Assembly: GCF_005876955.1 (NCBI RefSeq) | Contig: NZ_SSCL01000001.1 | Span: 62,001-126,000 of the forward strand | Direction of reading: 5' to 3' | Source: Sinomonas gamaensis | GTDB lineage: Bacteria > Actinomycetota > Actinomycetes > Actinomycetales > Micrococcaceae | Length of the DNA stretch: 64,000 bases | Part shown: piece after piece, positions 1 to 64,000 of the stretch | Layout: the number at the start of each line of letters is the position of its first letter | Position numbering within the stretch: the stretch's first letter is position 1 | Program-made: the position numbers and the translations under genes | The notes under the pieces: model-generated | What the model was told of the DNA's origin: nothing | Databases searched by the model: none | What the model saw: only the letters and a program-made list of their open reading frames with translations

Positions 1-696
1 GTGCTGCTGGGGCTGCTTCCCCTCACGTCCGGCTCAGCCTGGGTCGCCGGGCGGCCACCCGGAGGCGCCGGCGGCGAGGTGGGATATATCCCTCAGCAGA
101 AAGGCTTCGGCCCGGACGTGCCGCTGCGGGCGCGCGATCTCGTGGGTCTCGGGATCGATGGCCACCGGTGGGGGGTCCGGGTGCGTCGCCGTGAGACCGA
201 TACGGAGATTCGCAGGCTCTTGGAGCGAGTGGGCGCTGGCGGGTACGCGAACGTCCCGGTCGGCCAGCTGTCCGGAGGGGAACTGCAGCGCCTCCGCGTC
301 GCCCAGGCGGTTGCCGGCGACCCAGCCGTCCTGCTGTGCGACGAGCCGCTCCTCGCCCTCGACCTCAACCACCAGCAGGCCGTCAGCGCGCTCATCGATC
401 AGCAGCGATCGGAGACCGGGGCCGCCGTCGTCTTCGTGACCCATGAGATCAATCCCATCCTCGACTACGTGGACCGCGTCCTGTACCTCGCCCAAGGCGA
501 GTTCCGCGTGGGCTCTCCCGAAGAAGTGATGACGACGGAGGTGCTCTCGGAGCTCTACGGCAGTCGTGTCGAGGTGAGCCGCGTGAACGGCCGGATCGTG
601 GTGCTCGGCCTCCCTGACGCGACGACCCATCTCCACCATGTCCACGACCAGCCGGCGCTCGCTCTGGACCAGCATTCGGAAGAGGACGGTTCGTGA
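1..696 (+). CDS. znuC: Metal (Zn/Mn) ABC transporter ATPase, 5'-truncated by window edge
   Basis: ATP-hydrolysing subunit of a high-affinity metal importer, acting on the inner face of the membrane with the permease encoded next. Visible are the Q-loop (YIPQQ, about residue 29), the ABC signature LSGGE (90-94), Walker B LLCDEP (111-116) and the H-loop VTHE (about 146). The Walker A loop is missing because it lies upstream of the window, so the GTG at base 1 is probably an internal valine and not the start. The stop overlaps the permease start by 4 bases (GTGA). The neighbouring Fur-family gene supports zinc or manganese as substrate; the exact metal is inferred. Confidence 0.85.
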   Translation: MLLGLLPLTSGSAWVAGRPPGGAGGEVGYIPQQKGFGPDVPLRARDLVGLGIDGHRWGVRVRRRETDTEIRRLLERVGAGGYANVPVGQLSGGELQRLRVAQAVAGDPAVLLCDEPLLALDLNHQQAVSALIDQQRSETGAAVVFVTHEINPILDYVDRVLYLAQGEFRVGSPEEVMTTEVLSELYGSRVEVSRVNGRIVVLGLPDATTHLHHVHDQPALALDQHSEEDGS

Positions 697-1598
697 ACCT
701 GGGCGATATCTGGAACTCGATCTTCGCGTTCGACAACTACGGGGAGATCCTCGCCCTCGTGCAGAATTCCGTCTGGGCGGGGGCCGTCCTGGGGCTCCTG
801 GGCGGTCTCGTGGGGACCTTCGTGGTGCGCCGTGACCTGGCATTTGCGGTCCACGGGATCTCGGAGCTGTCGTTCGCCGGAGCGGCGTTCGCGCTCCTGA
901 TCGGGGCCGACGTCGTCACCGGCTCCCTCGTCGGATCGGTCGCCGCGGCTCTGACGATCGGGCTCATGGGCGGCCGCGCGCGGAGCAAGAATTCGATCAT
1001 CGGGGTCCTCATGCCGTTCGGCCTCGGCCTTGGGATCCTGTTCCTCTCGCTGTACCAAGGGCGCTCCGCGAACAAGTTCGGCCTGCTCACCGGACAGATC
1101 GTCGCGGTCGACACCGTGGAGCTGCAGGTCCTCGCCATCGCCGCGCTCGCCGTCATCGCCGCACTCGTGATCGTGTGGCGTCCGCTGGGCTTCGCGAGCG
1201 TGGATCCGGAGATGGCCCAGGCCCGCGGGGTGCCCGTCCGGTTCCTCGCCATCCTCTTCATGTTCCTGCTCGGCGTGAGCGTTGCGCTGTCCATCCAGAT
1301 TGTCGGCGCGCTGCTCGTGCTGGCCCTGCTGATCACCCCGGCCGCGGCCGCGCAGAAGGTCACGTCATCGCCGGTGCTCGCGGTCGTCCTCAGCGTCGTC
1401 TTCGCCGAGATCGCCACCGTGGGCGGGATCCTGGTCTCGATTGGCGGCCGCATTCCCATCAGCCCCTACGTCACCACGCTCTCGTTCCTGATCTACGTCG
1501 TGTGCGCGGGGGCTGCGGCCGTCAGGAAACGGCGCGGGGGAGCGCGCAGTTCGCCCGAGGCGCTCACGCCGCCGGTGCGGGTGGAGTCCGGGGTCTAG
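693..1598 (+). CDS. znuB: Metal (Zn/Mn) ABC transporter permease
   Basis: Membrane channel subunit of the importer whose ATPase precedes it, of the ABC-3 (ZnuB/MntB) family. The 301 residues form about eight hydrophobic segments with the usual family length, and contain the cytoplasmic stretch with GFASVDPEMAQARGVP that contacts the ATPase. It starts at a GTG inside the stop of the ATPase gene, so the two are translationally coupled. The gene runs convergently into the Fur-family gene with a 4-base overlap of the 3' ends. Zinc is the favoured substrate because of that neighbour; manganese cannot be excluded. Confidence 0.88.
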   Translation: MNLGDIWNSIFAFDNYGEILALVQNSVWAGAVLGLLGGLVGTFVVRRDLAFAVHGISELSFAGAAFALLIGADVVTGSLVGSVAAALTIGLMGGRARSKNSIIGVLMPFGLGLGILFLSLYQGRSANKFGLLTGQIVAVDTVELQVLAIAALAVIAALVIVWRPLGFASVDPEMAQARGVPVRFLAILFMFLLGVSVALSIQIVGALLVLALLITPAAAAQKVTSSPVLAVVLSVVFAEIATVGGILVSIGGRIPISPYVTTLSFLIYVVCAGAAAVRKRRGGARSSPEALTPPVRVESGV

Positions 1599-2059
1599 CG
1601 ACCGCCGTCGGCTGCCTCGGCTGCGACGGCGGCCGAGCAGTCAGGGCAGAGGCCGAAGATCTCGACCGTGTGCTCAACCGAGGTGTAGCCATGCTGCGCC
1701 GCGATGCGGCTCGCCCACGCCTCCACGGCCGGCGCCTCGATCTCGATCGCCTTGCCGCAGCGGCGGCACACGAGGTGGTGGTGGTGCCCGTGCGCGTCGC
1801 AGCGCCGGTACCGTGCCTCGCCGTCGTCCGTCCGGAGGACGTCGAGGAGGCCGTCCTCTGCCATGGACTGCACGATGCGGTAGGTGGTGGCGAGCGAGAC
1901 GGACGCACCGCGATCCTGGAGGATGCGGTGCAGCTCCTGCGTGGAAACGAAGTCGTCGAGCTCGTCGAGCGCCGTGGCGACGGCGACCTTCTGCTTGGTC
2001 ACGCGCTGCTCGCGTCCTCCGGCTGCGCGGGCCTCACCCGACGCCGTGGTCCCGACCAC
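1595..2059 (-). CDS. zur: Fur-family metal-responsive repressor (Zur-like)
   Basis: DNA-binding regulator of the Fur superfamily, presumed to repress the adjacent metal importer when metal is plentiful. It has the winged-helix segment with TTYRIVQSMAEDGLLD, a His-rich metal region (HGHHHHLVC) and the two structural zinc pairs CRRC and CPDC. The frame stays open to 2128 with a TTG, but I choose the GTG at 2059: GGAGG lies 5 bases upstream and the resulting 154 residues fit the family. The importer is convergent, so any control of it acts at a promoter outside the window. Zur rather than Fur is inferred from the transporter neighbour. Confidence 0.85.
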   Translation of the reverse strand: MVGTTASGEARAAGGREQRVTKQKVAVATALDELDDFVSTQELHRILQDRGASVSLATTYRIVQSMAEDGLLDVLRTDDGEARYRRCDAHGHHHHLVCRRCGKAIEIEAPAVEAWASRIAAQHGYTSVEHTVEIFGLCPDCSAAVAAEAADGGR

Positions 2060-2148
2060 TCGATCCTCCAAGCTGTGAAATCTAGGGGTGCGAACAGTGC
2101 CGCGCTCGCAGGTATTCCAGCCTAGCAAGCCTGCCTAGACTGGGCCGC

Positions 2149-2805
2149 ATGAGGCTCACCAAGTACACCCACGCGTGCGTTCGGCTGGAGAAGCCCGGCA
2201 GCGTCCTCGTCATCGACCCGGGCACCTTCTCCGAAGTTGAGGACGCGCTCGAGGGCGCCAACGCGTTCCTCGTGACCCACGAGCACCCGGATCACCTCGA
2301 CGTCAAGCGAGCGGGCGCTGCGCTCCGGGAAAACGGGTCTCTCCGGGTCTGGGCCCCGGAAAAGGTCGCAGGGCAGCTGCGAGAGGCCGAACCCGGAGCG
2401 GCGAGCCGGGTGAACGTGGCCGAGCCGGACACCGAGTTCGAGGCAGGAGGCTTCCGGGTGCGGGCCTTCGGCAGCCAGCACGCGCTCATCCACCCGCTCG
2501 TTCCCGTGGTCGCGAACATCGGCTACCTCGTCGACGAGACGGTGTTCCACCCCGGTGACTCCTTCACCGTGCCGCACGGAGTGCAGGTCGAGTCGCTCCT
2601 TGTGCCGATCCACGCGCCGTGGAACAAGGTCAGCGAGGTCATCGACTTCATCATCGCCGTCGGCGCGCGGCGTGCCTTCCCGATCCACAATGCCCTGATC
2701 AACGAGCGCGGGACGGGCATTGTGGAGGGCCACGCGCAGCGGATCGGCGCCATCTACGGCACGGCGTATCAGCATCTCGAACCGGGGGAGTCGATCGAGC
2801 TCTAG
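2149..2805 (+). CDS. Metallo-beta-lactamase-fold hydrolase (UlaG-like)
   Basis: Cytoplasmic metal-dependent hydrolase of the MBL fold, 218 residues. The metal-binding motif THEHPDHLD is at about residues 43-51, with further metal ligands expected at the HPGDS and IPIHNA segments. The length and the absence of a signal peptide fit the YcjX/UlaG-like branch, whose substrates are mostly unknown. It starts at ATG 2149, divergent from the Fur-family gene, with 89 bases between the two starts that must hold both promoters. The sulfurtransferase gene follows after about 10 bases, suggesting co-transcription. Confidence 0.8.
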   Translation: MRLTKYTHACVRLEKPGSVLVIDPGTFSEVEDALEGANAFLVTHEHPDHLDVKRAGAALRENGSLRVWAPEKVAGQLREAEPGAASRVNVAEPDTEFEAGGFRVRAFGSQHALIHPLVPVVANIGYLVDETVFHPGDSFTVPHGVQVESLLVPIHAPWNKVSEVIDFIIAVGARRAFPIHNALINERGTGIVEGHAQRIGAIYGTAYQHLEPGESIEL

Positions 2806-2815
2806 AGTGGCGAGG

Positions 2816-3715
2816 ATGAATAGCGCGCAGGTTCTCATTTCTGCGGACGAACTCCGAAGGCAGCTCGACGAGGGACGACGGATCGTGCTGCTCGACGTCC
2901 GATGGTCCCTGGGAGGCCCGCCCGGCCACGAGGCCTACCTCGAGGCGCACCTTCCGGGTGCCGTCTTCGTGGACCTCGAAACGGAGCTTGCCGTGCCCGT
3001 GGCGCCCGGCAGCGCCGAGGAAGCGCGCGGCGGACGGCATCCGCTGCCTCCCGCCGAGGAGTTTCAGGAATCCGCCCGCCGCTGGGGGATCGACGACGGC
3101 GACGCGATCGTCGCGTACGACGACTCCTTCGGTCAGTCCGCGGCTCGCGTCTGGTGGATGCTTCGAGATGCCGGTCTGAATGACGTCCGGCTGCTCGACG
3201 GCGGACTCGCGGCCTGGCGGCACGCCGGGGGTCCGCTCGACCGCGGGGAGGTCGAGCCCAAGCCTGGAAACGTCCAGCTCCGGCCCGGGTCGCTCGCCAC
3301 GATCGATGCCGACGACGCAGCCGCCTTCCCGGGAGTCCTCCTGGACGCGCGCGCAGCGGAACGCTACCGCGGGGAGGTCGAACCAGTGGATCCCCGTGCC
3401 GGGCACATCCCGGGAGCCATCAGCGCCCCGACCTCGGGCAATCTTGCCGCCGACGGAACCTTCCTCGGTCGGGATGAGCTGCGCCGACGGTTCGCCGCCC
3501 TGGGAGCCGAGCCCGGGCGCAGGGTCGCGGTCTACTGCGGCTCCGGCGTCACGGCGGCGCACGACGTCGCCGCGCTCGCCATCGCAGGGATCGACGCTGC
3601 GCTCTACCCGGGATCGTTCTCGCAGTGGTCCCGCGACCCCTCCCGTCCCGTGGCAACGGGTGACGAGGCACGGTCTGGGGCCGCGGCGGCCGATGGGATA
3701 GCGTCGGATTCATGA
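2816..3715 (+). CDS. Sulfurtransferase (tandem rhodanese domains)
   Basis: Transfers sulfane sulfur from thiosulfate or 3-mercaptopyruvate to an acceptor such as cyanide or a thiol. Two rhodanese domains are present: an inactive N-terminal one starting ISADELRRQL and a C-terminal one with the active-site loop CGSGVTA, which is the form typical of mercaptopyruvate sulfurtransferases. The 299 residues fit the family. I chose ATG 2816 because homologous sequence begins there; a GTG at 2807 is an alternative, and neither has a well-spaced ribosome site. The stop overlaps the start of the dehydrogenase by 4 bases. Confidence 0.88.
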   Translation: MNSAQVLISADELRRQLDEGRRIVLLDVRWSLGGPPGHEAYLEAHLPGAVFVDLETELAVPVAPGSAEEARGGRHPLPPAEEFQESARRWGIDDGDAIVAYDDSFGQSAARVWWMLRDAGLNDVRLLDGGLAAWRHAGGPLDRGEVEPKPGNVQLRPGSLATIDADDAAAFPGVLLDARAAERYRGEVEPVDPRAGHIPGAISAPTSGNLAADGTFLGRDELRRRFAALGAEPGRRVAVYCGSGVTAAHDVAALAIAGIDAALYPGSFSQWSRDPSRPVATGDEARSGAAAADGIASDS

Positions 3716-4893
3716 CACCTGGACGCCCCGTCATGCCCGGCGCGGACAAAGTGCGCCGCGACCTGTCCGCGGGAGGTGCGCCTCCGTCGTCGTCCGCTCC
3801 CGGCGGCACCGCCGCCTTCGGAGCCACTTCGCCCACCAGCGGACTGGGGCCGCTCACCGTCCAGCGCCGCGAGCCCAAGCCCGACGACGTGGAGATCGAG
3901 ATCGACTTCTGCGGTCTGTGCCATTCCGACGTCCACGCCACGCGTGGCGAGTGGGGAAAGCGGCCATGGCCGCTCGTGCCGGGACACGAGATCGTGGGCC
4001 GGGTGCGCCGCGTGGGGCACGAGGTGCGAGGCTTTGCGGTCGGCGACAGGGTCGGCGTCGGCTGCCTGGTCGACTCGTGCCGGGAATGCGAGAACTGCCT
4101 CGACGGCGTCGAGCAGTTCTGCGAGAACGGAAGCGTCCTGACGTACGGATCCGTGGACCCGCGCAACGGCGGAGCCGTCACCCAGGGCGGGTACTCGCAG
4201 CGGATCGTGGTGAACGAGCACTTCGTGCTGCGCATCCCTGACGGCATGGATCCGGCGGCTGCAGCCCCGCTACTGTGCGCCGGCATCACCACCTACTCGC
4301 CGCTGCATTACTTCGGCGTCGAGCCCGGCGAACACGTGGGCGTGGCAGGACTCGGAGGCCTCGGGCATCTCGCAGTCAAGCTCGCGAAGGCGATGGGCGC
4401 GGAAGTCACGGTATTCACGCGGTCATTGGAGAAGGGCGACGCCGCCCGCTCGCTCGGTGCGGATCGCGTAGTCGTCACGACCGACCCCGACCAGCTGCGC
4501 GCTGCAGAGCGTTCGCTCGACGTGGTCATCGACACCGTCGCCGCGGCGCACGACGTCAACGTCTACCTCCGCACGCTCCGCCTCGACGGAGCACTGTTCC
4601 AGCTGAGCCTCCCGTCGGGGACGATGGCGCCCGTAGACCCCGGCCTGCTCATCCGGAGGCGGCTCTCCTACGCCGGCTCCCTCATCGGGGGGATCGCCGA
4701 GACCCAGGAGATGTTGGACTTCTGCGCCGAGCATGGGGTCGCGGCGGACATCGAGCTCGTCAGCGCGGGCGAGCTCAACGGGGCCTTCGACCGGATGGTC
4801 GCCGGTGACGTCAGATACAGGTTCGTCCTCGACGCCTCCACCCTGGAAGGCGCGGGAGCGGGTTCGGCTCAGGCCGGGGAGGGAAAGGCATGA
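3712..4893 (+). CDS. Zinc-dependent NAD(P) alcohol dehydrogenase (cinnamyl-ADH/YahK type)
   Basis: Oxidoreductase interconverting alcohols and aldehydes in the cytoplasm. It shows the catalytic-zinc motif CGLCHSDVH, the GHE segment (PGHEIVG), the structural-zinc cysteines CRECENC..C and the nucleotide-binding turn GLGGLGHLAVK. The 393 residues exceed the usual 350 or so because of a low-complexity N-terminal extension of about 30 residues before the conserved domain; a later start cannot be ruled out, though the ATGA overlap with the upstream gene favours 3712. The last residues overlap the start of the HIT gene by 4 bases. The substrate is not predictable from sequence. Confidence 0.85.
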   Translation: MTPGRPVMPGADKVRRDLSAGGAPPSSSAPGGTAAFGATSPTSGLGPLTVQRREPKPDDVEIEIDFCGLCHSDVHATRGEWGKRPWPLVPGHEIVGRVRRVGHEVRGFAVGDRVGVGCLVDSCRECENCLDGVEQFCENGSVLTYGSVDPRNGGAVTQGGYSQRIVVNEHFVLRIPDGMDPAAAAPLLCAGITTYSPLHYFGVEPGEHVGVAGLGGLGHLAVKLAKAMGAEVTVFTRSLEKGDAARSLGADRVVVTTDPDQLRAAERSLDVVIDTVAAAHDVNVYLRTLRLDGALFQLSLPSGTMAPVDPGLLIRRRLSYAGSLIGGIAETQEMLDFCAEHGVAADIELVSAGELNGAFDRMVAGDVRYRFVLDASTLEGAGAGSAQAGEGKA

Positions 4894-5318
4894 CCACGAT
4901 TTTCAGCAAGATCATCGACGGGGAGATTCCGGGCCGGTTCGTCTGGAAGGACCAGGACGTCGTCGCGTTCCTGACGATCGCCCCGCTCGCCGACGGGCAT
5001 GTGCTCGTCGTGCCGCGAGAGGAAGTCGACCGCTGGACGGACGCCTCGCCCGAGCTCCTCGCGAAGGTCATGAACGTCGCTCAGACCGTTGGGCGGGCGC
5101 AGGTCGAGGCTTTCGACGTGGAGCGGGCCGGCGTCATCATCGCCGGATTCGAGGTTCATCACCTTCACGTGCACGTGTGGCCCGCCAGCTCCGAGTCTGA
5201 GTTCAATTTCCAGAAGGCGCAGCAGAACCCCGACCCCGGTGTCATGGACGCCGCGGCCGAGAAGATCCGGCAGGCCCTCCGGGAAGCGGGGCACGGCCAG
5301 TTCGTGCCCGCGGCCTGA
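4890..5318 (+). CDS. HIT-family nucleotide hydrolase/transferase
   Basis: Small cytoplasmic protein of the histidine-triad family, which hydrolyses nucleoside phosphoramidates and similar substrates. The catalytic triad HHLHVHVWP (residues about 90-98) is intact and the N-terminal KIIDGEIPGRFVWKDQDVVAF is typical. The 142 residues match the family. It begins at an ATG overlapping the dehydrogenase stop (ATGA), so sulfurtransferase, dehydrogenase and HIT genes look like one operon. The 3' end faces hrpA with 17 bases between the stops. Confidence 0.9.
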   Translation: MTTIFSKIIDGEIPGRFVWKDQDVVAFLTIAPLADGHVLVVPREEVDRWTDASPELLAKVMNVAQTVGRAQVEAFDVERAGVIIAGFEVHHLHVHVWPASSESEFNFQKAQQNPDPGVMDAAAEKIRQALREAGHGQFVPAA

Positions 5319-5335
5319 CGCCCTGGCTTTGCGCG

Positions 5336-5339
<4 letters not shown>
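5315..5339. terminator. Short hairpin shared by convergent HIT and hrpA genes
   Basis: A 7-bp inverted repeat (CTGACGC / GCGTCAG) spans both stop codons of the convergent genes. There is no T-run, so at most it is a weak or factor-assisted bidirectional terminator. Confidence 0.3.
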
Positions 5340-9397
<4,058 letters not shown>

Positions 9398-9746
9398 GGC
9401 TGATCCAGTCTAGTTGGCTCCTCCAAATCCCTCGGCTTCTCCGCTGGCGCCCACTCGAGCCGCTCGGCCCGGCGCAGTCCAGAGGTCGGCCTCGACGTCT
9501 GTGTCGTGGAGATCGGTGACGGCTGATGTGCGAGATATGAGTCGTCCCATCCTTGTATTTTTACGAAGTGGATACTTCGGGCTGGATTGCGTGGACGAGG
9601 CTGCTAACTACCGGTGAAACCAGGAACAGCTTGGATTTCTGGTGTCACCTACTTGTATTTTCGACAAGTTGAATTTGACAGCACCCGCCGGATCACATCA
9701 CGCTCTATCTGAGCAAGCACCAGAGCGAATCTATGGGGGGACACGA
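9398..9746. other. Intergenic region between hrpA and the peptide operon
   Basis: 349 bases, clearly richer in A/T than the flanking core genes. It must hold the hrpA promoter (minus strand) and the promoter of the peptide operon (plus strand). A TTGACA hexamer is at 9675-9680 but no convincing -10 box lies 16-18 bases after it. A Gly-rich ribosome site (GGGGGG, 9735-9740) sits 6 bases before ATG 9747. An open frame at 9414-9617 lacks any protein-like character and is not called. Confidence 0.6.
9552..9669. promoter_or_regulatory. Paired operator-like motifs upstream of the peptide operon
   Basis: The 10-mer CTTGTATTTT occurs at 9552-9561 and again exactly 100 bases later at 9652-9661. The second copy is part of a perfect inverted repeat, ACTTGT-7 nt-ACAAGT (9651-9669). 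Next to the first copy is another perfect inverted repeat, CGAAGT-4 nt-ACTTCG (9564-9579). Position and symmetry suggest binding sites for a dimeric regulator of the operon; no regulator gene is present in the island, so this is inference. Confidence 0.4.
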
Positions 9747-10127
9747 ATGGTGTCAGCAACAAGAGCCTCTAATGCAGTCCGAACCAAGGCCATTGCCGCC
9801 TCTTTGGCCGCGGCCGTCCTTCTTTCGACGCCTCCTGCCGGCCGGCTATTTTCGGTGCAGGCAATCTCGCAAGCATCGATATCAGCCACCGGACAGAAGT
9901 TGGGGGAATTGGGCCTCCGGTCGATGACGACTCTTCCGCAACTCGGCGGCCCGGGACTACCCTCCGGATCGGATGGGGTAATCAAAGACGGGCAGAAGCG
10001 TATCAACGTGGGGCCTCTCCTCAACTGGATTTGGTCCAATGCGCGTTACCTCTGGAACTCAATAGTCAATGCCGTAAGGTCGGGGTGGTCGTCCTTCGTC
10101 GGCTGGTGGAACGGTCTGAACGGCTGA
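9747..10127 (+). CDS. Secreted Trp-rich cationic peptide precursor (bacteriocin-like)
   Basis: I do not recognise a named family. The 126-residue product has an Arg/Lys N-region and a hydrophobic core (residues about 15-35) typical of a signal peptide, a Gly/Pro/Ser-rich middle, a dibasic KR at 84-85 and a C-terminal segment (86-126) with Trp at 94, 96, 103, 114, 120 and 121, Arg at 100 and 111 and no acidic residue. That segment would form an amphipathic membrane-active helix. I chose ATG 9747 because GGGGGG lies 6 bases upstream; the frame is open back to a GTG at 9642, but that part looks non-coding. It heads an operon with a CPBP protease and an ABC exporter, the usual company of bacteriocins. 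A secreted signalling peptide is the main alternative. Confidence 0.7.
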   Translation: MVSATRASNAVRTKAIAASLAAAVLLSTPPAGRLFSVQAISQASISATGQKLGELGLRSMTTLPQLGGPGLPSGSDGVIKDGQKRINVGPLLNWIWSNARYLWNSIVNAVRSGWSSFVGWWNGLNG

Positions 10128-10211
10128 ATGCGCGGTGTTTTTAGCTGGTTCGGTGGCGGAACGCTCTGGGACATTTACCTTAGCCTCAGGCACTACTTCT
10201 TCGGATGGTGA
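10128..10211 (+). CDS. Second short aromatic peptide, 27 residues
   Basis: The ATG follows the stop codon of the preceding peptide gene with no spacer (TGA-ATG, same frame), and the frame closes at TGA 10209-10211, overlapping the next gene by 7 bases. The 27 residues include three Trp (7, 14, 27), four Phe (5, 8, 24, 25) and two Tyr (17, 23), a GGG at 9-11, and only Arg2, Asp15, Arg21 and His22 as charged or ionisable side chains. There is no leader. It could be the partner of a two-peptide bacteriocin, a leaderless peptide, or the read-through extension of the first peptide. Its exact fit between the two neighbours and similar aromatic bias argue that it is real. No ribosome site of its own is evident, so translational coupling is likely. 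Confidence 0.5.
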   Translation: MRGVFSWFGGGTLWDIYLSLRHYFFGW

Positions 10212-10945
10212 CAGCTTCGTTCGGCCGGGCAGCGATGATGAGCCAGCTGGCTAGACTCGTCGCCTTAGTTCTTGCGCTTCTCGGGGTGGTGGCCCTCATG
10301 GTCACTTCGCATGCTGTCGCCTCAGTCCTCGGGGCTTCCGAAGAGCGCGCGAACTCGGCTGCGCTCGCCGTCACTGCGATGATCACCACTGCGGTGCTGA
10401 GAATTGGTGGCATTTTTCCATCCCAATTGTTTGGCCACACACAATTTGTACGTCGACTGGGCATCGCTTCGGTCCTGGTGTCCCTCATTCTGGTGGCTGG
10501 ATCGATTTGGACAGATCTGGCGGAGGAGAATTTGCAAACTCTGTTATTGGTTCCTTCGGCGTTATTCGAAGAGCTGCTTTTTCGGGGCCTTCCGTTCCTG
10601 ATCCTTATTTGGGGCCGGAGGCTTCGGCGCCCCGTACTCGTCGCGGGCGTCGTTCTGACCTCGTCTGTCTTTGCACTGCGGCACCCCTCGCCGAACATCT
10701 CCGTCTTCGTCGACGCATTCGTTTTTTCTCTGCTGGCATTCGGCATGCTCGTCGCGACGCACTCCATCTGGCCGGCGATTGCCTTCCATATCGTGGCCAA
10801 CGTGACGGTTGCGACTTTTCCAGACGCTCGTCTCGGCTCCGAGGCAAGAATTTCGACGGTGATCTTTGACGCAGGGTTGGGTTTACTGATTCTTGCGATT
10901 CTCGCCCTGTGGCTCAGGAGGGCGAAACGGAAAGAGGTGTGCTGA
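10205..10945 (+). CDS. CPBP-family intramembrane glutamic protease (Abi/CAAX-like)
   Basis: Integral membrane protein of 246 residues with about seven hydrophobic segments. The three CPBP motifs are present: EELLFRG (motif 1), FALRH (motif 2) and HIVAN (motif 3), so the active site appears complete. Members of this family process prenylated proteins or, in bacteriocin loci, mature peptides or give self-immunity. Start ATG 10205 overlaps the end of the 27-residue peptide; ATG 10235 is an alternative. The stop overlaps the ATPase start (TGATG). A role in maturing or resisting the upstream peptides is inferred from the operon only. Confidence 0.8.
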   Translation: MVTASFGRAAMMSQLARLVALVLALLGVVALMVTSHAVASVLGASEERANSAALAVTAMITTAVLRIGGIFPSQLFGHTQFVRRLGIASVLVSLILVAGSIWTDLAEENLQTLLLVPSALFEELLFRGLPFLILIWGRRLRRPVLVAGVVLTSSVFALRHPSPNISVFVDAFVFSLLAFGMLVATHSIWPAIAFHIVANVTVATFPDARLGSEARISTVIFDAGLGLLILAILALWLRRAKRKEVC

Positions 10946-11883
10946 TGAAACTAGAGGTCGAAGACATCTCCAAGTCCTATGAGCGGATTCAAGCCTTGAG
11001 CCACGTGAGCTTCTCATGCGATGCGGGAACGATCATGGGCTATATCGGGCCCAATGGCTCGGGAAAATCCACAACTCTCAAGGTGATCGCCGGCCTTGTA
11101 CGCCCTGATGGGGGCCGTGTTCTTATTGATGGCGAGCCCTATCAGTCGCTCGAAAATCCTGGCCGGAAAGTTGGCTTTCTTCTGGACCCGTGGGCGCATC
11201 ATCCGGGAAGATCCGTGCGAGAGACGGTCAGGCTTGCGGCAATGATGATGCGTCTCCCTAAAAGTCGAGTGGACGCAGTGTTGACCGAAGTCGGCCTTGC
11301 ATCCGTTCCGGCGCGGAAGGTGGGCGTCCTCTCCCTCGGGATGCGTCAGCGCCTCAGCCTCGCCATCGCGCTCCTCGGAGAGCCCGGGGTTCTGGTTCTG
11401 GACGAACCGGCGAACGGCCTGGATGTCGAGGGGATGACGTGGCTCAAGAGGCTGCTGCGTTCGCTCGGGGACAATGGCACCGCAGTCGTCGTCTCAAGCC
11501 ATCTGCTGAACGAATTGGAGACCTACGTCGACAGAGCGGTGATCCTCGATCGCGGCCGTGTGGTGTCAGATCATATTGTGCGGCGCGGGGCACTGAGCGA
11601 ATGGACCTTTGTCAGCGGCCCTGATTTGGACGAGATCGAAGAGGTCCTTGTCGCTGAGGGATTCGAGCACCTTCGAGGGCGCGAGCGAGCCGCTGGTCCA
11701 GGTTTTCGGGTTCGCAGTACGGCCGGCGAAATTGGCGATGCAATGTGGTCGCGCCGGGTCAAAGTGAACCATCTCGGGCCAGCTGCAGCAGTGACGCTTG
11801 AGGCCCAATACGGCGCGGTCACGTCGCCGCAATTCAGGGCCGGTCGCGGTGAGCCCAACATCGGCGATGAGAAGGAAACATAA
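10945..11883 (+). CDS. ABC transporter ATPase of the peptide operon
   Basis: ATP-binding subunit of an ABC-2-type exporter, 312 residues. Walker A is GPNGSGKST, the signature LSLGMRQRLSLA, Walker B VLVLDEPANGLD, and the H-loop VSSHLL; the C-terminal 90 residues form the accessory domain common in CcmA-like drug and lantibiotic exporters. I chose ATG 10945, which overlaps the CPBP stop and has AGAGGTG upstream, over the GTG at 10909. The permease follows after one base. It probably exports or expels the aromatic peptides; resistance to another cationic compound is the alternative. Confidence 0.85.
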   Translation: MKLEVEDISKSYERIQALSHVSFSCDAGTIMGYIGPNGSGKSTTLKVIAGLVRPDGGRVLIDGEPYQSLENPGRKVGFLLDPWAHHPGRSVRETVRLAAMMMRLPKSRVDAVLTEVGLASVPARKVGVLSLGMRQRLSLAIALLGEPGVLVLDEPANGLDVEGMTWLKRLLRSLGDNGTAVVVSSHLLNELETYVDRAVILDRGRVVSDHIVRRGALSEWTFVSGPDLDEIEEVLVAEGFEHLRGRERAAGPGFRVRSTAGEIGDAMWSRRVKVNHLGPAAAVTLEAQYGAVTSPQFRAGRGEPNIGDEKET

Positions 11884-11884
11884 G

Positions 11885-12622
11885 ATGGCAGCCTTCCTTT
11901 CGGGACCTCTTGCCGTTGCCGTTCGGGTGGAGTCACGGAAGCTCGTGGACACCCGGAGTGCACGCTGCCTCCTCTTCGCGATGATTCTCATAGGCCTGAC
12001 GCTGATCGCACTCGCGGCGGGACTGTCTATCGAAAGAGGCGGCGTCTTGGATGTGCCCGTCCTCTTGATGGGTTTGGCTCTTCCAGGAGCCATCGTCGCG
12101 CCACTGCTTGCTATCCTTTCGGTGACTTCAGACTGGCAGTACAAGGACGTGATGACCTTCTACGCGCTGCAGCCGAGGCGGCTCGTGATCTTGGGCGCGA
12201 AGTACATCGCGGTCACACTTTTTGCGACGGCGGTTATGGCGGCCATCTGCCTCTTGGCGGTTCTTGTCGCGGTGGTCCTCGCGGGGTTCTCCAGAGTCGA
12301 TGTTGTTTACACCGGCCTCGGGCAGGGCCTCTGGTACGCCACCTGCGCCGTTCTGATTGGTTCGATCTCGGGCGCCGCGGTGGCTTCAGCTCTGATGTCA
12401 ACTCCCCTGGCCGTTGTGGTGGTCCTGATCCAGTCCACAGTCGCCGATCTCTTGATCGGGTTGGTCCCCAATATCCCGACGGCGTATGTCCGGTCGTCAA
12501 CGTTTTCCAATTTTCTCAGCGAAGGCGGCGAGACTCTTCCCGCCCTCAGTTCTGCGGTGATCTGGATTCTGGTTCCGGCAGCAGTTGGAGCATGGCGGCA
12601 CAGGCGTAGGGACGTGAACTAG
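11885..12622 (+). CDS. ABC-2-type permease of the peptide operon
   Basis: Membrane partner of the preceding ATPase, 245 residues with about six membrane segments. The motif around TSDWQYKDVMTFYALQPRR resembles the cytoplasmic coupling segment of ABC-2 permeases (TSEWRHGTxxxTxLxxPxR in homologues). ATG 11885 has AAGGAA about 8 bases upstream; longer frame extensions overlap the ATPase gene and are not needed. It ends 35 bases before the next small membrane protein gene. No sequence feature reveals the substrate. Confidence 0.78.
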   Translation: MAAFLSGPLAVAVRVESRKLVDTRSARCLLFAMILIGLTLIALAAGLSIERGGVLDVPVLLMGLALPGAIVAPLLAILSVTSDWQYKDVMTFYALQPRRLVILGAKYIAVTLFATAVMAAICLLAVLVAVVLAGFSRVDVVYTGLGQGLWYATCAVLIGSISGAAVASALMSTPLAVVVVLIQSTVADLLIGLVPNIPTAYVRSSTFSNFLSEGGETLPALSSAVIWILVPAAVGAWRHRRRDVN

Positions 12623-12657
12623 GCAGGAGGTTAGCTGGGACATGGGGAGAGGGTGCT

Positions 12658-13056
12658 ATGGATAGGACTCAAGCGAAGGAACTCGCCTCGGCACTGCGGA
12701 AACGCGGCGTTGACGAGTCTGCCCTTCCGGGCTTGCTTGCTAAGGCAGACGAGATTTCGGTGGAGCAAGGCGATCGCTTCCGGCCGAGCGTCTTCGCCGA
12801 GCAGGTCCCGCGATCAAAGCATCAGTCGAGGGGGAAGACGCTCGGGAACCTCGCGGCGTATTTCGCGATCCTTGCCCTTGGCGTGCCTCTCGCAGTCAAA
12901 CTGCTGACGGGGGCGTCCTTGGGGCTACCGGGCCAACTCGCTTATCTGGGGTGCGTGATCGTGATCCAGATCGCGCTGGTCCTCGCAGCCGTGAGCCTAG
13001 ACCGAAGGCTGCCCCCAGGATGGACCCCGGAAGGCGAGCTAAAGCGTAAGGCGTGA
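12658..13056 (+). CDS. Small membrane protein, possible immunity protein
   Basis: Not recognised. The 132 residues begin with a soluble, charged segment of about 60 residues (repeated short Ala/Leu helices and Lys/Arg) followed by two hydrophobic segments (about 62-85 and 92-112) and a basic tail. A GGAGAGGGTG ribosome site precedes ATG 12658. It is the last gene of the peptide operon and has the size and topology of many bacteriocin immunity or accessory proteins, but no motif proves this. Its stop overlaps the remnant protease frame, which lacks its own start signals. Confidence 0.6.
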   Translation: MDRTQAKELASALRKRGVDESALPGLLAKADEISVEQGDRFRPSVFAEQVPRSKHQSRGKTLGNLAAYFAILALGVPLAVKLLTGASLGLPGQLAYLGCVIVIQIALVLAAVSLDRRLPPGWTPEGELKRKA

Positions 13057-13292
13057 ACACAGCCACGCACCAGGTCGACGGCCTACCTGCAAGCGGACAA
13101 GGTGACTCGGGCGGCCCCGTTCTAGCGGGACGGAACGGGCACGCCTACGCCCAGGGATCATCACCGGGATGTGGAATTACTCGAGTCGATGCACCGGGTA
13201 CGGCGAACGACTGCGCAAGTTCGCACACCATCAAAGCGCCTCTTGAAGCGTTCTTCCAGGACAACCCCGGCTACGTGATCCTGGTCTGCTAG
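13053..13292 (+). pseudogene. C-terminal fragment of a trypsin-like (S1) serine protease
   Basis: About 79 codons remain. They contain GDSGGPV, the catalytic-serine motif of chymotrypsin-family proteases, followed by the usual GHAYAQGSS and a terminal helix-like segment. The catalytic His and Asp regions are absent: the preceding DNA codes for the unrelated membrane protein. The apparent GTG start at 13053 is a by-product of the junction. It is a decayed or recombined remnant and should have no protease activity. Secreted proteases of this kind are common in soil actinobacteria. Confidence 0.65.
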
Positions 13293-13299
13293 GTCCCGA

Positions 13300-13407
13300 T
13301 TATGCCGGCTTCACGGTGGCGATCGCCCAGATTGCTGCGGCGATGAACACCAGGATCACGGCGATGATCAGCCAGCCGAACAGTCGGTTCCCCAGTCCCG
13401 GTTTCAT
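13300..13407 (-). CDS. 35-residue single-span membrane peptide
   Basis: Minus-strand frame from ATG 13405-13407 to TAA 13300-13302. The product has a basic N-terminus (Lys2, Arg8), one long hydrophobic helix (residues 9-30) rich in Ile, Val, Ala and Trp, and a short basic end. Third codon positions are mostly G or C, as expected for a real gene here. The start region is tandemly duplicated, so ATGAAA and an upstream TATAGC box occur twice. The function is unknown; type I toxins and small membrane modulators look like this. It could also be the start of a truncated larger gene. Confidence 0.4.
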   Translation of the reverse strand: MKPGLGNRLFGWLIIAVILVFIAAAIWAIATVKPA

Positions 13408-13447
13408 GGTCGACAGGCTATAAATTTCATGGTCGACAGGCTATAAA
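13402..13447. repeat. Perfect 23-bp tandem duplication
   Basis: Copies at 13402-13424 and 13425-13447 are identical and adjacent. Each contains the sequence GTCGACAGGCTATAAA. On the minus strand each copy carries a TATAGC box and an ATGAAA, so the putative promoter and start of the 35-residue peptide are doubled. Confidence 0.95.
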
Positions 13448-13739
13448 GCGGTATGACCGGGAGGGAATGAACCGGTGCGCTCGGGCGCCACCCACGGGCA
13501 CGGCGGGCTCGGCACTCCGACCGGCACGCCGACGCAATCGGTCATGTAGCTGACGCCGCGGGAAGGAGATCAGGCCCCCACCGGTCAGAGCCTGGCTAGG
13601 GGCCGGCCGCAATCGCCCGCGGGGCTGAAGGCCGAGAACGAGGGCGAACCGCTGGGGTGGAAGAGTTTCGACAACAACGCCTCCACGATGGTCGCCTACG
13701 ACACCGCACCGAACACCCGCCCTCGAGCAAGGCACAGGC
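13448..13739. other. Degenerate region with no intact gene
   Basis: About 290 bases between the small peptide and the transposase tail. Short open segments in different frames (for example one encoding GWKSFDNNASTMVAYDT near 13655-13705) look like fragments of lost genes joined by small deletions, but none is recognised. No RNA gene or promoter is evident. Confidence 0.5.
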
Positions 13740-13850
13740 GAGATCCTCGCCGAATTCGCCATCGACCCTGCCAAGGGCTACCAGCCGAAAAAGAAAAACA
13801 CCCCCGATCCGAAGACCGGGGGTGTCGGCGATGTTTCGAGACATCTGTAG
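13740..13850 (+). pseudogene. C-terminal remnant of an IS481-like transposase
   Basis: The frame ending at TAG 13848-13850 reads GEILAEFAIDPAKGYQPKKK, which matches the usual end of IS481-family transposases (GELLRELTLDPTRDYQP-like). Everything upstream, including the DDE catalytic core, is missing. It marks an insertion sequence that has been mostly deleted. An imperfect 14-bp inverted repeat (13832-13866) overlaps the stop and may be an element end or a hairpin. Family assignment rests on about 20 residues. Confidence 0.5.
13787..13825 (-). terminator. Rho-independent terminator downstream of tRNA-Arg
   Basis: A 9-bp perfect stem (ACACCCCCG / CGGGGGTGT) with a 10-base loop is followed on the minus strand by TTTTTCTTTTT. 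Orientation and position fit termination of the tRNA-Arg transcript. Confidence 0.8.
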
Positions 13851-13866
13851 CCGATGTCCCGAAACA
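13832..13866. repeat. Imperfect 14-bp inverted repeat
   Basis: TGTTTCGAGACATC (13832-13845) pairs with GATGTCCCGAAACA (13853-13866) with a single mismatch and a 7-base loop. It lies between the transposase remnant and the tRNA 3' end, so it may be a residual insertion-sequence end. Confidence 0.7.
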
Positions 13867-13872
13867 CCACAG

Positions 13873-13948
13873 TGGTGCCCTCGATAGGATTCGAACCTAC
13901 GGCCTTCTGCTCCGGAGGCAGACGCTCTATCCCCTGAGCTACGAGGGC
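13873..13948 (-). tRNA. tRNA-Arg (anticodon CCG)
   Basis: The 76-nt minus-strand sequence folds as a canonical tRNA: acceptor stem GCCCTCG/CGAGGGC, D-arm with AGCTCAGGGGATAGAGC, anticodon stem TCTGC/GCAGA around loop CTCCGGA (anticodon CCG, reading CGG), T-arm with GGTTCGAATCC, and an encoded 3' CCA. Its 3' end faces the accessory island, which is the usual polarity for tRNA integration sites. Confidence 0.97.
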
Positions 13949-14055
13949 TTGGGCTAGAAGCCCGTGGGACTCATCGAGCTTATCAGGTGCCCACCCCGGA
14001 CGCGCAAACCGGCCGCATGGCAACTCGCCACGCCGTCAGCAGGCCGACGTCAGGC

Positions 14056-14298
14056 TCATTCGAGGTAGTTCTCCACGACGTCCGGCGAGCGGACCTCGGC
14101 CTCGTTCGGGTTCTCGCCGTACTGCCTCTTGGCCCGCCGCTGGCGGAGCAGGTCCCAGCACTGGTCGAGCTGGGCCTCGACCGAGCCGAGGCGCGACTGC
14201 TCCTCGCCGGCCGAGATTTCGCCCTCGCCCCGGGCCGTCCGGAGCTTGTGCTCCTCCTCGATGAGCTCCTTGATGCGGTTCTGGATGTCCTGGTCCAT
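14056..14298 (-). CDS. DUF2630 family protein
   Basis: Small cytoplasmic protein of 80 residues, predicted almost wholly alpha-helical, with the DUF2630 pattern (MDQDIQNRIKELIEEEHKLR at the start, then SRLGSVEAQLDQCWDLLRQRRA). The family is common in actinobacteria and has no known function. It starts at ATG 14298 with GGAGCAGGC upstream on the minus strand. It stands alone between the tRNA gene and the electron-transfer operon. Confidence 0.88.
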   Translation of the reverse strand: MDQDIQNRIKELIEEEHKLRTARGEGEISAGEEQSRLGSVEAQLDQCWDLLRQRRAKRQYGENPNEAEVRSPDVVENYLE

Positions 14299-14383
14299 GC
14301 CTGCTCCTTCCCGAAGGTTCTCGCCGCCAGCCAGCCTACGCCGCGCTGACAGGCGCTCAACACCCTGCCGTTACCCGAGAACG

Positions 14384-15916
14384 TCAGTACCCCGAGAACG
14401 CGTCTCGGCGGATGTGGGCCACGCCAGCCTTCCGCAACGACGTGGCGACGGCTCCGACGAACGACGGCGGTCCGGAAACGTAGGCGGTCCGCGCGGTGAG
14501 ATCGGGCACGAGCTCGCGCAGGCGCTGGGCCGTGAACGCCTCGCTGCCGGCGTCCTCGGCGAAATCGGGGGGACTTGCGCCGTCGGACGTGCGGACGATG
14601 ACGCGCGCGCCGGAGGCTTTGAGGACCTCAGAGAAGGGCAGCTCCTCGGGGCTAGGCACCGAAGCGAGGACGACGACGTCCCGTGCCTCGCCGCGGCTCC
14701 TCGCCGCCCGCAGCATGGAGGCGAAGGGGGTCATGCCGATGCCTCCCGCGACGAGGAGGATGGGGACCTCGCGGTCGCGGGGAAGGACGAAGTCGCCGCC
14801 TATGGCAGCCACTTGGACGCGTTGGCCCGGCACGAGCTGTCTGAGGACCTGCTTCGACGGCGAAAGGGGAGGAGCCATCCCCACCCCGAAGGAGATCAGA
14901 TCGGACGACGGCGAGCTCGCGAAGCTGAAGGTCCTCCGGCTCCCGGGCAGCGCTCCGCCCGGCGTCGGAAGGCTGAGATCAGCGTATTGCCCGGGAAGGA
15001 AACGGGCACGGCGTCCTGGGACGAAGACGAACTCCTCGGCGGTCGGGGTGAGGGGTCTACGTTCGACGAAGCGCAGCGGCACGCCTCGGGAGAGCCCGAA
15101 CGCGAAGGCCAGGAGATTTCCCACGAGGAGTGCGAGCTCCGGTGAGCTGGCGATGGGTCCGAAGCTGTAAGGCAGGGCGTAGGCGAGGGCCACGACGGCC
15201 GCATAGGCCAGGCGGTACTGTCTGCGACCCGGCATGGTGAGCGGCTCCGAGAGCATGAAGGCGGCGAAGAACACGAGCGGCGATTGGCTGACAGCTTGGA
15301 TTGCGGAGTCGAGGGGGCTGGCGGTGGTGCCGCCCGCGACCATCGCCGAGGCGGCGACGGCGACGACGGCGAAGACAGCTGCCATGACGAGCCGCTGCAC
15401 GCGGTAGAGCACCAGGAGCGCCCCAGGGACGACGCCCCACAGCATGGCCGGAGTTCCCGCCCACCACGCGGCCGCGCTGAGCCCGGTCAGTCCGACGGCA
15501 AACGCACCGAAGGCTGCCGGGTTGAAGGCATGCCGGCCATGCAGGGCGAGGACGTACTTCGACGCGATGGCCAGCACACAGGCAAGGGCGGTCAGCGCCA
15601 AGTCCGCCGGAGCGAGGCTGGGCCAGAACAGGAAGTACAGGAGGAGCCCCGTGACGAGTGCGGATTCCGAGTGGGGGCGGACCCGGATGAGGGCGGCAAT
15701 TCCGCGGTTGGCGCCATACGAGATCACGATGCACACGATGAGGGAAGCCAGCATCGCCGGGACGCCGAAGCGCAGCCAGCCAAGGGCGTCGAGCACGATG
15801 CCGTACACCACGAGGACGGCCAGGACCGAGGCCACGAGCCGGTAGGGGCTCACGCGGCCGAGGGCTGTGTCGAATCGGACCTTTGCAGCCGCAGGCGCGG
15901 CGAGGACTGGAGTCAT
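14384..15916 (-). CDS. Membrane FAD/NAD(P)H oxidoreductase (RnfD-like plus FNR domain)
   Basis: Fusion of an N-terminal membrane domain (about eight helices, residues 20-270, resembling RnfD/NqrB) with a C-terminal ferredoxin-NADP reductase module. The FAD motif RRTFSFAS and the nucleotide motif VAGGIGMTPF are visible, and the protein ends with DAFSGY, as FNR-type proteins often do. 510 residues. It would pass electrons from cytoplasmic NAD(P)H across the membrane. The start overlaps the apbE stop (ATGA), so it is translated with the FMN transferase, and the outside acceptor is plausibly the flavinylated lipoprotein of the same operon. The coupling is inferred from gene order. Confidence 0.85.
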   Translation of the reverse strand: MTPVLAAPAAAKVRFDTALGRVSPYRLVASVLAVLVVYGIVLDALGWLRFGVPAMLASLIVCIVISYGANRGIAALIRVRPHSESALVTGLLLYFLFWPSLAPADLALTALACVLAIASKYVLALHGRHAFNPAAFGAFAVGLTGLSAAAWWAGTPAMLWGVVPGALLVLYRVQRLVMAAVFAVVAVAASAMVAGGTTASPLDSAIQAVSQSPLVFFAAFMLSEPLTMPGRRQYRLAYAAVVALAYALPYSFGPIASSPELALLVGNLLAFAFGLSRGVPLRFVERRPLTPTAEEFVFVPGRRARFLPGQYADLSLPTPGGALPGSRRTFSFASSPSSDLISFGVGMAPPLSPSKQVLRQLVPGQRVQVAAIGGDFVLPRDREVPILLVAGGIGMTPFASMLRAARSRGEARDVVVLASVPSPEELPFSEVLKASGARVIVRTSDGASPPDFAEDAGSEAFTAQRLRELVPDLTARTAYVSGPPSFVGAVATSLRKAGVAHIRRDAFSGY

Positions 15917-16773
15917 GTGAAGAGTCCTTCAATGAAGGCGGGACTGCCCTCCGCGTGACCGTCGGAGAAGACCTGCAGCCACTCGATGGCGGGGAACTCT
16001 CCGACCAGATCCGCGCCCGGGCACACGAACAGTGCGGTGGCGATGCCATCCGCGGTCATCGCGTCCTCTGCCATGGCCCACGTGGCCACGACGGTCTCGA
16101 CGGGTGCGCCGGTGCGTGCGTCGAGAAGATGGTGGAGGCCGTCGCCCCAGGCCCGCCTGTTGCCTGCCGAAGCGCAGAGGGCGCCGTTCTGGAGTTCCAC
16201 GACTCCGATGGCTTCGTCTGGCTGATAGGGGTGCTCGAGGGCCGCCCGGATCGGTTCGCTGCCAGCGTGCCGGATGTCGCCGCTTCCGTCGATGAGGTAC
16301 TCGGAATGGCCAGCTTCCTCGAGGATCGCGCCGAAGAGATCGACGAGAAGGCCTTTGCCGGCTGCGCCGATGTCCAGCACGGCGGGGTGGGCGAGGACGA
16401 CGGCGGCGCCCTGCCAGAGATGCTGGGCGTCCCATGATGGGGCCGGTTCCGGGCCGCCCACCGGGACCAGCTCGTACCCGGGACCGTAGCCGAGCCGCTC
16501 GAGGCTCGACCCGACCCATGGATTGACGCCGCCGTCCGTGACGCGGTACAGGCGCGAGTAGAGGGCGGAGAGCCGCGAGCTCTCCGCGGGAAGATCCCAC
16601 CGGCCGCCGTTCGCCCTCATCTGCGCTACCAGGGAATCGGGCCGGAACCGGGACCAGACCCAATCAAACCGCTCGGCCTCATTCAAGAGGGCCCATTCGA
16701 GCCCATCGCCAAGGGGGTGGGCGGTGCGGACCTCGAAGAGGGTGCCTATTGCCTCGAACTTGAAGCTCTCCAT
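15913..16773 (-). CDS. apbE: FAD:protein FMN transferase ApbE
   Basis: Attaches FMN covalently to a threonine of target proteins, usually outside the membrane, using FAD. The 286-residue protein shows ApbE features: EAIGTLFEVRT near the start, the GAAGKGLLVD flavin-binding segment, IDGSGDIRH and the C-terminal DDAMTADGIATALFV metal/FAD region (read here as AEDAMTADGIATALFV). ATG 16773 is chosen, 7 bases after the upstream stop with AGGG in front; the frame extends to 16818 but would overlap the lipoprotein gene. Its substrate is most likely the neighbouring FMN-binding lipoprotein. Confidence 0.92.
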   Translation of the reverse strand: MESFKFEAIGTLFEVRTAHPLGDGLEWALLNEAERFDWVWSRFRPDSLVAQMRANGGRWDLPAESSRLSALYSRLYRVTDGGVNPWVGSSLERLGYGPGYELVPVGGPEPAPSWDAQHLWQGAAVVLAHPAVLDIGAAGKGLLVDLFGAILEEAGHSEYLIDGSGDIRHAGSEPIRAALEHPYQPDEAIGVVELQNGALCASAGNRRAWGDGLHHLLDARTGAPVETVVATWAMAEDAMTADGIATALFVCPGADLVGEFPAIEWLQVFSDGHAEGSPAFIEGLFT

Positions 16774-16780
16774 TGCGGCC

Positions 16781-17284
16781 CTAGGAGGCTTCACCCTTGA
16801 TGACCGAGACGGCGTCATTGAAGCCCTGCCCCGTGAGCGACGACCCGGCCACGACGCCCACGTTCAGGTCATCCAGCTTCTTGCCCACCACCACGTCCTT
16901 GATCCCCGAGGCGAAGTGCTTCTGGAACAGACGCGTGTTGGCACTGGTCGGATGCTCGGTGATCTGCACGTCCGTGACGACTCCCGACTTGAGGGTCAGC
17001 GTGACGCCGACTGTCTCGGGACCGTTGGGGGACGTGTAATGGCCGTCAGTACTGTAGGTCCCGTCCCTGTAGGCGTGGGAGACGGAACTGCCGCCAGCTG
17101 CGCTCGCCGATGTCGCCGTCGTCGGCACCGAGCCTGAAGGGGCGCGGCCCTCGGTGCCCGCGCTCACGTTGGAGGGAGCGCATCCGGCCACAGCCCCCAC
17201 GAGGGACGCCCCTGCCAGAGCGCCCAAAACCACTTGGCGAGCGGGCTGGGACGTGAAGCGGCGGAGGGTGGAGGGGGAGGGCAT
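16781..17284 (-). CDS. FMN-binding domain lipoprotein
   Basis: Exported electron carrier anchored to the membrane by a lipid. The signal sequence ends in the lipobox VGAVAGC (Cys about 35), followed by a Ser/Thr/Gly linker and a single FMN-binding domain. The segment AGSSLTGQGF near the C-terminus corresponds to the S-x-T acceptor motif where ApbE places FMN on threonine. 167 residues from ATG 17284; a TTG three codons upstream is also possible. It is the first gene of the operon, divergent from the MFS gene. Confidence 0.88.
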   Translation of the reverse strand: MPSPSTLRRFTSQPARQVVLGALAGASLVGAVAGCAPSNVSAGTEGRAPSGSVPTTATSASAAGGSSVSHAYRDGTYSTDGHYTSPNGPETVGVTLTLKSGVVTDVQITEHPTSANTRLFQKHFASGIKDVVVGKKLDDLNVGVVAGSSLTGQGFNDAVSVIKGEAS

Positions 17285-17489
17285 GGGCTGCAATCCTGAC
17301 GTGCTCGGGTTCTGCGGACGGTGCGGATGGTTGCCTCTTAAACGTAGCCCGAGCCCGGGGAGTTCAACCTTCTGGCCTGTGCGGTAGCTGTGAACGGGTA
17401 CGGCTGTGACTTGTCGTCGTAGGCGGGATCACGAGCGGGCGGCACCCAGACTGAACGGCCGGTCGTCGACCCTGCTGTAACGTCGTGGG

Positions 17490-18779
17490 GTGAGCGAGAA
17501 GGGAACAACCACGGCACCTGAGGACGCGGCGAAGCCCACCCCCGGAAGACGCGGCCGGATCGTGGCCGGAGCAGGAATCCTCATCGTGGCGTTCACGCTG
17601 CGCATCGCAGTCACAAGCGTGCCGCCCCTGACGGGGATGATTGCGAAGGATCTGTTCCTCCCGTCATGGCTTATCGGAATCCTCGGGATGCTGCCCACGG
17701 CGCTCTTCGGCGCCGCAGGACTCGTCACTCCCTTGCTCATGCGGCGATGGAGTGTCGAGACGCTCGCCGTTGGATGCATGGTTGCGGCAGGGGCGGGCCA
17801 GATCGTCCGGGCCGTCGCGCCTGAGACCGGGCTGTTCCTCGCGGGCTCCGCGCTCGCGCTCGCTGGGATGGGTGCGGGGAATGTTGTCCTTCCGCCGATG
17901 GTCAAGAAGTACTTCCCGCGTCGGATCGGCCTCCTCACGGCCCTTTACGTGACGGTCATCAGCCTTGGCACCACCGTCCCGCCGGTCCTCGCGGTGCCTG
18001 TTGCAGACTCTGCGGGCTGGCGCGTCTCGATTGGCTGGTGGGCCGCGGTCAACGCGATCGCCATCCTGCCGTGGCTCACGGCATGGAGCCCGCAGGAGAG
18101 GCGACGGCGGAAGGCGCCGGCCCGCGCATCGTCCGCTCCTCGCGTCGTCGTCCGCCCATGGCACTCGCCCTCGGCATGGGCCCTCGCCCTGCTGTTCGGC
18201 TGCACGTCGCTGAACACCTACACGCTCTTCGCGTGGCTGCCTCCCCTCGTGGCGGGAGCCGGGCTGACTCCGGGGGAGGCTGGCCTGCAGCTCGCGATCT
18301 TCTCCGGCGTCGGCCTCCCGATGAGCCTCATCGTGCCGGTCCTCGCGAGCCGCCTGCGCAACCCGTTCCCCATCGTCGTCTTCGGGGTTTCCTGTTTCGT
18401 GGCCGGCTACCTCGGCCTCCTGCTCGCCCCGGCGACGGCGACGTGGCTGTGGTCCACCCTCGCGGGCCTCGGGCCTGCTACGTTCCCGCTCTCGCTCGTG
18501 CTGGTGAATCTCCGGACGCACTCCCACCAGGCCTCGGGTGCAGTGTCGGGATTCGCCCAGGGCCTCGGCTACCTGCTTGCATGCGCGGGGCCGCTCTTCG
18601 CCGGCATCCTGCACGACGCGACCGGGGCCTGGACGGCGTCGTTCGCCTTCCTGGGTGTGACTTTGGTCATCCTCGCGGTGGCGGGCTGGGTGGTCTGCCG
18701 GCCGAGGTTCATCGAGGACCATCCCGGCGTCGTGGTGCCAGCGCGGTTTCAGGGCGGCACCACCCCGCCGGTAACCTAG
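17490..18779 (+). CDS. MFS transporter (CynX/NimT-like)
   Basis: Twelve-helix exporter or permease of the major facilitator superfamily, 429 residues. Typical family features are the N-terminal VAFTLRIAVTSVPPLTG segment, which resembles the cyanate/2-nitroimidazole transporter branch, a basic loop between helices 6 and 7 (SPQERRRRKAPARA), and a C-terminal half with PMSLIVPVLASRLRNP. It starts at GTG 17490. The substrate is unknown. argS begins 4 bases after its stop, so read-through transcription into the tRNA synthetase gene is likely. Confidence 0.85.
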   Translation: MSEKGTTTAPEDAAKPTPGRRGRIVAGAGILIVAFTLRIAVTSVPPLTGMIAKDLFLPSWLIGILGMLPTALFGAAGLVTPLLMRRWSVETLAVGCMVAAGAGQIVRAVAPETGLFLAGSALALAGMGAGNVVLPPMVKKYFPRRIGLLTALYVTVISLGTTVPPVLAVPVADSAGWRVSIGWWAAVNAIAILPWLTAWSPQERRRRKAPARASSAPRVVVRPWHSPSAWALALLFGCTSLNTYTLFAWLPPLVAGAGLTPGEAGLQLAIFSGVGLPMSLIVPVLASRLRNPFPIVVFGVSCFVAGYLGLLLAPATATWLWSTLAGLGPATFPLSLVLVNLRTHSHQASGAVSGFAQGLGYLLACAGPLFAGILHDATGAWTASFAFLGVTLVILAVAGWVVCRPRFIEDHPGVVVPARFQGGTTPPVT

Positions 18780-18783
18780 GGTT

Positions 18784-20442
18784 GTGACTCCCGAAGAACT
18801 CTCCTCCGCTATCTCTGCCTGTCTCGAGGAAGCCGTGCGCGCCGGCGACGTCGCCGTCGAGGTGCCCGAGGAGATCCGCGTGGAGCGGCCCAAGAACCGG
18901 GAGCATGGTGACTGGGCCACCAACATCGCCCTCCAGCTGGGCAAGAAGGCGGGCATGAATCCGCGCGCCTTCGCGGAGATCCTCGCCTCGCGCCTGTCCT
19001 CGCTCGACGGCGTCAAGAGCGTCGAGGTCGCGGGGCCCGGCTTCCTCAACATCACGCTCGACGCCGCGGCTGCGGGGGCGCTCGCGAAGGTCATCGTCGA
19101 GGCAGGGCCGGTCTACGGCCGCAACAACGCACTCGCGGGCCACGTCATCAACATGGAGTTCGTCTCCGCGAACCCCACTGGCCCGCTGCACATCGGCCAC
19201 ACCCGCTGGGCAGCGCTCGGGGATTCGATCGCGCGAGTCCTGCGCGCCTCCGGGGCGGAGGTCACCGCCGAGTACTACATCAACGACGCCGGCAACCAGA
19301 TGAACGTCTTCGCGAACTCCGTGCTGGCGCGCCTGCACGGCCGCGACGTGCCGGAGGGCGGCTATCCGGGCCAATACATCGTCGATCTCGGGCACGAGGT
19401 GCTCGCTGAGCACCCGGACGTGCGCGAACTCACGGAAGAGGCAGCCCTCCCGATCGTCCGCCACGCCGCGTACGAGGCACAGATGCGGGACATCAAGGCC
19501 ACGCTTGCCGCGTTCGGCGTCTCGTTCGACGTGTACTTCTCCGAGAAGGAGGGCCTGCACGATTCTGGGGCCATCGAGTCCGCCGTGGCGCGCCTCCGAG
19601 AGCAGGGGCACGTGTTCGACGCGGACGGTGCCGTGTGGCTCCGCACCACGGACTTCGGCGATGACAAGGACCGCGTCCTCATCCGCGCCAACGGCGAGCC
19701 GACCTATTTTGCCGCGGACGCCGCGTACTACCTCTCCAAGAAGGACCGTGGGTTCCCCGAGAAGATCTACCTCTTGGGCGCGGACCACCACGGCTACGTG
19801 AACCGGCTGAAGGCCATTGCGGCGTGCGCCGGCGATGACCCCGAGGCGAGCATCGAGATCCTCATCGGCCAGCTCGTGTCTGTGAACGGCGCCAAGCTGT
19901 CCAAGCGTGCGGGCAACATCATCGAGCTCAAGGACCTCATCGACTGGATCGGCAAGGACGCCGTGCGCTACTCCCTCGCGCGGTACCCCGCCGATTCGCC
20001 GCTCACGCTCGATCCGGAGCTGCTTCGCAAGCACTCCAACGAGAACCCTGTCTACTACGTCCAATACGCCCACGCTCGCTCCCGCGGCGCTGCTCGGAAT
20101 GCCGTGGCAGCAGGGGTGGAGCGCATCATCGACGGACGCGACGCGTTCGACGCCGCGCTCCTCACACACCCGACCGAGGGCGAGCTTCTCGCGCACCTCG
20201 CCGCCTACCCGTCGATCGTGGGCAAGGCTGCCGAGTTCCGCGAGCCGCACCGGGTGGCGCGGCACCTCGAGACAGTCGCGACGGCGTACCACTCCTGGTA
20301 CGACAACTGCCGGATCGCTCCGCGCGGCGACGAGGAGATCACCGACGTCAACCGCACTCGCTTGTGGCTCAACGACGCGACGAGCCAGGTCCTCGCGAAC
20401 GGCCTCGATCTGCTCGGTGTCTCGGCGCCGGAGAGGATGTGA
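18784..20442 (+). CDS. argS: Arginyl-tRNA synthetase
   Basis: Class I aminoacyl-tRNA synthetase charging tRNA-Arg in the cytoplasm. The HIGH motif (LHIGHT, 136-139) and the KMSKS-like KLSKRAGN are present; the N-terminal Add1 domain and the C-terminal anticodon-binding DALR domain (CRIAPRGDEEITDVNRTRLWLNDATSQVLANGL) are complete. 552 residues is a normal length. It begins at GTG 18784 and is followed after 2 bases by lysA, an argS-lysA pair known from Corynebacterium and relatives, where the two are co-transcribed. Confidence 0.97.
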   Translation: MTPEELSSAISACLEEAVRAGDVAVEVPEEIRVERPKNREHGDWATNIALQLGKKAGMNPRAFAEILASRLSSLDGVKSVEVAGPGFLNITLDAAAAGALAKVIVEAGPVYGRNNALAGHVINMEFVSANPTGPLHIGHTRWAALGDSIARVLRASGAEVTAEYYINDAGNQMNVFANSVLARLHGRDVPEGGYPGQYIVDLGHEVLAEHPDVRELTEEAALPIVRHAAYEAQMRDIKATLAAFGVSFDVYFSEKEGLHDSGAIESAVARLREQGHVFDADGAVWLRTTDFGDDKDRVLIRANGEPTYFAADAAYYLSKKDRGFPEKIYLLGADHHGYVNRLKAIAACAGDDPEASIEILIGQLVSVNGAKLSKRAGNIIELKDLIDWIGKDAVRYSLARYPADSPLTLDPELLRKHSNENPVYYVQYAHARSRGAARNAVAAGVERIIDGRDAFDAALLTHPTEGELLAHLAAYPSIVGKAAEFREPHRVARHLETVATAYHSWYDNCRIAPRGDEEITDVNRTRLWLNDATSQVLANGLDLLGVSAPERM

Positions 20443-20444
20443 GC

Positions 20445-21953
20445 ATGGAATCGCCCCTCGCTCCCGCGTGGCTTGCCGTCCCCGCAGACCTGAACGGGCT
20501 TGAGCCGAAGATGTGGGCGCACGACGTCGAACGCACGCCGGGCGGCGAGCTCGCCGTGGGCGGGGTGAGCGTTGAGCACCTTGCCCATGAGTTCGGGACG
20601 CCGCTCTTCGTCATGAGCGAAGACGATTTCCGGGCCCGCGCACGCGCCTTCAAGGAGGCGTTCGACGCCGCGTTCGCGGACGTGTGCGGGGGAGTGGATG
20701 TCTACTACGCCGGCAAGTCCTTCCTGTGTTCCGCGGTGGCGGCCTGGGTCGCGGAAGAGGGTCTTCGCCTGGACACGTGCTCGGGCGGTGAGCTCGCGGT
20801 CGCGGCCAAGGCCGGACTCCCCGGCGAGCTGCTGAGTCTCCACGGCAACAACAAGTCGGACGCGGAGATCGAGCGGGCGCTCGATCTCGGCGTTGGCCGC
20901 ATCGTGGTCGACAGCCTCGACGAGCTCGAGCGCGTCGCGGCGATCGCCGCACACCGGGCCGAACGCGAGGAGCAGGATCCCGAGCGCCGGGAGCTGCGCG
21001 CGAAGGTCATGCTGCGCCTGACCCCCGGGGTCCACGCGCACACGCACGAGTTCATCGCCACCGCGCATGAGGACCAGAAGTTCGGTCTGTCGATGGCCCC
21101 CGGGACGGCCAGCGCGGAATTCCGGGCCGAGGTCGCCGAAGAGTCGGGGGAAGCTGCTGCGGCGGCCGCCTCCGCGGCGGAAGAAGCGGTCGCTGCCGCG
21201 GCGGGTCACGACAGCATCGACCTGCTCGGCCTGCACTGCCACATCGGCTCGCAGATCTTCGAGCCCGAAGGCTTCGAGCTCGCCGCCAGCAAGCTGCTCA
21301 CGTTCCTTGCCGCGATGCGCTCGGAGTACAGCGTGGCCCTCCCGGAACTCGACCTCGGCGGCGGGTACGGCATCGCCTACACACCCGTGGACACCCCGCG
21401 CCCGCCGGAGGAGATCGCCCAGGCGATGGCCGCCGTCGTCCGTTCGACGTCCGAGGAACTGAAGATCACCCCGCCGCGCATCTCGATCGAACCGGGCCGC
21501 GCGATCGTCGGGCCGACCACCTTCACCCTGTACCGCGCGGGGACCGCGAAGGACGTGGTCGTTGACGTACCCGAGAGCGACGCGACCGCTGTGCGGCGCT
21601 ATCTCTCTGTCGACGGCGGCATGAGCGACAACGCTCGACCGGTCCTCTACGACGCCGACTACTCCGCAGTCCTCGCTTCGCGGGCCTCGGAGGCGGAGCC
21701 CCAGCTCACGCGTGTGGTCGGCAAGCACTGCGAAAGCGGCGACATCGTGGTGCGCGATGTGTACCTGCCGGCAGACGCGGGACGGGGCGACCTTCTCGCC
21801 GTCCCCGGAACGGGCGCCTACTGCTGGGCCCTTTCGAGCAATTACAACTACCTCGCACGCCCGGGCGTCGTCGCAGTCCGTCACGGTTCTGCACGGTGGA
21901 TCGTCCGCGGCGAAACTGAACAGGATCTGCTCTCCCGCGACATGGGAGTGTGA
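20445..21953 (+). CDS. lysA: Diaminopimelate decarboxylase
   Basis: PLP enzyme making L-lysine from meso-diaminopimelate, the last step of lysine biosynthesis. The PLP lysine is in VYYAGKSFLCSA, with HIGSQIF, DLGGGYGIAY, EPGRAIVG and CESGD downstream, all typical of group IV decarboxylases. 502 residues, somewhat long owing to an Ala/Glu-rich insertion of about 30 residues before the HIGSQ segment. ATG 20445 is chosen, with GAGAGGA upstream; the frame runs further back into argS. It is followed by hom, thrC and thrB. Confidence 0.96.
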   Translation: MESPLAPAWLAVPADLNGLEPKMWAHDVERTPGGELAVGGVSVEHLAHEFGTPLFVMSEDDFRARARAFKEAFDAAFADVCGGVDVYYAGKSFLCSAVAAWVAEEGLRLDTCSGGELAVAAKAGLPGELLSLHGNNKSDAEIERALDLGVGRIVVDSLDELERVAAIAAHRAEREEQDPERRELRAKVMLRLTPGVHAHTHEFIATAHEDQKFGLSMAPGTASAEFRAEVAEESGEAAAAAASAAEEAVAAAAGHDSIDLLGLHCHIGSQIFEPEGFELAASKLLTFLAAMRSEYSVALPELDLGGGYGIAYTPVDTPRPPEEIAQAMAAVVRSTSEELKITPPRISIEPGRAIVGPTTFTLYRAGTAKDVVVDVPESDATAVRRYLSVDGGMSDNARPVLYDADYSAVLASRASEAEPQLTRVVGKHCESGDIVVRDVYLPADAGRGDLLAVPGTGAYCWALSSNYNYLARPGVVAVRHGSARWIVRGETEQDLLSRDMGV

Positions 21954-21972
21954 CAACCCGATGGGAGACCGG

Positions 21973-23349
21973 ATGACCGAGACTCAGACGCGGCCCGAGC
22001 CGAAAACCGTGCCGGACGACCGCAAGGTGCTCAGGGTGGCTCTGCTGGGCTGCGGCACCGTCGGCAGCCAAGTGGCGCGGATTCTGCTCGAGGACGCCGA
22101 AGCCCTCGCCGCCCGTTCGGGAGCTCGCCTCGAACTCGTGGGCATCGCCGTGCGCAATCCGGAGGCGAAGCGTGACGTCGACCTTCCGCGCGAGCTCTTC
22201 ACCGCTGACGCGGAGGCGCTGGTGGACTCCGCCGATCTCGTCGTCGAGCTCATGGGGGGAATCGAGCCGGCGCGATCGCTGATCCTTCGGGCCATCCGCA
22301 AGGGCGCGTCCGTGGTCACGGGCAACAAGGCCCTTCTGGCACAGGACGGGCCCGCCCTCTTCGAGGAGGCAGACCGCAATAACGCCGAGCTGAGCTTCGA
22401 GGCAGCCGTCGCGGGCGCTATCCCCATCATCAGGCCGATCCGCGAGAGCCTCTCGGGCGACCACATCACGCGCGTTCTCGGCATCGTGAACGGCACGACG
22501 AACTACATCCTCGACCAGATGGACTCGACCGGCGCCCAGTTCGCGGACGCACTCGCCGAGGCGCAGCGACTGGGCTATGCAGAAGCCGACCCGACGGCGG
22601 ACGTCGAAGGCCATGACGCCGCAGCGAAGGCGGCGCTGCTCGCGACCCTCGCGTTCCACACGCCGGTGAGCCTCGACGACGTCCGCTGCCAGGGCATCAC
22701 GAAGGTCAGCGCAGACGACATCGCAGCCGCCAAGGACTCCGGCCTCGTGATCAAGCTGCTGGCGATCGCCGAGCTTGTTCGGGTTGGCCAGAGCGAGTCA
22801 GGCAAGGACGCCGTGGAGGGCACGAGCGTCCGCGTCCACCCGACGCTGCTCCCGCGCGAGCACCCGCTGGCCGCCGTGCGCGGCGCGTACAACGCCGTCT
22901 TCGTCGAAGCCGAGAACGCCGGTCAGCTCATGTTCTACGGGGCCGGAGCGGGCGGTCGCCCCACGGCTTCGGCAGTCATGGGCGACCTCGTCTCGACGGC
23001 GCGGCGCGTGGTTGCAGGTGCGCCCGGCCGCACCGACACGGCGACGCGAAAGCTCCCCATGGTGGGCGTAGATGCCATTACCACGAGCTACAGCATCGGC
23101 CTTGAGGTCGCGGACCAGCCGGGCGTGCTCTCGCGCGTCGCGGCCGTCTTCGCCGACCACGGGGTCTCGATCGAAGCCATGCGGCAGACGATCGACGGCG
23201 GCGCTCCTGGCGCGGGCGACGGCCGCGCGGAGCTGCGGTTCGTGACCCACCCCGCCAGCGAGAAGGCGCTCGCCGAAACCGTGGCGGACATCAACAACCT
23301 CGACGTCGTCGAATCCGTGACGAGCGTCCTCCGAGTCGAAGGAGTCTAG
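21973..23349 (+). CDS. hom: Homoserine dehydrogenase
   Basis: Reduces aspartate semialdehyde to homoserine, the branch point to threonine and methionine. It has the N-terminal NAD(P) motif [10 protein letters not shown], the catalytic region with [20 protein letters not shown], and a C-terminal ACT domain ([28 protein letters not shown]) that in relatives senses threonine. 458 residues. ATG 21973 has GGGAG 5 bases upstream and is preferred over ATG 21961. The last base of its stop is the first of thrC, so the two are coupled. Confidence 0.96.
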
Positions 23350-24467
23350 TGGCCCACCAGTGGCGCGGAGTCATCCGCGAATATGCCGATCGCCTGCCGG
23401 TTACCGAGGCAACCCGCGTGATCACGCTGGGCGAGGGCGGCACGCCGCTCGTCTACGCGCAGCAGCTCTCGGCCCTCACTGGCTCTGAGGTATACCTCAA
23501 GGTCGAGGGGATGAACCCGACAGGCTCGTTCAAGGACCGCGGCATGACCATGGCCATGACGGCGGCCGTTGCCTCGGGAGCGAAGGCGGTGGTGTGCGCC
23601 TCGACCGGCAACACGTCCGCGTCCGCGGCCGCGTACGCCACGACAGCTGGGCTCACCTGCGCCGTGCTGGTGCCCGAGGGCAAGATCGCGATGGGCAAGC
23701 TGAGTCAGGCGATCGCCCACGGCGCGACGCTACTGCAGGTGGACGGGAACTTCGATGACTGCCTCGAGATCGCCCGCAAGCTCGCCGAAGCGTACCCGGT
23801 GTTCCTCGTGAATTCCGTCAACCCGGCGCGCATCCAGGGGCAGAAGACCGCAGCCTTCGAGATCGTCGACGCGCTCGGCGACGCTCCGGACATCCACGTT
23901 CTGCCGGTGGGCAACGCAGGCAATATCTCGGCCTACTGGAAGGGCTACAAGGAGTACGCCACCGAGTCCTCGTATGGCGAGGGCTCGGAGGCGCGCACGC
24001 TTCCGGCCGTCTCGACCAAGCTCCCCATCATGTGGGGCTTCCAGGCCGAAGGCGCCGCCCCGTTCGTGGCGGGCCATCCCATCACGCATCCGGAGACGAT
24101 CGCGACGGCGATCCGCATCGGCAACCCCGCGTCGTGGGAGACTGCCGTCGCAGCCCGTGACGAGTCCGGTGGCCTGATCGACGCGGTCTCTGACGATCAG
24201 ATTCTCGCGGCACACCGCTGGCTCTCCGCGAAGGAAGCCGTATTCGTGGAGCCGGGGTCGGCCGCGAGCGTGGCGGGCCTGCTGAAGATGCACGCGGCCG
24301 GAAAGGTCCCGAGCGGGCAGCGGATCGTCTGCACGGTTACGGGTCACGGACTCAAGGACCCGCAGTGGGCGCTGCGCACCGAGGGCGGCGGACAAGTCGA
24401 GCCGGTCAAGGTCGCCAACGACGTGGTGAGCGTGGCGCGTGTGCTCGGACTGGAGCCCTCCGCCTGA
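23349..24467 (+). CDS. thrC: Threonine synthase
   Basis: PLP enzyme converting O-phosphohomoserine to threonine. The PLP lysine lies in TGSFKDRGM (about residue 60), the phosphate-binding glycine loop is [16 protein letters not shown], and the C-terminus holds [11 protein letters not shown]. 372 residues, the short actinobacterial type. It starts at GTG 23349, sharing one base with the hom stop, and ends sharing one base with thrB. The three genes form the threonine operon. Confidence 0.97.
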
Positions 24468-25465
24468 TGTCTGCCCCTTCGACGGCCCGGGAGGCCTCCC
24501 TCCGCACAGTGGCTCCCGGGCAGCGGGTCACGGTCCGTGTCCCCGCGACGAGCGCCAACCTCGGCCCGGGCTATGACAGCCTGGGGCTCGCCCTCTCGCT
24601 CTACGACACGGTCAGCATCGAGACGGCCGACGACGACGAACTTGCCTTTGCGCTCACAGGTGAGGGCGCCGAGACGCTTCCCCACGACGCGAGCCATCTT
24701 GTGGTGCGCACCGTCGACGCGGCCCTCGGCCGCCTCGGCTACCGGCGCTCCGGGCTGCGGCTGACGGCGCACAACGTCAGCCCCCATGGCAGGGGGCTCG
24801 GCTCTTCCGCGTCGGCCACTGTTGCCGCCGTCCTCGCGGCCGTCGAACTCGTCGATACCGCGGATCGGCCGGACCTCCAGTGGGTGCTCCAGCTGTGCAG
24901 CGAGATCGAGGGCCATCCGGACAACGTGGCCCCCGCGATCTTCGGCTCCCTCGCGCTCTCGTGGCAGGACGGCGACGAGTTCCGGACCGCCGTGGCGCGC
25001 GTCCGCCCCGACATCGTGCCGATCGTCGCCGTGCCGGACTACGAGCTCTCGACTGAACTCGCGCGGTCCCTTCTCCCCTCGTCGGTCCCGCATCACGCGG
25101 CCGCCGCGAATTCGGGTCGCGCCGCCCTTCTCGTCCATGCCCTGACGCAGGACCCATCGCTGCTCCTTCCGGCCACCGAGGACTACCTCCACCAGAGCTA
25201 TCGGGAGTCCGCGATGGAGCCGAGCGCCCTGCTCATCCGGAGTCTGCGGGCGGAGGGTCACGCTGCCGTCGTGTCAGGGGCCGGCCCCACCGTGCTCGCC
25301 CTCGCGGCAGGGGCTGCAGAGGCAGACGAGGTGCAGGCCGCCGTCGAGCGCATCACCCACGGCGACCCCGCAGCAAGCCCCGAGGGGCGCGGTTCGACCG
25401 TCTGGCGTGTCCTGCGGCTCGCTGTTGACTCCGAAGGTGCTAAAGTGGAAGTGCATTCGCGGTAG
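24467..25465 (+). CDS. thrB: Homoserine kinase
   Basis: GHMP-family kinase phosphorylating homoserine with ATP, providing the substrate of ThrC. It shows the N-terminal VPATSANLGPGYDSLGLAL, the ATP-binding motif GRGLGSSASATVAAV and the C-terminal SGAGPTVLAL. 332 residues from ATG 24467, whose A is the last base of the thrC stop (TGATG). It closes the hom-thrC-thrB operon; rho follows after 304 bases. Confidence 0.96.
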   Translation: MSAPSTAREASLRTVAPGQRVTVRVPATSANLGPGYDSLGLALSLYDTVSIETADDDELAFALTGEGAETLPHDASHLVVRTVDAALGRLGYRRSGLRLTAHNVSPHGRGLGSSASATVAAVLAAVELVDTADRPDLQWVLQLCSEIEGHPDNVAPAIFGSLALSWQDGDEFRTAVARVRPDIVPIVAVPDYELSTELARSLLPSSVPHHAAAANSGRAALLVHALTQDPSLLLPATEDYLHQSYRESAMEPSALLIRSLRAEGHAAVVSGAGPTVLALAAGAAEADEVQAAVERITHGDPAASPEGRGSTVWRVLRLAVDSEGAKVEVHSR

Positions 25466-25769
25466 CTTTCGCCCCACCGGTCAAGGTTCACGGCGCTTCA
25501 TGTAAGGCAGCGCCACCGAACTGTACGCCCCACAGGCCCAGCACAACCATTGTCGAATGCCGTCCCTACCCAGCTCCGCAGCCGGTCAGTCCTCTCTCAG
25601 CCGCCGCAGAGGCTCTGTCCCCTCGAATGCTTGGGGCGAATCCGCAGTGTGCCCCGCCTGACCGCTCTGGTGCAACGGGGCAGCCAATCTGACCGCTGGT
25701 CTGAAAGCGGTCATCAACACGATGCGGCCGCTTCACACAGCAGCCGCAGTCGACGGGGAAGGATCCTTC
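25466..25769. other. Intergenic region and probable rho leader
   Basis: 304 bases without a gene. It should contain the end of the threonine operon transcript and the rho promoter and leader. A 6-bp hairpin (GACCGC 25691-25696 / GCGGTC 25707-25712) is present, but I see no clear -10/-35 pair and no T-run terminator. Long leaders before rho are common because rho is often autoregulated; nothing here proves that. Confidence 0.45.
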
Positions 25770-27887
25770 GTGACACAGACCACTGAGCTGAACCCAGCAG
25801 TGGACGCCTCCACTTCGGCCGAATCCAAGGGGATTGCGGGCCTCAAGCTCGCGCAGCTCCAGGCTCTGGCCTCCCAGCTGGGTATCACCGGCGGTTCCCG
25901 CATGCGCAAGGGCGACCTCGTAGCCGCCATCTCCGCGCACCAGAAGGGCGAGCCGGTGGTGCGCCGCACCTCGGCCGCCGGCAAGACCCAAGGGCAGCCC
26001 GAGGCAACAGCGCAGCAGCCTGAGGCTGCAGCTCCGACGACGGAGGCCGCTGCCCCCGTCGCCGCCCCCGCGGCGGAAGAGGCTCAGGCTCCGGCCCGCG
26101 GCCGCGGCCGGACACGTCGTCGCGCTGGCAGCGACGGCGTCGTGACGGCTGAAGCTGCCGCCACGGACGTTGCCGCGCCCACCGAGGCTGCGGCGGCACC
26201 CGCCGTGCAGGCCGAGACGGTGAGCGAAGCAGCCCCGCAGGCGCCTGAGGCCCCAGCCGAGGCGGCGCCCACCGAGGCGCCCCGCCAGCCGCGCACCCGG
26301 AACCGCAACCGTCGTGCCGGGAGCGACGGCAGCGTCGCTGCGCCCGAGGCCCCGACCGCTGAGGCTGCGCCTGAGACGGCTCAGGCCGCCGAGGCTTCGG
26401 CCGACACGGCGCGTGCAGCTGGGACGGCTCGCGCCGAAGCGCCGGCCGAGGCTGAGCAGCCCGAGGCGCAGCCCGCCGAGGCGGGCGAAGGCCGCCGCCG
26501 CGGCCGCGATCGCGACCGCGAGGAGCGCCGTCGTGATGAGAGCGACGGCGACGAGAGCGGCAACCGCCGCAACCGCCGCAACCGCCGGGGTCGCGACCGC
26601 GATCGCGACGAGCAGCCCCAGCAGGGCGGGCGCAATGACCGGTTCCGCGACCGCAACGACCGCCGTCGTGGGCGCGCTCAGGGCCCGGAGATCGACGAGG
26701 CCGAGGTCAGCGAGGACGACGTCCTCGTGCCGGTCGCAGGCATCCTCGACGTTCTCGAGAACTACGCGTTCATCCGCACTTCCGGCTACCTCCCCGGTCC
26801 GAACGACGTCTACGTTCCCCTCGCCCAGGTCAAGAAGTACAACCTGCGCAAGGGCGACGCCGTCGTCGGTGCCATCCGGGCCCCGCGCGACGGCGAGGAC
26901 AACCGCCAGAACCAGGGCGGCCGCCAGAAGTTCAACGCCCTGGTCCGCGTGACCACGGTCAACGGGAAGAACACCGAGGACCTCAAGAACCGCGTCGAGT
27001 TCAACAAGCTCGTCCCGCTCTACCCCTCGGAGCGCCTGCGGCTCGAGACCGACCCGAAGAAGGTCGGACCGCGCGTCATCGACCTCGTTGCCCCGATCGG
27101 CAAGGGCCAGCGTGGCCTCATCGTCTCCCCGCCGAAGGCCGGAAAGACGCTCATCCTGCAGTCCATCGCGAACGCCATCACGGTCAACAACCCTGAGGTG
27201 CACCTCATGATGGTGCTCGTGGACGAGCGGCCTGAAGAGGTCACCGACATGCAGCGGTCGGTCCGCGGCGAGGTCATCGCCTCGACCTTCGACCGTCCGG
27301 CCGACGACCACACCACCGTCGCGGAGCTCGCCATCGAGCGCGCCAAGCGCCTCGTCGAGCTCGGCATGGACGTTGTCGTGCTCCTCGACTCCATGACCCG
27401 ACTGGGCCGCGCTTACAACCTCTCCGCGCCGGCGTCCGGCCGCATCCTCTCGGGCGGCGTCGACTCGGCGGCCCTGTACCCGCCGAAGCGCTTCTTCGGC
27501 GCCGCGCGGAACATCGAGAACGGTGGGTCGCTCACCATCATCGCGACGGCGCTCGTCGAGACCGGCTCGAAGATGGACGAGGTCATCTTCGAGGAGTTCA
27601 AGGGCACCGGCAACATGGAACTGCGCCTGTCCCGCCAGCTCGCGGACAAGCGCATCTTCCCCGCAGTCGACGTCAACGCCTCGGGCACCCGCCGCGAGGA
27701 GAACCTGCTCTCCTCGGACGAGGTCAAGATCATGTGGCGCCTGCGCCGTGTGCTCTCCGGCCTCGACACCCAGCAGGCGCTTGAGCTGCTCACGTCGAAG
27801 ATTCGCGAGACGCAGTCGAACGTCGAATTCCTCCTGCAAGTGCAGAAGACGACGCTCGCCTCGAAGTCGGAGAACGACAAGCACTAG
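25770..27887 (+). CDS. rho: Transcription termination factor Rho
   Basis: Hexameric RNA-dependent ATPase that ends transcription. After the N-terminal Rho_N segment (LAQLQALASQLGITGGSRMRKGDLVAAI) comes a low-complexity insertion of about 220 residues, first Ala/Glu/Pro-rich and then Arg/Asp/Asn-rich, typical of actinobacterial Rho. The core has the RNA-binding segment, Walker A (SPPKAGKT), Walker B (VVVLLDSMTRLGRAYN) and the R-loop (SRQLADKRIFPAVDVNASGTRREE). GTG 25770 is chosen for the GGGGAAGGA ribosome site; the frame opens at ATG 25722. 705 residues. Confidence 0.96.
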   Translation: MTQTTELNPAVDASTSAESKGIAGLKLAQLQALASQLGITGGSRMRKGDLVAAISAHQKGEPVVRRTSAAGKTQGQPEATAQQPEAAAPTTEAAAPVAAPAAEEAQAPARGRGRTRRRAGSDGVVTAEAAATDVAAPTEAAAAPAVQAETVSEAAPQAPEAPAEAAPTEAPRQPRTRNRNRRAGSDGSVAAPEAPTAEAAPETAQAAEASADTARAAGTARAEAPAEAEQPEAQPAEAGEGRRRGRDRDREERRRDESDGDESGNRRNRRNRRGRDRDRDEQPQQGGRNDRFRDRNDRRRGRAQGPEIDEAEVSEDDVLVPVAGILDVLENYAFIRTSGYLPGPNDVYVPLAQVKKYNLRKGDAVVGAIRAPRDGEDNRQNQGGRQKFNALVRVTTVNGKNTEDLKNRVEFNKLVPLYPSERLRLETDPKKVGPRVIDLVAPIGKGQRGLIVSPPKAGKTLILQSIANAITVNNPEVHLMMVLVDERPEEVTDMQRSVRGEVIASTFDRPADDHTTVAELAIERAKRLVELGMDVVVLLDSMTRLGRAYNLSAPASGRILSGGVDSAALYPPKRFFGAARNIENGGSLTIIATALVETGSKMDEVIFEEFKGTGNMELRLSRQLADKRIFPAVDVNASGTRREENLLSSDEVKIMWRLRRVLSGLDTQQALELLTSKIRETQSNVEFLLQVQKTTLASKSENDKH

Positions 27888-27896
27888 CTGCCCCGC

Positions 27897-27934
27897 ACGG
27901 CGGCCGGCCCGGACACCCCGGCGCCGGCCGCCGT
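27897..27934 (+). terminator. Strong GC hairpin after rho
   Basis: Perfect 12-bp stem (ACGGCGGCCGGC / GCCGGCCGCCGT) with a 14-base loop between rho and prfA. The tail is only weakly T-rich (CGTCGTTTGT), so it may attenuate rather than fully stop transcription. Confidence 0.6.
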
Positions 27935-27980
27935 CGTCGTTTGTCCCGGCTCTCTCGCCCCCTCAAAAGAAAGGCCCCCC

Positions 27981-29054
27981 ATGTTCGAGTCCGTGAAAGG
28001 ACTGCTGGACGAGCACGCAGACCTGCAGAAGCAGCTGAGCGACCCCGCGGTCTACCAGGACCAGGCCCTCGCGCGGAAGCTCGGCCGCCGCTCCGCCCAG
28101 CTCAACGGCATTGTGGAGGCCCACTCCCGCTGGAAGCAGCTCTCGGACGACCTCGAGGCCGCGCGGGAGATGGCGGCAGAAGACCCGGACTTCGCGGCCG
28201 AGGTCCCGGAGCTTGAGGCGGCCCTCGCTACCGCGCAGGAGAAGCTGCGCCGCCTGCTCATCCCGCGGGATGCCAACGACGCGCGCAACGTGATCCTCGA
28301 GGTGAAGGGCGGCGAAGGCGGGGACGAGGCCGCCCTGTTCGCCGCCGATCTCCTGCGCATGTACACGCGGTACGCCGAGTCGAAGGGGTGGAAGACGGAG
28401 ATCCTGTCCTCCACTGAGTCGGACCTCGGCGGCTACAAGGACGTGCAGGTCGCCATCAAGGGCTCGTCCAACGACCCGGCGGAGGGCGTGTACGCGCACC
28501 TCAAGTACGAGGGCGGCGTCCACCGCGTGCAGCGCGTGCCCGTGACGGAGTCGCAGGGGCGGATCCACACGTCCGCGGCCGGTGTGCTCGTGTTCCCCGA
28601 GGTCGACGAGCCCGAGGAGATCGAGATCAACCAGAACGACCTCAAGATCGACGTGTACCGCTCGTCGGGCCCGGGTGGGCAGTCGGTCAACACCACCGAC
28701 TCCGCCGTGCGCATCACCCACCTTCCGACCGGCATCGTCGTGGCAATGCAGAACGAGAAGTCGCAGCTCCAGAACCGAGAGGCCGCGATGCGAGTGCTCC
28801 GCTCGCGCCTCCTCGCGCACCAGCAGGAGCAGATCGACGCGGAAAACGCCGAGGCCCGCAAGTCGCAGGTCCGGACCATGGACCGCTCGGAGCGGATCCG
28901 CACGTACAACTACCCGGAGAACCGTATCGCCGACCACCGCACCGGCTACAAGGCCTACAACCTCGACGCGGTGATGGACGGGGATCTCGGCCCGGTGATC
29001 CAGTCCTGCATCGACATGGACGAACAGCATCGCCTCGACGCGCTGGGGGAGTGA
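27981..29054 (+). CDS. prfA: Peptide chain release factor 1
   Basis: Recognises UAA and UAG stop codons and triggers peptide release on the ribosome. The catalytic GGQ is in [16 protein letters not shown] (about residue 230); the codon-recognition region and the C-terminal [18 protein letters not shown] are complete. 357 residues. ATG 27981 has AGAAAGG upstream. It precedes prmC, whose product methylates the Gln of this GGQ, an arrangement conserved in many bacteria. Confidence 0.97.
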
Positions 29055-29058
29055 GCGC

Positions 29059-29964
29059 GTGAGCGATCTCGCCGCCGCACTCAGACGGGCGACGGCGGTG
29101 CTCGCCGAGGCTGGGGTGCCGAGCCCGCGGGCGGACGCCGAACTGCTCGCGGAGCATCTCATCGGCTGTGGGCTCGGGCGCCTCCGTGCGCTCGCGATCA
29201 CCGGGGCAGCGGTCCCCGACGGCTTCTGGGACTCCTTCTGGGACTTGGTGGAGGAGCGGGCCAAGCGCGTGCCGCTCCAGCACCTCACGGGAACAGCCCA
29301 TTTCCGCCACCTTTCTCTGAGTGTTGGCCCTGGCGTGTTCGTTCCACGGCCCGAGACCGAGATGCTCGTGACGCTGGTCCTCGACTGGATTGCTGCCCAG
29401 GACCCACCTCTCGGTGCTCCCGAAGTCGTCGACCTCGGCACGGGGTCGGGCGCCATTGCCGCCTCGGTCGCCGCGGAATGCCCGACGAGTCGGGTTCACG
29501 CCGTCGAGCTCTCCGAGTTCGCCCACGCCTGGGCCGCGCGCAACGTGGCGCTTCCCGAGGTCGGTGGGCGTGTTGAGCTCGTCCTCGGCGACCTCAGGAC
29601 CGCATTCCCGGAGCTGGACGGCACGGTTGACGTCGTGGTGAGCAACCCTCCCTATATTCCGGCGGGCATGGTGCCGCGAGAGCCGGAAGCAGCAGAACAT
29701 GACCCGGACCTGGCGCTCTACGGCGGCGGAGACGATGGGCTGGAGGTCCCCCTCGCCGCGATCGCGTCCGCGGCCCGGCTGCTGCGGCCTGGCGGGTTCT
29801 TCGCGATGGAACACGCCGAAGTGCAGGCCGAATCCCTCGCCGCACGCCTCCGGGCCGCCCCCGAATGGACGGGGGTCGCCTCGCACAGGGACCTCAATGG
29901 ACTGCCCCGTGCCACCACGGCTGTCCGGACCGAGGCCTTCCGCGTGGAAGAATTGAGGCCGTGA
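29059..29964 (+). CDS. prmC: Release factor glutamine methyltransferase
   Basis: SAM-dependent methyltransferase modifying the GGQ glutamine of release factors. The SAM motif VVDLGTGSGAIAASVA and the catalytic NPPY (VVSNPPYIP) are present, with the usual N-terminal helical domain (AEAGVPSPRADAELLAEHL). 301 residues starting at GTG 29059, 4 bases after the prfA stop. Its TGA overlaps the GTG of the next gene. Confidence 0.96.
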   Translation: MSDLAAALRRATAVLAEAGVPSPRADAELLAEHLIGCGLGRLRALAITGAAVPDGFWDSFWDLVEERAKRVPLQHLTGTAHFRHLSLSVGPGVFVPRPETEMLVTLVLDWIAAQDPPLGAPEVVDLGTGSGAIAASVAAECPTSRVHAVELSEFAHAWAARNVALPEVGGRVELVLGDLRTAFPELDGTVDVVVSNPPYIPAGMVPREPEAAEHDPDLALYGGGDDGLEVPLAAIASAARLLRPGGFFAMEHAEVQAESLAARLRAAPEWTGVASHRDLNGLPRATTAVRTEAFRVEELRP

Positions 29965-30767
29965 CGACCACGACCTACAACTGCATGGACCGGGAACGGC
30001 GAGCCGAGGGCCTCGCCCACGCGCAGCGGGCGATCGCTGCCAAGCAGTGCGTCGTGATGCCGACGGACACCGTCTACGGCATCGCGGCCGACGCGTTCTC
30101 GGCGCAGGCCGTGGCGACTCTGCTCGCGGCAAAGGGCCGCGGCCGCTCGATGCCCCCGCCCGTCCTCATCCCGCGGCTGCAGACGATGGATGGCCTCGCC
30201 ACCGAGATTCCCGAGGCCGGGCGGCGGCTTGCCGAGAAGTTCTGGCCAGGACCGCTCACCCTCATCTTCCATGCCCAGCCCTCCCTCACCTGGGACCTCG
30301 GCGACACCTACGGGACCGTTGCGCTGCGCATCCCCGACGACGAGGTCGCGCAGTCGCTTCTGACGATCACCGGTCCGCTCGCCGTGTCCTCTGCGAATCG
30401 CACCGGCCGTCCCGCGGCCCAGACCGCCGAGGACGCCCGCGACCAGCTCGCGGAGTCGGTCGAGGTGTACCTCGACGACGGGGTGCGCCCCGTCCAGGGC
30501 TCCGGCAGCGAGGCCGGGGTGCCGTCGACGATCGTGGACTGCACCGGCGATCGACTCCGCGTGGTCCGGCAGGGCGGTCTGAGCCTCGAGGCGCTGCGAG
30601 AGGTAGTGCCCGAGATCCTGGGCGTGGGCGAGGAGCCCGAGCAGGCGCAGTCCGAGCAGGCGGAGCCTGAGCAGGTGGAGCCCGAGAGTGCCGTGGTGGC
30701 GGAAGCCGAGGGAGCAGCAGCGGGGGAGCAGGTCCAGGGGGCGGCGGCGGAGCAGCCGCGTGACTGA
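29961..30767 (+). CDS. sua5: L-threonylcarbamoyladenylate synthase
   Basis: Makes threonylcarbamoyl-AMP from threonine, bicarbonate and ATP, the first step of the t6A modification of ANN-decoding tRNAs. The YrdC-fold sequence VVMPTDTVYGIAADAF and the VSSANRTGRPAAQTAEDA and STIVDCTG segments are clear. 268 residues, with a C-terminal low-complexity tail of about 50 residues rich in Glu, Ala and Gln that is outside the family domain. GTG 29961 overlaps the prmC stop. It overlaps the next gene by 8 bases. Confidence 0.93.
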   Translation: MTTTTYNCMDRERRAEGLAHAQRAIAAKQCVVMPTDTVYGIAADAFSAQAVATLLAAKGRGRSMPPPVLIPRLQTMDGLATEIPEAGRRLAEKFWPGPLTLIFHAQPSLTWDLGDTYGTVALRIPDDEVAQSLLTITGPLAVSSANRTGRPAAQTAEDARDQLAESVEVYLDDGVRPVQGSGSEAGVPSTIVDCTGDRLRVVRQGGLSLEALREVVPEILGVGEEPEQAQSEQAEPEQVEPESAVVAEAEGAAAGEQVQGAAAEQPRD

Positions 30768-31923
30768 GGGCCGCGCGCCTCGGGTGGTCGCCGTCGTCGT
30801 CAGCTACAACCGACGCGAGCTGCTTGAGCGCTCGCTCGCCGCGCTCGCCGCTGGCGACCGGCGTCCGGACGCCCTGGTGGTCGTGGACAACGCCTCGACG
30901 GACGGTTCCGCCGAGTATCTCGCCACCGTCGAGCTTCCGTTCGACTATGAACTGGTTCGGCTTGCCCAGAACACGGGCGGTGCGGGCGGTTTCACGGTGG
31001 GAATGGCGGCCGCGCTCGACCGCCACGATCCTGACCTCATCTGGGTGATGGACGACGACACCGTGCCCCTCGCGGGGACCCTCGCGGAAGCCGTTCGGCT
31101 GTGGAACGCCTGCCCGCTGGCGGACAAGCCCGCCTTCATCGCGAGCCGAGTCGTCTGGAGCGACGGGCGCGACCACCCTATGAACACCATGCGGGACCGC
31201 TGGGACGCTCCGCGCGCGGATCGCGAGCTCGCCGCCGCGCACCGCGCCCGCGTCGTCCGTTCCGCATCGTTCGTCTCGCTCTTCGTGGACGCCGCGGCCG
31301 TGCGGGACCTCGGCCTCCCCGTCGCGGACTTCTTCCTCTGGAACGACGATTTCGAGTTCACGGCGCGCCTCGCCCGCCGGCGACTTGCGCTGGCGAGCCT
31401 CGACTCCGTAGTGGAGCACCACACCAAGGCGTTCGATTCGCACACGGTCGACGTCGGCGAGCGATTCCGCTTCGAGGTGCGCAACAAGATCTGGACGTTC
31501 TTTCGCTCCCCGGCGCTCTCACCCGTGGAGAAGATCCTCTACGGCGCCGCGACGCTGCGGCGCTGGGGGGTCATGATCCGCAGCAGCGCTCGTCCGGGCA
31601 TCGTGCTGAAGGCGGGATTGGCGGGCTTGCGCGAAGCCATCGCCCGCGCCCCGCGCCCCAACGACGTGGTGCTCGCAGGCGTCGACGGCCTGCCCCCCGT
31701 TGCGGCGGCCCCGCCGCCCGGGGGCCCCCCCGCGGGCCGGTGCGGGCCCACCCGGGGGGCCTCCCGGCCCCCCCCCGGGCCGCCCCGCCCGCGCCCGGGT
31801 GCCCCCCCGCCCCCCCCCCCCCCCCCCAACGCGAGGGGAGCGACCGCCCAGCCTTCTCCGTGCTGCTTCCCGTCTATCAGGGCGACTCGGCGTCGCGCGT
31901 GCGCCGGGCCATCGCGTCCGTGA
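30760..31923 (+). CDS. GT2 glycosyltransferase (rhamnosyl/galactofuranosyl-like), C-terminus unreliable
   Basis: Nucleotide-sugar-dependent transferase presumed to build envelope polysaccharide. It shows VVAVVVSYNR, VVDNASTDGS, QNTGGAGGFTVGM, the DDDT metal motif and WNDDFEF with a downstream catalytic-type acidic pair, a pattern seen in GlfT1- and WbbL-like enzymes. Start GTG 30760 overlaps sua5 by 8 bases. Protein-like sequence ends near base 31690. From there the frame passes through an almost pure C/G tract encoding Pro/Gly/Ala and then reads out of frame over the second glycosyltransferase until 31923. The true C-terminus cannot be told from this sequence. Confidence 0.75.
   Translation: MTEGRAPRVVAVVVSYNRRELLERSLAALAAGDRRPDALVVVDNASTDGSAEYLATVELPFDYELVRLAQNTGGAGGFTVGMAAALDRHDPDLIWVMDDDTVPLAGTLAEAVRLWNACPLADKPAFIASRVVWSDGRDHPMNTMRDRWDAPRADRELAAAHRARVVRSASFVSLFVDAAAVRDLGLPVADFFLWNDDFEFTARLARRRLALASLDSVVEHHTKAFDSHTVDVGERFRFEVRNKIWTFFRSPALSPVEKILYGAATLRRWGVMIRSSARPGIVLKAGLAGLREAIARAPRPNDVVLAGVDGLPPVAAAPPPGGPPAGRCGPTRGASRPPPGPPRPRPGAPPPPPPPPNARGATAQPSPCCFPSIRATRRRACAGPSRP
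31697..31827. repeat. Extreme poly-C/poly-G tract between two glycosyltransferase genes
   Basis: About 130 bases that are over 90 percent G and C with many homopolymers, ending in 18 consecutive C (31810-31827). It is unlike anything else in the window. It removes the proper end of the first glycosyltransferase gene and the start of the second. Low sequence quality or an assembly-gap artefact is the simplest explanation; a real slippage tract is possible. Confidence 0.85.
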
Positions 31924-32705
31924 CGCTGGACCAGACCCTTCCGCCGTCGCAGCTCGTCATCGTGCGCGACGGCCCGGTGGGGGACGAGATCGAGCGGGTC
32001 CTCGAGGAGGCCGAGCGAGACGAGCGCTTCCCGGCGGATGTCGTGCGGCTACCGGCGGGGGTCGGCCTTGCCGACGCCCTGGACCTCGGGCTCGAGAACT
32101 GCCGGCACGACGTGGTTGCGAGGATGGATGCCGACGACGTCGCCCTGCCCGAGCGCTTCGAGCGGCAGCTGGCGCTCCTCGGCGAGGGCTACGACATCGT
32201 GGGCTCGGCCATCGCCGAGATCGGCGATGACGAGTCGGCCCGGCTCGCCAGCCGGCCCGTGCCGGTCACGCACCGCGAGATCATGGCCCAGCTGCACTTC
32301 CGGACCCCGTTCAACCACCCCAGCGTCATGTACCGCGCGTCGGCCGTGCGGGCTGCGGGAGGGTACCGAGGGGTGCCTGACATGGAGGACTACTGGCTCT
32401 GGGCGAGGATGCTCCACGCGGGGAGCCGGGGAGCGAATGTTCCCGACGTCCTGGTCCTGTACCGGGTGAGCGACGGAGCCTATGCACGTCGCGGCGGCGC
32501 CCGCATGCTGCGGGCGGAGCTCCGCCTCCAACGGCAGATGCTCAAGGCGGGGTACACCGGGCCGAGCCGCTTCCTCCGGAACGTCCTGGTCCGTGGCGCC
32601 TACCGGCTCGTGCCGACGCGGGTGCGGCGGACAGGCTACCGTACGGCTTTCACCGAGCAGCCCCTTGCCGTGGAAGGCGCCTCAGCCGAGAAGGCCGCCG
32701 GCTGA
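31830..32705 (+). CDS. GT2 family glycosyltransferase, start not resolved
   Basis: Second family 2 transferase, with FSVLLPVYQGD at its beginning, VRDGPVGDEIERVL, the metal-binding RMDADDVALPERFERQ and the DMEDYWLWARML acceptor segment. About 290 residues are visible. No start codon with a ribosome site occurs before the conserved N-terminus: the frame is open far upstream only because it runs through the C/G tract and antisense to nothing real. The intact gene probably starts a few codons before base 31851. It ends 3 bases before the WecA-like gene. It and the previous gene likely act on the lipid-linked sugar made by that enzyme. Confidence 0.75.
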   Translation, partial: REGSDRPAFSVLLPVYQGDSASRVRRAIASVTLDQTLPPSQLVIVRDGPVGDEIERVLEEAERDERFPADVVRLPAGVGLADALDLGLENCRHDVVARMDADDVALPERFERQLALLGEGYDIVGSAIAEIGDDESARLASRPVPVTHREIMAQLHFRTPFNHPSVMYRASAVRAAGGYRGVPDMEDYWLWARMLHAGSRGANVPDVLVLYRVSDGAYARRGGARMLRAELRLQRQMLKAGYTGPSRFLRNVLVRGAYRLVPTRVRRTGYRTAFTEQPLAVEGASAEKAAG

Positions 32706-32708
32706 CCC

Positions 32709-34241
32709 ATGTTCATCTATGTCCTCGTGGCCATGCTGGCCGCCATCGTCACGTACGCCGCGACCGGAGTCGTCCGTGTCGTGGCCCTGCGGCTGGGGAT
32801 CGTCTCCCCGGTGCGCGAACGCGACGTCCACACCCGGTCGGTCCCTCGCCTCGGAGGCCTGGCGATGCTGGCGGGCTTCGCCGCGGCGTTCTACGCCGCG
32901 TCCCAGACAGTGTGGATCCGCTCGATCTTCTTCGACACCCCGCAGACCTGGGCCGTGCTCGCGGGAGCGGTGTTCATCGTCGGGGTGGGTGTCATTGACG
33001 ACATCGTGGACCTCAACAGCTGGGTCAAGCTCGCAGGCCAGCTCATCGCGGCTGCCATCGTTGCTGTCTGGGGTCCCCGGGTGACGTTCCTCCCGCTCGG
33101 TTCGCTCCCGATCACGCAGGAATGGCTCCAGATCGGCCTGACGATGTTCCTCATCGTACTGACCGTCAACGCAATCAACTTCGTGGACGGGCTCGACGGA
33201 CTCGCTGCGGGCGTCGCCGCGATCGGCGGCCTCGCATTCTTCCTCACCGCGTACTGGGTGCATCGCAACGCGCTCCTGCCCAACTACACGGATCTCGCCA
33301 CCCTCCTCATGGCCCTGCTCGTCGGCATCTGCCTCGGATTCCTGCCGCACAACGCGCACCCTGCGAAGATCTTCATGGGAGATTCCGGCTCGATGCTGCT
33401 CGGGCTCGTCATGGCGACGGGCGCGGTGGTCGCCACCGGCCAGATCGGATCCGGCCTGTACGACCGCGCCGAGGGCATCCCCACCTTCGTCCCCGTCGTG
33501 CTGCCGATCGTCGTCATGCTGCTGCCGTTCCTCGACCTCATCCTCGCCGTCCTGAGGCGGACAGCCAGCGGCCGATCCCCGTTCTCCCCGGACCGCGAGC
33601 ACGTGCACCACAAGCTCCTCGACCTCGGGTACACGCACCGTCAGGCGGTCGCGGTCATGTACGTCTGGACGGCGTTCGTGGCCTTCGGCGGGGTCGCCTA
33701 CGCGTTCGTCCACTGGGCGCCCGTGACGGTGTTCAACGTGATCGTGCTCCCGGCAGTCGGCTTCCTCACCATGCACCCGTGGGTCCGCGAGAATGTCGCC
33801 AGCAGTCCGGTGCGCCGCGTCTGGCTGAGGTCAACGCCGTGGGTCCGCCGGATGACCGTGCCTTTCGCGGCCAGCGTCGCCATCGCGACCTTCCTCGGCT
33901 TCACGGGGCTCGCGAACGGGGGAGTGCCCCTGCTCTATTCGACGTTCCTCGCGCTCGCCGTCGTCACGCTGTGCGCCGGGGCCGCCGTCGTCATCCTCCA
34001 TGTGGCGGCGCCGGCCCTGCCCTTCCGGCGCCGCACCCTCGTTGCCGACGTGCTCATGAAGGTGGTCGCGTTCGCGATCGTGCTCCTCGTGGTGGGCTCT
34101 CCGACGTGGTCCGATCAGGGGTGGTACTGGCTTTCGCTCGGGTTGTGCGGTGCGGGGTGGATCGTGGCACAGGGCGGTGTGACGGCAGCCCAGTGGCGGA
34201 CGACGACGGCGGGCGGGCTGGGCGGCCCACGCGTCAGCTGA
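32709..34241 (+). CDS. WecA/TagO-like polyprenyl-phosphate sugar-1-P transferase
   Basis: Integral membrane enzyme that moves GlcNAc- or similar sugar-1-phosphate from UDP onto the polyprenyl phosphate carrier, starting arabinogalactan-, teichoic-acid- or other glycan synthesis. Family motifs are RSVPRLGG, DDIVDLNSWVKL, NAINFVDGLDGLAAG and HNAHPAKIFMGDSGSMLLG, which hold the Mg-binding aspartates. At 510 residues it is longer than the 360 or so of simple homologues; the extra C-terminal part adds about five membrane helices. It is linked to the upstream glycosyltransferase genes and lies next to the ATP synthase operon, as in other actinobacteria. Confidence 0.9.
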   Translation: MFIYVLVAMLAAIVTYAATGVVRVVALRLGIVSPVRERDVHTRSVPRLGGLAMLAGFAAAFYAASQTVWIRSIFFDTPQTWAVLAGAVFIVGVGVIDDIVDLNSWVKLAGQLIAAAIVAVWGPRVTFLPLGSLPITQEWLQIGLTMFLIVLTVNAINFVDGLDGLAAGVAAIGGLAFFLTAYWVHRNALLPNYTDLATLLMALLVGICLGFLPHNAHPAKIFMGDSGSMLLGLVMATGAVVATGQIGSGLYDRAEGIPTFVPVVLPIVVMLLPFLDLILAVLRRTASGRSPFSPDREHVHHKLLDLGYTHRQAVAVMYVWTAFVAFGGVAYAFVHWAPVTVFNVIVLPAVGFLTMHPWVRENVASSPVRRVWLRSTPWVRRMTVPFAASVAIATFLGFTGLANGGVPLLYSTFLALAVVTLCAGAAVVILHVAAPALPFRRRTLVADVLMKVVAFAIVLLVVGSPTWSDQGWYWLSLGLCGAGWIVAQGGVTAAQWRTTTAGGLGGPRVS

Positions 34242-34340
34242 CATCTTCTATCTCATGTAGAATATTGACCGCACCCATCACTCACGCGGGCACCGCTTCG
34301 AGCACGCACCTCGACGGGGGCCGCCGACGAACGGCCTGAC

Positions 34341-34808
34341 ATGAACAGCACGCCTGCACGCCCCGGCCGCCCAGCCGGATCCGCAGGCGTCAGCTTTTCC
34401 TCCCTGTGGCTCCGACTGGCTTGGCTCTGCACCGCCGTGACCGCCGCCGTGGCGGTCATCCTGGCGATCGTCGCCTGGGCAACCACTGACCTCGCCGCCG
34501 CCGGAAGCGTCCTGTTCTCCGCCGTCGTCGTCATTGCCTTCTTTGCCATCAGCCTGGTGGTCGGCCATCTGGTCGGCCGGCGGAATCCCGCTGGCGCCAT
34601 CGGCATGTTCGCTGTCGTCTACCTCGTGAAGATCGTGGGATTCGCTGCGCTGCTCCTCTGGATCGGAACGCCGGCGTGGATCAACCCGCCCTGGTTCGGC
34701 GGCACCGGAATCGCCGAGGTCGTCGTATGGCAGGCCGTTGAGCTCTGGGGCTTCAGCCGCGTCCGCCTGCAGATCTTCAATGACCCTGAGGAGGGTCCCC
34801 GTGGCTGA
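34341..34808 (+). CDS. AtpI-like membrane protein preceding the ATP synthase operon
   Basis: Hydrophobic protein of 155 residues with four predicted membrane helices (about 24-50, 56-75, 85-110, 118-135). Its location directly before the AtpZ/AtpI-type gene and the size suggest the I-protein group that assists assembly of the c-ring, but no decisive motif is visible. It begins at ATG 34341 and overlaps the next gene by 8 bases. The 99 bases before it (34242-34340) likely hold the operon promoter; TAGAATATT at 34258-34266 is the most A/T-rich point. Confidence 0.65.
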   Translation: MNSTPARPGRPAGSAGVSFSSLWLRLAWLCTAVTAAVAVILAIVAWATTDLAAAGSVLFSAVVVIAFFAISLVVGHLVGRRNPAGAIGMFAVVYLVKIVGFAALLLWIGTPAWINPPWFGGTGIAEVVVWQAVELWGFSRVRLQIFNDPEEGPRG

Positions 34809-35097
34809 GCGCGACAGGCCGCAGAAGCCCTCGGATCCCCGCCCGGAATCGGACGGCGGATACAACGCCGGGATGGCTGTCTTCAGCTACATCATTGGCG
34901 GGATCATTGTCTGGAGTTTGATAGGGTGGGGGCTGGACACTCTCCTGAAAACCCGCTGGATCGTGCTTGTTGGAGCCCTGCTGGGGATTGCTGGCGGCCT
35001 GTACCTCGCGGGCAAGCACGGACTCTTCACGCAGCAGCGCGACCAAGGGAAGGCCAACCCCCGCGACGACGACGCCGAGGGGGAGAGCGGCCGCTGA
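34801..35097 (+). CDS. AtpZ/AtpI family protein
   Basis: 98-residue membrane protein with two helices (FSYIIGGIIVWSLIGWGLDTLL and IVLVGALLGIAGGLYLAG), the pattern of AtpZ/AtpI, which in other bacteria helps assemble the Fo ring or supplies magnesium. Start GTG 34801 has GAGGAGGG about 5 bases upstream. It is followed by atpB after 88 bases, with a potential leader in between. Confidence 0.8.
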   Translation: MAERDRPQKPSDPRPESDGGYNAGMAVFSYIIGGIIVWSLIGWGLDTLLKTRWIVLVGALLGIAGGLYLAGKHGLFTQQRDQGKANPRDDDAEGESGR

Positions 35098-35185
35098 TGG
35101 AGCTACCGACAATTTCACATGTGGGGGTCGAAGCCACTCGCCCCGGCACCTGCCCGACGAAGGACACTGCAAGAGAGGAAATGCG

Positions 35186-35989
35186 TTGACCCCGCTCACG
35201 CTTCCGGCTGCTGACAACAGCGGCACTTTCACACCTCCCACACTCGAAGATCTGCATCTCCCGGCGATCCTGCCGTGGGGCGCCGACGAGGGCTTCAACA
35301 AGCAGATGCTGTTGGTCGTGCTCTCCGTCGTCTTCATCGCGTGGTTCTTCATCGCGGCCTCGCGCAAGCAGAGCATGGTCCCCGGCAAGCTGCAGTTCCT
35401 CGGCGAGCAGCTCTACGGCTTCGTGCGCAACGGCATCGGCAAGGACGTCATCGGCGGCCGCGACTTCATGACGTTCGTCCCGCTGCTGTTCGCGCTGTTC
35501 TTCTTCATCCTCGTGAACAACATCTACGGCGCGGTCCCGCTCTTCCAGCTGCCGACGATGTCGCACGTCGGCGGCGCCTACTTCCTCGCCGGCCTCGTCT
35601 ACGTCATCTGGATCGGCGTGGGCCTCAAGCGCTTCGGCCTCCGCTACCTCAAGCTCGCGGTCGTGCCCTCGGGTGTCCCGTGGTACATCATGCCGATCGT
35701 CGTGCCGATCGAGATCATCTCGAACTTCATCGTCCGCCCGATGACGCACAGCCTCCGTCTCTTCGCGACCATGCTGGCCGGCCACTTGGTCGTTGCCCTC
35801 GCGGGCTCCGGCATCGCGTTCCTCGTCGAGCAGGAGAACGTGGTCCTCAAGGGCCTGAGCGTGTTCGTGCTGGTCTTCGCCGTCGCCATGTACATGCTCG
35901 AGGCCCTGATCATGGTCCTCCAGGCGTACGTCTTCACGCTTCTGACCGCGATCTACATCCAGGGCGCGGTCGCGGCCGACGCCCACTGA
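35186..35989 (+). CDS. atpB: ATP synthase Fo subunit a
   Basis: Proton-channel subunit of the ATP synthase membrane sector. The essential arginine lies in MTHSLRLFATMLAGHL, and the last helices with YVFTLLTAIYIQGAVAADAH are typical. 267 residues. I chose TTG 35186, which gives the normal length and has GAGAGGA upstream; the frame is open further back but contains no protein-like sequence. First structural gene of the atpBEFHAGDC operon. Confidence 0.95.
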   Translation: MTPLTLPAADNSGTFTPPTLEDLHLPAILPWGADEGFNKQMLLVVLSVVFIAWFFIAASRKQSMVPGKLQFLGEQLYGFVRNGIGKDVIGGRDFMTFVPLLFALFFFILVNNIYGAVPLFQLPTMSHVGGAYFLAGLVYVIWIGVGLKRFGLRYLKLAVVPSGVPWYIMPIVVPIEIISNFIVRPMTHSLRLFATMLAGHLVVALAGSGIAFLVEQENVVLKGLSVFVLVFAVAMYMLEALIMVLQAYVFTLLTAIYIQGAVAADAH

Positions 35990-36055
35990 GAATTCCCCTC
36001 CCCGGAGGGGGCACCCAACCCATCAACCTGCCTGCGGGCGATTGAAAGGAAGAAA

Positions 36056-36274
36056 ATGAACGGCACGATCAACGGCAGCATCAACCTCATCGGCTACGGT
36101 CTCTCCGCCATCGGCGGTGCCATCGGTGTTGGTCTCGTCTTCGCGGCCTACATCAACGGCGTTGCCCGCCAGCCGGAGGCGCAGCGCGTTCTCCAGCCGC
36201 TCGCGTTCCTCGGCCTGGCCCTGACCGAGGCGCTCGCCATCCTCGGCCTCGTGTTCGCGTTCGTCCTCCGCTGA
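36056..36274 (+). CDS. atpE: ATP synthase Fo subunit c
   Basis: Two-helix proteolipid that forms the rotating c-ring. The 72 residues include the [30 protein letters not shown] hairpin and the proton-carrying glutamate in [16 protein letters not shown] 36056 is preceded by GAAAGGAAG. The Gly-rich first helix does not carry a sodium-binding set, so proton coupling is expected. Confidence 0.97.
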
Positions 36275-36312
36275 GCCGGACCGACCGAGGCGAGAACAAG
36301 CTACTTCAGTAG

Positions 36313-36878
<566 letters not shown>

Positions 36879-36879
<1 letters not shown>

Positions 36880-37709
36880 TGGCAGGAGTATCGAGCGAAT
36901 CGCTGGCGAGCGCGCTGGCGGACCTGGAGACCAAGCTGCCCACAGCCTCGCTGTCGCTGGCGGATGAGCTCTTCGGCATCCTGCGGATCGTCGTCGCATC
37001 ACCCGGCCTCCGCCGGGCGATGACCGACCCGTCCCGCGAGAGCGCGGACAAGTCCGCTCTGGTTCGGCGGCTCCTCGCGGGCAAGGCCTCGAGCGATGCG
37101 ATCGAGATCGCATCGCGTCTGGCCGAGCTGCGCTGGGCGGATGCCCGGGACATCAGCGATGCACTCGAGACCCTGGCAGCGACTGTGGCCATCGCCGTCG
37201 CGGAGCAGCGGAGCGGCCAGTCCGGGCTCGGAGGCCTCGAGCGGCTCGAGAACGATCTGTTCTCGTTCAACCGCAACGTCGAGGACAGCCACGAGCTTCA
37301 GGCCGCGCTGAGTGAGCCCCAGGCGAGCCCGGAAGCGAAGCGGGCCCTCGCGCTCCGCCTCTCACCGGGTGCGTCGGAGGAGGCGCGCCTGCTGATCGGC
37401 CAGGCCGTCGCCGAGCCCCGTGGCCTGAAGGCCACTGAGCTGGTCAAGCGCTTTGCGGCGCTTGCGGCCAAGCGCCAGCAGCGGTGGATCGCCGAGGTGG
37501 CGGTTGCGCGGCCTCTGAGCGACGGCCAGCTCGACCGGCTTCAGATGGGACTCAACCGGCTCTACGGCCGCGAGCTCAAGATCACGACGACGGTCGACCC
37601 CCAGCTGCTGGGAGGCGTCCGCGTCACGGTCGGCGACGAGGTCCTCGATGCCTCGACGCTGGCACGGCTCACCGAACTGCGCCGCCAGCTGGCCGGCCAG
37701 GCCGGCTGA
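36879..37709 (+). CDS. atpH: ATP synthase F1 subunit delta
   Basis: Connects the peripheral stalk to the F1 head. 276 residues, longer than the enterobacterial 177 but normal for actinobacteria; the conserved C-terminal part is VARPLSDGQLDRLQMGLNRLYGRELKITTTVDPQLLGGVRVTVGDEVLDAS. Unlike mycobacteria it is not fused to a second b subunit. ATG overlaps the atpF stop by one base. Confidence 0.95.
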
Positions 37710-37802
37710 GGCGCCACAGCACACTTCGAACCAGACAACACGGTCATCACAGCCAGTACTGCACCGATGATGACCACGAGATGTAGAGAGCAGGGACTGC
37801 AG

Positions 37803-39440
37803 ATGGCCGAATTGACCATCAATGCCGACGACGTCCGCGATGCACTGAACGAGTTCGCGGCGTCCTACGAACCCGGAACGGCCGAGCGTGTCGAGGTCGG
37901 CACCGTCATCCAGGCCGCCGATGGCATCGCGCGTGTCGAGGGCCTTCCCTCGGTCATGGCCAACGAGCTGCTTCGCTTCGAGAACGGCGTCCTGGGCCTC
38001 GCCCAGAACCTCGACGTCCGCGAAATCGGCGTGATCATCCTCGGCGAGTTCGCCGGCATCGAGGAGGGCCAGGAGGTGCACCGCACCGGCCAGATCCTCT
38101 CCGTGCCCGTGGGCGACGCCTTCCTCGGCCGCGTGGTCGACCCGCTGGGCCAGCCGATCGACGACCTCGGCCCCATCGCGGCAGAGAGCACGCGTGCGCT
38201 TGAGCTCCAGGCTCCGGGCGTGACGCAGCGCAAGTCGGTGCACGAGCCCATGCAGACCGGCCTCAAGGCGATCGACGCCATGATCCCGATCGGCCGCGGC
38301 CAGCGCCAGCTCATCATCGGTGACCGCCAGACGGGCAAGACGGCCATCGCGGTGGACACGATCATCAACCAGAAGGCGAACTGGGCTTCGGGCGACGCCA
38401 CGAAGCAGGTCCGCTGCGTCTACGTCGCCATCGGCCAGAAGGCTTCGACGATCGCTGCCGTCCGGCAGACCCTCGAGGACCACGGCGCGCTCGAGTACAC
38501 CACGATCGTGGCCTCGCCTGCGTCCGACCCCGCCGGGTTCAAGTACCTCGCTCCCTACGCCGGTTCGGCCATCGGTCAGCACTGGATGTACGGCGGCAAG
38601 CACGTCCTCATCATCTTCGACGACCTGTCGAAGCAGGCTGAGGCCTACCGCGCCGTGTCTCTCCTCCTCCGCCGTCCGCCGGGACGCGAGGCCTACCCGG
38701 GTGACGTCTTCTACTTGCACTCCCGCCTGCTCGAGCGCTGCGCCAAGCTCTCGGATGAGCTGGGTGCCGGCTCGATGACCGGTCTGCCGATCATCGAGAC
38801 CAAGGCGAACGACGTGTCGGCCTACATCCCGACCAACGTGATCTCGATCACGGACGGCCAGATCTTCCTGCAGTCCGACCTCTTCAACGCCAACCAGCGT
38901 CCCGCGGTCGACGTCGGCATCTCGGTCTCCCGCGTCGGCGGTGCCGCCCAGGTCAAGTCGATGAAGAAGGTCTCGGGCACGTTGAAGCTCGACCTCGCGC
39001 AGTACCGCGATATGCAGGCCTTCGCGATGTTCGCTTCGGACCTCGACGCGGCGTCGCGCCAGCAGCTCACCCGTGGCGCGCGCCTCATGGAGCTGCTCAA
39101 GCAGGGCCAGTACTCGCCGTACCCGGTCGAAGAGCAGGTCGTGTCGATCTGGGCAGGCACCAACGGTCACCTCGACGACGTCCCCGTTGAGGACGTTCGC
39201 CGGTTCGAGGGCGAGTTCCTCGAGTACCTCAAGCACCGTACGTCCATCCTCACGACGCTGGCCCAGACCAACGTCCTGGAGGACGACACGGTCGAGGCGC
39301 TCAAGACCGCCGTCGCTGACTTCAAGCAGGGCTTCTTCGGCGAGGGCGACGACAAGCTCGTCGCTGCCGGCCACGAGGAGTTCCAGGCTCTCGCCGAGGG
39401 CGAAGTCGACCAGGAACGAATCGTCAAGCAGACGCGCTGA
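37803..39440 (+). CDS. atpA: ATP synthase F1 subunit alpha
   Basis: Non-catalytic nucleotide-binding subunit of F1, 545 residues. Walker A is GDRQTGKTA and the signature [17 protein letters not shown] is present. ATG 37803 is the first start giving the normal N-terminus ([15 protein letters not shown]); further in-frame codons upstream lie in the 93-base spacer after atpH. Confidence 0.97.
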
Positions 39441-39526
39441 TTCCAGTCGGTGCCCGCGTGGGGCCGTGAGCCGGGACAGACCGGAGCGCGGCCCCGCGGG
39501 GCAGCGATGGAGAGGAAAGGACAACC

Positions 39527-41933
<2,407 letters not shown>

Positions 41934-41934
41934 C

Positions 41935-42216
41935 ATGGCTGAACTCGAAGTCGAGATCGTGGCGGCGGACCACTTCGTGTGGTCCGGCGGCGCGAAGATG
42001 GTGAAGGCTCGCACGGCCAACGGCGAGATCGGGATCCTTCCCGGCCACACGCCGGTTCTCGCGGTCCTCCACGAGGGCCGCATCGAGATCCAGCCGCTGT
42101 CCGGCGAGCGGATTGCGGTGGATGCGGACGGCGGGTTCTTCTCGGTGGACAGCAACCGCGTGGTGATTGTTGCCGACAACGCCCAGATCAGCGAGTCAGT
42201 CGCGGGGACCCGTTAG
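41935..42216 (+). CDS. atpC: ATP synthase F1 subunit epsilon (short form)
   Basis: 93-residue epsilon subunit consisting of the N-terminal beta-sandwich only (ELEVEIVAADHFVWSGGAKMV, GEIGILPGHTPVLAVLHEG). The C-terminal two-helix domain, which in many bacteria inhibits ATP hydrolysis, is missing, as in several related actinobacteria. ATG 41935 follows atpD by one base. Last gene of the operon. Confidence 0.94.
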   Translation: MAELEVEIVAADHFVWSGGAKMVKARTANGEIGILPGHTPVLAVLHEGRIEIQPLSGERIAVDADGGFFSVDSNRVVIVADNAQISESVAGTR

Positions 42217-42225
42217 CCCTCGTTG

Positions 42226-42657
42226 ATGGACGATTCTGCTCTTCCGTTCATCGTCCTGGCAGCGGTCTTCCTGCTCCTTGCAGGGCTGCTCTGTGCCCTG
42301 GGGGTGCGCCGTTTCGTTCTGCGGCGCACCCTCGGCACCGTCGATGCCTCCATCAGCCTGTCCTCCGGGGCATGGCGGATGGGGGTTTGCCGTTATCAGG
42401 ACACGGAACTCGAGTGGTTCGACCTTCTCTCCCTGAGTCCTCTTCCCAAGCGCCGCTTCACGCGCAGCGCACTTGTGCTTCAAGGGCGACGCAAGCCCAC
42501 GGAAGCCGAGCGGCCCAAGGTTCAGGCCGACGTCGTCATCGTGGAGCTCACCCACCAGGGGAGCCCTGTCCGTTTCGCCATGGACTTCCGCGCCTATGCC
42601 GGCCTCGCCTCGTGGCTTGAGGCCGGTCCCGTCATCGGCGTGGGGACGTGGCGCTGA
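42226..42657 (+). CDS. DUF2550 family membrane protein
   Basis: 143 residues with one N-terminal membrane helix (about 6-28) and a cytoplasmic beta-rich domain (ISLSSGAWRMGVCRYQDTELEWF ... PLPKRRFTR) that is characteristic of DUF2550. Members are regularly found just after the actinobacterial ATP synthase operon; the function is unknown. ATG 42226 is preferred to the TTG immediately before it. Confidence 0.85.
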   Translation: MDDSALPFIVLAAVFLLLAGLLCALGVRRFVLRRTLGTVDASISLSSGAWRMGVCRYQDTELEWFDLLSLSPLPKRRFTRSALVLQGRRKPTEAERPKVQADVVIVELTHQGSPVRFAMDFRAYAGLASWLEAGPVIGVGTWR

Positions 42658-42663
42658 CCGAGC

Positions 42664-43995
42664 ATGGACGCCCTGTACCAGCTGAGAATCATCGACGGTC
42701 CCGTAGCCGTCGCGTGCTGGGCTCTGGGGGTGGCTGGCGCGGCGATGCTCCTGGCCCTCGCGATCGCAGGGCGTCGTCACGACTGGCGCCGGGGCGTGGT
42801 CCTGGCGGCTGTCACGTTTGTCCTCGCTGTGGTCCTGACCGGCGTGATCCACTGGATCCTGGTCGACCTGCTCAATGTCTTTCCTGAGGATCTCCCCGCC
42901 GAAGTCCTCACGGCGTCGGGATTCGGCGTCCTCGGTGTTCTGCTCGCTGTGCTCGTGCTGGTGCGGCTCGGCACCGCACGGCGCGCCTGGGGCCGGCGCG
43001 CCGTCGCTGTTCTCGCTGCCGCCGCGACCGTGCTGCTCTCGGGGCAGTTGGTGAACGCCTACTTCGGCCTCAACCGCACCGTGGCCGACCTCGCAGGCGT
43101 GTCCATCGCCCATGTGGCTCAGCTGGAGCCCGCCCTCGAGCGCTCCGGTTCGCGCTCGGTTCCGCTTGAGCACTGGCGCCGCCCGCCCGAGGGGCTGCCG
43201 CACACGGGCGACCTTCGTACCGCCCCCATCCCCGGTACGGTCTCAGGCTTCAAGGCCCGCCCCGCCTACATCTACCTCCCGCCGGCATACTTCGGGCCGA
43301 CGCGGCCCGAGCTTCCTGTGCTGCTGCTGATGCCCGGCCAGCCTGGCAACCCCGCGGACTGGCTCTCCGGCGGGCGCCTGCGGGAGAAGCTGGACCTGTT
43401 TGCCGCGGAGCACGGCGGGATTGCTCCGGTTGCGGTCGTCGTCGATCCGCTTGGCAGCCCGTCGGCCAACACCATGTGCATGGACACCAAGCTGGGCGCC
43501 GCCGAGAGCTATCTGGTGCGGGACGTCATTCCCTGGATCAAGACGCACCTCACCGTCGCCACGAGCGCGGATCGCTGGGCCGCGGGCGGCTTCTCGTTCG
43601 GCGGGACCTGCTCGGTCCAGCTCCTCGCGAAGCATCCGGAACTTGTCTCGGGAGCGCTGGCCTTCGCAGCGGAGGAGGAGCCCGCCCTCGCGAAGGAGCG
43701 GTCGAAGACGGTCGATCTGGCGTTCGACGGCGACGAGGCGGCTTTCGACGCCCAGGTCCCCTCGCACTTTTTCGCCGCAAGCCGCCACGACGGCTTGCTC
43801 CTCTTCCTCGCCGCCGGGTCGAAGGACAAGGACTTCCAGCGTCAGGCCGCCGTGATCGGCGAGCACGCTGGCGCGTCAGGAGTGGAGGTCCATCACGCCC
43901 TGGCTGACGGCGAGGGACACTCGTGGGAGATGATCGCGAAGACGTGGCCGGAGGCCCTGAGCCTCCTCGCCCAGCGTTGGAGGCTCGCACGATGA
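42664..43995 (+). CDS. Membrane-anchored esterase (alpha/beta hydrolase)
   Basis: 443 residues: four N-terminal membrane helices (about 10-130) and a secreted or periplasm-facing esterase domain of the putative-esterase (EstD-like) family. The nucleophile is in GFSFGGTCSV, the acid and His are expected near LFLAAGSKDKD and DGEGHSWEM. The stop overlaps the start of the MprF-like gene (ATGA), so the two are coupled. In Corynebacteriales, esterases beside aminoacyl-lipid synthases remove the amino acid again; the same role is a reasonable inference here. Confidence 0.8.
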   Translation: MDALYQLRIIDGPVAVACWALGVAGAAMLLALAIAGRRHDWRRGVVLAAVTFVLAVVLTGVIHWILVDLLNVFPEDLPAEVLTASGFGVLGVLLAVLVLVRLGTARRAWGRRAVAVLAAAATVLLSGQLVNAYFGLNRTVADLAGVSIAHVAQLEPALERSGSRSVPLEHWRRPPEGLPHTGDLRTAPIPGTVSGFKARPAYIYLPPAYFGPTRPELPVLLLMPGQPGNPADWLSGGRLREKLDLFAAEHGGIAPVAVVVDPLGSPSANTMCMDTKLGAAESYLVRDVIPWIKTHLTVATSADRWAAGGFSFGGTCSVQLLAKHPELVSGALAFAAEEEPALAKERSKTVDLAFDGDEAAFDAQVPSHFFAASRHDGLLLFLAAGSKDKDFQRQAAVIGEHAGASGVEVHHALADGEGHSWEMIAKTWPEALSLLAQRWRLAR

Positions 43996-46538
43996 CGGCG
44001 GAGACGCGCGCCGCAGGGGGCCAGGCATTGGGCGCCGCCCTGCGCGACGTGACGGCGCGCTGGACCACGGCCCTTGGCCGCTACCCCGTCACCCTGATCC
44101 TCGTCGCCGTGTTCTGGTCTGTGGGGCTCGCCTCGGACAGCATCCTGTCGGGACCCAATCAGCAGCTGTACGACGTGGTGGGCGGCGATATCGCCTCCCT
44201 TCGTTCGGGGCAGTGGTGGGCGTTCGCCACGTCCATCTTCTTCGCCTCGAACCCCTTGGCCTACGTTGCCGGCACGCTGGTCCTGGCCGTGCTGGTCCCG
44301 ATCTCCGAGCGAAGTCTGGGGCCCTGGCGGACCCTCGCGGTGTTCTTCGGCGGCCAGCTCGCCAGCCTCGTGGTGTTCTTCGCCGTGACGCAGTTGGCCA
44401 GCTGGTCGGGCGACGATTGGCTGGGGTCGATGGTGGACGTTCCCATCCTCGGGCCCTACCCTGCGGCACTCGTGTGCGGGGTGGCCGCGAGCAGTTCGCT
44501 GGGGACGCTCATGAGGCGCCGCGTGCGCGCCGCCGTTCTCGCCGTCGCCGGAATGCTCGTGCTGTACGTGGGGCATTCGGAGACTGTCCTGGGCCTCATC
44601 GGAGCCCTCGTGGGGCTCGCTGCGGGTTGGTGGTCCCGGGGCCCGGCCCATGATCGCCATCTCCGACTGCCCAGCATCCGCGAGCGTCGCAATCTGCTCG
44701 CGCTCTGCGTCGCAGTGGTGGCGGTGGGCCCAATTCTGACGGCCCTGAGCCGGAGCCCGAGCGGGCCGCTCGCGCTCGTGAGGGACATGGTGCTGAACCC
44801 GATTCCCGCGCTCACGCAGCTGCAGCAGGACTGCGGGGGATCCGTCGACGTCGCGTGTCTGCAAGCCGGCCAGCCCACGGTTCTCTCCCCGGCGGGCTAC
44901 CTCACCGCCATCATGCCCGTCCTGATCCTTCTCGTGTGCGCGGAGGGGCTGCGGCGGGGCCGGTCTGTTGCCTTGCGGCTGGCGATCGTCGTCCAGCTTG
45001 CGACGGTCGCGCTCACGGCCGTTTACCTCGGCCTCTTCCTCCGCATTCCCTACCAGCCAGCTCGTGGCCGCTTCGGCGTCCTCGGCTCGGGCTTCGTCCA
45101 CCTGCTCCCGGTGGCGCTCGTCGCCCTTCTGCTCGTTGTGGTGCTGTGGATGCACCGGGACCTGTTCCCCGTCGAAACGGCCCGCGGAATGCGCCGCCGA
45201 CTCCAGCTCGCCGGCGCCGTCCTCGTTGGCGGCCTCGTGTCTCTGTACGCGATCCTGTGGCTTCAAGACGGCGGTCTGACGCGCCCGGGCGGACTCTGGG
45301 GTCTCGCCGAGGAGATCGTGCGTCAGTACCTTCCTTCGCCGATCCCCGTCAGCTACGGCCCGCTCTTCCGACACCGGGATGAGTTGGAGCTGTGGCTGTT
45401 CACGTACAGCGGGCTCGTCGTCTGGGCCGCCGCCCTGGTAGGGGTCAGCTTCGCGGTGCTCCGGGGCCAGCAGACGCTGGGCCGCCGCGACGACAGCCTC
45501 CATCTGGCCCGCCGGCTCGTCCATCGCGGGGGAGAGAGCCTTTCCTGGATGACGCTATGGCCGCCCAACCGCTTCTGGTTCGACGACCAGGCGACGGCGG
45601 GGATCGCCTTCCAGCAGCATGGCCGCGTCGCGCTGTCTGTCGGCGGTCCGATCGGAGCGCCGGGCAGGTGGCCGAACGTGCTCGAGGGGTTCATCGCCTA
45701 CTGCTCCCGTCACGCGCTCGTGCCGTGCTTCTATTCGGTCACCGACGAGCATTGGCCGCTTCTGAGAGAACGCGGCTTCCGGCGCGTCGAGGTAGCGCAG
45801 GAGACGCGCCTGAGAATCCGCGAACTCGAGTTCAAGGGCAAGGACTGGCAGAACGTCCGGACGGCAGTGAACCGAGCACGGAAGCTGGGGGTCCGCACCG
45901 AATGGGCCCGCTACGCCGCCCTCAGCCCGCACCGGCGTTCCCAGCTGCACATCCTGTCGGAGGAGTGGTCGGCACGCAAGGCGCTGCCTGACATGGGCTT
46001 CACTCTCGGCGGGCTGGACGAGCTCAGGGATCCCGAGGTCCTGCTCTGCCTCGCTGTCGACGGCGAGGGCCGGCTTCACGGGGCGACGAGCTGGCTGCCC
46101 GTCTACAGCGAAGGCCACGTGGTGAGCTGGACGCTCGATTTCATGCGCCGGAGCCCAGATGGATTCCCGGGAGTCATGGAATTCCTCGTGGCGTCGGCCG
46201 TCGCGGAACTTCGTTCGTCCGTGGACACCATTTCCCTTTCGGGTTCACCGCTTGCGGCAGATCCCGCGGGCGAGCGCGCCGTTGTCGAGGGCGAGGACGA
46301 ACTCCTGGGCCGCATTCTCGAGGCAACCGGACAGGCTCTCGAACCGATCTATGGCTTCCGTTCGCTCGCCCGCTTCAAATCGCATTTCCAGCCCGAGTAT
46401 CGAGCGCTCTACATGTACTATCAGGACACTCTGCAGTTGCCGGCGATCGGGCGCGCCTTGGCGGAGGCCTACCTGCCTGGCCTCACGATGCGCCACCGCA
46501 TGCGCCTGTTGCGAAGCCTCGTCGGGTCAGGCGATTAG
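43992..46538 (+). CDS. MprF-like DUF2156 aminoacyl-lipid synthase with rhomboid-like membrane domain
   Basis: 848 residues. The N-terminal half has about ten membrane helices; the first part resembles rhomboid proteins (GQWWAFATSIFFASNPLAYVAG, ERSLGPWRTLAVFFGGQLASL), though the GxSG nucleophile motif is not evident. The C-terminal 320 residues are a DUF2156 catalytic domain (MPVYSVTDEHWPLLRERGF-like; NVRTAVNRARKLGV; LSLSGSPLA-type segment), which transfers amino acids from tRNA to lipids such as phosphatidylglycerol. Such modification lowers surface charge and protects against cationic peptides. ATG 43992 overlaps the esterase stop. Amino acid and lipid substrates are unknown. Confidence 0.85.
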   Translation: MTAETRAAGGQALGAALRDVTARWTTALGRYPVTLILVAVFWSVGLASDSILSGPNQQLYDVVGGDIASLRSGQWWAFATSIFFASNPLAYVAGTLVLAVLVPISERSLGPWRTLAVFFGGQLASLVVFFAVTQLASWSGDDWLGSMVDVPILGPYPAALVCGVAASSSLGTLMRRRVRAAVLAVAGMLVLYVGHSETVLGLIGALVGLAAGWWSRGPAHDRHLRLPSIRERRNLLALCVAVVAVGPILTALSRSPSGPLALVRDMVLNPIPALTQLQQDCGGSVDVACLQAGQPTVLSPAGYLTAIMPVLILLVCAEGLRRGRSVALRLAIVVQLATVALTAVYLGLFLRIPYQPARGRFGVLGSGFVHLLPVALVALLLVVVLWMHRDLFPVETARGMRRRLQLAGAVLVGGLVSLYAILWLQDGGLTRPGGLWGLAEEIVRQYLPSPIPVSYGPLFRHRDELELWLFTYSGLVVWAAALVGVSFAVLRGQQTLGRRDDSLHLARRLVHRGGESLSWMTLWPPNRFWFDDQATAGIAFQQHGRVALSVGGPIGAPGRWPNVLEGFIAYCSRHALVPCFYSVTDEHWPLLRERGFRRVEVAQETRLRIRELEFKGKDWQNVRTAVNRARKLGVRTEWARYAALSPHRRSQLHILSEEWSARKALPDMGFTLGGLDELRDPEVLLCLAVDGEGRLHGATSWLPVYSEGHVVSWTLDFMRRSPDGFPGVMEFLVASAVAELRSSVDTISLSGSPLAADPAGERAVVEGEDELLGRILEATGQALEPIYGFRSLARFKSHFQPEYRALYMYYQDTLQLPAIGRALAEAYLPGLTMRHRMRLLRSLVGSGD

Positions 46539-46590
46539 TGACAAGACCTGTCACAAATGCGCCCTTCTATGACTTATCCACTGTGACAAA

Positions 46591-46626
46591 CACGAGGGCC
46601 CCGGGGTGAACCCCGGGGCCCTCGTG
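46591..46626. terminator. Bidirectional terminator between MprF-like gene and cspA
   Basis: Perfect 16-bp stem (CACGAGGGCCCCGGGG / CCCCGGGGCCCTCGTG) with a TGAA loop between two convergent genes. On the minus strand it is followed by TTTGTCAC; the plus side lacks T residues. Confidence 0.85.
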
Positions 46627-46640
46627 TGAGGCAGGCTCGC

Positions 46641-46844
46641 TCAGAGAGCGATCACACCCGTCGCCTGGGGGCCCTTGGCGCCCTGGCCGATTTCGAACTC
46701 GACTCGCTGGTTCTCCTCGAGCGTGCGGAAGCCGTTCGACTTGATTTCCGAGTAGTGGACGAAGACGTCGCCATCGGCGTCGTCGGGGGTGATGAAGCCG
46801 AAGCCCTTCTCAGCGTTGAACCACTTCACGGTTCCCTGTGCCAT
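46641..46844 (-). CDS. cspA: Cold-shock protein
   Basis: Single-stranded nucleic-acid-binding OB-fold protein of 67 residues, acting as an RNA chaperone. RNP1 (KGFGFITP) and RNP2 (VFVHYSEI) are present and the start [16 protein letters not shown] is canonical. ATG 46844 is used; the frame extends upstream without conserved sequence. The roughly 300-base leader fits cold-shock genes, where the leader controls mRNA stability. Confidence 0.97.
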
Positions 46845-47144
46845 ATTTCCTGATTCTCCTGTGGATTGCCGATCGACGGCTCCCCGCTCTTTGCGGGGCG
46901 CCCAGTTACTCCGCGGGAAGAACCTGACACGCACTGGTTATCAGGAGCTTCGCGCTCGCAACGGTCTTGCGAGCAACTCTGCTAGCTGAACTGGCTGCTA
47001 GCTCACAGATACTGCTGACTACTCAAGACTGCCTATAGCCAATCATGCCGCGCATGCACGGTCAATGCCGTCGAAAGACAATGCACCAATTTCGAGCAAA
47101 CAATTTCTGAATCAGACCGGCAGTTCCCGTGGAAGGGACTCGGA
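46845..47144. other. Long upstream region of cspA
   Basis: 300 bases between nagA and cspA, less GC-rich than its surroundings. On the minus strand a TTGACC (about 47059-47064) and TATAGG (about 47032-47037) are possible promoter elements but are spaced too widely (22 bases). Small hairpins (CCCCGC...GCGGGG near 46882; two GCTAGC boxes near 46981 and 46998) could structure the cspA leader. No gene is seen. Confidence 0.4.
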
Positions 47145-48410
47145 CTAAGAGCTGACCGGCAGCGTGAGGGTATTCCCCTTGCGCACTACTGCGACGAGGC
47201 GCAGTTCAGAATCGGTGACCACAAGGTCGGCGCAGAGGCCCCGTCGCAGGCTTCCGAATTCGTCAGACCGGCCGAGCACGGCGGCCGGAACTGCCGTCGC
47301 GGACCTGACGGCCGATTCGAGGGGGACACCCGCCCCCACAGTGTGACGGACCACGTCCAGCAGTGTGCACGTCCCTCCAGCGATGGCGCCGGTTGCATCC
47401 AGGGTGGCGACGCCGTCCTGAACGGTGACTGGCGAGCCGCCGAGGGTGTAGGGCCCATCGCCGAGCCCAGCGGCCGCCATCGAGTCGCTGACAAGAGCGA
47501 TGTTGCCCGCGCCCACGAGGTCGAAGACCATGCGGACCGTCGCCGGATCGAGGTGGACGCCGTCGGCAACTAGTTCGACGACGGCCCGATCGGCCGCAGC
47601 CGCCCGCAGGCAGGCCGCGACGGGGCCCGGTGCGCGGGGGAGGAGGGGAGGCATGGCGTTGAAGAGGTGAGTGACGGTGGGGACGGCCTCCTGGTCGTCG
47701 AAGCCGGCCGCTGCCAGCTCGTCCAGCTCCTCGCACGCTTGCGCGAGTGAGGCCTCCGCGGTCGCGGCGTCCGCGTCCGTGTGCCCGAGGGACGGCGTGA
47801 CGCCATGTTCGATGAGCAGGTCGACGAGGGCGTCTGCGCCCGGGAGCTCGGGCGCGTACGTCATCGTCATCATCTTGCCGTCGGCGGCCTCGATGAGCTC
47901 TTGGGCGAGGCCCACATCGGGCTCGAGCAGATGATCGGGATTCTGGGCGCCGCAGCGCGTCGGCGAGAGGAACGGGCCTTCGAGATGGATGCCGCTGACG
48001 AGGCCCTCGCCATCGAGCCTCGCGAAGAGGCGAATGCCGCGCAGGAGCTCTTCGGGCGGGGCTGCGACGAGGCTTGCGAGGAGCGTGGTCGTGCCGGAGC
48101 GGTGGAGGAAGTCGAGGGCCTGGCGCACGGAGTCCTCGTCGGCGCTGGGGAAGTCGCCGCCCGCTGCGCCGTGACAGTGGAGGTCCACGAGCCCGGGGAG
48201 CAGGAGCGCGCCCTCGGGGACCTTCAATTCCTCGGCGCCGCTGAAACCGGCGCCACTGAATTCGTCCGTCGCGTCGAACCCGCCCGCGGGACCGGCGTAC
48301 ACGATCCGGTCGCCCTCGATGGCGACCAATCCGTCGTCGACCGCTTCCCCATCGGTCACAATCCGCCCGCGGGCGACGAGGCGGGGCTGGGGGGCGTCCG
48401 GCGAAGTCAT
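47145..48410 (-). CDS. nagA: N-acetylglucosamine-6-phosphate deacetylase
   Basis: Removes the acetyl group from GlcNAc-6-phosphate in amino-sugar recycling. The metal site HCHGAAGGDF (LHCHG at about 74), GIHLEGPFLSP, SLGHTDADA and VSDSMAAAGLGDG are present. 421 residues, slightly longer than average because of a short insertion after residue 45. No other nag gene is adjacent. ATG 48410. Confidence 0.92.
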   Translation of the reverse strand: MTSPDAPQPRLVARGRIVTDGEAVDDGLVAIEGDRIVYAGPAGGFDATDEFSGAGFSGAEELKVPEGALLLPGLVDLHCHGAAGGDFPSADEDSVRQALDFLHRSGTTTLLASLVAAPPEELLRGIRLFARLDGEGLVSGIHLEGPFLSPTRCGAQNPDHLLEPDVGLAQELIEAADGKMMTMTYAPELPGADALVDLLIEHGVTPSLGHTDADAATAEASLAQACEELDELAAAGFDDQEAVPTVTHLFNAMPPLLPRAPGPVAACLRAAAADRAVVELVADGVHLDPATVRMVFDLVGAGNIALVSDSMAAAGLGDGPYTLGGSPVTVQDGVATLDATGAIAGGTCTLLDVVRHTVGAGVPLESAVRSATAVPAAVLGRSDEFGSLRRGLCADLVVTDSELRLVAVVRKGNTLTLPVSS

Positions 48411-48453
48411 ACGACGATGATAGGCGAGGCAGACGCTGCCGCTCGGGCGGGCT

Positions 48454-49155
48454 TCAGAAGAGGCGCGACTCGCTGTCGTCGACGCCGCGCATCGCGTCGT
48501 AGTCCAGGGTCAGGCACTCGATCCCGCGGTCGGTCGCAAGGACGCGCGCCTGGGGCTTGATCTGCTGCGCGGCGAAGACGCCGCGCACCGGGGCAAGGAG
48601 CGGATCGCGGTTGAGCAGCTCGAGGTACCGCGTGAGCTGTTCGACGCCGTCGATGTCGCCGCGCCGCTTGAGCTCCACGGCGACCGTCTCGCCCTTCGCA
48701 TCCCGCGCGAGGATGTCGACGGGTCCGATAGCGGTCGCGTACTCTCGCCGGATCAGGGTGAAGCCGTCGCCGAGCGTCTCGATCTGCTCGGCCAGCAGGC
48801 GCTGCAGATCCGCCTCGACGCCGTCCTTGATGAGGCCGGGATCCACGCCGAGTTCATGACTCGAATCGTGAAGATGCTCGTGGATGTTCACGATCAGCCG
48901 GTCGTCCGTCTTCGCCGACTGCACGGTCCACTGCTCGACGACGCCCTCGTCCAGGGTCCCGGACACGTCCTCGGCGGCCGTGACCCGGAGAGTGGCGGGC
49001 GGGCTCATCCAGTTGAGCGGCTTGTAGGAGCCTCCATCCGAGTGGACCAGCACCGAGCCGTCGGCCTTGACGAGGAGCAGTCGGGTCGCGAGGGGAAGAT
49101 GGGCCTTGAGGCGGCCTTCGTAGTCCACGGAGCAGCGGGCAATGACAAGTCGCAC
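48454..49155 (-). CDS. nucS: Mismatch-specific endonuclease NucS
   Basis: Replaces MutS/MutL-type mismatch repair in most actinobacteria by cleaving both strands at mismatches with help of the beta clamp. 233 residues with the N-terminal DNA-binding and dimer domain ([35 protein letters not shown]) and the RecB-like nuclease motifs [23 protein letters not shown]. The C-terminal end (DSESRLF) resembles the clamp-binding peptide of the family. Start GTG 49155. Confidence 0.94.
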
Positions 49156-49188
49156 CCGAGCACTCTACCGCCAAGAGAGAATGGGACC

Positions 49189-49545
49189 ATGCCCCGGTCC
49201 AACCACCCCCGTCGTCCGCGCCGTGCAGGAAGGCCCCCGACGGCGCCGCGCCCCGCAGACGAGCGCCGCGACGAGGACGGCGAGGACTTCGACCTCGAAC
49301 GGGTGCTCGCGGGCTTCGCGCGCCTCGAGTCGGCGCCCGACGGCGAGTGGCGGGTCCGTCAGGTGACCACCCGGAACGCGGCGAAGGACTACACCTGCCC
49401 AGGCTGCTCTCGCACCATCCCACCCGGCGTCGCGCATCTGGTCGTGTGGGCGGACGACCACCTCTTCGGCGAGGAGGCCGGCATTGCCGAACGCCGGCAC
49501 TGGCACACGCATTGCTGGCGGACCCGCCGGTTCAAGTACCGCTGA
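49189..49545 (+). CDS. Small Zn-binding protein of unknown function
   Basis: 118 residues. The first 45 are Arg/Pro-rich and disordered-looking; the rest forms a conserved domain with CPGCSRTI and HWHTHCW, a likely C2-H-C zinc knot. Homologous proteins are found beside nucS in related genomes, as far as I recall from this gene order, but no role is known. ATG 49189 with GAGAG upstream; divergent from nucS with 33 bases between the starts. Confidence 0.65.
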   Translation: MPRSNHPRRPRRAGRPPTAPRPADERRDEDGEDFDLERVLAGFARLESAPDGEWRVRQVTTRNAAKDYTCPGCSRTIPPGVAHLVVWADDHLFGEEAGIAERRHWHTHCWRTRRFKYR

Positions 49546-49563
49546 GCGCCTAGGCTGGGGAGC

Positions 49564-50358
49564 ATGCCCTTCGACCCCGCGTCCTATGAGTTCAGCCAGC
49601 CCGCCTCGCCCGCCGAGATCCGCGCGAACACCGTACTCCCGGCTCGGCGGGAGAACATCGAGCTGAAGACCGACGACGGGCTGACGCTCGTGGGGGAGCT
49701 GGCGGTCCCGGTAGACCGGGATCCCGTGGCGACGCTGGTGACCCTCCACCCTCTGCCCACTCATGGCGGGTTCATGGATTCGCACGTCTTCCGGAAAGCG
49801 TCCTTCCGGCTTCCAGCGCTCGCGGGAATCGCCGTCGTCCGCTTCAACACCCGCGGCACGTCGAGCCCCCGCGGCACGAGTGAGGGCCGATTCGAGGAGG
49901 GCGTGGGGGAGCGCGCCGATGTCGAGGCCGCGGTCCGCTTCGCGGTGGACCACGGCTTGCCGAGGCGCTGGCTGGTGGGCTGGTCCTTCGGGACGGAGCT
50001 CGCCCTCAAATATGGCGCGGTTCCCCCCGTGGAGCCCGAGATCGAGGGCGGGATCCTGCTCTCGCCGCCCCTGCACCGGGCAGGCGACGCGGACCTCGCA
50101 GTCTGGGGGTCCTCAGGCAAGCCCCTCACGGTGCTCGTGCCCGAGCACGATGACTACCTGCGGCCCGAGGAGGCCGCGAAGCGATTCGCGGCGGTGCCGC
50201 AGGCCCGCGTCCTGGGGGTCGGCGGCGCCAAGCACCTCTGGGTGGGGGAGAAGTTCGTCCAGCGCGTCCTCGGTGAGATCGTCGCCACTGTGACTGGGAA
50301 TGAGGATCGGCCGCTGCCGACCTCGTGGGAGGGGCCAGTGGCTATCGCCGCGAGCTGA
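49564..50358 (+). CDS. Alpha/beta hydrolase
   Basis: 264-residue cytoplasmic hydrolase. It shows VTLHPLPTHGGFMDSHVFR, RFNTRGTSSPRGTSEG (oxyanion region), the nucleophile turn VGWSFGTELAL (Ser in GWSFG) and late Asp (PEHDDYLRPEEA) and His (GGAKHLWVGE). Substrate unknown. Starts 18 bases after the zinc-binding protein gene and may be co-transcribed with it. Confidence 0.8.
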   Translation: MPFDPASYEFSQPASPAEIRANTVLPARRENIELKTDDGLTLVGELAVPVDRDPVATLVTLHPLPTHGGFMDSHVFRKASFRLPALAGIAVVRFNTRGTSSPRGTSEGRFEEGVGERADVEAAVRFAVDHGLPRRWLVGWSFGTELALKYGAVPPVEPEIEGGILLSPPLHRAGDADLAVWGSSGKPLTVLVPEHDDYLRPEEAAKRFAAVPQARVLGVGGAKHLWVGEKFVQRVLGEIVATVTGNEDRPLPTSWEGPVAIAAS

Positions 50359-50423
50359 TCCCCGCCGCTCCGGCCCCGCCCTGGGTTCCGCCGCTGCCGG
50401 GATCGGTCGCTGCCGGGACGCGG

Positions 50424-51698
50424 TCAGTGCTGGTCCTGCCGCGCGATGAACACCTCGCGGATGAGCAGCATGACCGCGGCCGCGGTCGGAATCGCGATGA
50501 GGGCTCCGAGGACCCCGAGCAGGCTTCCGCCCGCGATCACCGAGATGACGGCGACGGGCCCCGGTACGGCGACCGCTTTCTGCATGATGCGGGGCGAGAC
50601 GAAGTAGGCCTCGAACTGGAGGTAGGCGAAATAGGCGATCGCGAGCACGAGCGCCACCTGCCAGCCTTCGGTGAGCGCGACGAGCACGATCGTGGTGCCC
50701 GCCACCACGCCACCCACAAGCGGGATGAAGGCGAGGAACCCGACGACGAAGGCCAGCAGGGCCGCGTACGGCACCCGCAGAATGGACATGACGATGAACG
50801 CGTAGGTGGCATTCAGCACGGCGACGCAGACTTGGCCGATCACGTAGTTGCCCACGGATCGCGTGATCTCCTCTGAGAGCGCCTCCACGCGGACGCGGCG
50901 CGAACGCGGGGCCAGCCGGTAGGCCCACGTCTTGATGGCAGGCAGGGCCGAAAGGAAGTACAGGCTCAGCACGAGGACCACGAGGGCGCCGAACGCCGAG
51001 TTCGCGATCGTCGTCCCGACCCCGAGCACGCCGCCGAAGACGTTCGAGACGGCCTCCGAATTCTGCCCGAACTTCTGCAGTTCGTCCGTGACGCGCTGCT
51101 TGATGCCGAACTGCTCGTCCAGGCTCTTGTACCAGTCCGACTGGACGATGCTGTTGATCCAGTCGGGGAAGGCGGAGACGATCTGCGCGATCTGGTCGAC
51201 GAGCGTGGGGATGAGCGTGCCGAAGAAGGCCGCGAAGACCGCGAGGAGCGCCAGCAGCGTGATGGTGATCCCCGCCGCACGCGGCACCTTCCGGCCCTCG
51301 AGCCAACGCACCACAGGGTCGAGGCCGAGGGCGATGAAGAGCGCGCCGAGGATCCAGACGAGCAGCTGAGTGGTGTGCTGCGCGATATAGAACAGCGCGA
51401 GGGCGATGCCCACGCCGACGGTTCCCATGAAACCGACATAGATCGGGTGCTTGGGGGACATGCGCGGTCCCGGGCGCCCAAAGTCCCCCTCAGGGGGAAG
51501 CGGCTCGCTCGGAAGCTCCTGGAGCGGCGGCATCTGGAATCGAACGCGTGGCTGAGCGCCGGGAAACGGGCCGCGGAGCCGGTTTGCGAAGGACCGCATC
51601 TGCCCCCACCGCCGGGCGGCCCGAATGTGTTCGCCTTCGCCCTGTCCACCGGAGCCGGCAGCCGATCCGGACGCCATTCCGCTGGGTTCGTCTGCCAC
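50424..51698 (-). CDS. AI-2E family transporter (PerM/YdiK-like)
   Basis: Membrane protein of 424 residues with about eight helices and the family-typical GFLAFIPLVGGVVAGTTIVLVAL and LEGRKVPRAAGITITLL segments. Members export autoinducer-2 or other small molecules, or act as Na+/H+ antiporters; the substrate here is unknown. A disordered, charged N-terminal extension of about 75 residues precedes the first helix. Start GTG 51698 with GGGAGG upstream. Confidence 0.85.
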   Translation of the reverse strand: MADEPSGMASGSAAGSGGQGEGEHIRAARRWGQMRSFANRLRGPFPGAQPRVRFQMPPLQELPSEPLPPEGDFGRPGPRMSPKHPIYVGFMGTVGVGIALALFYIAQHTTQLLVWILGALFIALGLDPVVRWLEGRKVPRAAGITITLLALLAVFAAFFGTLIPTLVDQIAQIVSAFPDWINSIVQSDWYKSLDEQFGIKQRVTDELQKFGQNSEAVSNVFGGVLGVGTTIANSAFGALVVLVLSLYFLSALPAIKTWAYRLAPRSRRVRVEALSEEITRSVGNYVIGQVCVAVLNATYAFIVMSILRVPYAALLAFVVGFLAFIPLVGGVVAGTTIVLVALTEGWQVALVLAIAYFAYLQFEAYFVSPRIMQKAVAVPGPVAVISVIAGGSLLGVLGALIAIPTAAAVMLLIREVFIARQDQH

Positions 51699-51846
51699 AG
51701 CTACTGCCCTCCCACGAGACCTGCGGCCACCCTACCAGCCGCGCTGTTCGGGGCTGGTGAGAGCGCACTGAGACGCCGACTCGGCCTTCAGGTCACGATT
51801 TGGTTACCATTGAGTGTTCGATTTCCCCTACCCGAGGTATTTTTCC

Positions 51847-53550
51847 GTGCGATTCAAGACCACAGCCGCACTCTTGCTGCTGGGCCTGATAGCTCTCGTG
51901 GCCGGCATCGGCCAGCTGACCTTTTGGGCGCCTCCTACTACTGTGACGGCCACTCTGCCGGCCGACACCAAGGCTGCCCCGCTGACCGTCATCGATACGA
52001 AGCTCCGCAATCTGCGCGGAGGGCAGGCCGACGTCACCATCAAGGGCGACGGCAACTTCGTCCTCGCCGCGGGTCGGCCGGATGACGTGGCGGCGTGGGT
52101 CGGCAAGACGGCCCACACCACGATCGACGGCGGATCCGCGGACGGCAAGCAGCTGACCGCGACCTACACGGCCGGCGATCCGACTGCTCCTTCGCCCGCA
52201 GGAGCCGACACCTTCGCCACGAGCCAAAGTGCCTCCGGGAGCTTGGACTACCACTGGGACCTGCCGGACGACGGCGCGTGGCAGCTTGTGCTCGCAACCG
52301 ACGGGACCAAGCCCGCGCCCCACGACATCACCGTCACGTGGCCGAGCAATGCCACCACACCGTGGGCCGTTCCGCTCATCGTCCTGGGCCTCCTCCTGCT
52401 TCTCGCCGGCGCCGCCTTGATCGTCTTCCGCGGCCGGTGGCCCGGCTCCCCGCTCCGCTCCGCCGATGGCCGCCCGCGGACCTCAGTTGAACCCGGCAGC
52501 GGCGGCCCCACCACGCCGACGGCCGAGCGCCGCGCCGTGAGCCCCGCCGGGGTGCGGCGGGCCGGATCGGCGCTTGCCGCCGTCGTCCTCGCCCTGACGG
52601 GCGGGGCCGCGGCAGCGCAGGCTGCCACCACGCCCGCCCCCAGCCCGTCGACGGCTGCCCCGCAGTCGGCGTCGCCGCAGCAGAAGGTCGTCACGGACGA
52701 GCAGTTGCAGCGGATCCTGGACCAGACCGCAAACGCAGTCGCCGCGGGCGATCAGGCGAAGGACGCCAAGAAGCTCGAGCCGCGCGTCGCTGAATCGGCG
52801 CTGCTGGCCCGCACGCAGAACTACAAGATCCGTGCCTCGGTGGCTTCCGCCGCAGCCCTCACCCCGGTGCGCAGCTCGCGGCTCCTCACGAGCGTCGTGA
52901 CGGTTGCCCGCAGCTGGCCGCGGACCGTTATTGCGGTGACCCAGGGCGACGGGAACACGACGCCGCAGATCCTCACGCTGCGCCAGGACGATGCGCGGGC
53001 AAACTACCGGCTGGTCGAGGCCTCGCCGCTCCTGCCGGGCTCCACGTTCCCCAACGCCCTCAAGGCAGGGGCCGCGCAAGTGCCGCTCGATGCGAAGACA
53101 GGCCTTGCGTACAGCCCGGCGGAGGCGCTGCGCGGCCTCGGCGACCGTCTGACCAACCCCGACGCGTGGGCGGACCGCATCCCCGAGAACGCCTACATCA
53201 AGGACACCCTCGGCTACGAGTCGGACATCGTGAAGGCGAGCCCGAACGGGAACCTGACCTTCGCCCACAACCCCACAGCGAATGACGCGGTGGCGTATCG
53301 GACGGCAGACGGCGGAGCGCTGCTCATTGCCCCGCTCGACTTCACGATCGACGGAACCCCGAAGGCGGAGGGCGACAAGCTCACGGTCGTCGAAGACGCC
53401 GCTGCTCTCGCGGGAGGCAAGGAGGCATCCACCAAGATGTCGCTCCAGTTCCGCGAATCTGTGGCGCTCTACATTCCGCCGGCGGGAGGGAAGCAGCAGC
53501 TGACCCTGGTTGGCGCGACCCGCAATCTGGTGGGCGCGAGCGTCAGCTGA
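51847..53550 (+). CDS. Large membrane/secreted protein of unknown function
   Basis: 567 residues, not recognised. It begins with a hydrophobic helix (about 5-27), then an Ala/Thr/Asp-rich extracellular domain, a second helix (about 178-200: VPLIVLGLLLLLAGAALIVF), a basic cytoplasmic linker, a third helix (about 236-258) and a second extracellular domain that looks like a solute-binding or NTF2-like fold. The start is GTG 51847; a longer frame is open from 51814. It is followed by a strong palindrome. A role in cell-envelope biology is likely from topology only. Confidence 0.6.
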   Translation: MRFKTTAALLLLGLIALVAGIGQLTFWAPPTTVTATLPADTKAAPLTVIDTKLRNLRGGQADVTIKGDGNFVLAAGRPDDVAAWVGKTAHTTIDGGSADGKQLTATYTAGDPTAPSPAGADTFATSQSASGSLDYHWDLPDDGAWQLVLATDGTKPAPHDITVTWPSNATTPWAVPLIVLGLLLLLAGAALIVFRGRWPGSPLRSADGRPRTSVEPGSGGPTTPTAERRAVSPAGVRRAGSALAAVVLALTGGAAAAQAATTPAPSPSTAAPQSASPQQKVVTDEQLQRILDQTANAVAAGDQAKDAKKLEPRVAESALLARTQNYKIRASVASAAALTPVRSSRLLTSVVTVARSWPRTVIAVTQGDGNTTPQILTLRQDDARANYRLVEASPLLPGSTFPNALKAGAAQVPLDAKTGLAYSPAEALRGLGDRLTNPDAWADRIPENAYIKDTLGYESDIVKASPNGNLTFAHNPTANDAVAYRTADGGALLIAPLDFTIDGTPKAEGDKLTVVEDAAALAGGKEASTKMSLQFRESVALYIPPAGGKQQLTLVGATRNLVGASVS

Positions 53551-53569
53551 GCTCTGTGAGGAGCTCCTG

Positions 53570-53611
53570 AGCGCGAGGGGCGGGCGGCACGTGCCGTCCG
53601 CCCCTCGCGCT
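53570..53611 (+). terminator. 42-base palindrome after the membrane protein gene
   Basis: Arms of 21 bases (AGCGCGAGGGGCGGGCGGCAC and its complement with one G-U pair) meet almost without a loop. Position 19 bases after the stop suggests a terminator, though no T-run follows. Confidence 0.55.
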
Positions 53612-53638
53612 GTCCGCGTCTCGCATTATGGTTGAGGC

Positions 53639-54631
53639 ATGAGCGTTCCCGGTTCCCGCCAGCCCAGCCCTCTGCCGTCTATGAGCCTCCGGGGCGCCGT
53701 CGACCTTTCGGCGCTCAAGGCGCGAGCCACGGCCACGCCACCGCAGCATGCCGCGCACCCCACGGACAGCGCCCCAGGAGTGGGTGCCAACCGCACCGCC
53801 CCGGAAGGGGAGGCGCCCCCGGCGCTCGCCGTGGACGAAGCCAGCTTCCCCGAGCTCGTCCAGCTTTCGGCCCGCGTGCCCGTGCTCGTCCTCCTCTGGG
53901 CGCAGTATTCGCCCGAGTCCCAGCGTGTCCGAGACGACCTCGGCGCTCAGCTAGCCGGCTACGGCGGCCGGATCGCCTACAGCACTGCCGATATCGAGGC
54001 CTTCCCGCAGCTCGCCCAGGCGCTCGCGATCCAGGCCGTCCCTACGGCCGTCGCCTTCCTCAAAGGGCAGCCCATCCCGCTCTTCCAGGGAGCGGCGGCG
54101 CCCGCGCAGGTGAGCCAGCTGCTCGACGAGCTGCTCCGCGTCGCCGAGGCGAACGGAGTCACCGGAACGGTGGATGGCGGGCCCGCGCCCGAGCAGGCTG
54201 AGCCACCGCTTCCGCCCCGGCTGCAGGAGGCGTACGACGCGCTCGAAAAGGGCGACTACGCAGGCGCCGAGGAGGCGCTCACCAAGGAGCTCGCCGAGTA
54301 CCCGGCAGACCACGAGGCCAAGGCGATGCTGGCCCAAGTGCACCTCATGGCCCGGGTCGAGAAGCTCGGGCAGGACGATGCGGAGCGGGCCCGCAAGGCG
54401 GCAGCCGAGTCTCCTGACGATCTCGAGGCGCAGCTCACGGTCGCCGATCTCGATGTGGTGGGCGGGCACGTCGAGGACGCGTTCTCCCGCATCGTCGCGT
54501 TCATCAGTCGGAACTTCGGTCCCGAGCGGGAGACGGCACGGGTGCGCCTCCTTGAGCTCTTCGAGGTGGTCGGCGCCGCCGACCCGCGCGTGAGCTCGGC
54601 CCGTCAGCAGCTCGCGCGGGTCCTTTTCTGA
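53639..54631 (+). CDS. Thioredoxin-domain/TPR protein (YbbN/CnoX-like)
   Basis: 330 residues: a thioredoxin-like domain (about 60-170) followed by TPR-like helices (about 195-330). The redox motif is absent: where WCxxC is expected the sequence is LWAQYSPESQ, with no cysteine, so it cannot act as a disulfide exchanger. The family (co-chaperone YbbN/CnoX) holds unfolded proteins for GroEL or DnaK; this role is inferred. ATG 53639. The ABC transporter genes start 7 bases later. Confidence 0.8.
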   Translation: MSVPGSRQPSPLPSMSLRGAVDLSALKARATATPPQHAAHPTDSAPGVGANRTAPEGEAPPALAVDEASFPELVQLSARVPVLVLLWAQYSPESQRVRDDLGAQLAGYGGRIAYSTADIEAFPQLAQALAIQAVPTAVAFLKGQPIPLFQGAAAPAQVSQLLDELLRVAEANGVTGTVDGGPAPEQAEPPLPPRLQEAYDALEKGDYAGAEEALTKELAEYPADHEAKAMLAQVHLMARVEKLGQDDAERARKAAAESPDDLEAQLTVADLDVVGGHVEDAFSRIVAFISRNFGPERETARVRLLELFEVVGAADPRVSSARQQLARVLF

Positions 54632-54638
54632 CTCGGCC

Positions 54639-55436
54639 ATGACGCTGCCCAGCTATCCCGTCGCACCAGCATCGGGATACCCCACTGACTCGGCGCTCTC
54701 GCTGCGCGGGCTCGTCAAGTCCTTCGGCGGGAAGACGGCCGTCAACGGCATCAGCCTCGAGGTGCCGACGGGGTCCTTCTTCGGACTCGTCGGCCCCAAC
54801 GGTGCCGGAAAGACCACCACCCTCTCGATGGCCACCGGCCTCCTTCGCCCGGACGACGGAACCGCCGTTGTCCTCGGCGTGGACGTCTGGAAGGATCCCC
54901 TCGCGGCCAAGCGCCTCACGGGGGTGCTGCCGGACGGTGTGCGGCTGTTCGACCGGCTCAGCGGCGAACAGCTCATCACGTACGCGGGCCTTCTGCACGG
55001 TCTGGACCGACAGACCGTCGCCGGACGGGCGCGTGACCTGCTCGAGGCCTTCGACCTCACAGCGGATGCACGGTCCCTCGTGGTCGACTACTCCGCCGGC
55101 ATGACCAAGAAGATCGCCCTGGCGGCCGCGCTCGTCCACGCGCCGCGGCTCCTTGTGCTGGATGAACCGTTCGAGTCCGTCGATCCGGTCTCGGCGGCCA
55201 ACATCCGGGGCATTCTGGCGGACTACGTCCGCTCGGGCGGGACGGTAATCGTCTCAAGCCACGTCATGGATCTGGTCCAGCGCATGTGCGACCACGTTGC
55301 CGTCGTGGCCCAAGGCCGCATCCTGGCCTCCGGGACCGTGGACGAGGTGCGCGCCGGTTCCACCCTCGAGGACAGGTTCGTCGAACTGGTCGGGGGCCAT
55401 GGGCCCACGGAGGGCCTCTCATGGTTGCACACCTGA
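54639..55436 (+). CDS. ABC transporter ATPase
   Basis: ATP-binding subunit of an ABC-2-type exporter, 265 residues. Walker A GPNGAGKTT, signature YSAGMTKKIALAAAL, Walker B LLVLDEPFESVD and H-loop VSSHVM are visible. It overlaps the next gene by 16 bases, so the pair is co-translated. The cargo is unknown. Confidence 0.85.
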   Translation: MTLPSYPVAPASGYPTDSALSLRGLVKSFGGKTAVNGISLEVPTGSFFGLVGPNGAGKTTTLSMATGLLRPDDGTAVVLGVDVWKDPLAAKRLTGVLPDGVRLFDRLSGEQLITYAGLLHGLDRQTVAGRARDLLEAFDLTADARSLVVDYSAGMTKKIALAAALVHAPRLLVLDEPFESVDPVSAANIRGILADYVRSGGTVIVSSHVMDLVQRMCDHVAVVAQGRILASGTVDEVRAGSTLEDRFVELVGGHGPTEGLSWLHT

Positions 55437-56998
55437 TCACCCTCAAGCTCCTGCTCCTTCGCAATGGGCTGCGCCGCAGCGTGGGTCAGCTCATCGGCCT
55501 CATCATCGCCGCCCTGTACGGCCTCGGTGTCCTCCTGCTCGCCGTGGTGGGTCTCATTGCGCTGCGTCTGGCCGACGTTGCGGTCGCCGGCCCGATCGTC
55601 GTGCTCGGCGGCTCTGCGCTCCTTGCAGGCTGGACCCTCGCCCCCATCTTGGTCTCGGGCGTGGACCTCACCCTCGACCCGTCCCGCTTCGCGCTGTTCC
55701 CGATTCCCCTTTCGCGCCTCGTCGTCGGGCAATCGGTGGCTGCCCTCATCGGAGTTCCGGGCGTCTGCACCACTGTGGCTCTGGCCGCCTCCACGGTCAC
55801 GTGGTCGAGGAGCCCGGGCACGTTCGCCGTCGCCGTGGTGGGAGCGATCCTGGCGCTCGGCCTCTGCGTGAGCGCGAGCCGGCTCGTCGCGAGCGCGGTG
55901 ACGGATCTGGCCTCGTCCCGCCGGTTCCGGGAGGCGAGCCGGATGGCCATGATGGTCCCGCTCGTACTTCTCGGACCGATCATTGCCCTCGCGGTCCGCG
56001 GCATGGAAACAAACCCGGATGCACTGCGTGGCCTCGCCGCCGTCCTCGCGTGGACTCCGCTCGGCGCTGCCTTCTCGGCGCCGGCGTCCTTCGCGGATGG
56101 TCATGCTCCCGAGGCCCTCGCTCAGCTGGCGATCGCCGCGGCATCCCTGTGGCTAGCCGTATGGGGCTGGGCTCACGCCCTCGGCCGGGCCCTCGTCGCA
56201 CCGTCGGGCCGGGCCGCGCCCTCGGCACGGAGCGGGCGCCGGGGCCTGGGGCTCTTCGGCGTGATGCCCGCAAGCCCCGCGGGCGCCATCGCGGCCCGGT
56301 CGCTCACCTACTGGGTGCGGGACCCCCGCTACGGGACCGCCCTGATCATCGTGCCCCTCGTGCCCATCATCCTGTACTTCTCCTCGCTGCAGCGGCATCA
56401 GTCGGACGTCTTCCTCCTCTCCGGCCCGTTCGCCGCGTTCCTCCTGGCCTGGTCACTCGCCAGCGACATCTCCTACGACTCCACGGCGTTCTCGCTCCAC
56501 CTCTCGGCGGGCGTTCGGGGTCGCGACGACCGGTGGGGCAGAGCGCTTGCGCTGCTGACGTTCGCGCTGCCGCTCGCGCTCGTCGTCGCCCTGGTCCCGT
56601 TCGCCATCTCGGGGCGCTGGAGCCTCCTTCCCGCCTACCTGGGCCTCGTTGTCGGCGTGCTGATGAGCGGAATAGGCCTTGCGTCGGTCGTCTCGGCCCG
56701 CTTCACTGTGACGGTGCCCCTGCCGGGGGAGAGCCCCTTCAAGCGCCCTGCTGGCAACACGGCCCAGACGTTCGTGGTGCAGTTCGTGGGGCTCATCGTG
56801 CTGGGCGTCCTTGTCCTGCCTGAGATCGTGCTGGTGGCGTTCGCCTCGACCACGGGGTCGGCAGGCTACGGCTGGGCAGGACTCGGCGTGGGCGCGGTAC
56901 TCGGGGGAGCGCTCTTCTGGCTCGGCATCCGGCTCGGGGGAGTCTGGCTGGACCGGCGGGGTCCGGAGGTCTACGCCGCGCTCGTGAGGGCGGGCTGA
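55421..56998 (+). CDS. ABC exporter permease
   Basis: Membrane partner of the preceding ATPase, 525 residues with about twelve helices in two halves joined by a basic loop (APSGRAAPSARSGRRGLG). The arrangement resembles large two-half ABC-2 permeases of actinobacteria. ATG 55421 lies inside the ATPase gene. Substrate unknown. Confidence 0.8.
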   Translation: MVAHLITLKLLLLRNGLRRSVGQLIGLIIAALYGLGVLLLAVVGLIALRLADVAVAGPIVVLGGSALLAGWTLAPILVSGVDLTLDPSRFALFPIPLSRLVVGQSVAALIGVPGVCTTVALAASTVTWSRSPGTFAVAVVGAILALGLCVSASRLVASAVTDLASSRRFREASRMAMMVPLVLLGPIIALAVRGMETNPDALRGLAAVLAWTPLGAAFSAPASFADGHAPEALAQLAIAAASLWLAVWGWAHALGRALVAPSGRAAPSARSGRRGLGLFGVMPASPAGAIAARSLTYWVRDPRYGTALIIVPLVPIILYFSSLQRHQSDVFLLSGPFAAFLLAWSLASDISYDSTAFSLHLSAGVRGRDDRWGRALALLTFALPLALVVALVPFAISGRWSLLPAYLGLVVGVLMSGIGLASVVSARFTVTVPLPGESPFKRPAGNTAQTFVVQFVGLIVLGVLVLPEIVLVAFASTTGSAGYGWAGLGVGAVLGGALFWLGIRLGGVWLDRRGPEVYAALVRAG

Positions 56999-57046
56999 GC
57001 GCGTTTCCCAGCCCCGCTGTCGGACCCCGTTGCTAGCATGGAATCC

Positions 57047-57364
57047 ATGAGCACAGCTGACCCCTACGATCCGTACGCGAACGATCCGCGGGATCCTTCG
57101 ACCTCGGGCTCGACCACGACGATCGAGCGTGAGGAGGTCCGCGAGGAGCTCGAACCGGGTGACCGCGAACGCTTCTCCCACTATGTGCGCAAGGAGAAGA
57201 TCATGGAATCCGCCCTCACGGGCGAACCCGTGGTCGCCCTCTGCGGCAAGGTGTGGACTCCCGGGCGGGATCCGCAGAAGTTCCCCGTCTGCCCCACCTG
57301 CAAGGAGATCTACGAGGGCCTGCGGCCGGGCAACGACGGCAACAACAACGGCGACGACGCCTAA
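57047..57364 (+). CDS. DUF3039 family protein
   Basis: 105-residue soluble protein. The N-terminus is disordered (YDPYANDPRDPSTSGSTTT); the conserved C-terminal part contains HYVRKEKIMESALTGEPVVALCGKVW and CPTCKEIYEG, with three cysteines that may bind zinc. Function unknown; the family is actinobacterial. ATG 57047 is preferred to ATG 57038: a TAGCAT box 7 bases upstream suggests a leaderless transcript. Confidence 0.85.
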   Translation: MSTADPYDPYANDPRDPSTSGSTTTIEREEVREELEPGDRERFSHYVRKEKIMESALTGEPVVALCGKVWTPGRDPQKFPVCPTCKEIYEGLRPGNDGNNNGDDA

Positions 57365-57392
57365 GTTGGCCTCGGGTGGGGCCCGAGGTGTC

Positions 57393-58784
57393 ATGTCCCG
57401 CCCCTACCGCGGTCTGGTGGTGGGCCTCCTCGCGATCGTCACGTGCAGTGCCTTCGAGGCCATGGCCGTCACCACGGCCATGCCCGTGGTCGCCGCTGAC
57501 CTCGGAGGGCAGCGGGCGTATGGCCTCGCCTTCTCGCTCTACCTGACCGCTTCGCTCGCAGCGACGGCCGCGGCCGGTCCCTGGTGTGACCATTCGGGCC
57601 CGCGTCCGTCGCTCCTGACTGGCCTCGGGCTCATGTGCGCGGGACTCGTCCTCTGCGGTGGCGCATGGGACTTCGGCGCCTTCACCCTCGGGCGGATGGT
57701 CTCCGGTGCCGGGGCTGGTTTCATGATCGTGCCCGTCTACGTGATCATCGGCCAGGCCCTCCCGTCTGCGCTGCAACCGGTCGTGTTCGGCTGGTTCTCC
57801 GCGGCGTGGGTCGTGCCCTCGCTCGTGGGGCCGTATGTCTCGGGGCTGCTGGCCGAGCACGTGAGCTGGCGGCCCGTCTTCTTCGGGGTTGCACCGATCG
57901 TGGTGGCTGCGGTGATCTTCATGTGGCCGCGGGTGCGTGGCCTGCGGGCGCCTGAGGAGAAATCGATGGCCTCGGGCGAAGGACGACGGCGAGCCCTCCT
58001 CGGCGCGGGTCTCGCCATCGGTGTCGCTGGGGCGCAGTGGGCGGCGCAGTCGTGGGTCGATCCGGCGCTTCGTGACGCCCTCACCCCCGTAGTGCTCGGC
58101 GTGGTGGGCCTCGCAGGGCTGGCCCTCGTCGTCGCCACGGTCCCGCGGCTGCTCCCCCCGGGCTCCCTCCGCATCGCACGGGGGCTGCCCGCCGTCGTCG
58201 TCGTCCGGGGCCTGCTCACGCTCGCCTTCTTCGGAGCAGAAGCGTTCATCCCGCTCATGCTCGTGGACCGCTACGGGCTTGAGCCGTCGATCGCCGGCCT
58301 CGCCCTGACAGGCGGCGCGCTCGGCTGGACCGCTGGCTCGTTCGCCCAGACGAAGGGCTGGCTCCCGCGGCCCATGTTCCTCGTCCTCGGCGCGGCCCTG
58401 CTGTTCGGCTGCATGCTCGCGGTCGCGGCGGTCGTTTCGGCCCATGCAGAGCCGTTCCTCCTCGCACTCGCATGGGCGTTCGCGGGCATGGGCATGGGAC
58501 TGTCGATGTCCACGACGTCTGTGCTCGTCCTCGACCTGAGCGACGCGGCGGCGCGCGGAAGGAATTCGGCCTCCCTCCAGTTGGCCGATATGCTCGGTGG
58601 AGTGATTGGAACCGCCGGAGCCGGAACGCTGTACTCCCTGCTGCTCAACCCGGACAGAACCCCGGGCACAGGCGTTTTCACCCTTCTCGTCCTCGTCCTG
58701 GCTGTCTCCGCGCTCCTTGCCGCGGTCGCCGCCACCAGGACGCGAACGCCGTCGACCGCCGCCCGCGAGGCGGATCGCGCATGA
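57393..58784 (+). CDS. MFS transporter (drug/exporter type)
   Basis: Major facilitator with about fourteen hydrophobic segments over 463 residues. N-terminal FEAMAVTTAMPVVAADLGG is the pattern of DHA2-type drug exporters; the helix 5 motif is GRMVSGAGAGFMIVPVYVIIGQALP. ATG 57393 is chosen (GAGG upstream); a TTG at 57366 is an alternative. Its stop overlaps the helicase start (ATGA). Confidence 0.8.
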   Translation: MSRPYRGLVVGLLAIVTCSAFEAMAVTTAMPVVAADLGGQRAYGLAFSLYLTASLAATAAAGPWCDHSGPRPSLLTGLGLMCAGLVLCGGAWDFGAFTLGRMVSGAGAGFMIVPVYVIIGQALPSALQPVVFGWFSAAWVVPSLVGPYVSGLLAEHVSWRPVFFGVAPIVVAAVIFMWPRVRGLRAPEEKSMASGEGRRRALLGAGLAIGVAGAQWAAQSWVDPALRDALTPVVLGVVGLAGLALVVATVPRLLPPGSLRIARGLPAVVVVRGLLTLAFFGAEAFIPLMLVDRYGLEPSIAGLALTGGALGWTAGSFAQTKGWLPRPMFLVLGAALLFGCMLAVAAVVSAHAEPFLLALAWAFAGMGMGLSMSTTSVLVLDLSDAAARGRNSASLQLADMLGGVIGTAGAGTLYSLLLNPDRTPGTGVFTLLVLVLAVSALLAAVAATRTRTPSTAAREADRA

Positions 58785-60574
58785 CGGACACTCTCTTCGG
58801 CGGCAGCCCGGACTCCTCCAGCTCGGCGGCCGCCCCCCAGCTTCCCCCTGCCTATCCGGAGCGCGCAGCCTGGGGCACGGCGCCCAAGCTGCGTGCCTGG
58901 CAGCAGGAGGCCCTGGACAAGTACCTCGCCCAAGCCCCGCGGGACTTCCTCGCCGTCGCAACCCCCGGCGCCGGAAAGACCACGTTCGCCCTCCGCATCG
59001 CGTCCACCCTCCTGGAGCGCGGAGTCGTGAACCGGGTGACCGTCGTGGCGCCAACGGATCACCTCAAGCGTCAGTGGGCCGACGCCGCCGCCCGGGTGGG
59101 CATCGCGATCGACCCCAACTTCAAGAACTCGGACGGCCAGCACGGGCGGGACTTCCGGGGCGTTGCGGTGACCTATGCCCAGGTGGCGAGCAAGCCCCTT
59201 CTCCACCGCGCCAAGACCGAGGCTGCGCGGACCCTCGTGATCCTTGACGAGATCCACCACGGCGGCGAATCCCTCTCGTGGGGCGACGGCCTGCGCGAGG
59301 CCTTCGACCCCGCTGTGCGGCGGCTTGCCCTCACGGGAACGCCGTTCCGGTCGGACACCTCGCCGATCCCGTTCGTGGACTACGTCGAGGACAAGGACGG
59401 CATCCGACGGTCCAAGGCCGACTACACGTACGGGTACGGTCAGGCGCTCCGCGACCACGTGGTGCGGCCCGTGATCTTCATGGCCTACTCGGGACAGATG
59501 CGGTGGCGCACGAGCGCGGGCGAGGAGATGGCCGCGTCCCTCGGCGAAGCTGCCGTGACCAAGGACGTCACCGCTCAAGCGTGGCGCACGGCTCTGAACC
59601 CCCAGGGGGAGTGGATCCCCGCAGTGCTCGCAGCGGCCGACCGTCGACTCACGGAGGTCCGGCGCACTGTGCCCGACGCGGGCGGACTCGTCATCGCCAC
59701 CGACCACGACGACGCGCGGGCCTATGCCGGCCAGCTGAAGAAGATCACCGGGCAGTCGCCCGCCATCATCCTCTCCGACGACGCGAAGGCCTCGAGCCGC
59801 ATCGAGGAGTTCTCCGAGGGCGACGCGCGCTGGATGGTCGCGGTGCGCATGGTGTCAGAAGGCGTCGACGTGCCGCGCCTTGCCGTCGGCGTCTACGCGA
59901 CCTCGACCTCGACACCTCTGTTCTTCGCGCAGGCCGTGGGGCGCTTCGTCCGTGCACGACGGCGGGGGGAGACCGCGTCCGTCTTCCTGCCTTCCGTGCC
60001 ACAGCTCACCGCGCTCGCCAACACCATGGAAGCCGAGCGCGACCACGCGCTGGATCGCCCGTCGTCGGACGAAGACGGCCTCATGGACCTCGAGGAGTCG
60101 CTGGTCGACGAAGCGAATCGGGAGGAGAAGGCCTCCGACACGCTCACGAAGGGCAAGTACGAGGCGCTCGAGTCGCAGGCCGCGTTCGACAGGGTCCTGT
60201 TCGACGGCGGCGAGTTCGGGACCGGCGGAGAGATCGGCTCGGACGAGGAGCTCGACTTCCTCGGCATCCCGGGCCTGCTGGACGCGGACCAAGTCGCGAC
60301 GCTCTTGCGGCAGCGCCAGCAGGAGCAGGTGTCGCGGCGCAGAGTGCCCAGCTCGTCGCCAGCCGGTATTCCGGACCACCGGCGGCTCATGGACCTCCGG
60401 AACGAGCTCGCCAAGAATGTGTCGGCGTGGAGCGCCCGAACGGGGACTCCCCACGGCGTGGTGCATACAAAGCTCCGCGAGACGTGCGGCGGTCCCGCCG
60501 TGGCGCAGGCGAGCGAGGAGCAGCTTCGTGCCCGGCTCAAGAAGCTCCAGGAGTGGTTCATCGGCCGCGGCTGA
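58781..60574 (+). CDS. DEAD/DEAH-box helicase (SF2)
   Basis: 597 residues. Motif I TPGAGKTT, motif II DEIH (LVILDEIHHGG), motif III LTGTPFRSD, motif V/VI MVSEGVDVPRLAVGVYATS and QAVGRFVRARR define a superfamily 2 helicase of the DEAH/RecG-like uncharacterised group common in actinobacteria. Substrate (DNA or RNA) is unknown. The C-terminal 150 residues are helical and unrelated to known accessory domains. Starts inside the MFS stop. Confidence 0.85.
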   Translation: MTDTLFGGSPDSSSSAAAPQLPPAYPERAAWGTAPKLRAWQQEALDKYLAQAPRDFLAVATPGAGKTTFALRIASTLLERGVVNRVTVVAPTDHLKRQWADAAARVGIAIDPNFKNSDGQHGRDFRGVAVTYAQVASKPLLHRAKTEAARTLVILDEIHHGGESLSWGDGLREAFDPAVRRLALTGTPFRSDTSPIPFVDYVEDKDGIRRSKADYTYGYGQALRDHVVRPVIFMAYSGQMRWRTSAGEEMAASLGEAAVTKDVTAQAWRTALNPQGEWIPAVLAAADRRLTEVRRTVPDAGGLVIATDHDDARAYAGQLKKITGQSPAIILSDDAKASSRIEEFSEGDARWMVAVRMVSEGVDVPRLAVGVYATSTSTPLFFAQAVGRFVRARRRGETASVFLPSVPQLTALANTMEAERDHALDRPSSDEDGLMDLEESLVDEANREEKASDTLTKGKYEALESQAAFDRVLFDGGEFGTGGEIGSDEELDFLGIPGLLDADQVATLLRQRQQEQVSRRRVPSSSPAGIPDHRRLMDLRNELAKNVSAWSARTGTPHGVVHTKLRETCGGPAVAQASEEQLRARLKKLQEWFIGRG

Positions 60575-60581
60575 CAGCCCT

Positions 60582-60738
60582 TACGGGGTCCCCCTCCGGT
60601 TGCGCCGTCACCTTTGCGGGGTGCGTCTCCGGTTGCGCCTTTCGCGGGGTTATTCGGCGGATTTCCGCCGCCATCGGCCAACGTGCGGCCTAGGCACACC
60701 CTGCAGAGGTGACGGCGCAAGGGGGTGGGGACCCCTTA
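60582..60738. repeat. Palindromic element between convergent genes
   Basis: Two arms of about 42 bases (60582-60623 and 60695-60738) are imperfect inverted copies of each other; they share GGGGTCCCC, TTGCGCCGTCACCT and GCGGGGTG/CACACCCTGC cores. Between them are partial direct repeats of TCCGGTTGCGCC and a small hairpin GGCGG-ATTT-CCGCC. The right arm reaches the stop codon of pncA. It may serve as a bidirectional terminator or be a small mobile palindrome. Confidence 0.75.
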
Positions 60739-61320
60739 GGCGAGGGCAACGCCCCCGGCTTCGAGCTCGCGATACGTAGGCTCGAGATCGTCGGCGATCC
60801 CGGCGCACAGTTCCTTGAGCACTCTGGTGTGGAAGCCGGCGCGAGCAGCGTCGAGGGCGGTCGCCCTCACGCAGTAGTCGGTGGCGATGCCGGCTACGTC
60901 GACGTCCGTCACCCCACGCTGGGAGAGCCACTCGCCAAGGCTCGGGGAGTCCTCAGCAGTCCCTTGCGCGTCGCCAGCTTGGGCGAGGTGCCCTTCGAAG
61001 CCGGAATAGGCGGCGGCGTACTGGCCCTTCCGGAACATCGCGTCGACGCTCGAGACGTCGAGGTTGGGGTGGAACGCGGCGCCCTGAGTCCCTGCGACAC
61101 AGTGCGGCGGCCACGAGTCCACGAAGTCGGGGGTCTCCGAGAAGTGATCGCCGGGCTTGATGTGCCAGTCCTGGGTCGTGACGATGGCGCCGTATTCCTC
61201 GCCGTGCTGCTCCACATAGTCGGTGAGGCGAGACGCGACGGCGGCTCCGCCGTCGACCGCAAGCGATCCGCCTTCGCAGAAGTCCTTCTGCACATCCACG
61301 ATGATCAGGGCCCGCTTCAT
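60736..61320 (-). CDS. pncA: Nicotinamidase (isochorismatase family)
   Basis: Deaminates nicotinamide to nicotinic acid for NAD salvage. The catalytic Asp is in VDVQKDF, the metal site in DWHIKPGDHF, and the nucleophile Cys in GIATDYCVRAT; a Lys is expected in the AMFRKGQY segment. 194 residues. ATG 61320 is 10 bases after the pncB stop, so the two genes form a salvage operon. In related bacteria this enzyme also activates pyrazinamide. Confidence 0.94.
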   Translation of the reverse strand: MKRALIIVDVQKDFCEGGSLAVDGGAAVASRLTDYVEQHGEEYGAIVTTQDWHIKPGDHFSETPDFVDSWPPHCVAGTQGAAFHPNLDVSSVDAMFRKGQYAAAYSGFEGHLAQAGDAQGTAEDSPSLGEWLSQRGVTDVDVAGIATDYCVRATALDAARAGFHTRVLKELCAGIADDLEPTYRELEAGGVALA

Positions 61321-61330
61321 GTCACCACTC

Positions 61331-62638
61331 TCAATCTTCGATGTACACGGTGGGGATGACGGCCTCGCCGCGGTGCATGCGTCGCGCGGCGGCGGGCAGC
61401 TCGGCGATGGACGCGTCGTGCCGGGCACGGGCCCGCTCGACGGCGGCGGGCCCGGTCCACCCCGGCTGGAGTTCGCCGCTGACCACGAAATGCTCAAGGA
61501 GCGGTCGGTCGTTGCTGTCGCCCTCCGGGGGATGGCCCACGCCGATCAGCTCTGCGGTGGCGACGCCGTTCTCGTCGAGACGGCGCAACGCGAATTTGCG
61601 CCCTCCCACGGTCTGCTTGTTCTTCGCCGCCTTCGCGACGGAGACGAAGCGGCCGTCGTCGTCGGTCCGGCTCACGAGCTTGTAGACCATCGAGGCGGTG
61701 GGCGCGCCGGATCCGGTCACCAGGGAGGTGCCGACGCCGTAGGAGTCGACGGGGGCGGCGGCCAGCGCGGCAATGGCGTATTCGTCGAGGTCCGACGTCA
61801 CGACGATGCGCGTGTTCACGTTGCCGAGCTCGTCGAGGAGCTGCCGCACCCAGTGAGCTTGGCCGATGAGGTCGCCCGAGTCGAGCCGGACGGCGCCCAG
61901 CTGCTCACCGGCGATGTCCACGGCCGCGCGGACGGCGGTTTCGACGTCGTACGTGTCCACCAGCAGCGAGGTGCCCGGACCCATCGAGGCGACCTGCGCC
62001 TCGAAGGCCTCGTGCTCGGTGTCGTGGAGCAGGGTGAACGAATGGGCCGCCGTGCCGACGGTCCGCAATCCGTATCGCAGGCCGGCGGCGAGGTTCGACG
62101 TGCTCGCGAAGCCGGCGACGGCGGCGGCGCGCGCCGCCGCGACGGCGGACTCTTCGTGGGTGCGGCGCGAGCCCATCTCGATGCACGGGCGGCCGTTGGC
62201 GGCGATGGTCATGCGGGACGCGGCGGAGGCGATGGCGGAGTCGTGGTTGAGCACGGACAGGAGGTAGGTCTCGAGGATGCAGGCCTCAGCGAACGTGGAC
62301 TCGACGATGAGGATCGGCGAGTTGGGGAAGTAGACCTCGCCTTCGGCGTAGCCCCAGATGTCGCCCGAGAAGCGGTAGTCGGCGAGGTAGTCGAGGGTTT
62401 CGCGGTTCACTACGCGCGTGCTCTCAAGGAAGGAAAGCTCCTCGTCCTTGAAGCGGAAGTCGGCGATCCCCTCGAGGAGTCGCCCCGTTCCGGCGACCAC
62501 GCCGTACCGCCGCCCGTCGGGCAGCCGCCGCGCGAAGACCTCGAACACCGAGCGTCTGTGCGCCGCCCCCGAGTGGAGGGAAGCTTGGAGCATCGTGAGT
62601 TCGTAATGGTCTGTGAAGAGCGACGTGCGGGGAGTCAC
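61331..62638 (-). CDS. pncB: Nicotinate phosphoribosyltransferase
   Basis: Makes nicotinate mononucleotide from nicotinic acid and PRPP, the step after PncA. 435 residues with LFTDHYELTMLQASLHSG, SRRTHEESAVAAARAAAVAGFASTSN, GSRRTHE and the PRPP-binding AVRLDSGDLI. Start GTG 62638; it is divergent from clpS with 49 bases between. Confidence 0.95.
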   Translation of the reverse strand: MTPRTSLFTDHYELTMLQASLHSGAAHRRSVFEVFARRLPDGRRYGVVAGTGRLLEGIADFRFKDEELSFLESTRVVNRETLDYLADYRFSGDIWGYAEGEVYFPNSPILIVESTFAEACILETYLLSVLNHDSAIASAASRMTIAANGRPCIEMGSRRTHEESAVAAARAAAVAGFASTSNLAAGLRYGLRTVGTAAHSFTLLHDTEHEAFEAQVASMGPGTSLLVDTYDVETAVRAAVDIAGEQLGAVRLDSGDLIGQAHWVRQLLDELGNVNTRIVVTSDLDEYAIAALAAAPVDSYGVGTSLVTGSGAPTASMVYKLVSRTDDDGRFVSVAKAAKNKQTVGGRKFALRRLDENGVATAELIGVGHPPEGDSNDRPLLEHFVVSGELQPGWTGPAAVERARARHDASIAELPAAARRMHRGEAVIPTVYIED

Positions 62639-62687
62639 GGGTTCACTCTAACCGGGGTGACGGCCGAGCCCTGCCTAGAATGGCCAC

Positions 62688-63005
62688 ATGAGCTTGAGCG
62701 TCGCCACGGAACCCACGCATGGCCTCCGCGAGCAGACGACGGCGGCAACCGACTCAGCGTCGATGGTGCCCTGGAACCTTGTCGTCTGGAACGACCCCGT
62801 CAACCTGATGAGCTACGTGAGCTACGTCTTCCAGACCTACTTCGGATACTCGGAGGAGAAGGCGGACGCGCTCATGATGCAGGTGCACACCGAGGGGCGG
62901 TCCATCGTGTCCCACGGCTCGAAGGAGACGGTGGAGCGGCAGGCCGTCGCCATGCACAACTTTGGACTTTGGGCCACGGTGGAGAGGGCTGGCGAGGATG
63001 GCTGA
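62688..63005 (+). CDS. clpS: ATP-dependent Clp protease adaptor ClpS
   Basis: Delivers N-end-rule substrates to ClpC/ClpP. The conserved NDPVNLMSYV, MMQVHTEGRS and HNFGLWATVE-type segments fit the family; length 105 is normal and the N-terminal 30 residues are disordered. ATG 62688. It overlaps the DUF2017 gene by 8 bases, a conserved actinobacterial pair. Confidence 0.95.
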   Translation: MSLSVATEPTHGLREQTTAATDSASMVPWNLVVWNDPVNLMSYVSYVFQTYFGYSEEKADALMMQVHTEGRSIVSHGSKETVERQAVAMHNFGLWATVERAGEDG

Positions 63006-63594
63006 GCCGTTCACTTATGGGCGCAAGGGGATCAGCGGACGCTTCGAAGACGCCGAGCGCGAGCTGCTCCGGGGTTTGTTCCGCGACGTCGTGGCACTCC
63101 TTGAGCCCGACGAGCAGCCGGAGGAGGACCCGCTCGCTGCCCTCGTCGGCATCACTCCCAACGCCGCCGAGCCGGAGGACCCCGCGCTGAAACGCCTCCT
63201 CCCGAACGTCTCCAAGGACGACGGCGAAGCCTCCCTGGAGTTCCGCCGCCTCACCGAGCGCTCGCTCCGGGAGAGCAAGGCTGGGGCGCTGCGGGCGGCG
63301 GCGATGGGCCTTGAGTCCAAGGACGTCCTGTTGGATGCGACGGCCGCTGCGCATTGGGCGACGGCGCTCACGGACGTCCGTCTGGTCCTCGCCGAGCGCC
63401 TGGGCATCCGTTCCGAGGAGGACGCGGAGCGCGTGCACGAGATTACGGACTGGTCTGACGTCGGGGACGACGACGTCGACGCCTACCTTGCCCTCGTCTA
63501 CAACTTCGTCACGTGGCTCCAGACGACGCTCATCGACGCGATGATGGCCGCGTATCGTGCCGAGGGCGGCCACGGGCAGGCGGACCGGGCATGA
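62998..63594 (+). CDS. DUF2017 family protein
   Basis: 198-residue soluble, acidic protein with the DUF2017 signature ([33 protein letters not shown]). Unknown function; almost always encoded between clpS and murI in actinobacteria. ATG 62998 with GAGG before it. Its stop overlaps the murI start (ATGA). Confidence 0.9.
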
Positions 63595-64000
63595 CGAGTC
63601 CCCGTGCTGTGGACCCCCTGCTCGACCGGTCGGAGCGCCCGATCGGGATCTTCGACTCCGGGGTGGGTGGCCTCACGGTAGCCCGCGCGGTCATCGACCA
63701 GCTCCCGAATGAGTCGGTCCTCTACGTCGGCGACACGGCGCACGGGCCGTACGGCCCGCTTCCCATCGCGGAGGTCCGCGCCAACGCCCTCGGCGTCATG
63801 GACGAGCTTGTGGATTCGGGCGTCAAGCTCCTCACGATCGCGTGCAACTCGGCCTCCGCCGCGGTCCTTCGCGACGCGAGGGAGCGCTACACCGCGCGCT
63901 ACGGCATCCCCGTGATCGAGGTGATCCAGCCCGCGGTCCGGCGGGCCGTCGTCGCCACCCGCAACGGCCGCGTGGGCGTGATCGGGACAAGCGCAACCAT
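63591..64000 (+). CDS. murI: Glutamate racemase, 3'-truncated by window edge
   Basis: Makes D-glutamate for peptidoglycan. The 136 visible residues include the first catalytic-cysteine segment [16 protein letters not shown] and [31 protein letters not shown] and [10 protein letters not shown]. The second catalytic Cys lies beyond the window. ATG 63591 overlaps the preceding stop. Confidence 0.95.

What the first reader, a model, noticed from the sequence alone, without database searches (positions are those of the whole stretch)
9747..13056. Candidate undescribed bacteriocin-like operon on a low-GC island
Seen in sequence: a signal-bearing peptide whose last 41 residues contain six Trp, two Arg and no acid; a second short aromatic peptide; a CPBP membrane protease with all three motifs; an ABC-2 ATPase and permease; a small membrane protein. 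All run in one direction with 0-base, overlapping or very short junctions. Established knowledge: CPBP proteases and ABC exporters accompany bacteriocins for processing, export and immunity. Inference: the locus makes and resists a membrane-active peptide. I could not match the peptide to lantibiotics, lactococcin 972, linocins or circular bacteriocins.
Basis: partly seen in the sequence, partly recalled or inferred. Interest (0 to 1): 0.85.

Follow-up and report, generated by a model that had tools for sequence, protein, structure and literature searches.

The report
Broken bacteriocin-like gene with kept protection
A soil bacterium carries a small, laterally moved gene island that in its relatives encodes one tryptophan-rich, apparently secreted peptide with likely protection genes, but here a stop signal cuts the peptide in two while the other genes stay intact.

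Summary
The six frames exist at those coordinates on a low-GC island (59.9% versus 68.7%). But the "second short peptide" is not a separate gene: in five other genomes both pieces form one precursor of 154-158 residues. The window (genus Sinomonas) has an in-frame TGA where relatives have Trp, followed at once by ATG. The conserved C-terminal ~72 residues (9-11 Trp, no Cys) are the most constrained part of the island (dN/dS 0.08 against S. humi). One Sinomonas lost peptide and most of CPBP but keeps ABC and small membrane protein; another keeps only the small protein. Silent divergence shows exchange between species. Best reading: an undescribed family of bacteriocin-like peptides with ABC immunity; this strain probably lost killing and kept protection. 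Pfam, NCBIfam and PDB searches gave no convincing relative. Export, cleavage, killing and immunity are inferred, not shown.

The parts
9651..9669 (+). inverted repeat upstream of the operon (6-bp arms, 7-bp spacer in the window), possible operator
   Evidence: its core TTGT-N7-ACAA is present in 4 of the 8 upstream regions scanned (window, S. humi, S. susongensis, G010) and absent from the other 4 (ASV322, Glutamicibacter, G372, G640); the full 6-bp arms are in the window only; some 6-bp inverted repeat arises in 506/1000 shuffles, so only the conservation counts
9747..10127 (+). first part of the peptide precursor: signal-like N-terminus, variable pro-segment, first 46 residues of the conserved C-terminal region; ends at an in-frame TGA
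9987..10208 (+). conserved C-terminal (presumed mature) region, from two residues before QKR to the end, spanning the TGA at 10125-10127
   Evidence: dN/dS 0.08 against S. humi, upstream part 0.43 (73 and 80 codons, no significance test); 26 of 74 columns invariant in 4 sequences, one of them only because the window TGA was read as Trp; four helices predicted at moderate confidence
10128..10211 (+). last 27 residues of the same precursor, now opening with ATG directly after the stop; its own stop overlaps the start of the CPBP gene
10205..10945 (+). CPBP (Rce1-like) intramembrane protease; start ATG 10205 or GTG 10208
   Evidence: PF02517 E 6.7e-12; 78% identical in S. humi
10945..11883 (+). 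ABC transporter ATPase; best NCBIfam model is lantibiotic-protection TIGR03740, below its cut-off
11885..12622 (+). ABC-2-like permease (by position and six hydrophobic stretches)
   Evidence: no Pfam match near cut-off; 4 of 15 genomes of the genus, window included, carry it
12658..13056 (+). small membrane protein: three short helices plus two long hydrophobic helices in the model, HAAS-like
   Evidence: its family aligns at hhalign probability 99.1 to a PadR-adjacent protein of G372 that scores 26.9 bits against HAAS (cut-off 27.0); the window protein itself has no HAAS match; model of moderate confidence
13068..13872 (.). stretch between island and tRNA-Arg, without a DNA match in the S. 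humi or S. susongensis stretches

Best explanation
The island is a laterally exchanged bacteriocin-like locus of an undescribed family. In intact relatives one precursor of 154-158 residues is made: an N-terminal signal-like segment (probably Sec export), a variable Ser/Ala-rich pro-segment, and a conserved C-terminal region of about 72 residues that starts at Gln-Lys-Arg, has no Cys, carries 9-11 Trp and is predicted as four helices. Inferred steps: the pro-segment is removed near QKR, by the translationally coupled CPBP protease or by another protease, and the released peptide disturbs membranes of competitors. The ABC ATPase-permease pair removes the peptide from the producer's membrane (immunity), and the HAAS-like small membrane protein reports or buffers membrane stress, with a PadR regulator in some relatives. 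In this window the gene is interrupted inside the conserved region by TGA-ATG, so the strain probably makes at most fragments and keeps the protection genes. Shown: anatomy, conservation, interruption, gene loss in relatives, lateral exchange. Inferred: export route, cleavage, killing, immunity.
For: One frame in five relatives: S. humi, Sinomonas sp. ASV322, Glutamicibacter protophormiae, G. soli and unnamed G372. The aligned DNA (window and three relatives) shows the stop at a Trp codon of the relatives, and S. susongensis keeps sense codons there. The gene set occurs in three orders: peptide-CPBP-ATPase-permease-small protein; peptide-CPBP-PadR-small protein-ATPase-permease; peptide-CPBP-ATPase-permease-PadR-small protein. 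A remote relative, G640, has peptide-ATPase-permease candidate-CPBP. Selection: between window and S. humi dN/dS is 0.08 for the C-terminal region, 0.43 upstream of it, 0.42 for CPBP; for ATPase, permease and small protein it is 0.15-0.27 over all pairs of window, S. humi and S. susongensis. Decay: S. susongensis has lost most of the peptide and of CPBP but keeps ATPase, permease and small protein at 86-91% identity; G010 keeps an intact small-protein frame, 76% identical, plus scraps. Silent divergence of ATPase, permease and small protein is 0.05-0.09 between S. humi and S. susongensis, and island genes are 0.19-0.45 between the window and those two, against 0.64-0.93 for the adjacent HrpA-like gene. 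Operon GC is below that of its flanks in 6 of 6 copies compared.
Against: No homologue with tested activity was found. No Pfam, NCBIfam or PDB sequence match supports a bacteriocin family, and Foldseek returned nothing for the peptide model, whose confidence is only moderate (pLDDT 69.9). Three remote homologues (G023, G295, G663) had no relative of the island's CPBP, permease or small protein in the stretches read (tblastn; the only ATPase match, in G023, is to a separate transporter cluster), so the peptide may exist without this partner set; but two of the three lie within about 530 bases of a contig end. The HAAS link rests on one of four small proteins scanned, and the Glutamicibacter one is related to the window's only weakly. 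The retained small protein could be a regulator or a not-yet-decayed remnant. Only one genome each of S. susongensis and G010 was seen. The interruption rests on one assembly; no reads were available.
Confidence: 0.62

Rival explanations
1. The split is functional: stop and start created a two-peptide system, the first frame giving an exported ~46-residue Trp-rich peptide and the second a 27-residue aromatic peptide made by translational restart.
For: The stop is followed directly by ATG, and the restart frame ends on the CPBP start, keeping translational coupling. Both halves show few amino-acid changes against S. humi: dN 0.009 and 0.056.
Against: The second piece has no signal-like start; none of the five intact relatives is split; the low dN may reflect time before the split; the codon after the stop was already a possible start (GTG) in S. 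susongensis, so the new ATG is less of a coincidence. The S. susongensis copy is plainly dead.
Confidence: 0.12
2. The peptide is a signalling or kin-directed stress factor, like the cannibalism peptides of Bacillus, rather than a weapon against other species; the HAAS-like protein is its sensor.
For: PadR neighbours in Glutamicibacter and G372; HAAS-PadR pairs are proposed membrane-stress sensors (passages of PMC11237479); the Skf cluster also joins a precursor, a putative protease and SkfE/SkfF (passage of PMC8172795).
Against: No PadR frame was seen in the island of the window, S. humi or ASV322. Patchy occurrence (permease in 4 of 15 genomes of the genus) and exchange between species fit a weapon better than a developmental signal.
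Confidence: 0.14
3. The locus is an envelope-stress or antibiotic-efflux cassette (ABC plus CPBP plus HAAS-like protein), and the peptide is an accessory, not a toxin.
For: The ATPase's best NCBIfam model is a peptide-antibiotic protection transporter (TIGR03740, 175.3 bits against cut-off 309.75); the other genes survive without the peptide.
Against: The peptide's C-terminal region is the most constrained part, and the peptide precedes the other genes in all five intact copies.
Confidence: 0.08
4. The peptide is an aureocin A53/lacticin Q-type bacteriocin that acquired a leader.
For: Local match INVGPLLNWIW / LNVGPTLEWVW to aureocin A53: score 54 reached by 1 (window) and 3 (S. humi) of 2000 shuffles; similar Trp-rich helical make-up.
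Against: The match fades in ASV322 (44/2000) and vanishes in Glutamicibacter (980/2000); lacticin Q (166-992/2000) and epidermicin (53-1031/2000) give no such signal. Profile comparison gives probability 31.5 to the three-member aureocin set and 1.4 to lacticin Q alone, against 96.3 for the remote actinobacterial group. No PF11758 match in the scans listing E up to 1 (window) or 5 (relatives).
Confidence: 0.04

Closest known systems
Aureocin A53-like leaderless bacteriocins (Pfam PF11758), including those of Actinomycetota (PMC11580447: outline with abstract, passages, Results part 1 of 2 and genome-mining section seen)
   Same: Trp-rich, cationic helical peptide; several clusters with dedicated ABC genes; some in Actinomycetota
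   Different: Leaderless, mean length 50 residues; here an ~80-residue N-terminal segment precedes ~72 conserved residues; no PF11758 match; CPBP protease and HAAS-like protein here, PH-domain proteins in many of theirs. That survey cut its MGnify set at 100 residues, so precursors like these would drop out of that part.
Lactococcin 972 (passages of PMC4055356)
   Same: A structural gene and two genes that could encode an ABC transporter involved in immunity
   Different: No family match; lactococcin 972 binds lipid II; no CPBP or HAAS partner named in the passages seen
Sporulation killing factor Skf of Bacillus subtilis (one passage of PMC8172795)
   Same: Precursor, putative protease SkfC, SkfE/SkfF for export/resistance
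   Different: Skf is a radical-SAM-modified, disulfide-bonded, head-to-tail cyclic 26-mer; here no Cys in the conserved region and no radical-SAM match among the island proteins scanned
CPBP/CAAX proteases of bacteriocin clusters (SilX; abstract and passages of PMC9298176)
   Same: Rce1-like protease with EExxxR and FxxxH near a bacteriocin gene
   Different: SilX seems to act on a signal peptide and not in immunity, others are reported to confer immunity or to process; role here unknown, but most of it is lost together with the peptide in S. susongensis
HAAS-PadR sensor pairs (passages of PMC11237479)
   Same: In G372 and Glutamicibacter the small membrane protein directly follows a PadR gene; three short helices before the membrane helices in the model
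   Different: Only the G372 protein reaches (almost) the HAAS cut-off; in Sinomonas no PadR was seen in the island, although the paper says HAAS always occurs with PadR

Membership tests
Aureocin A53-like leaderless bacteriocins | no leader: the translated peptide is the mature peptide | tested here: not met
   all 5 intact relatives carry an N-terminal signal-like and pro-segment before the conserved region; that it is removed is inferred
Aureocin A53-like leaderless bacteriocins | match to Pfam PF11758 | tested here: not met
   none listed for the window peptide at E up to 1 or for eight relatives at E up to 5; HMMER's filters drop most weak matches. The genome search with PF11758 rang in 0 of 295 and in 0 of 14 controls and shows nothing
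Aureocin A53-like leaderless bacteriocins | sequence homology | tested here: inconclusive
   hhalign probability 31.5 and 1.4 to lacticin Q alone; local score to aureocin A53 rare in shuffles for 2 of 4 peptides
Any bacteriocin family in Pfam or NCBIfam (lactococcin 972 and others) | match above the curated cut-off | tested here: not met
   9 precursors scanned: no match reached a cut-off; nearest in kind was PF08102, a scorpion antimicrobial peptide, E 0.51, 11.1 bits against 25, for one relative
Sactipeptides such as Skf | Cys in the core peptide and a radical-SAM partner | tested here: not met
   no Cys in the conserved region of the four peptides counted; no radical-SAM match among the seven window proteins scanned
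CPBP (Rce1-like) proteases | PF02517 above cut-off and catalytic motifs | tested here: met
   46 bits against 22.4; motifs read in the sequence
Lantibiotic-protection ABC ATPases (TIGR03740) | score above cut-off | tested here: not met
   175.3 bits against 309.75
HAAS proteins | match to PF22564 | tested here: inconclusive
   1 of 4 small proteins scanned: G372 26.9 bits against 27.0; window, ASV322 and Glutamicibacter none at E up to 5. Links: window family to G372 hhalign 99.1, Glutamicibacter to G372 BLASTP 33% E 1e-15, window to Glutamicibacter weak, E 0.004
HAAS proteins | PadR gene beside it | tested here: not met
   PadR present in the Glutamicibacter and G372 operons; no such frame seen in the island of window, S. 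humi or ASV322
Bacteriocin (functional definition) | kills other bacteria | not testable with these tools
   needs an assay

The most novel reading that the evidence does not exclude
A one-peptide bacteriocin caught in the act of becoming a two-peptide one: a tandem change turned a Trp codon and its neighbour into stop-start inside the mature region, giving two coupled frames whose products act together, while coupling to the next gene is kept.
Probability: 0.1. Interest if true: 0.8.

Novelty: new variant of a known kind. Interest (0 to 1): 0.52.

Why it matters
It points to an undescribed family of leader-bearing, Trp-rich, Cys-free bacteriocin-like peptides in Micrococcaceae and neighbouring families that the family libraries searched do not name, and that a published leaderless search would partly miss through its 100-residue cut on MGnify. 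The Sinomonas copies form a decay series at one chromosomal site (intact, interrupted, peptide and protease deleted, only the small membrane protein left), a natural comparison for asking which genes carry immunity and how a population passes from producer to resistant non-producer.

Tried and rejected
Two independent peptide genes: rejected, because relatives have one frame. A different genetic code (TGA as Trp): rejected, because the CPBP and small-protein genes of the same island end in TGA. Phage or plasmid origin: no relative of the CPBP protein in viral contigs, none of the peptide in viral contigs or plasmids; the weak phage matches are mostly tape-measure repeats, two PHROG matches being of unknown function. 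A defence system: PADLOC matched only the generic ATPase. PDB folds: nothing for the peptide model; for the small protein 17 matches, none under E 0.001. Profile of the remote group alone: 0 of 218 genomes, uninformative. Phylum-wide: 7 of 396, of which one is the window and six match only profile positions 2-83 of 152, the leader part, and were set aside. Also set aside after the counts: G176 (frame of over 900 residues, repetitive) and G474 (profile positions 5-59 only). In one search the tally of 96 of 148 at E up to 1 is mostly chance: six genomes, G000 included, had a match below 1e-10, and the next genome's best was 0.0021. Promoter and terminator scans gave nothing usable. Ten paper searches for a described system (capped listings with starts of abstracts seen) listed no paper that I recognised as describing it; most subscription papers are not held.


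Full report
What is there. The window holds a run of plus-strand frames from 9747 to 13056 on an island with 59.9% GC against 68.7% for the rest of the window. The frames are a 126-residue peptide, a 27-residue frame, a CPBP protease (PF02517, E 6.7e-12), an ABC ATPase (PF00005, E 6.2e-29), a permease-like protein with six hydrophobic stretches and no Pfam match near cut-off, and a small protein with two hydrophobic stretches. The island lies between a HrpA-like helicase gene (5336-9397, minus strand; name from recall) and tRNA-Arg(ccg) at 13873-13948.

One peptide gene, not two. A search of 148 relatives found clear peptide homologues in the same genus and family. In S. humi (G006), Sinomonas sp. 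ASV322 (G008), Glutamicibacter protophormiae (G036), G. soli (G063) and unnamed G372, the two pieces are one frame of 154-158 residues (names by matching contig lengths). The two Glutamicibacter peptides read the same, so these are four distinct sequences. In the DNA alignment of window, S. humi, ASV322 and Glutamicibacter, the window has TGA then ATG where the other three have a Trp codon followed by a Val or Ile codon; S. susongensis (G007), otherwise decayed, also keeps sense codons there. The second 'peptide' is therefore the C-terminus of the first. Its frame ends on the CPBP start, so translational coupling to the next gene may survive.

Anatomy and selection. N-terminus: basic residues, then a short hydrophobic run, then a variable Ser/Ala-rich stretch; I read this as signal plus pro-segment, and no signal-peptide predictor was available. 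From Gln-Lys-Arg onward the region is conserved: 26 of 74 columns are invariant among four sequences, one of these (the Trp at the stop) only because the window's TGA was read as Trp. Between window and S. humi dN/dS is 0.08 there and 0.43 upstream; CPBP 0.42, ATPase 0.22, permease 0.26, small protein 0.15 (Nei-Gojobori counts, no significance test). The three intact conserved regions counted have 9-11 Trp, no Cys and pI of 10.0-11.3. AlphaFold gives four helices at moderate confidence (pLDDT 69.9, pTM 0.51). Two of the four helices are more amphipathic than most shuffles (32 and 25 of 2000 reach the value), the other two are not (541 and 1061 of 2000).

The gene set. Peptide, CPBP, ATPase and permease recur in all five intact copies with sequence similarity. 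A small membrane protein is present in all five, but in Glutamicibacter it was recognised by position: a direct comparison with the window protein is weak (25%, E 0.004), while it resembles that of G372 (33%, E 1e-15). Glutamicibacter and G372 add a PadR regulator directly before the small protein (PF03551, E 1.8e-15 and 8e-18). Of four small proteins scanned, only that of G372 matches HAAS, at 26.9 bits against a cut-off of 27.0; the window's small-protein family aligns to it over its length at hhalign probability 99.1. The model of the window protein (pLDDT 68.5) shows three short helices and two long ones, fitting the published three-helix HAAS core plus membrane helices (passages of PMC11237479); Foldseek gave no significant match. 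A more remote relative in another family of the order (G640) has the peptide, an ABC ATPase, a permease candidate without Pfam match, and a CPBP protease; its mature part matches at probability 95.2. Three further remote homologues (G023, G295, G663), probability 96.3 as a group, showed no relative of the island's CPBP, permease or small protein in the stretches read; G023 lies near a PadR gene and a separate ABC cluster; G023 and G295 lie close to a contig end.

Distribution. The profile matched 10 of 395 genomes of the family: the window, five intact copies, the decayed S. susongensis copy, two remote homologues (G023, G295) and one probably false (G176). It matched 5 of 297 of the order, one (G474) leader-only, and 7 of 396 of the phylum, of which only the window is a real match. 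The permease occurs in 4 of 15 genomes of the genus, window included. So the locus is rare and patchy.

Exchange and decay at one site. The helicase neighbour is present in all 15 genomes of the genus. I compared the site in the other 14 with the window. The island lies there in S. humi and S. susongensis, and scraps lie there in G010. In G004, G005, G011 and G013 helicase and tRNA-Arg lie within roughly 60-160 bases of each other with no island. In G001, G009 and G008 another gene of 224-236 residues fills the gap; the ASV322 (G008) island lies on another contig. In G002, G003, G012 and G014 neither island nor tRNA-Arg was found in the 7 kb read. In S. susongensis two deletions remove most of the peptide and of the CPBP gene, while ATPase, permease and small protein remain at 86-91% identity. 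In G010 only the small protein remains intact (76% identical; dN/dS 0.19-0.26 in three comparisons). Silent divergence of ATPase, permease and small protein is 0.05-0.09 between S. humi and S. susongensis, against 0.635 for the helicase; for island genes between the window and those two species it is 0.19-0.45 against 0.70-0.93. The island has therefore most likely been exchanged between species well after they split. Toxin-first loss with protection kept is what one expects of a bacteriocin locus, but the number of events is small (three disrupted copies in one genus).

What it works like. ABC genes next to a bacteriocin gene are reported as likely immunity factors (lactococcin 972; passages of PMC4055356), CPBP proteases in bacteriocin clusters as immunity, processing or signalling factors (abstract and passages of PMC9298176), and Skf combines precursor, putative protease and SkfE/SkfF for export/resistance (passage of PMC8172795). 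The ATPase's best NCBIfam model is the lantibiotic-protection one, though below its cut-off. By analogy I propose export, removal of the pro-segment near QKR, membrane action, and ABC-based immunity. None of these four steps is shown.

What it is not. No Pfam or NCBIfam match reaches a cut-off for any of nine precursors scanned, and no PDB sequence matches convincingly: the best, E 0.028, is to two entries named a GDSL lipolytic enzyme. The tempting match to aureocin A53 is local, fades across the family, is not seen with lacticin Q or epidermicin, and is weak at profile level; leaderlessness, the defining feature, is not met.

This strain. The TGA lies after 46 of the 74 conserved residues counted from two before QKR. 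Mature half 1 shows 4 silent and 1 replacement change against S. humi, half 2 shows 8.5 and 3.5; both look constrained, which could be old selection or continued use. I rate loss of production as most likely, and a two-peptide reading as the boldest one not excluded.

Noticed in passing
window 13053-13292: Frame overlapping the stop of the small-protein gene reads GDSGGPV like the C-terminus of a trypsin-like protease (PF00089 E 0.083, below cut-off), probably a fragment; no match better than E 0.58 in the six loci of other genomes searched.
   Followed up: partly
window 13402-13447: An exact 23-base unit occurs twice in tandem just downstream of the island.
   Followed up: partly
site between the helicase gene and tRNA-Arg; L090, L091, L101: The site is variable: three genomes of the genus carry a gene of 224-236 residues there instead (looks DJ-1/PfpI-like from recall), four have almost nothing.
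   Followed up: partly
window 9987-10208: Silent divergence against S. humi differs between the two halves of the conserved region (0.14 before the stop, 0.91 after); few sites, possibly a recombination boundary.
   Followed up: no
L053, L054, L056: Remote homologues (P0013, P0014, P0015) with signal-like N-termini and a shared G-R-x-x-F-V-x-W-W core, without relatives of the island's CPBP, permease or small protein in the stretches read.
   Followed up: partly
L052 (opposite strand), downstream of the operon: In G372 the operon is followed directly by a long frame resembling an IS30-type transposase (label from recall), which would fit mobility.
   Followed up: no
conserved peptide region: Weak matches to Trp-rich repeats of phage tape-measure proteins and to a Trp-rich amphipathic segment of a viral envelope protein tail look like convergence of amphipathic helices.
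   Followed up: partly
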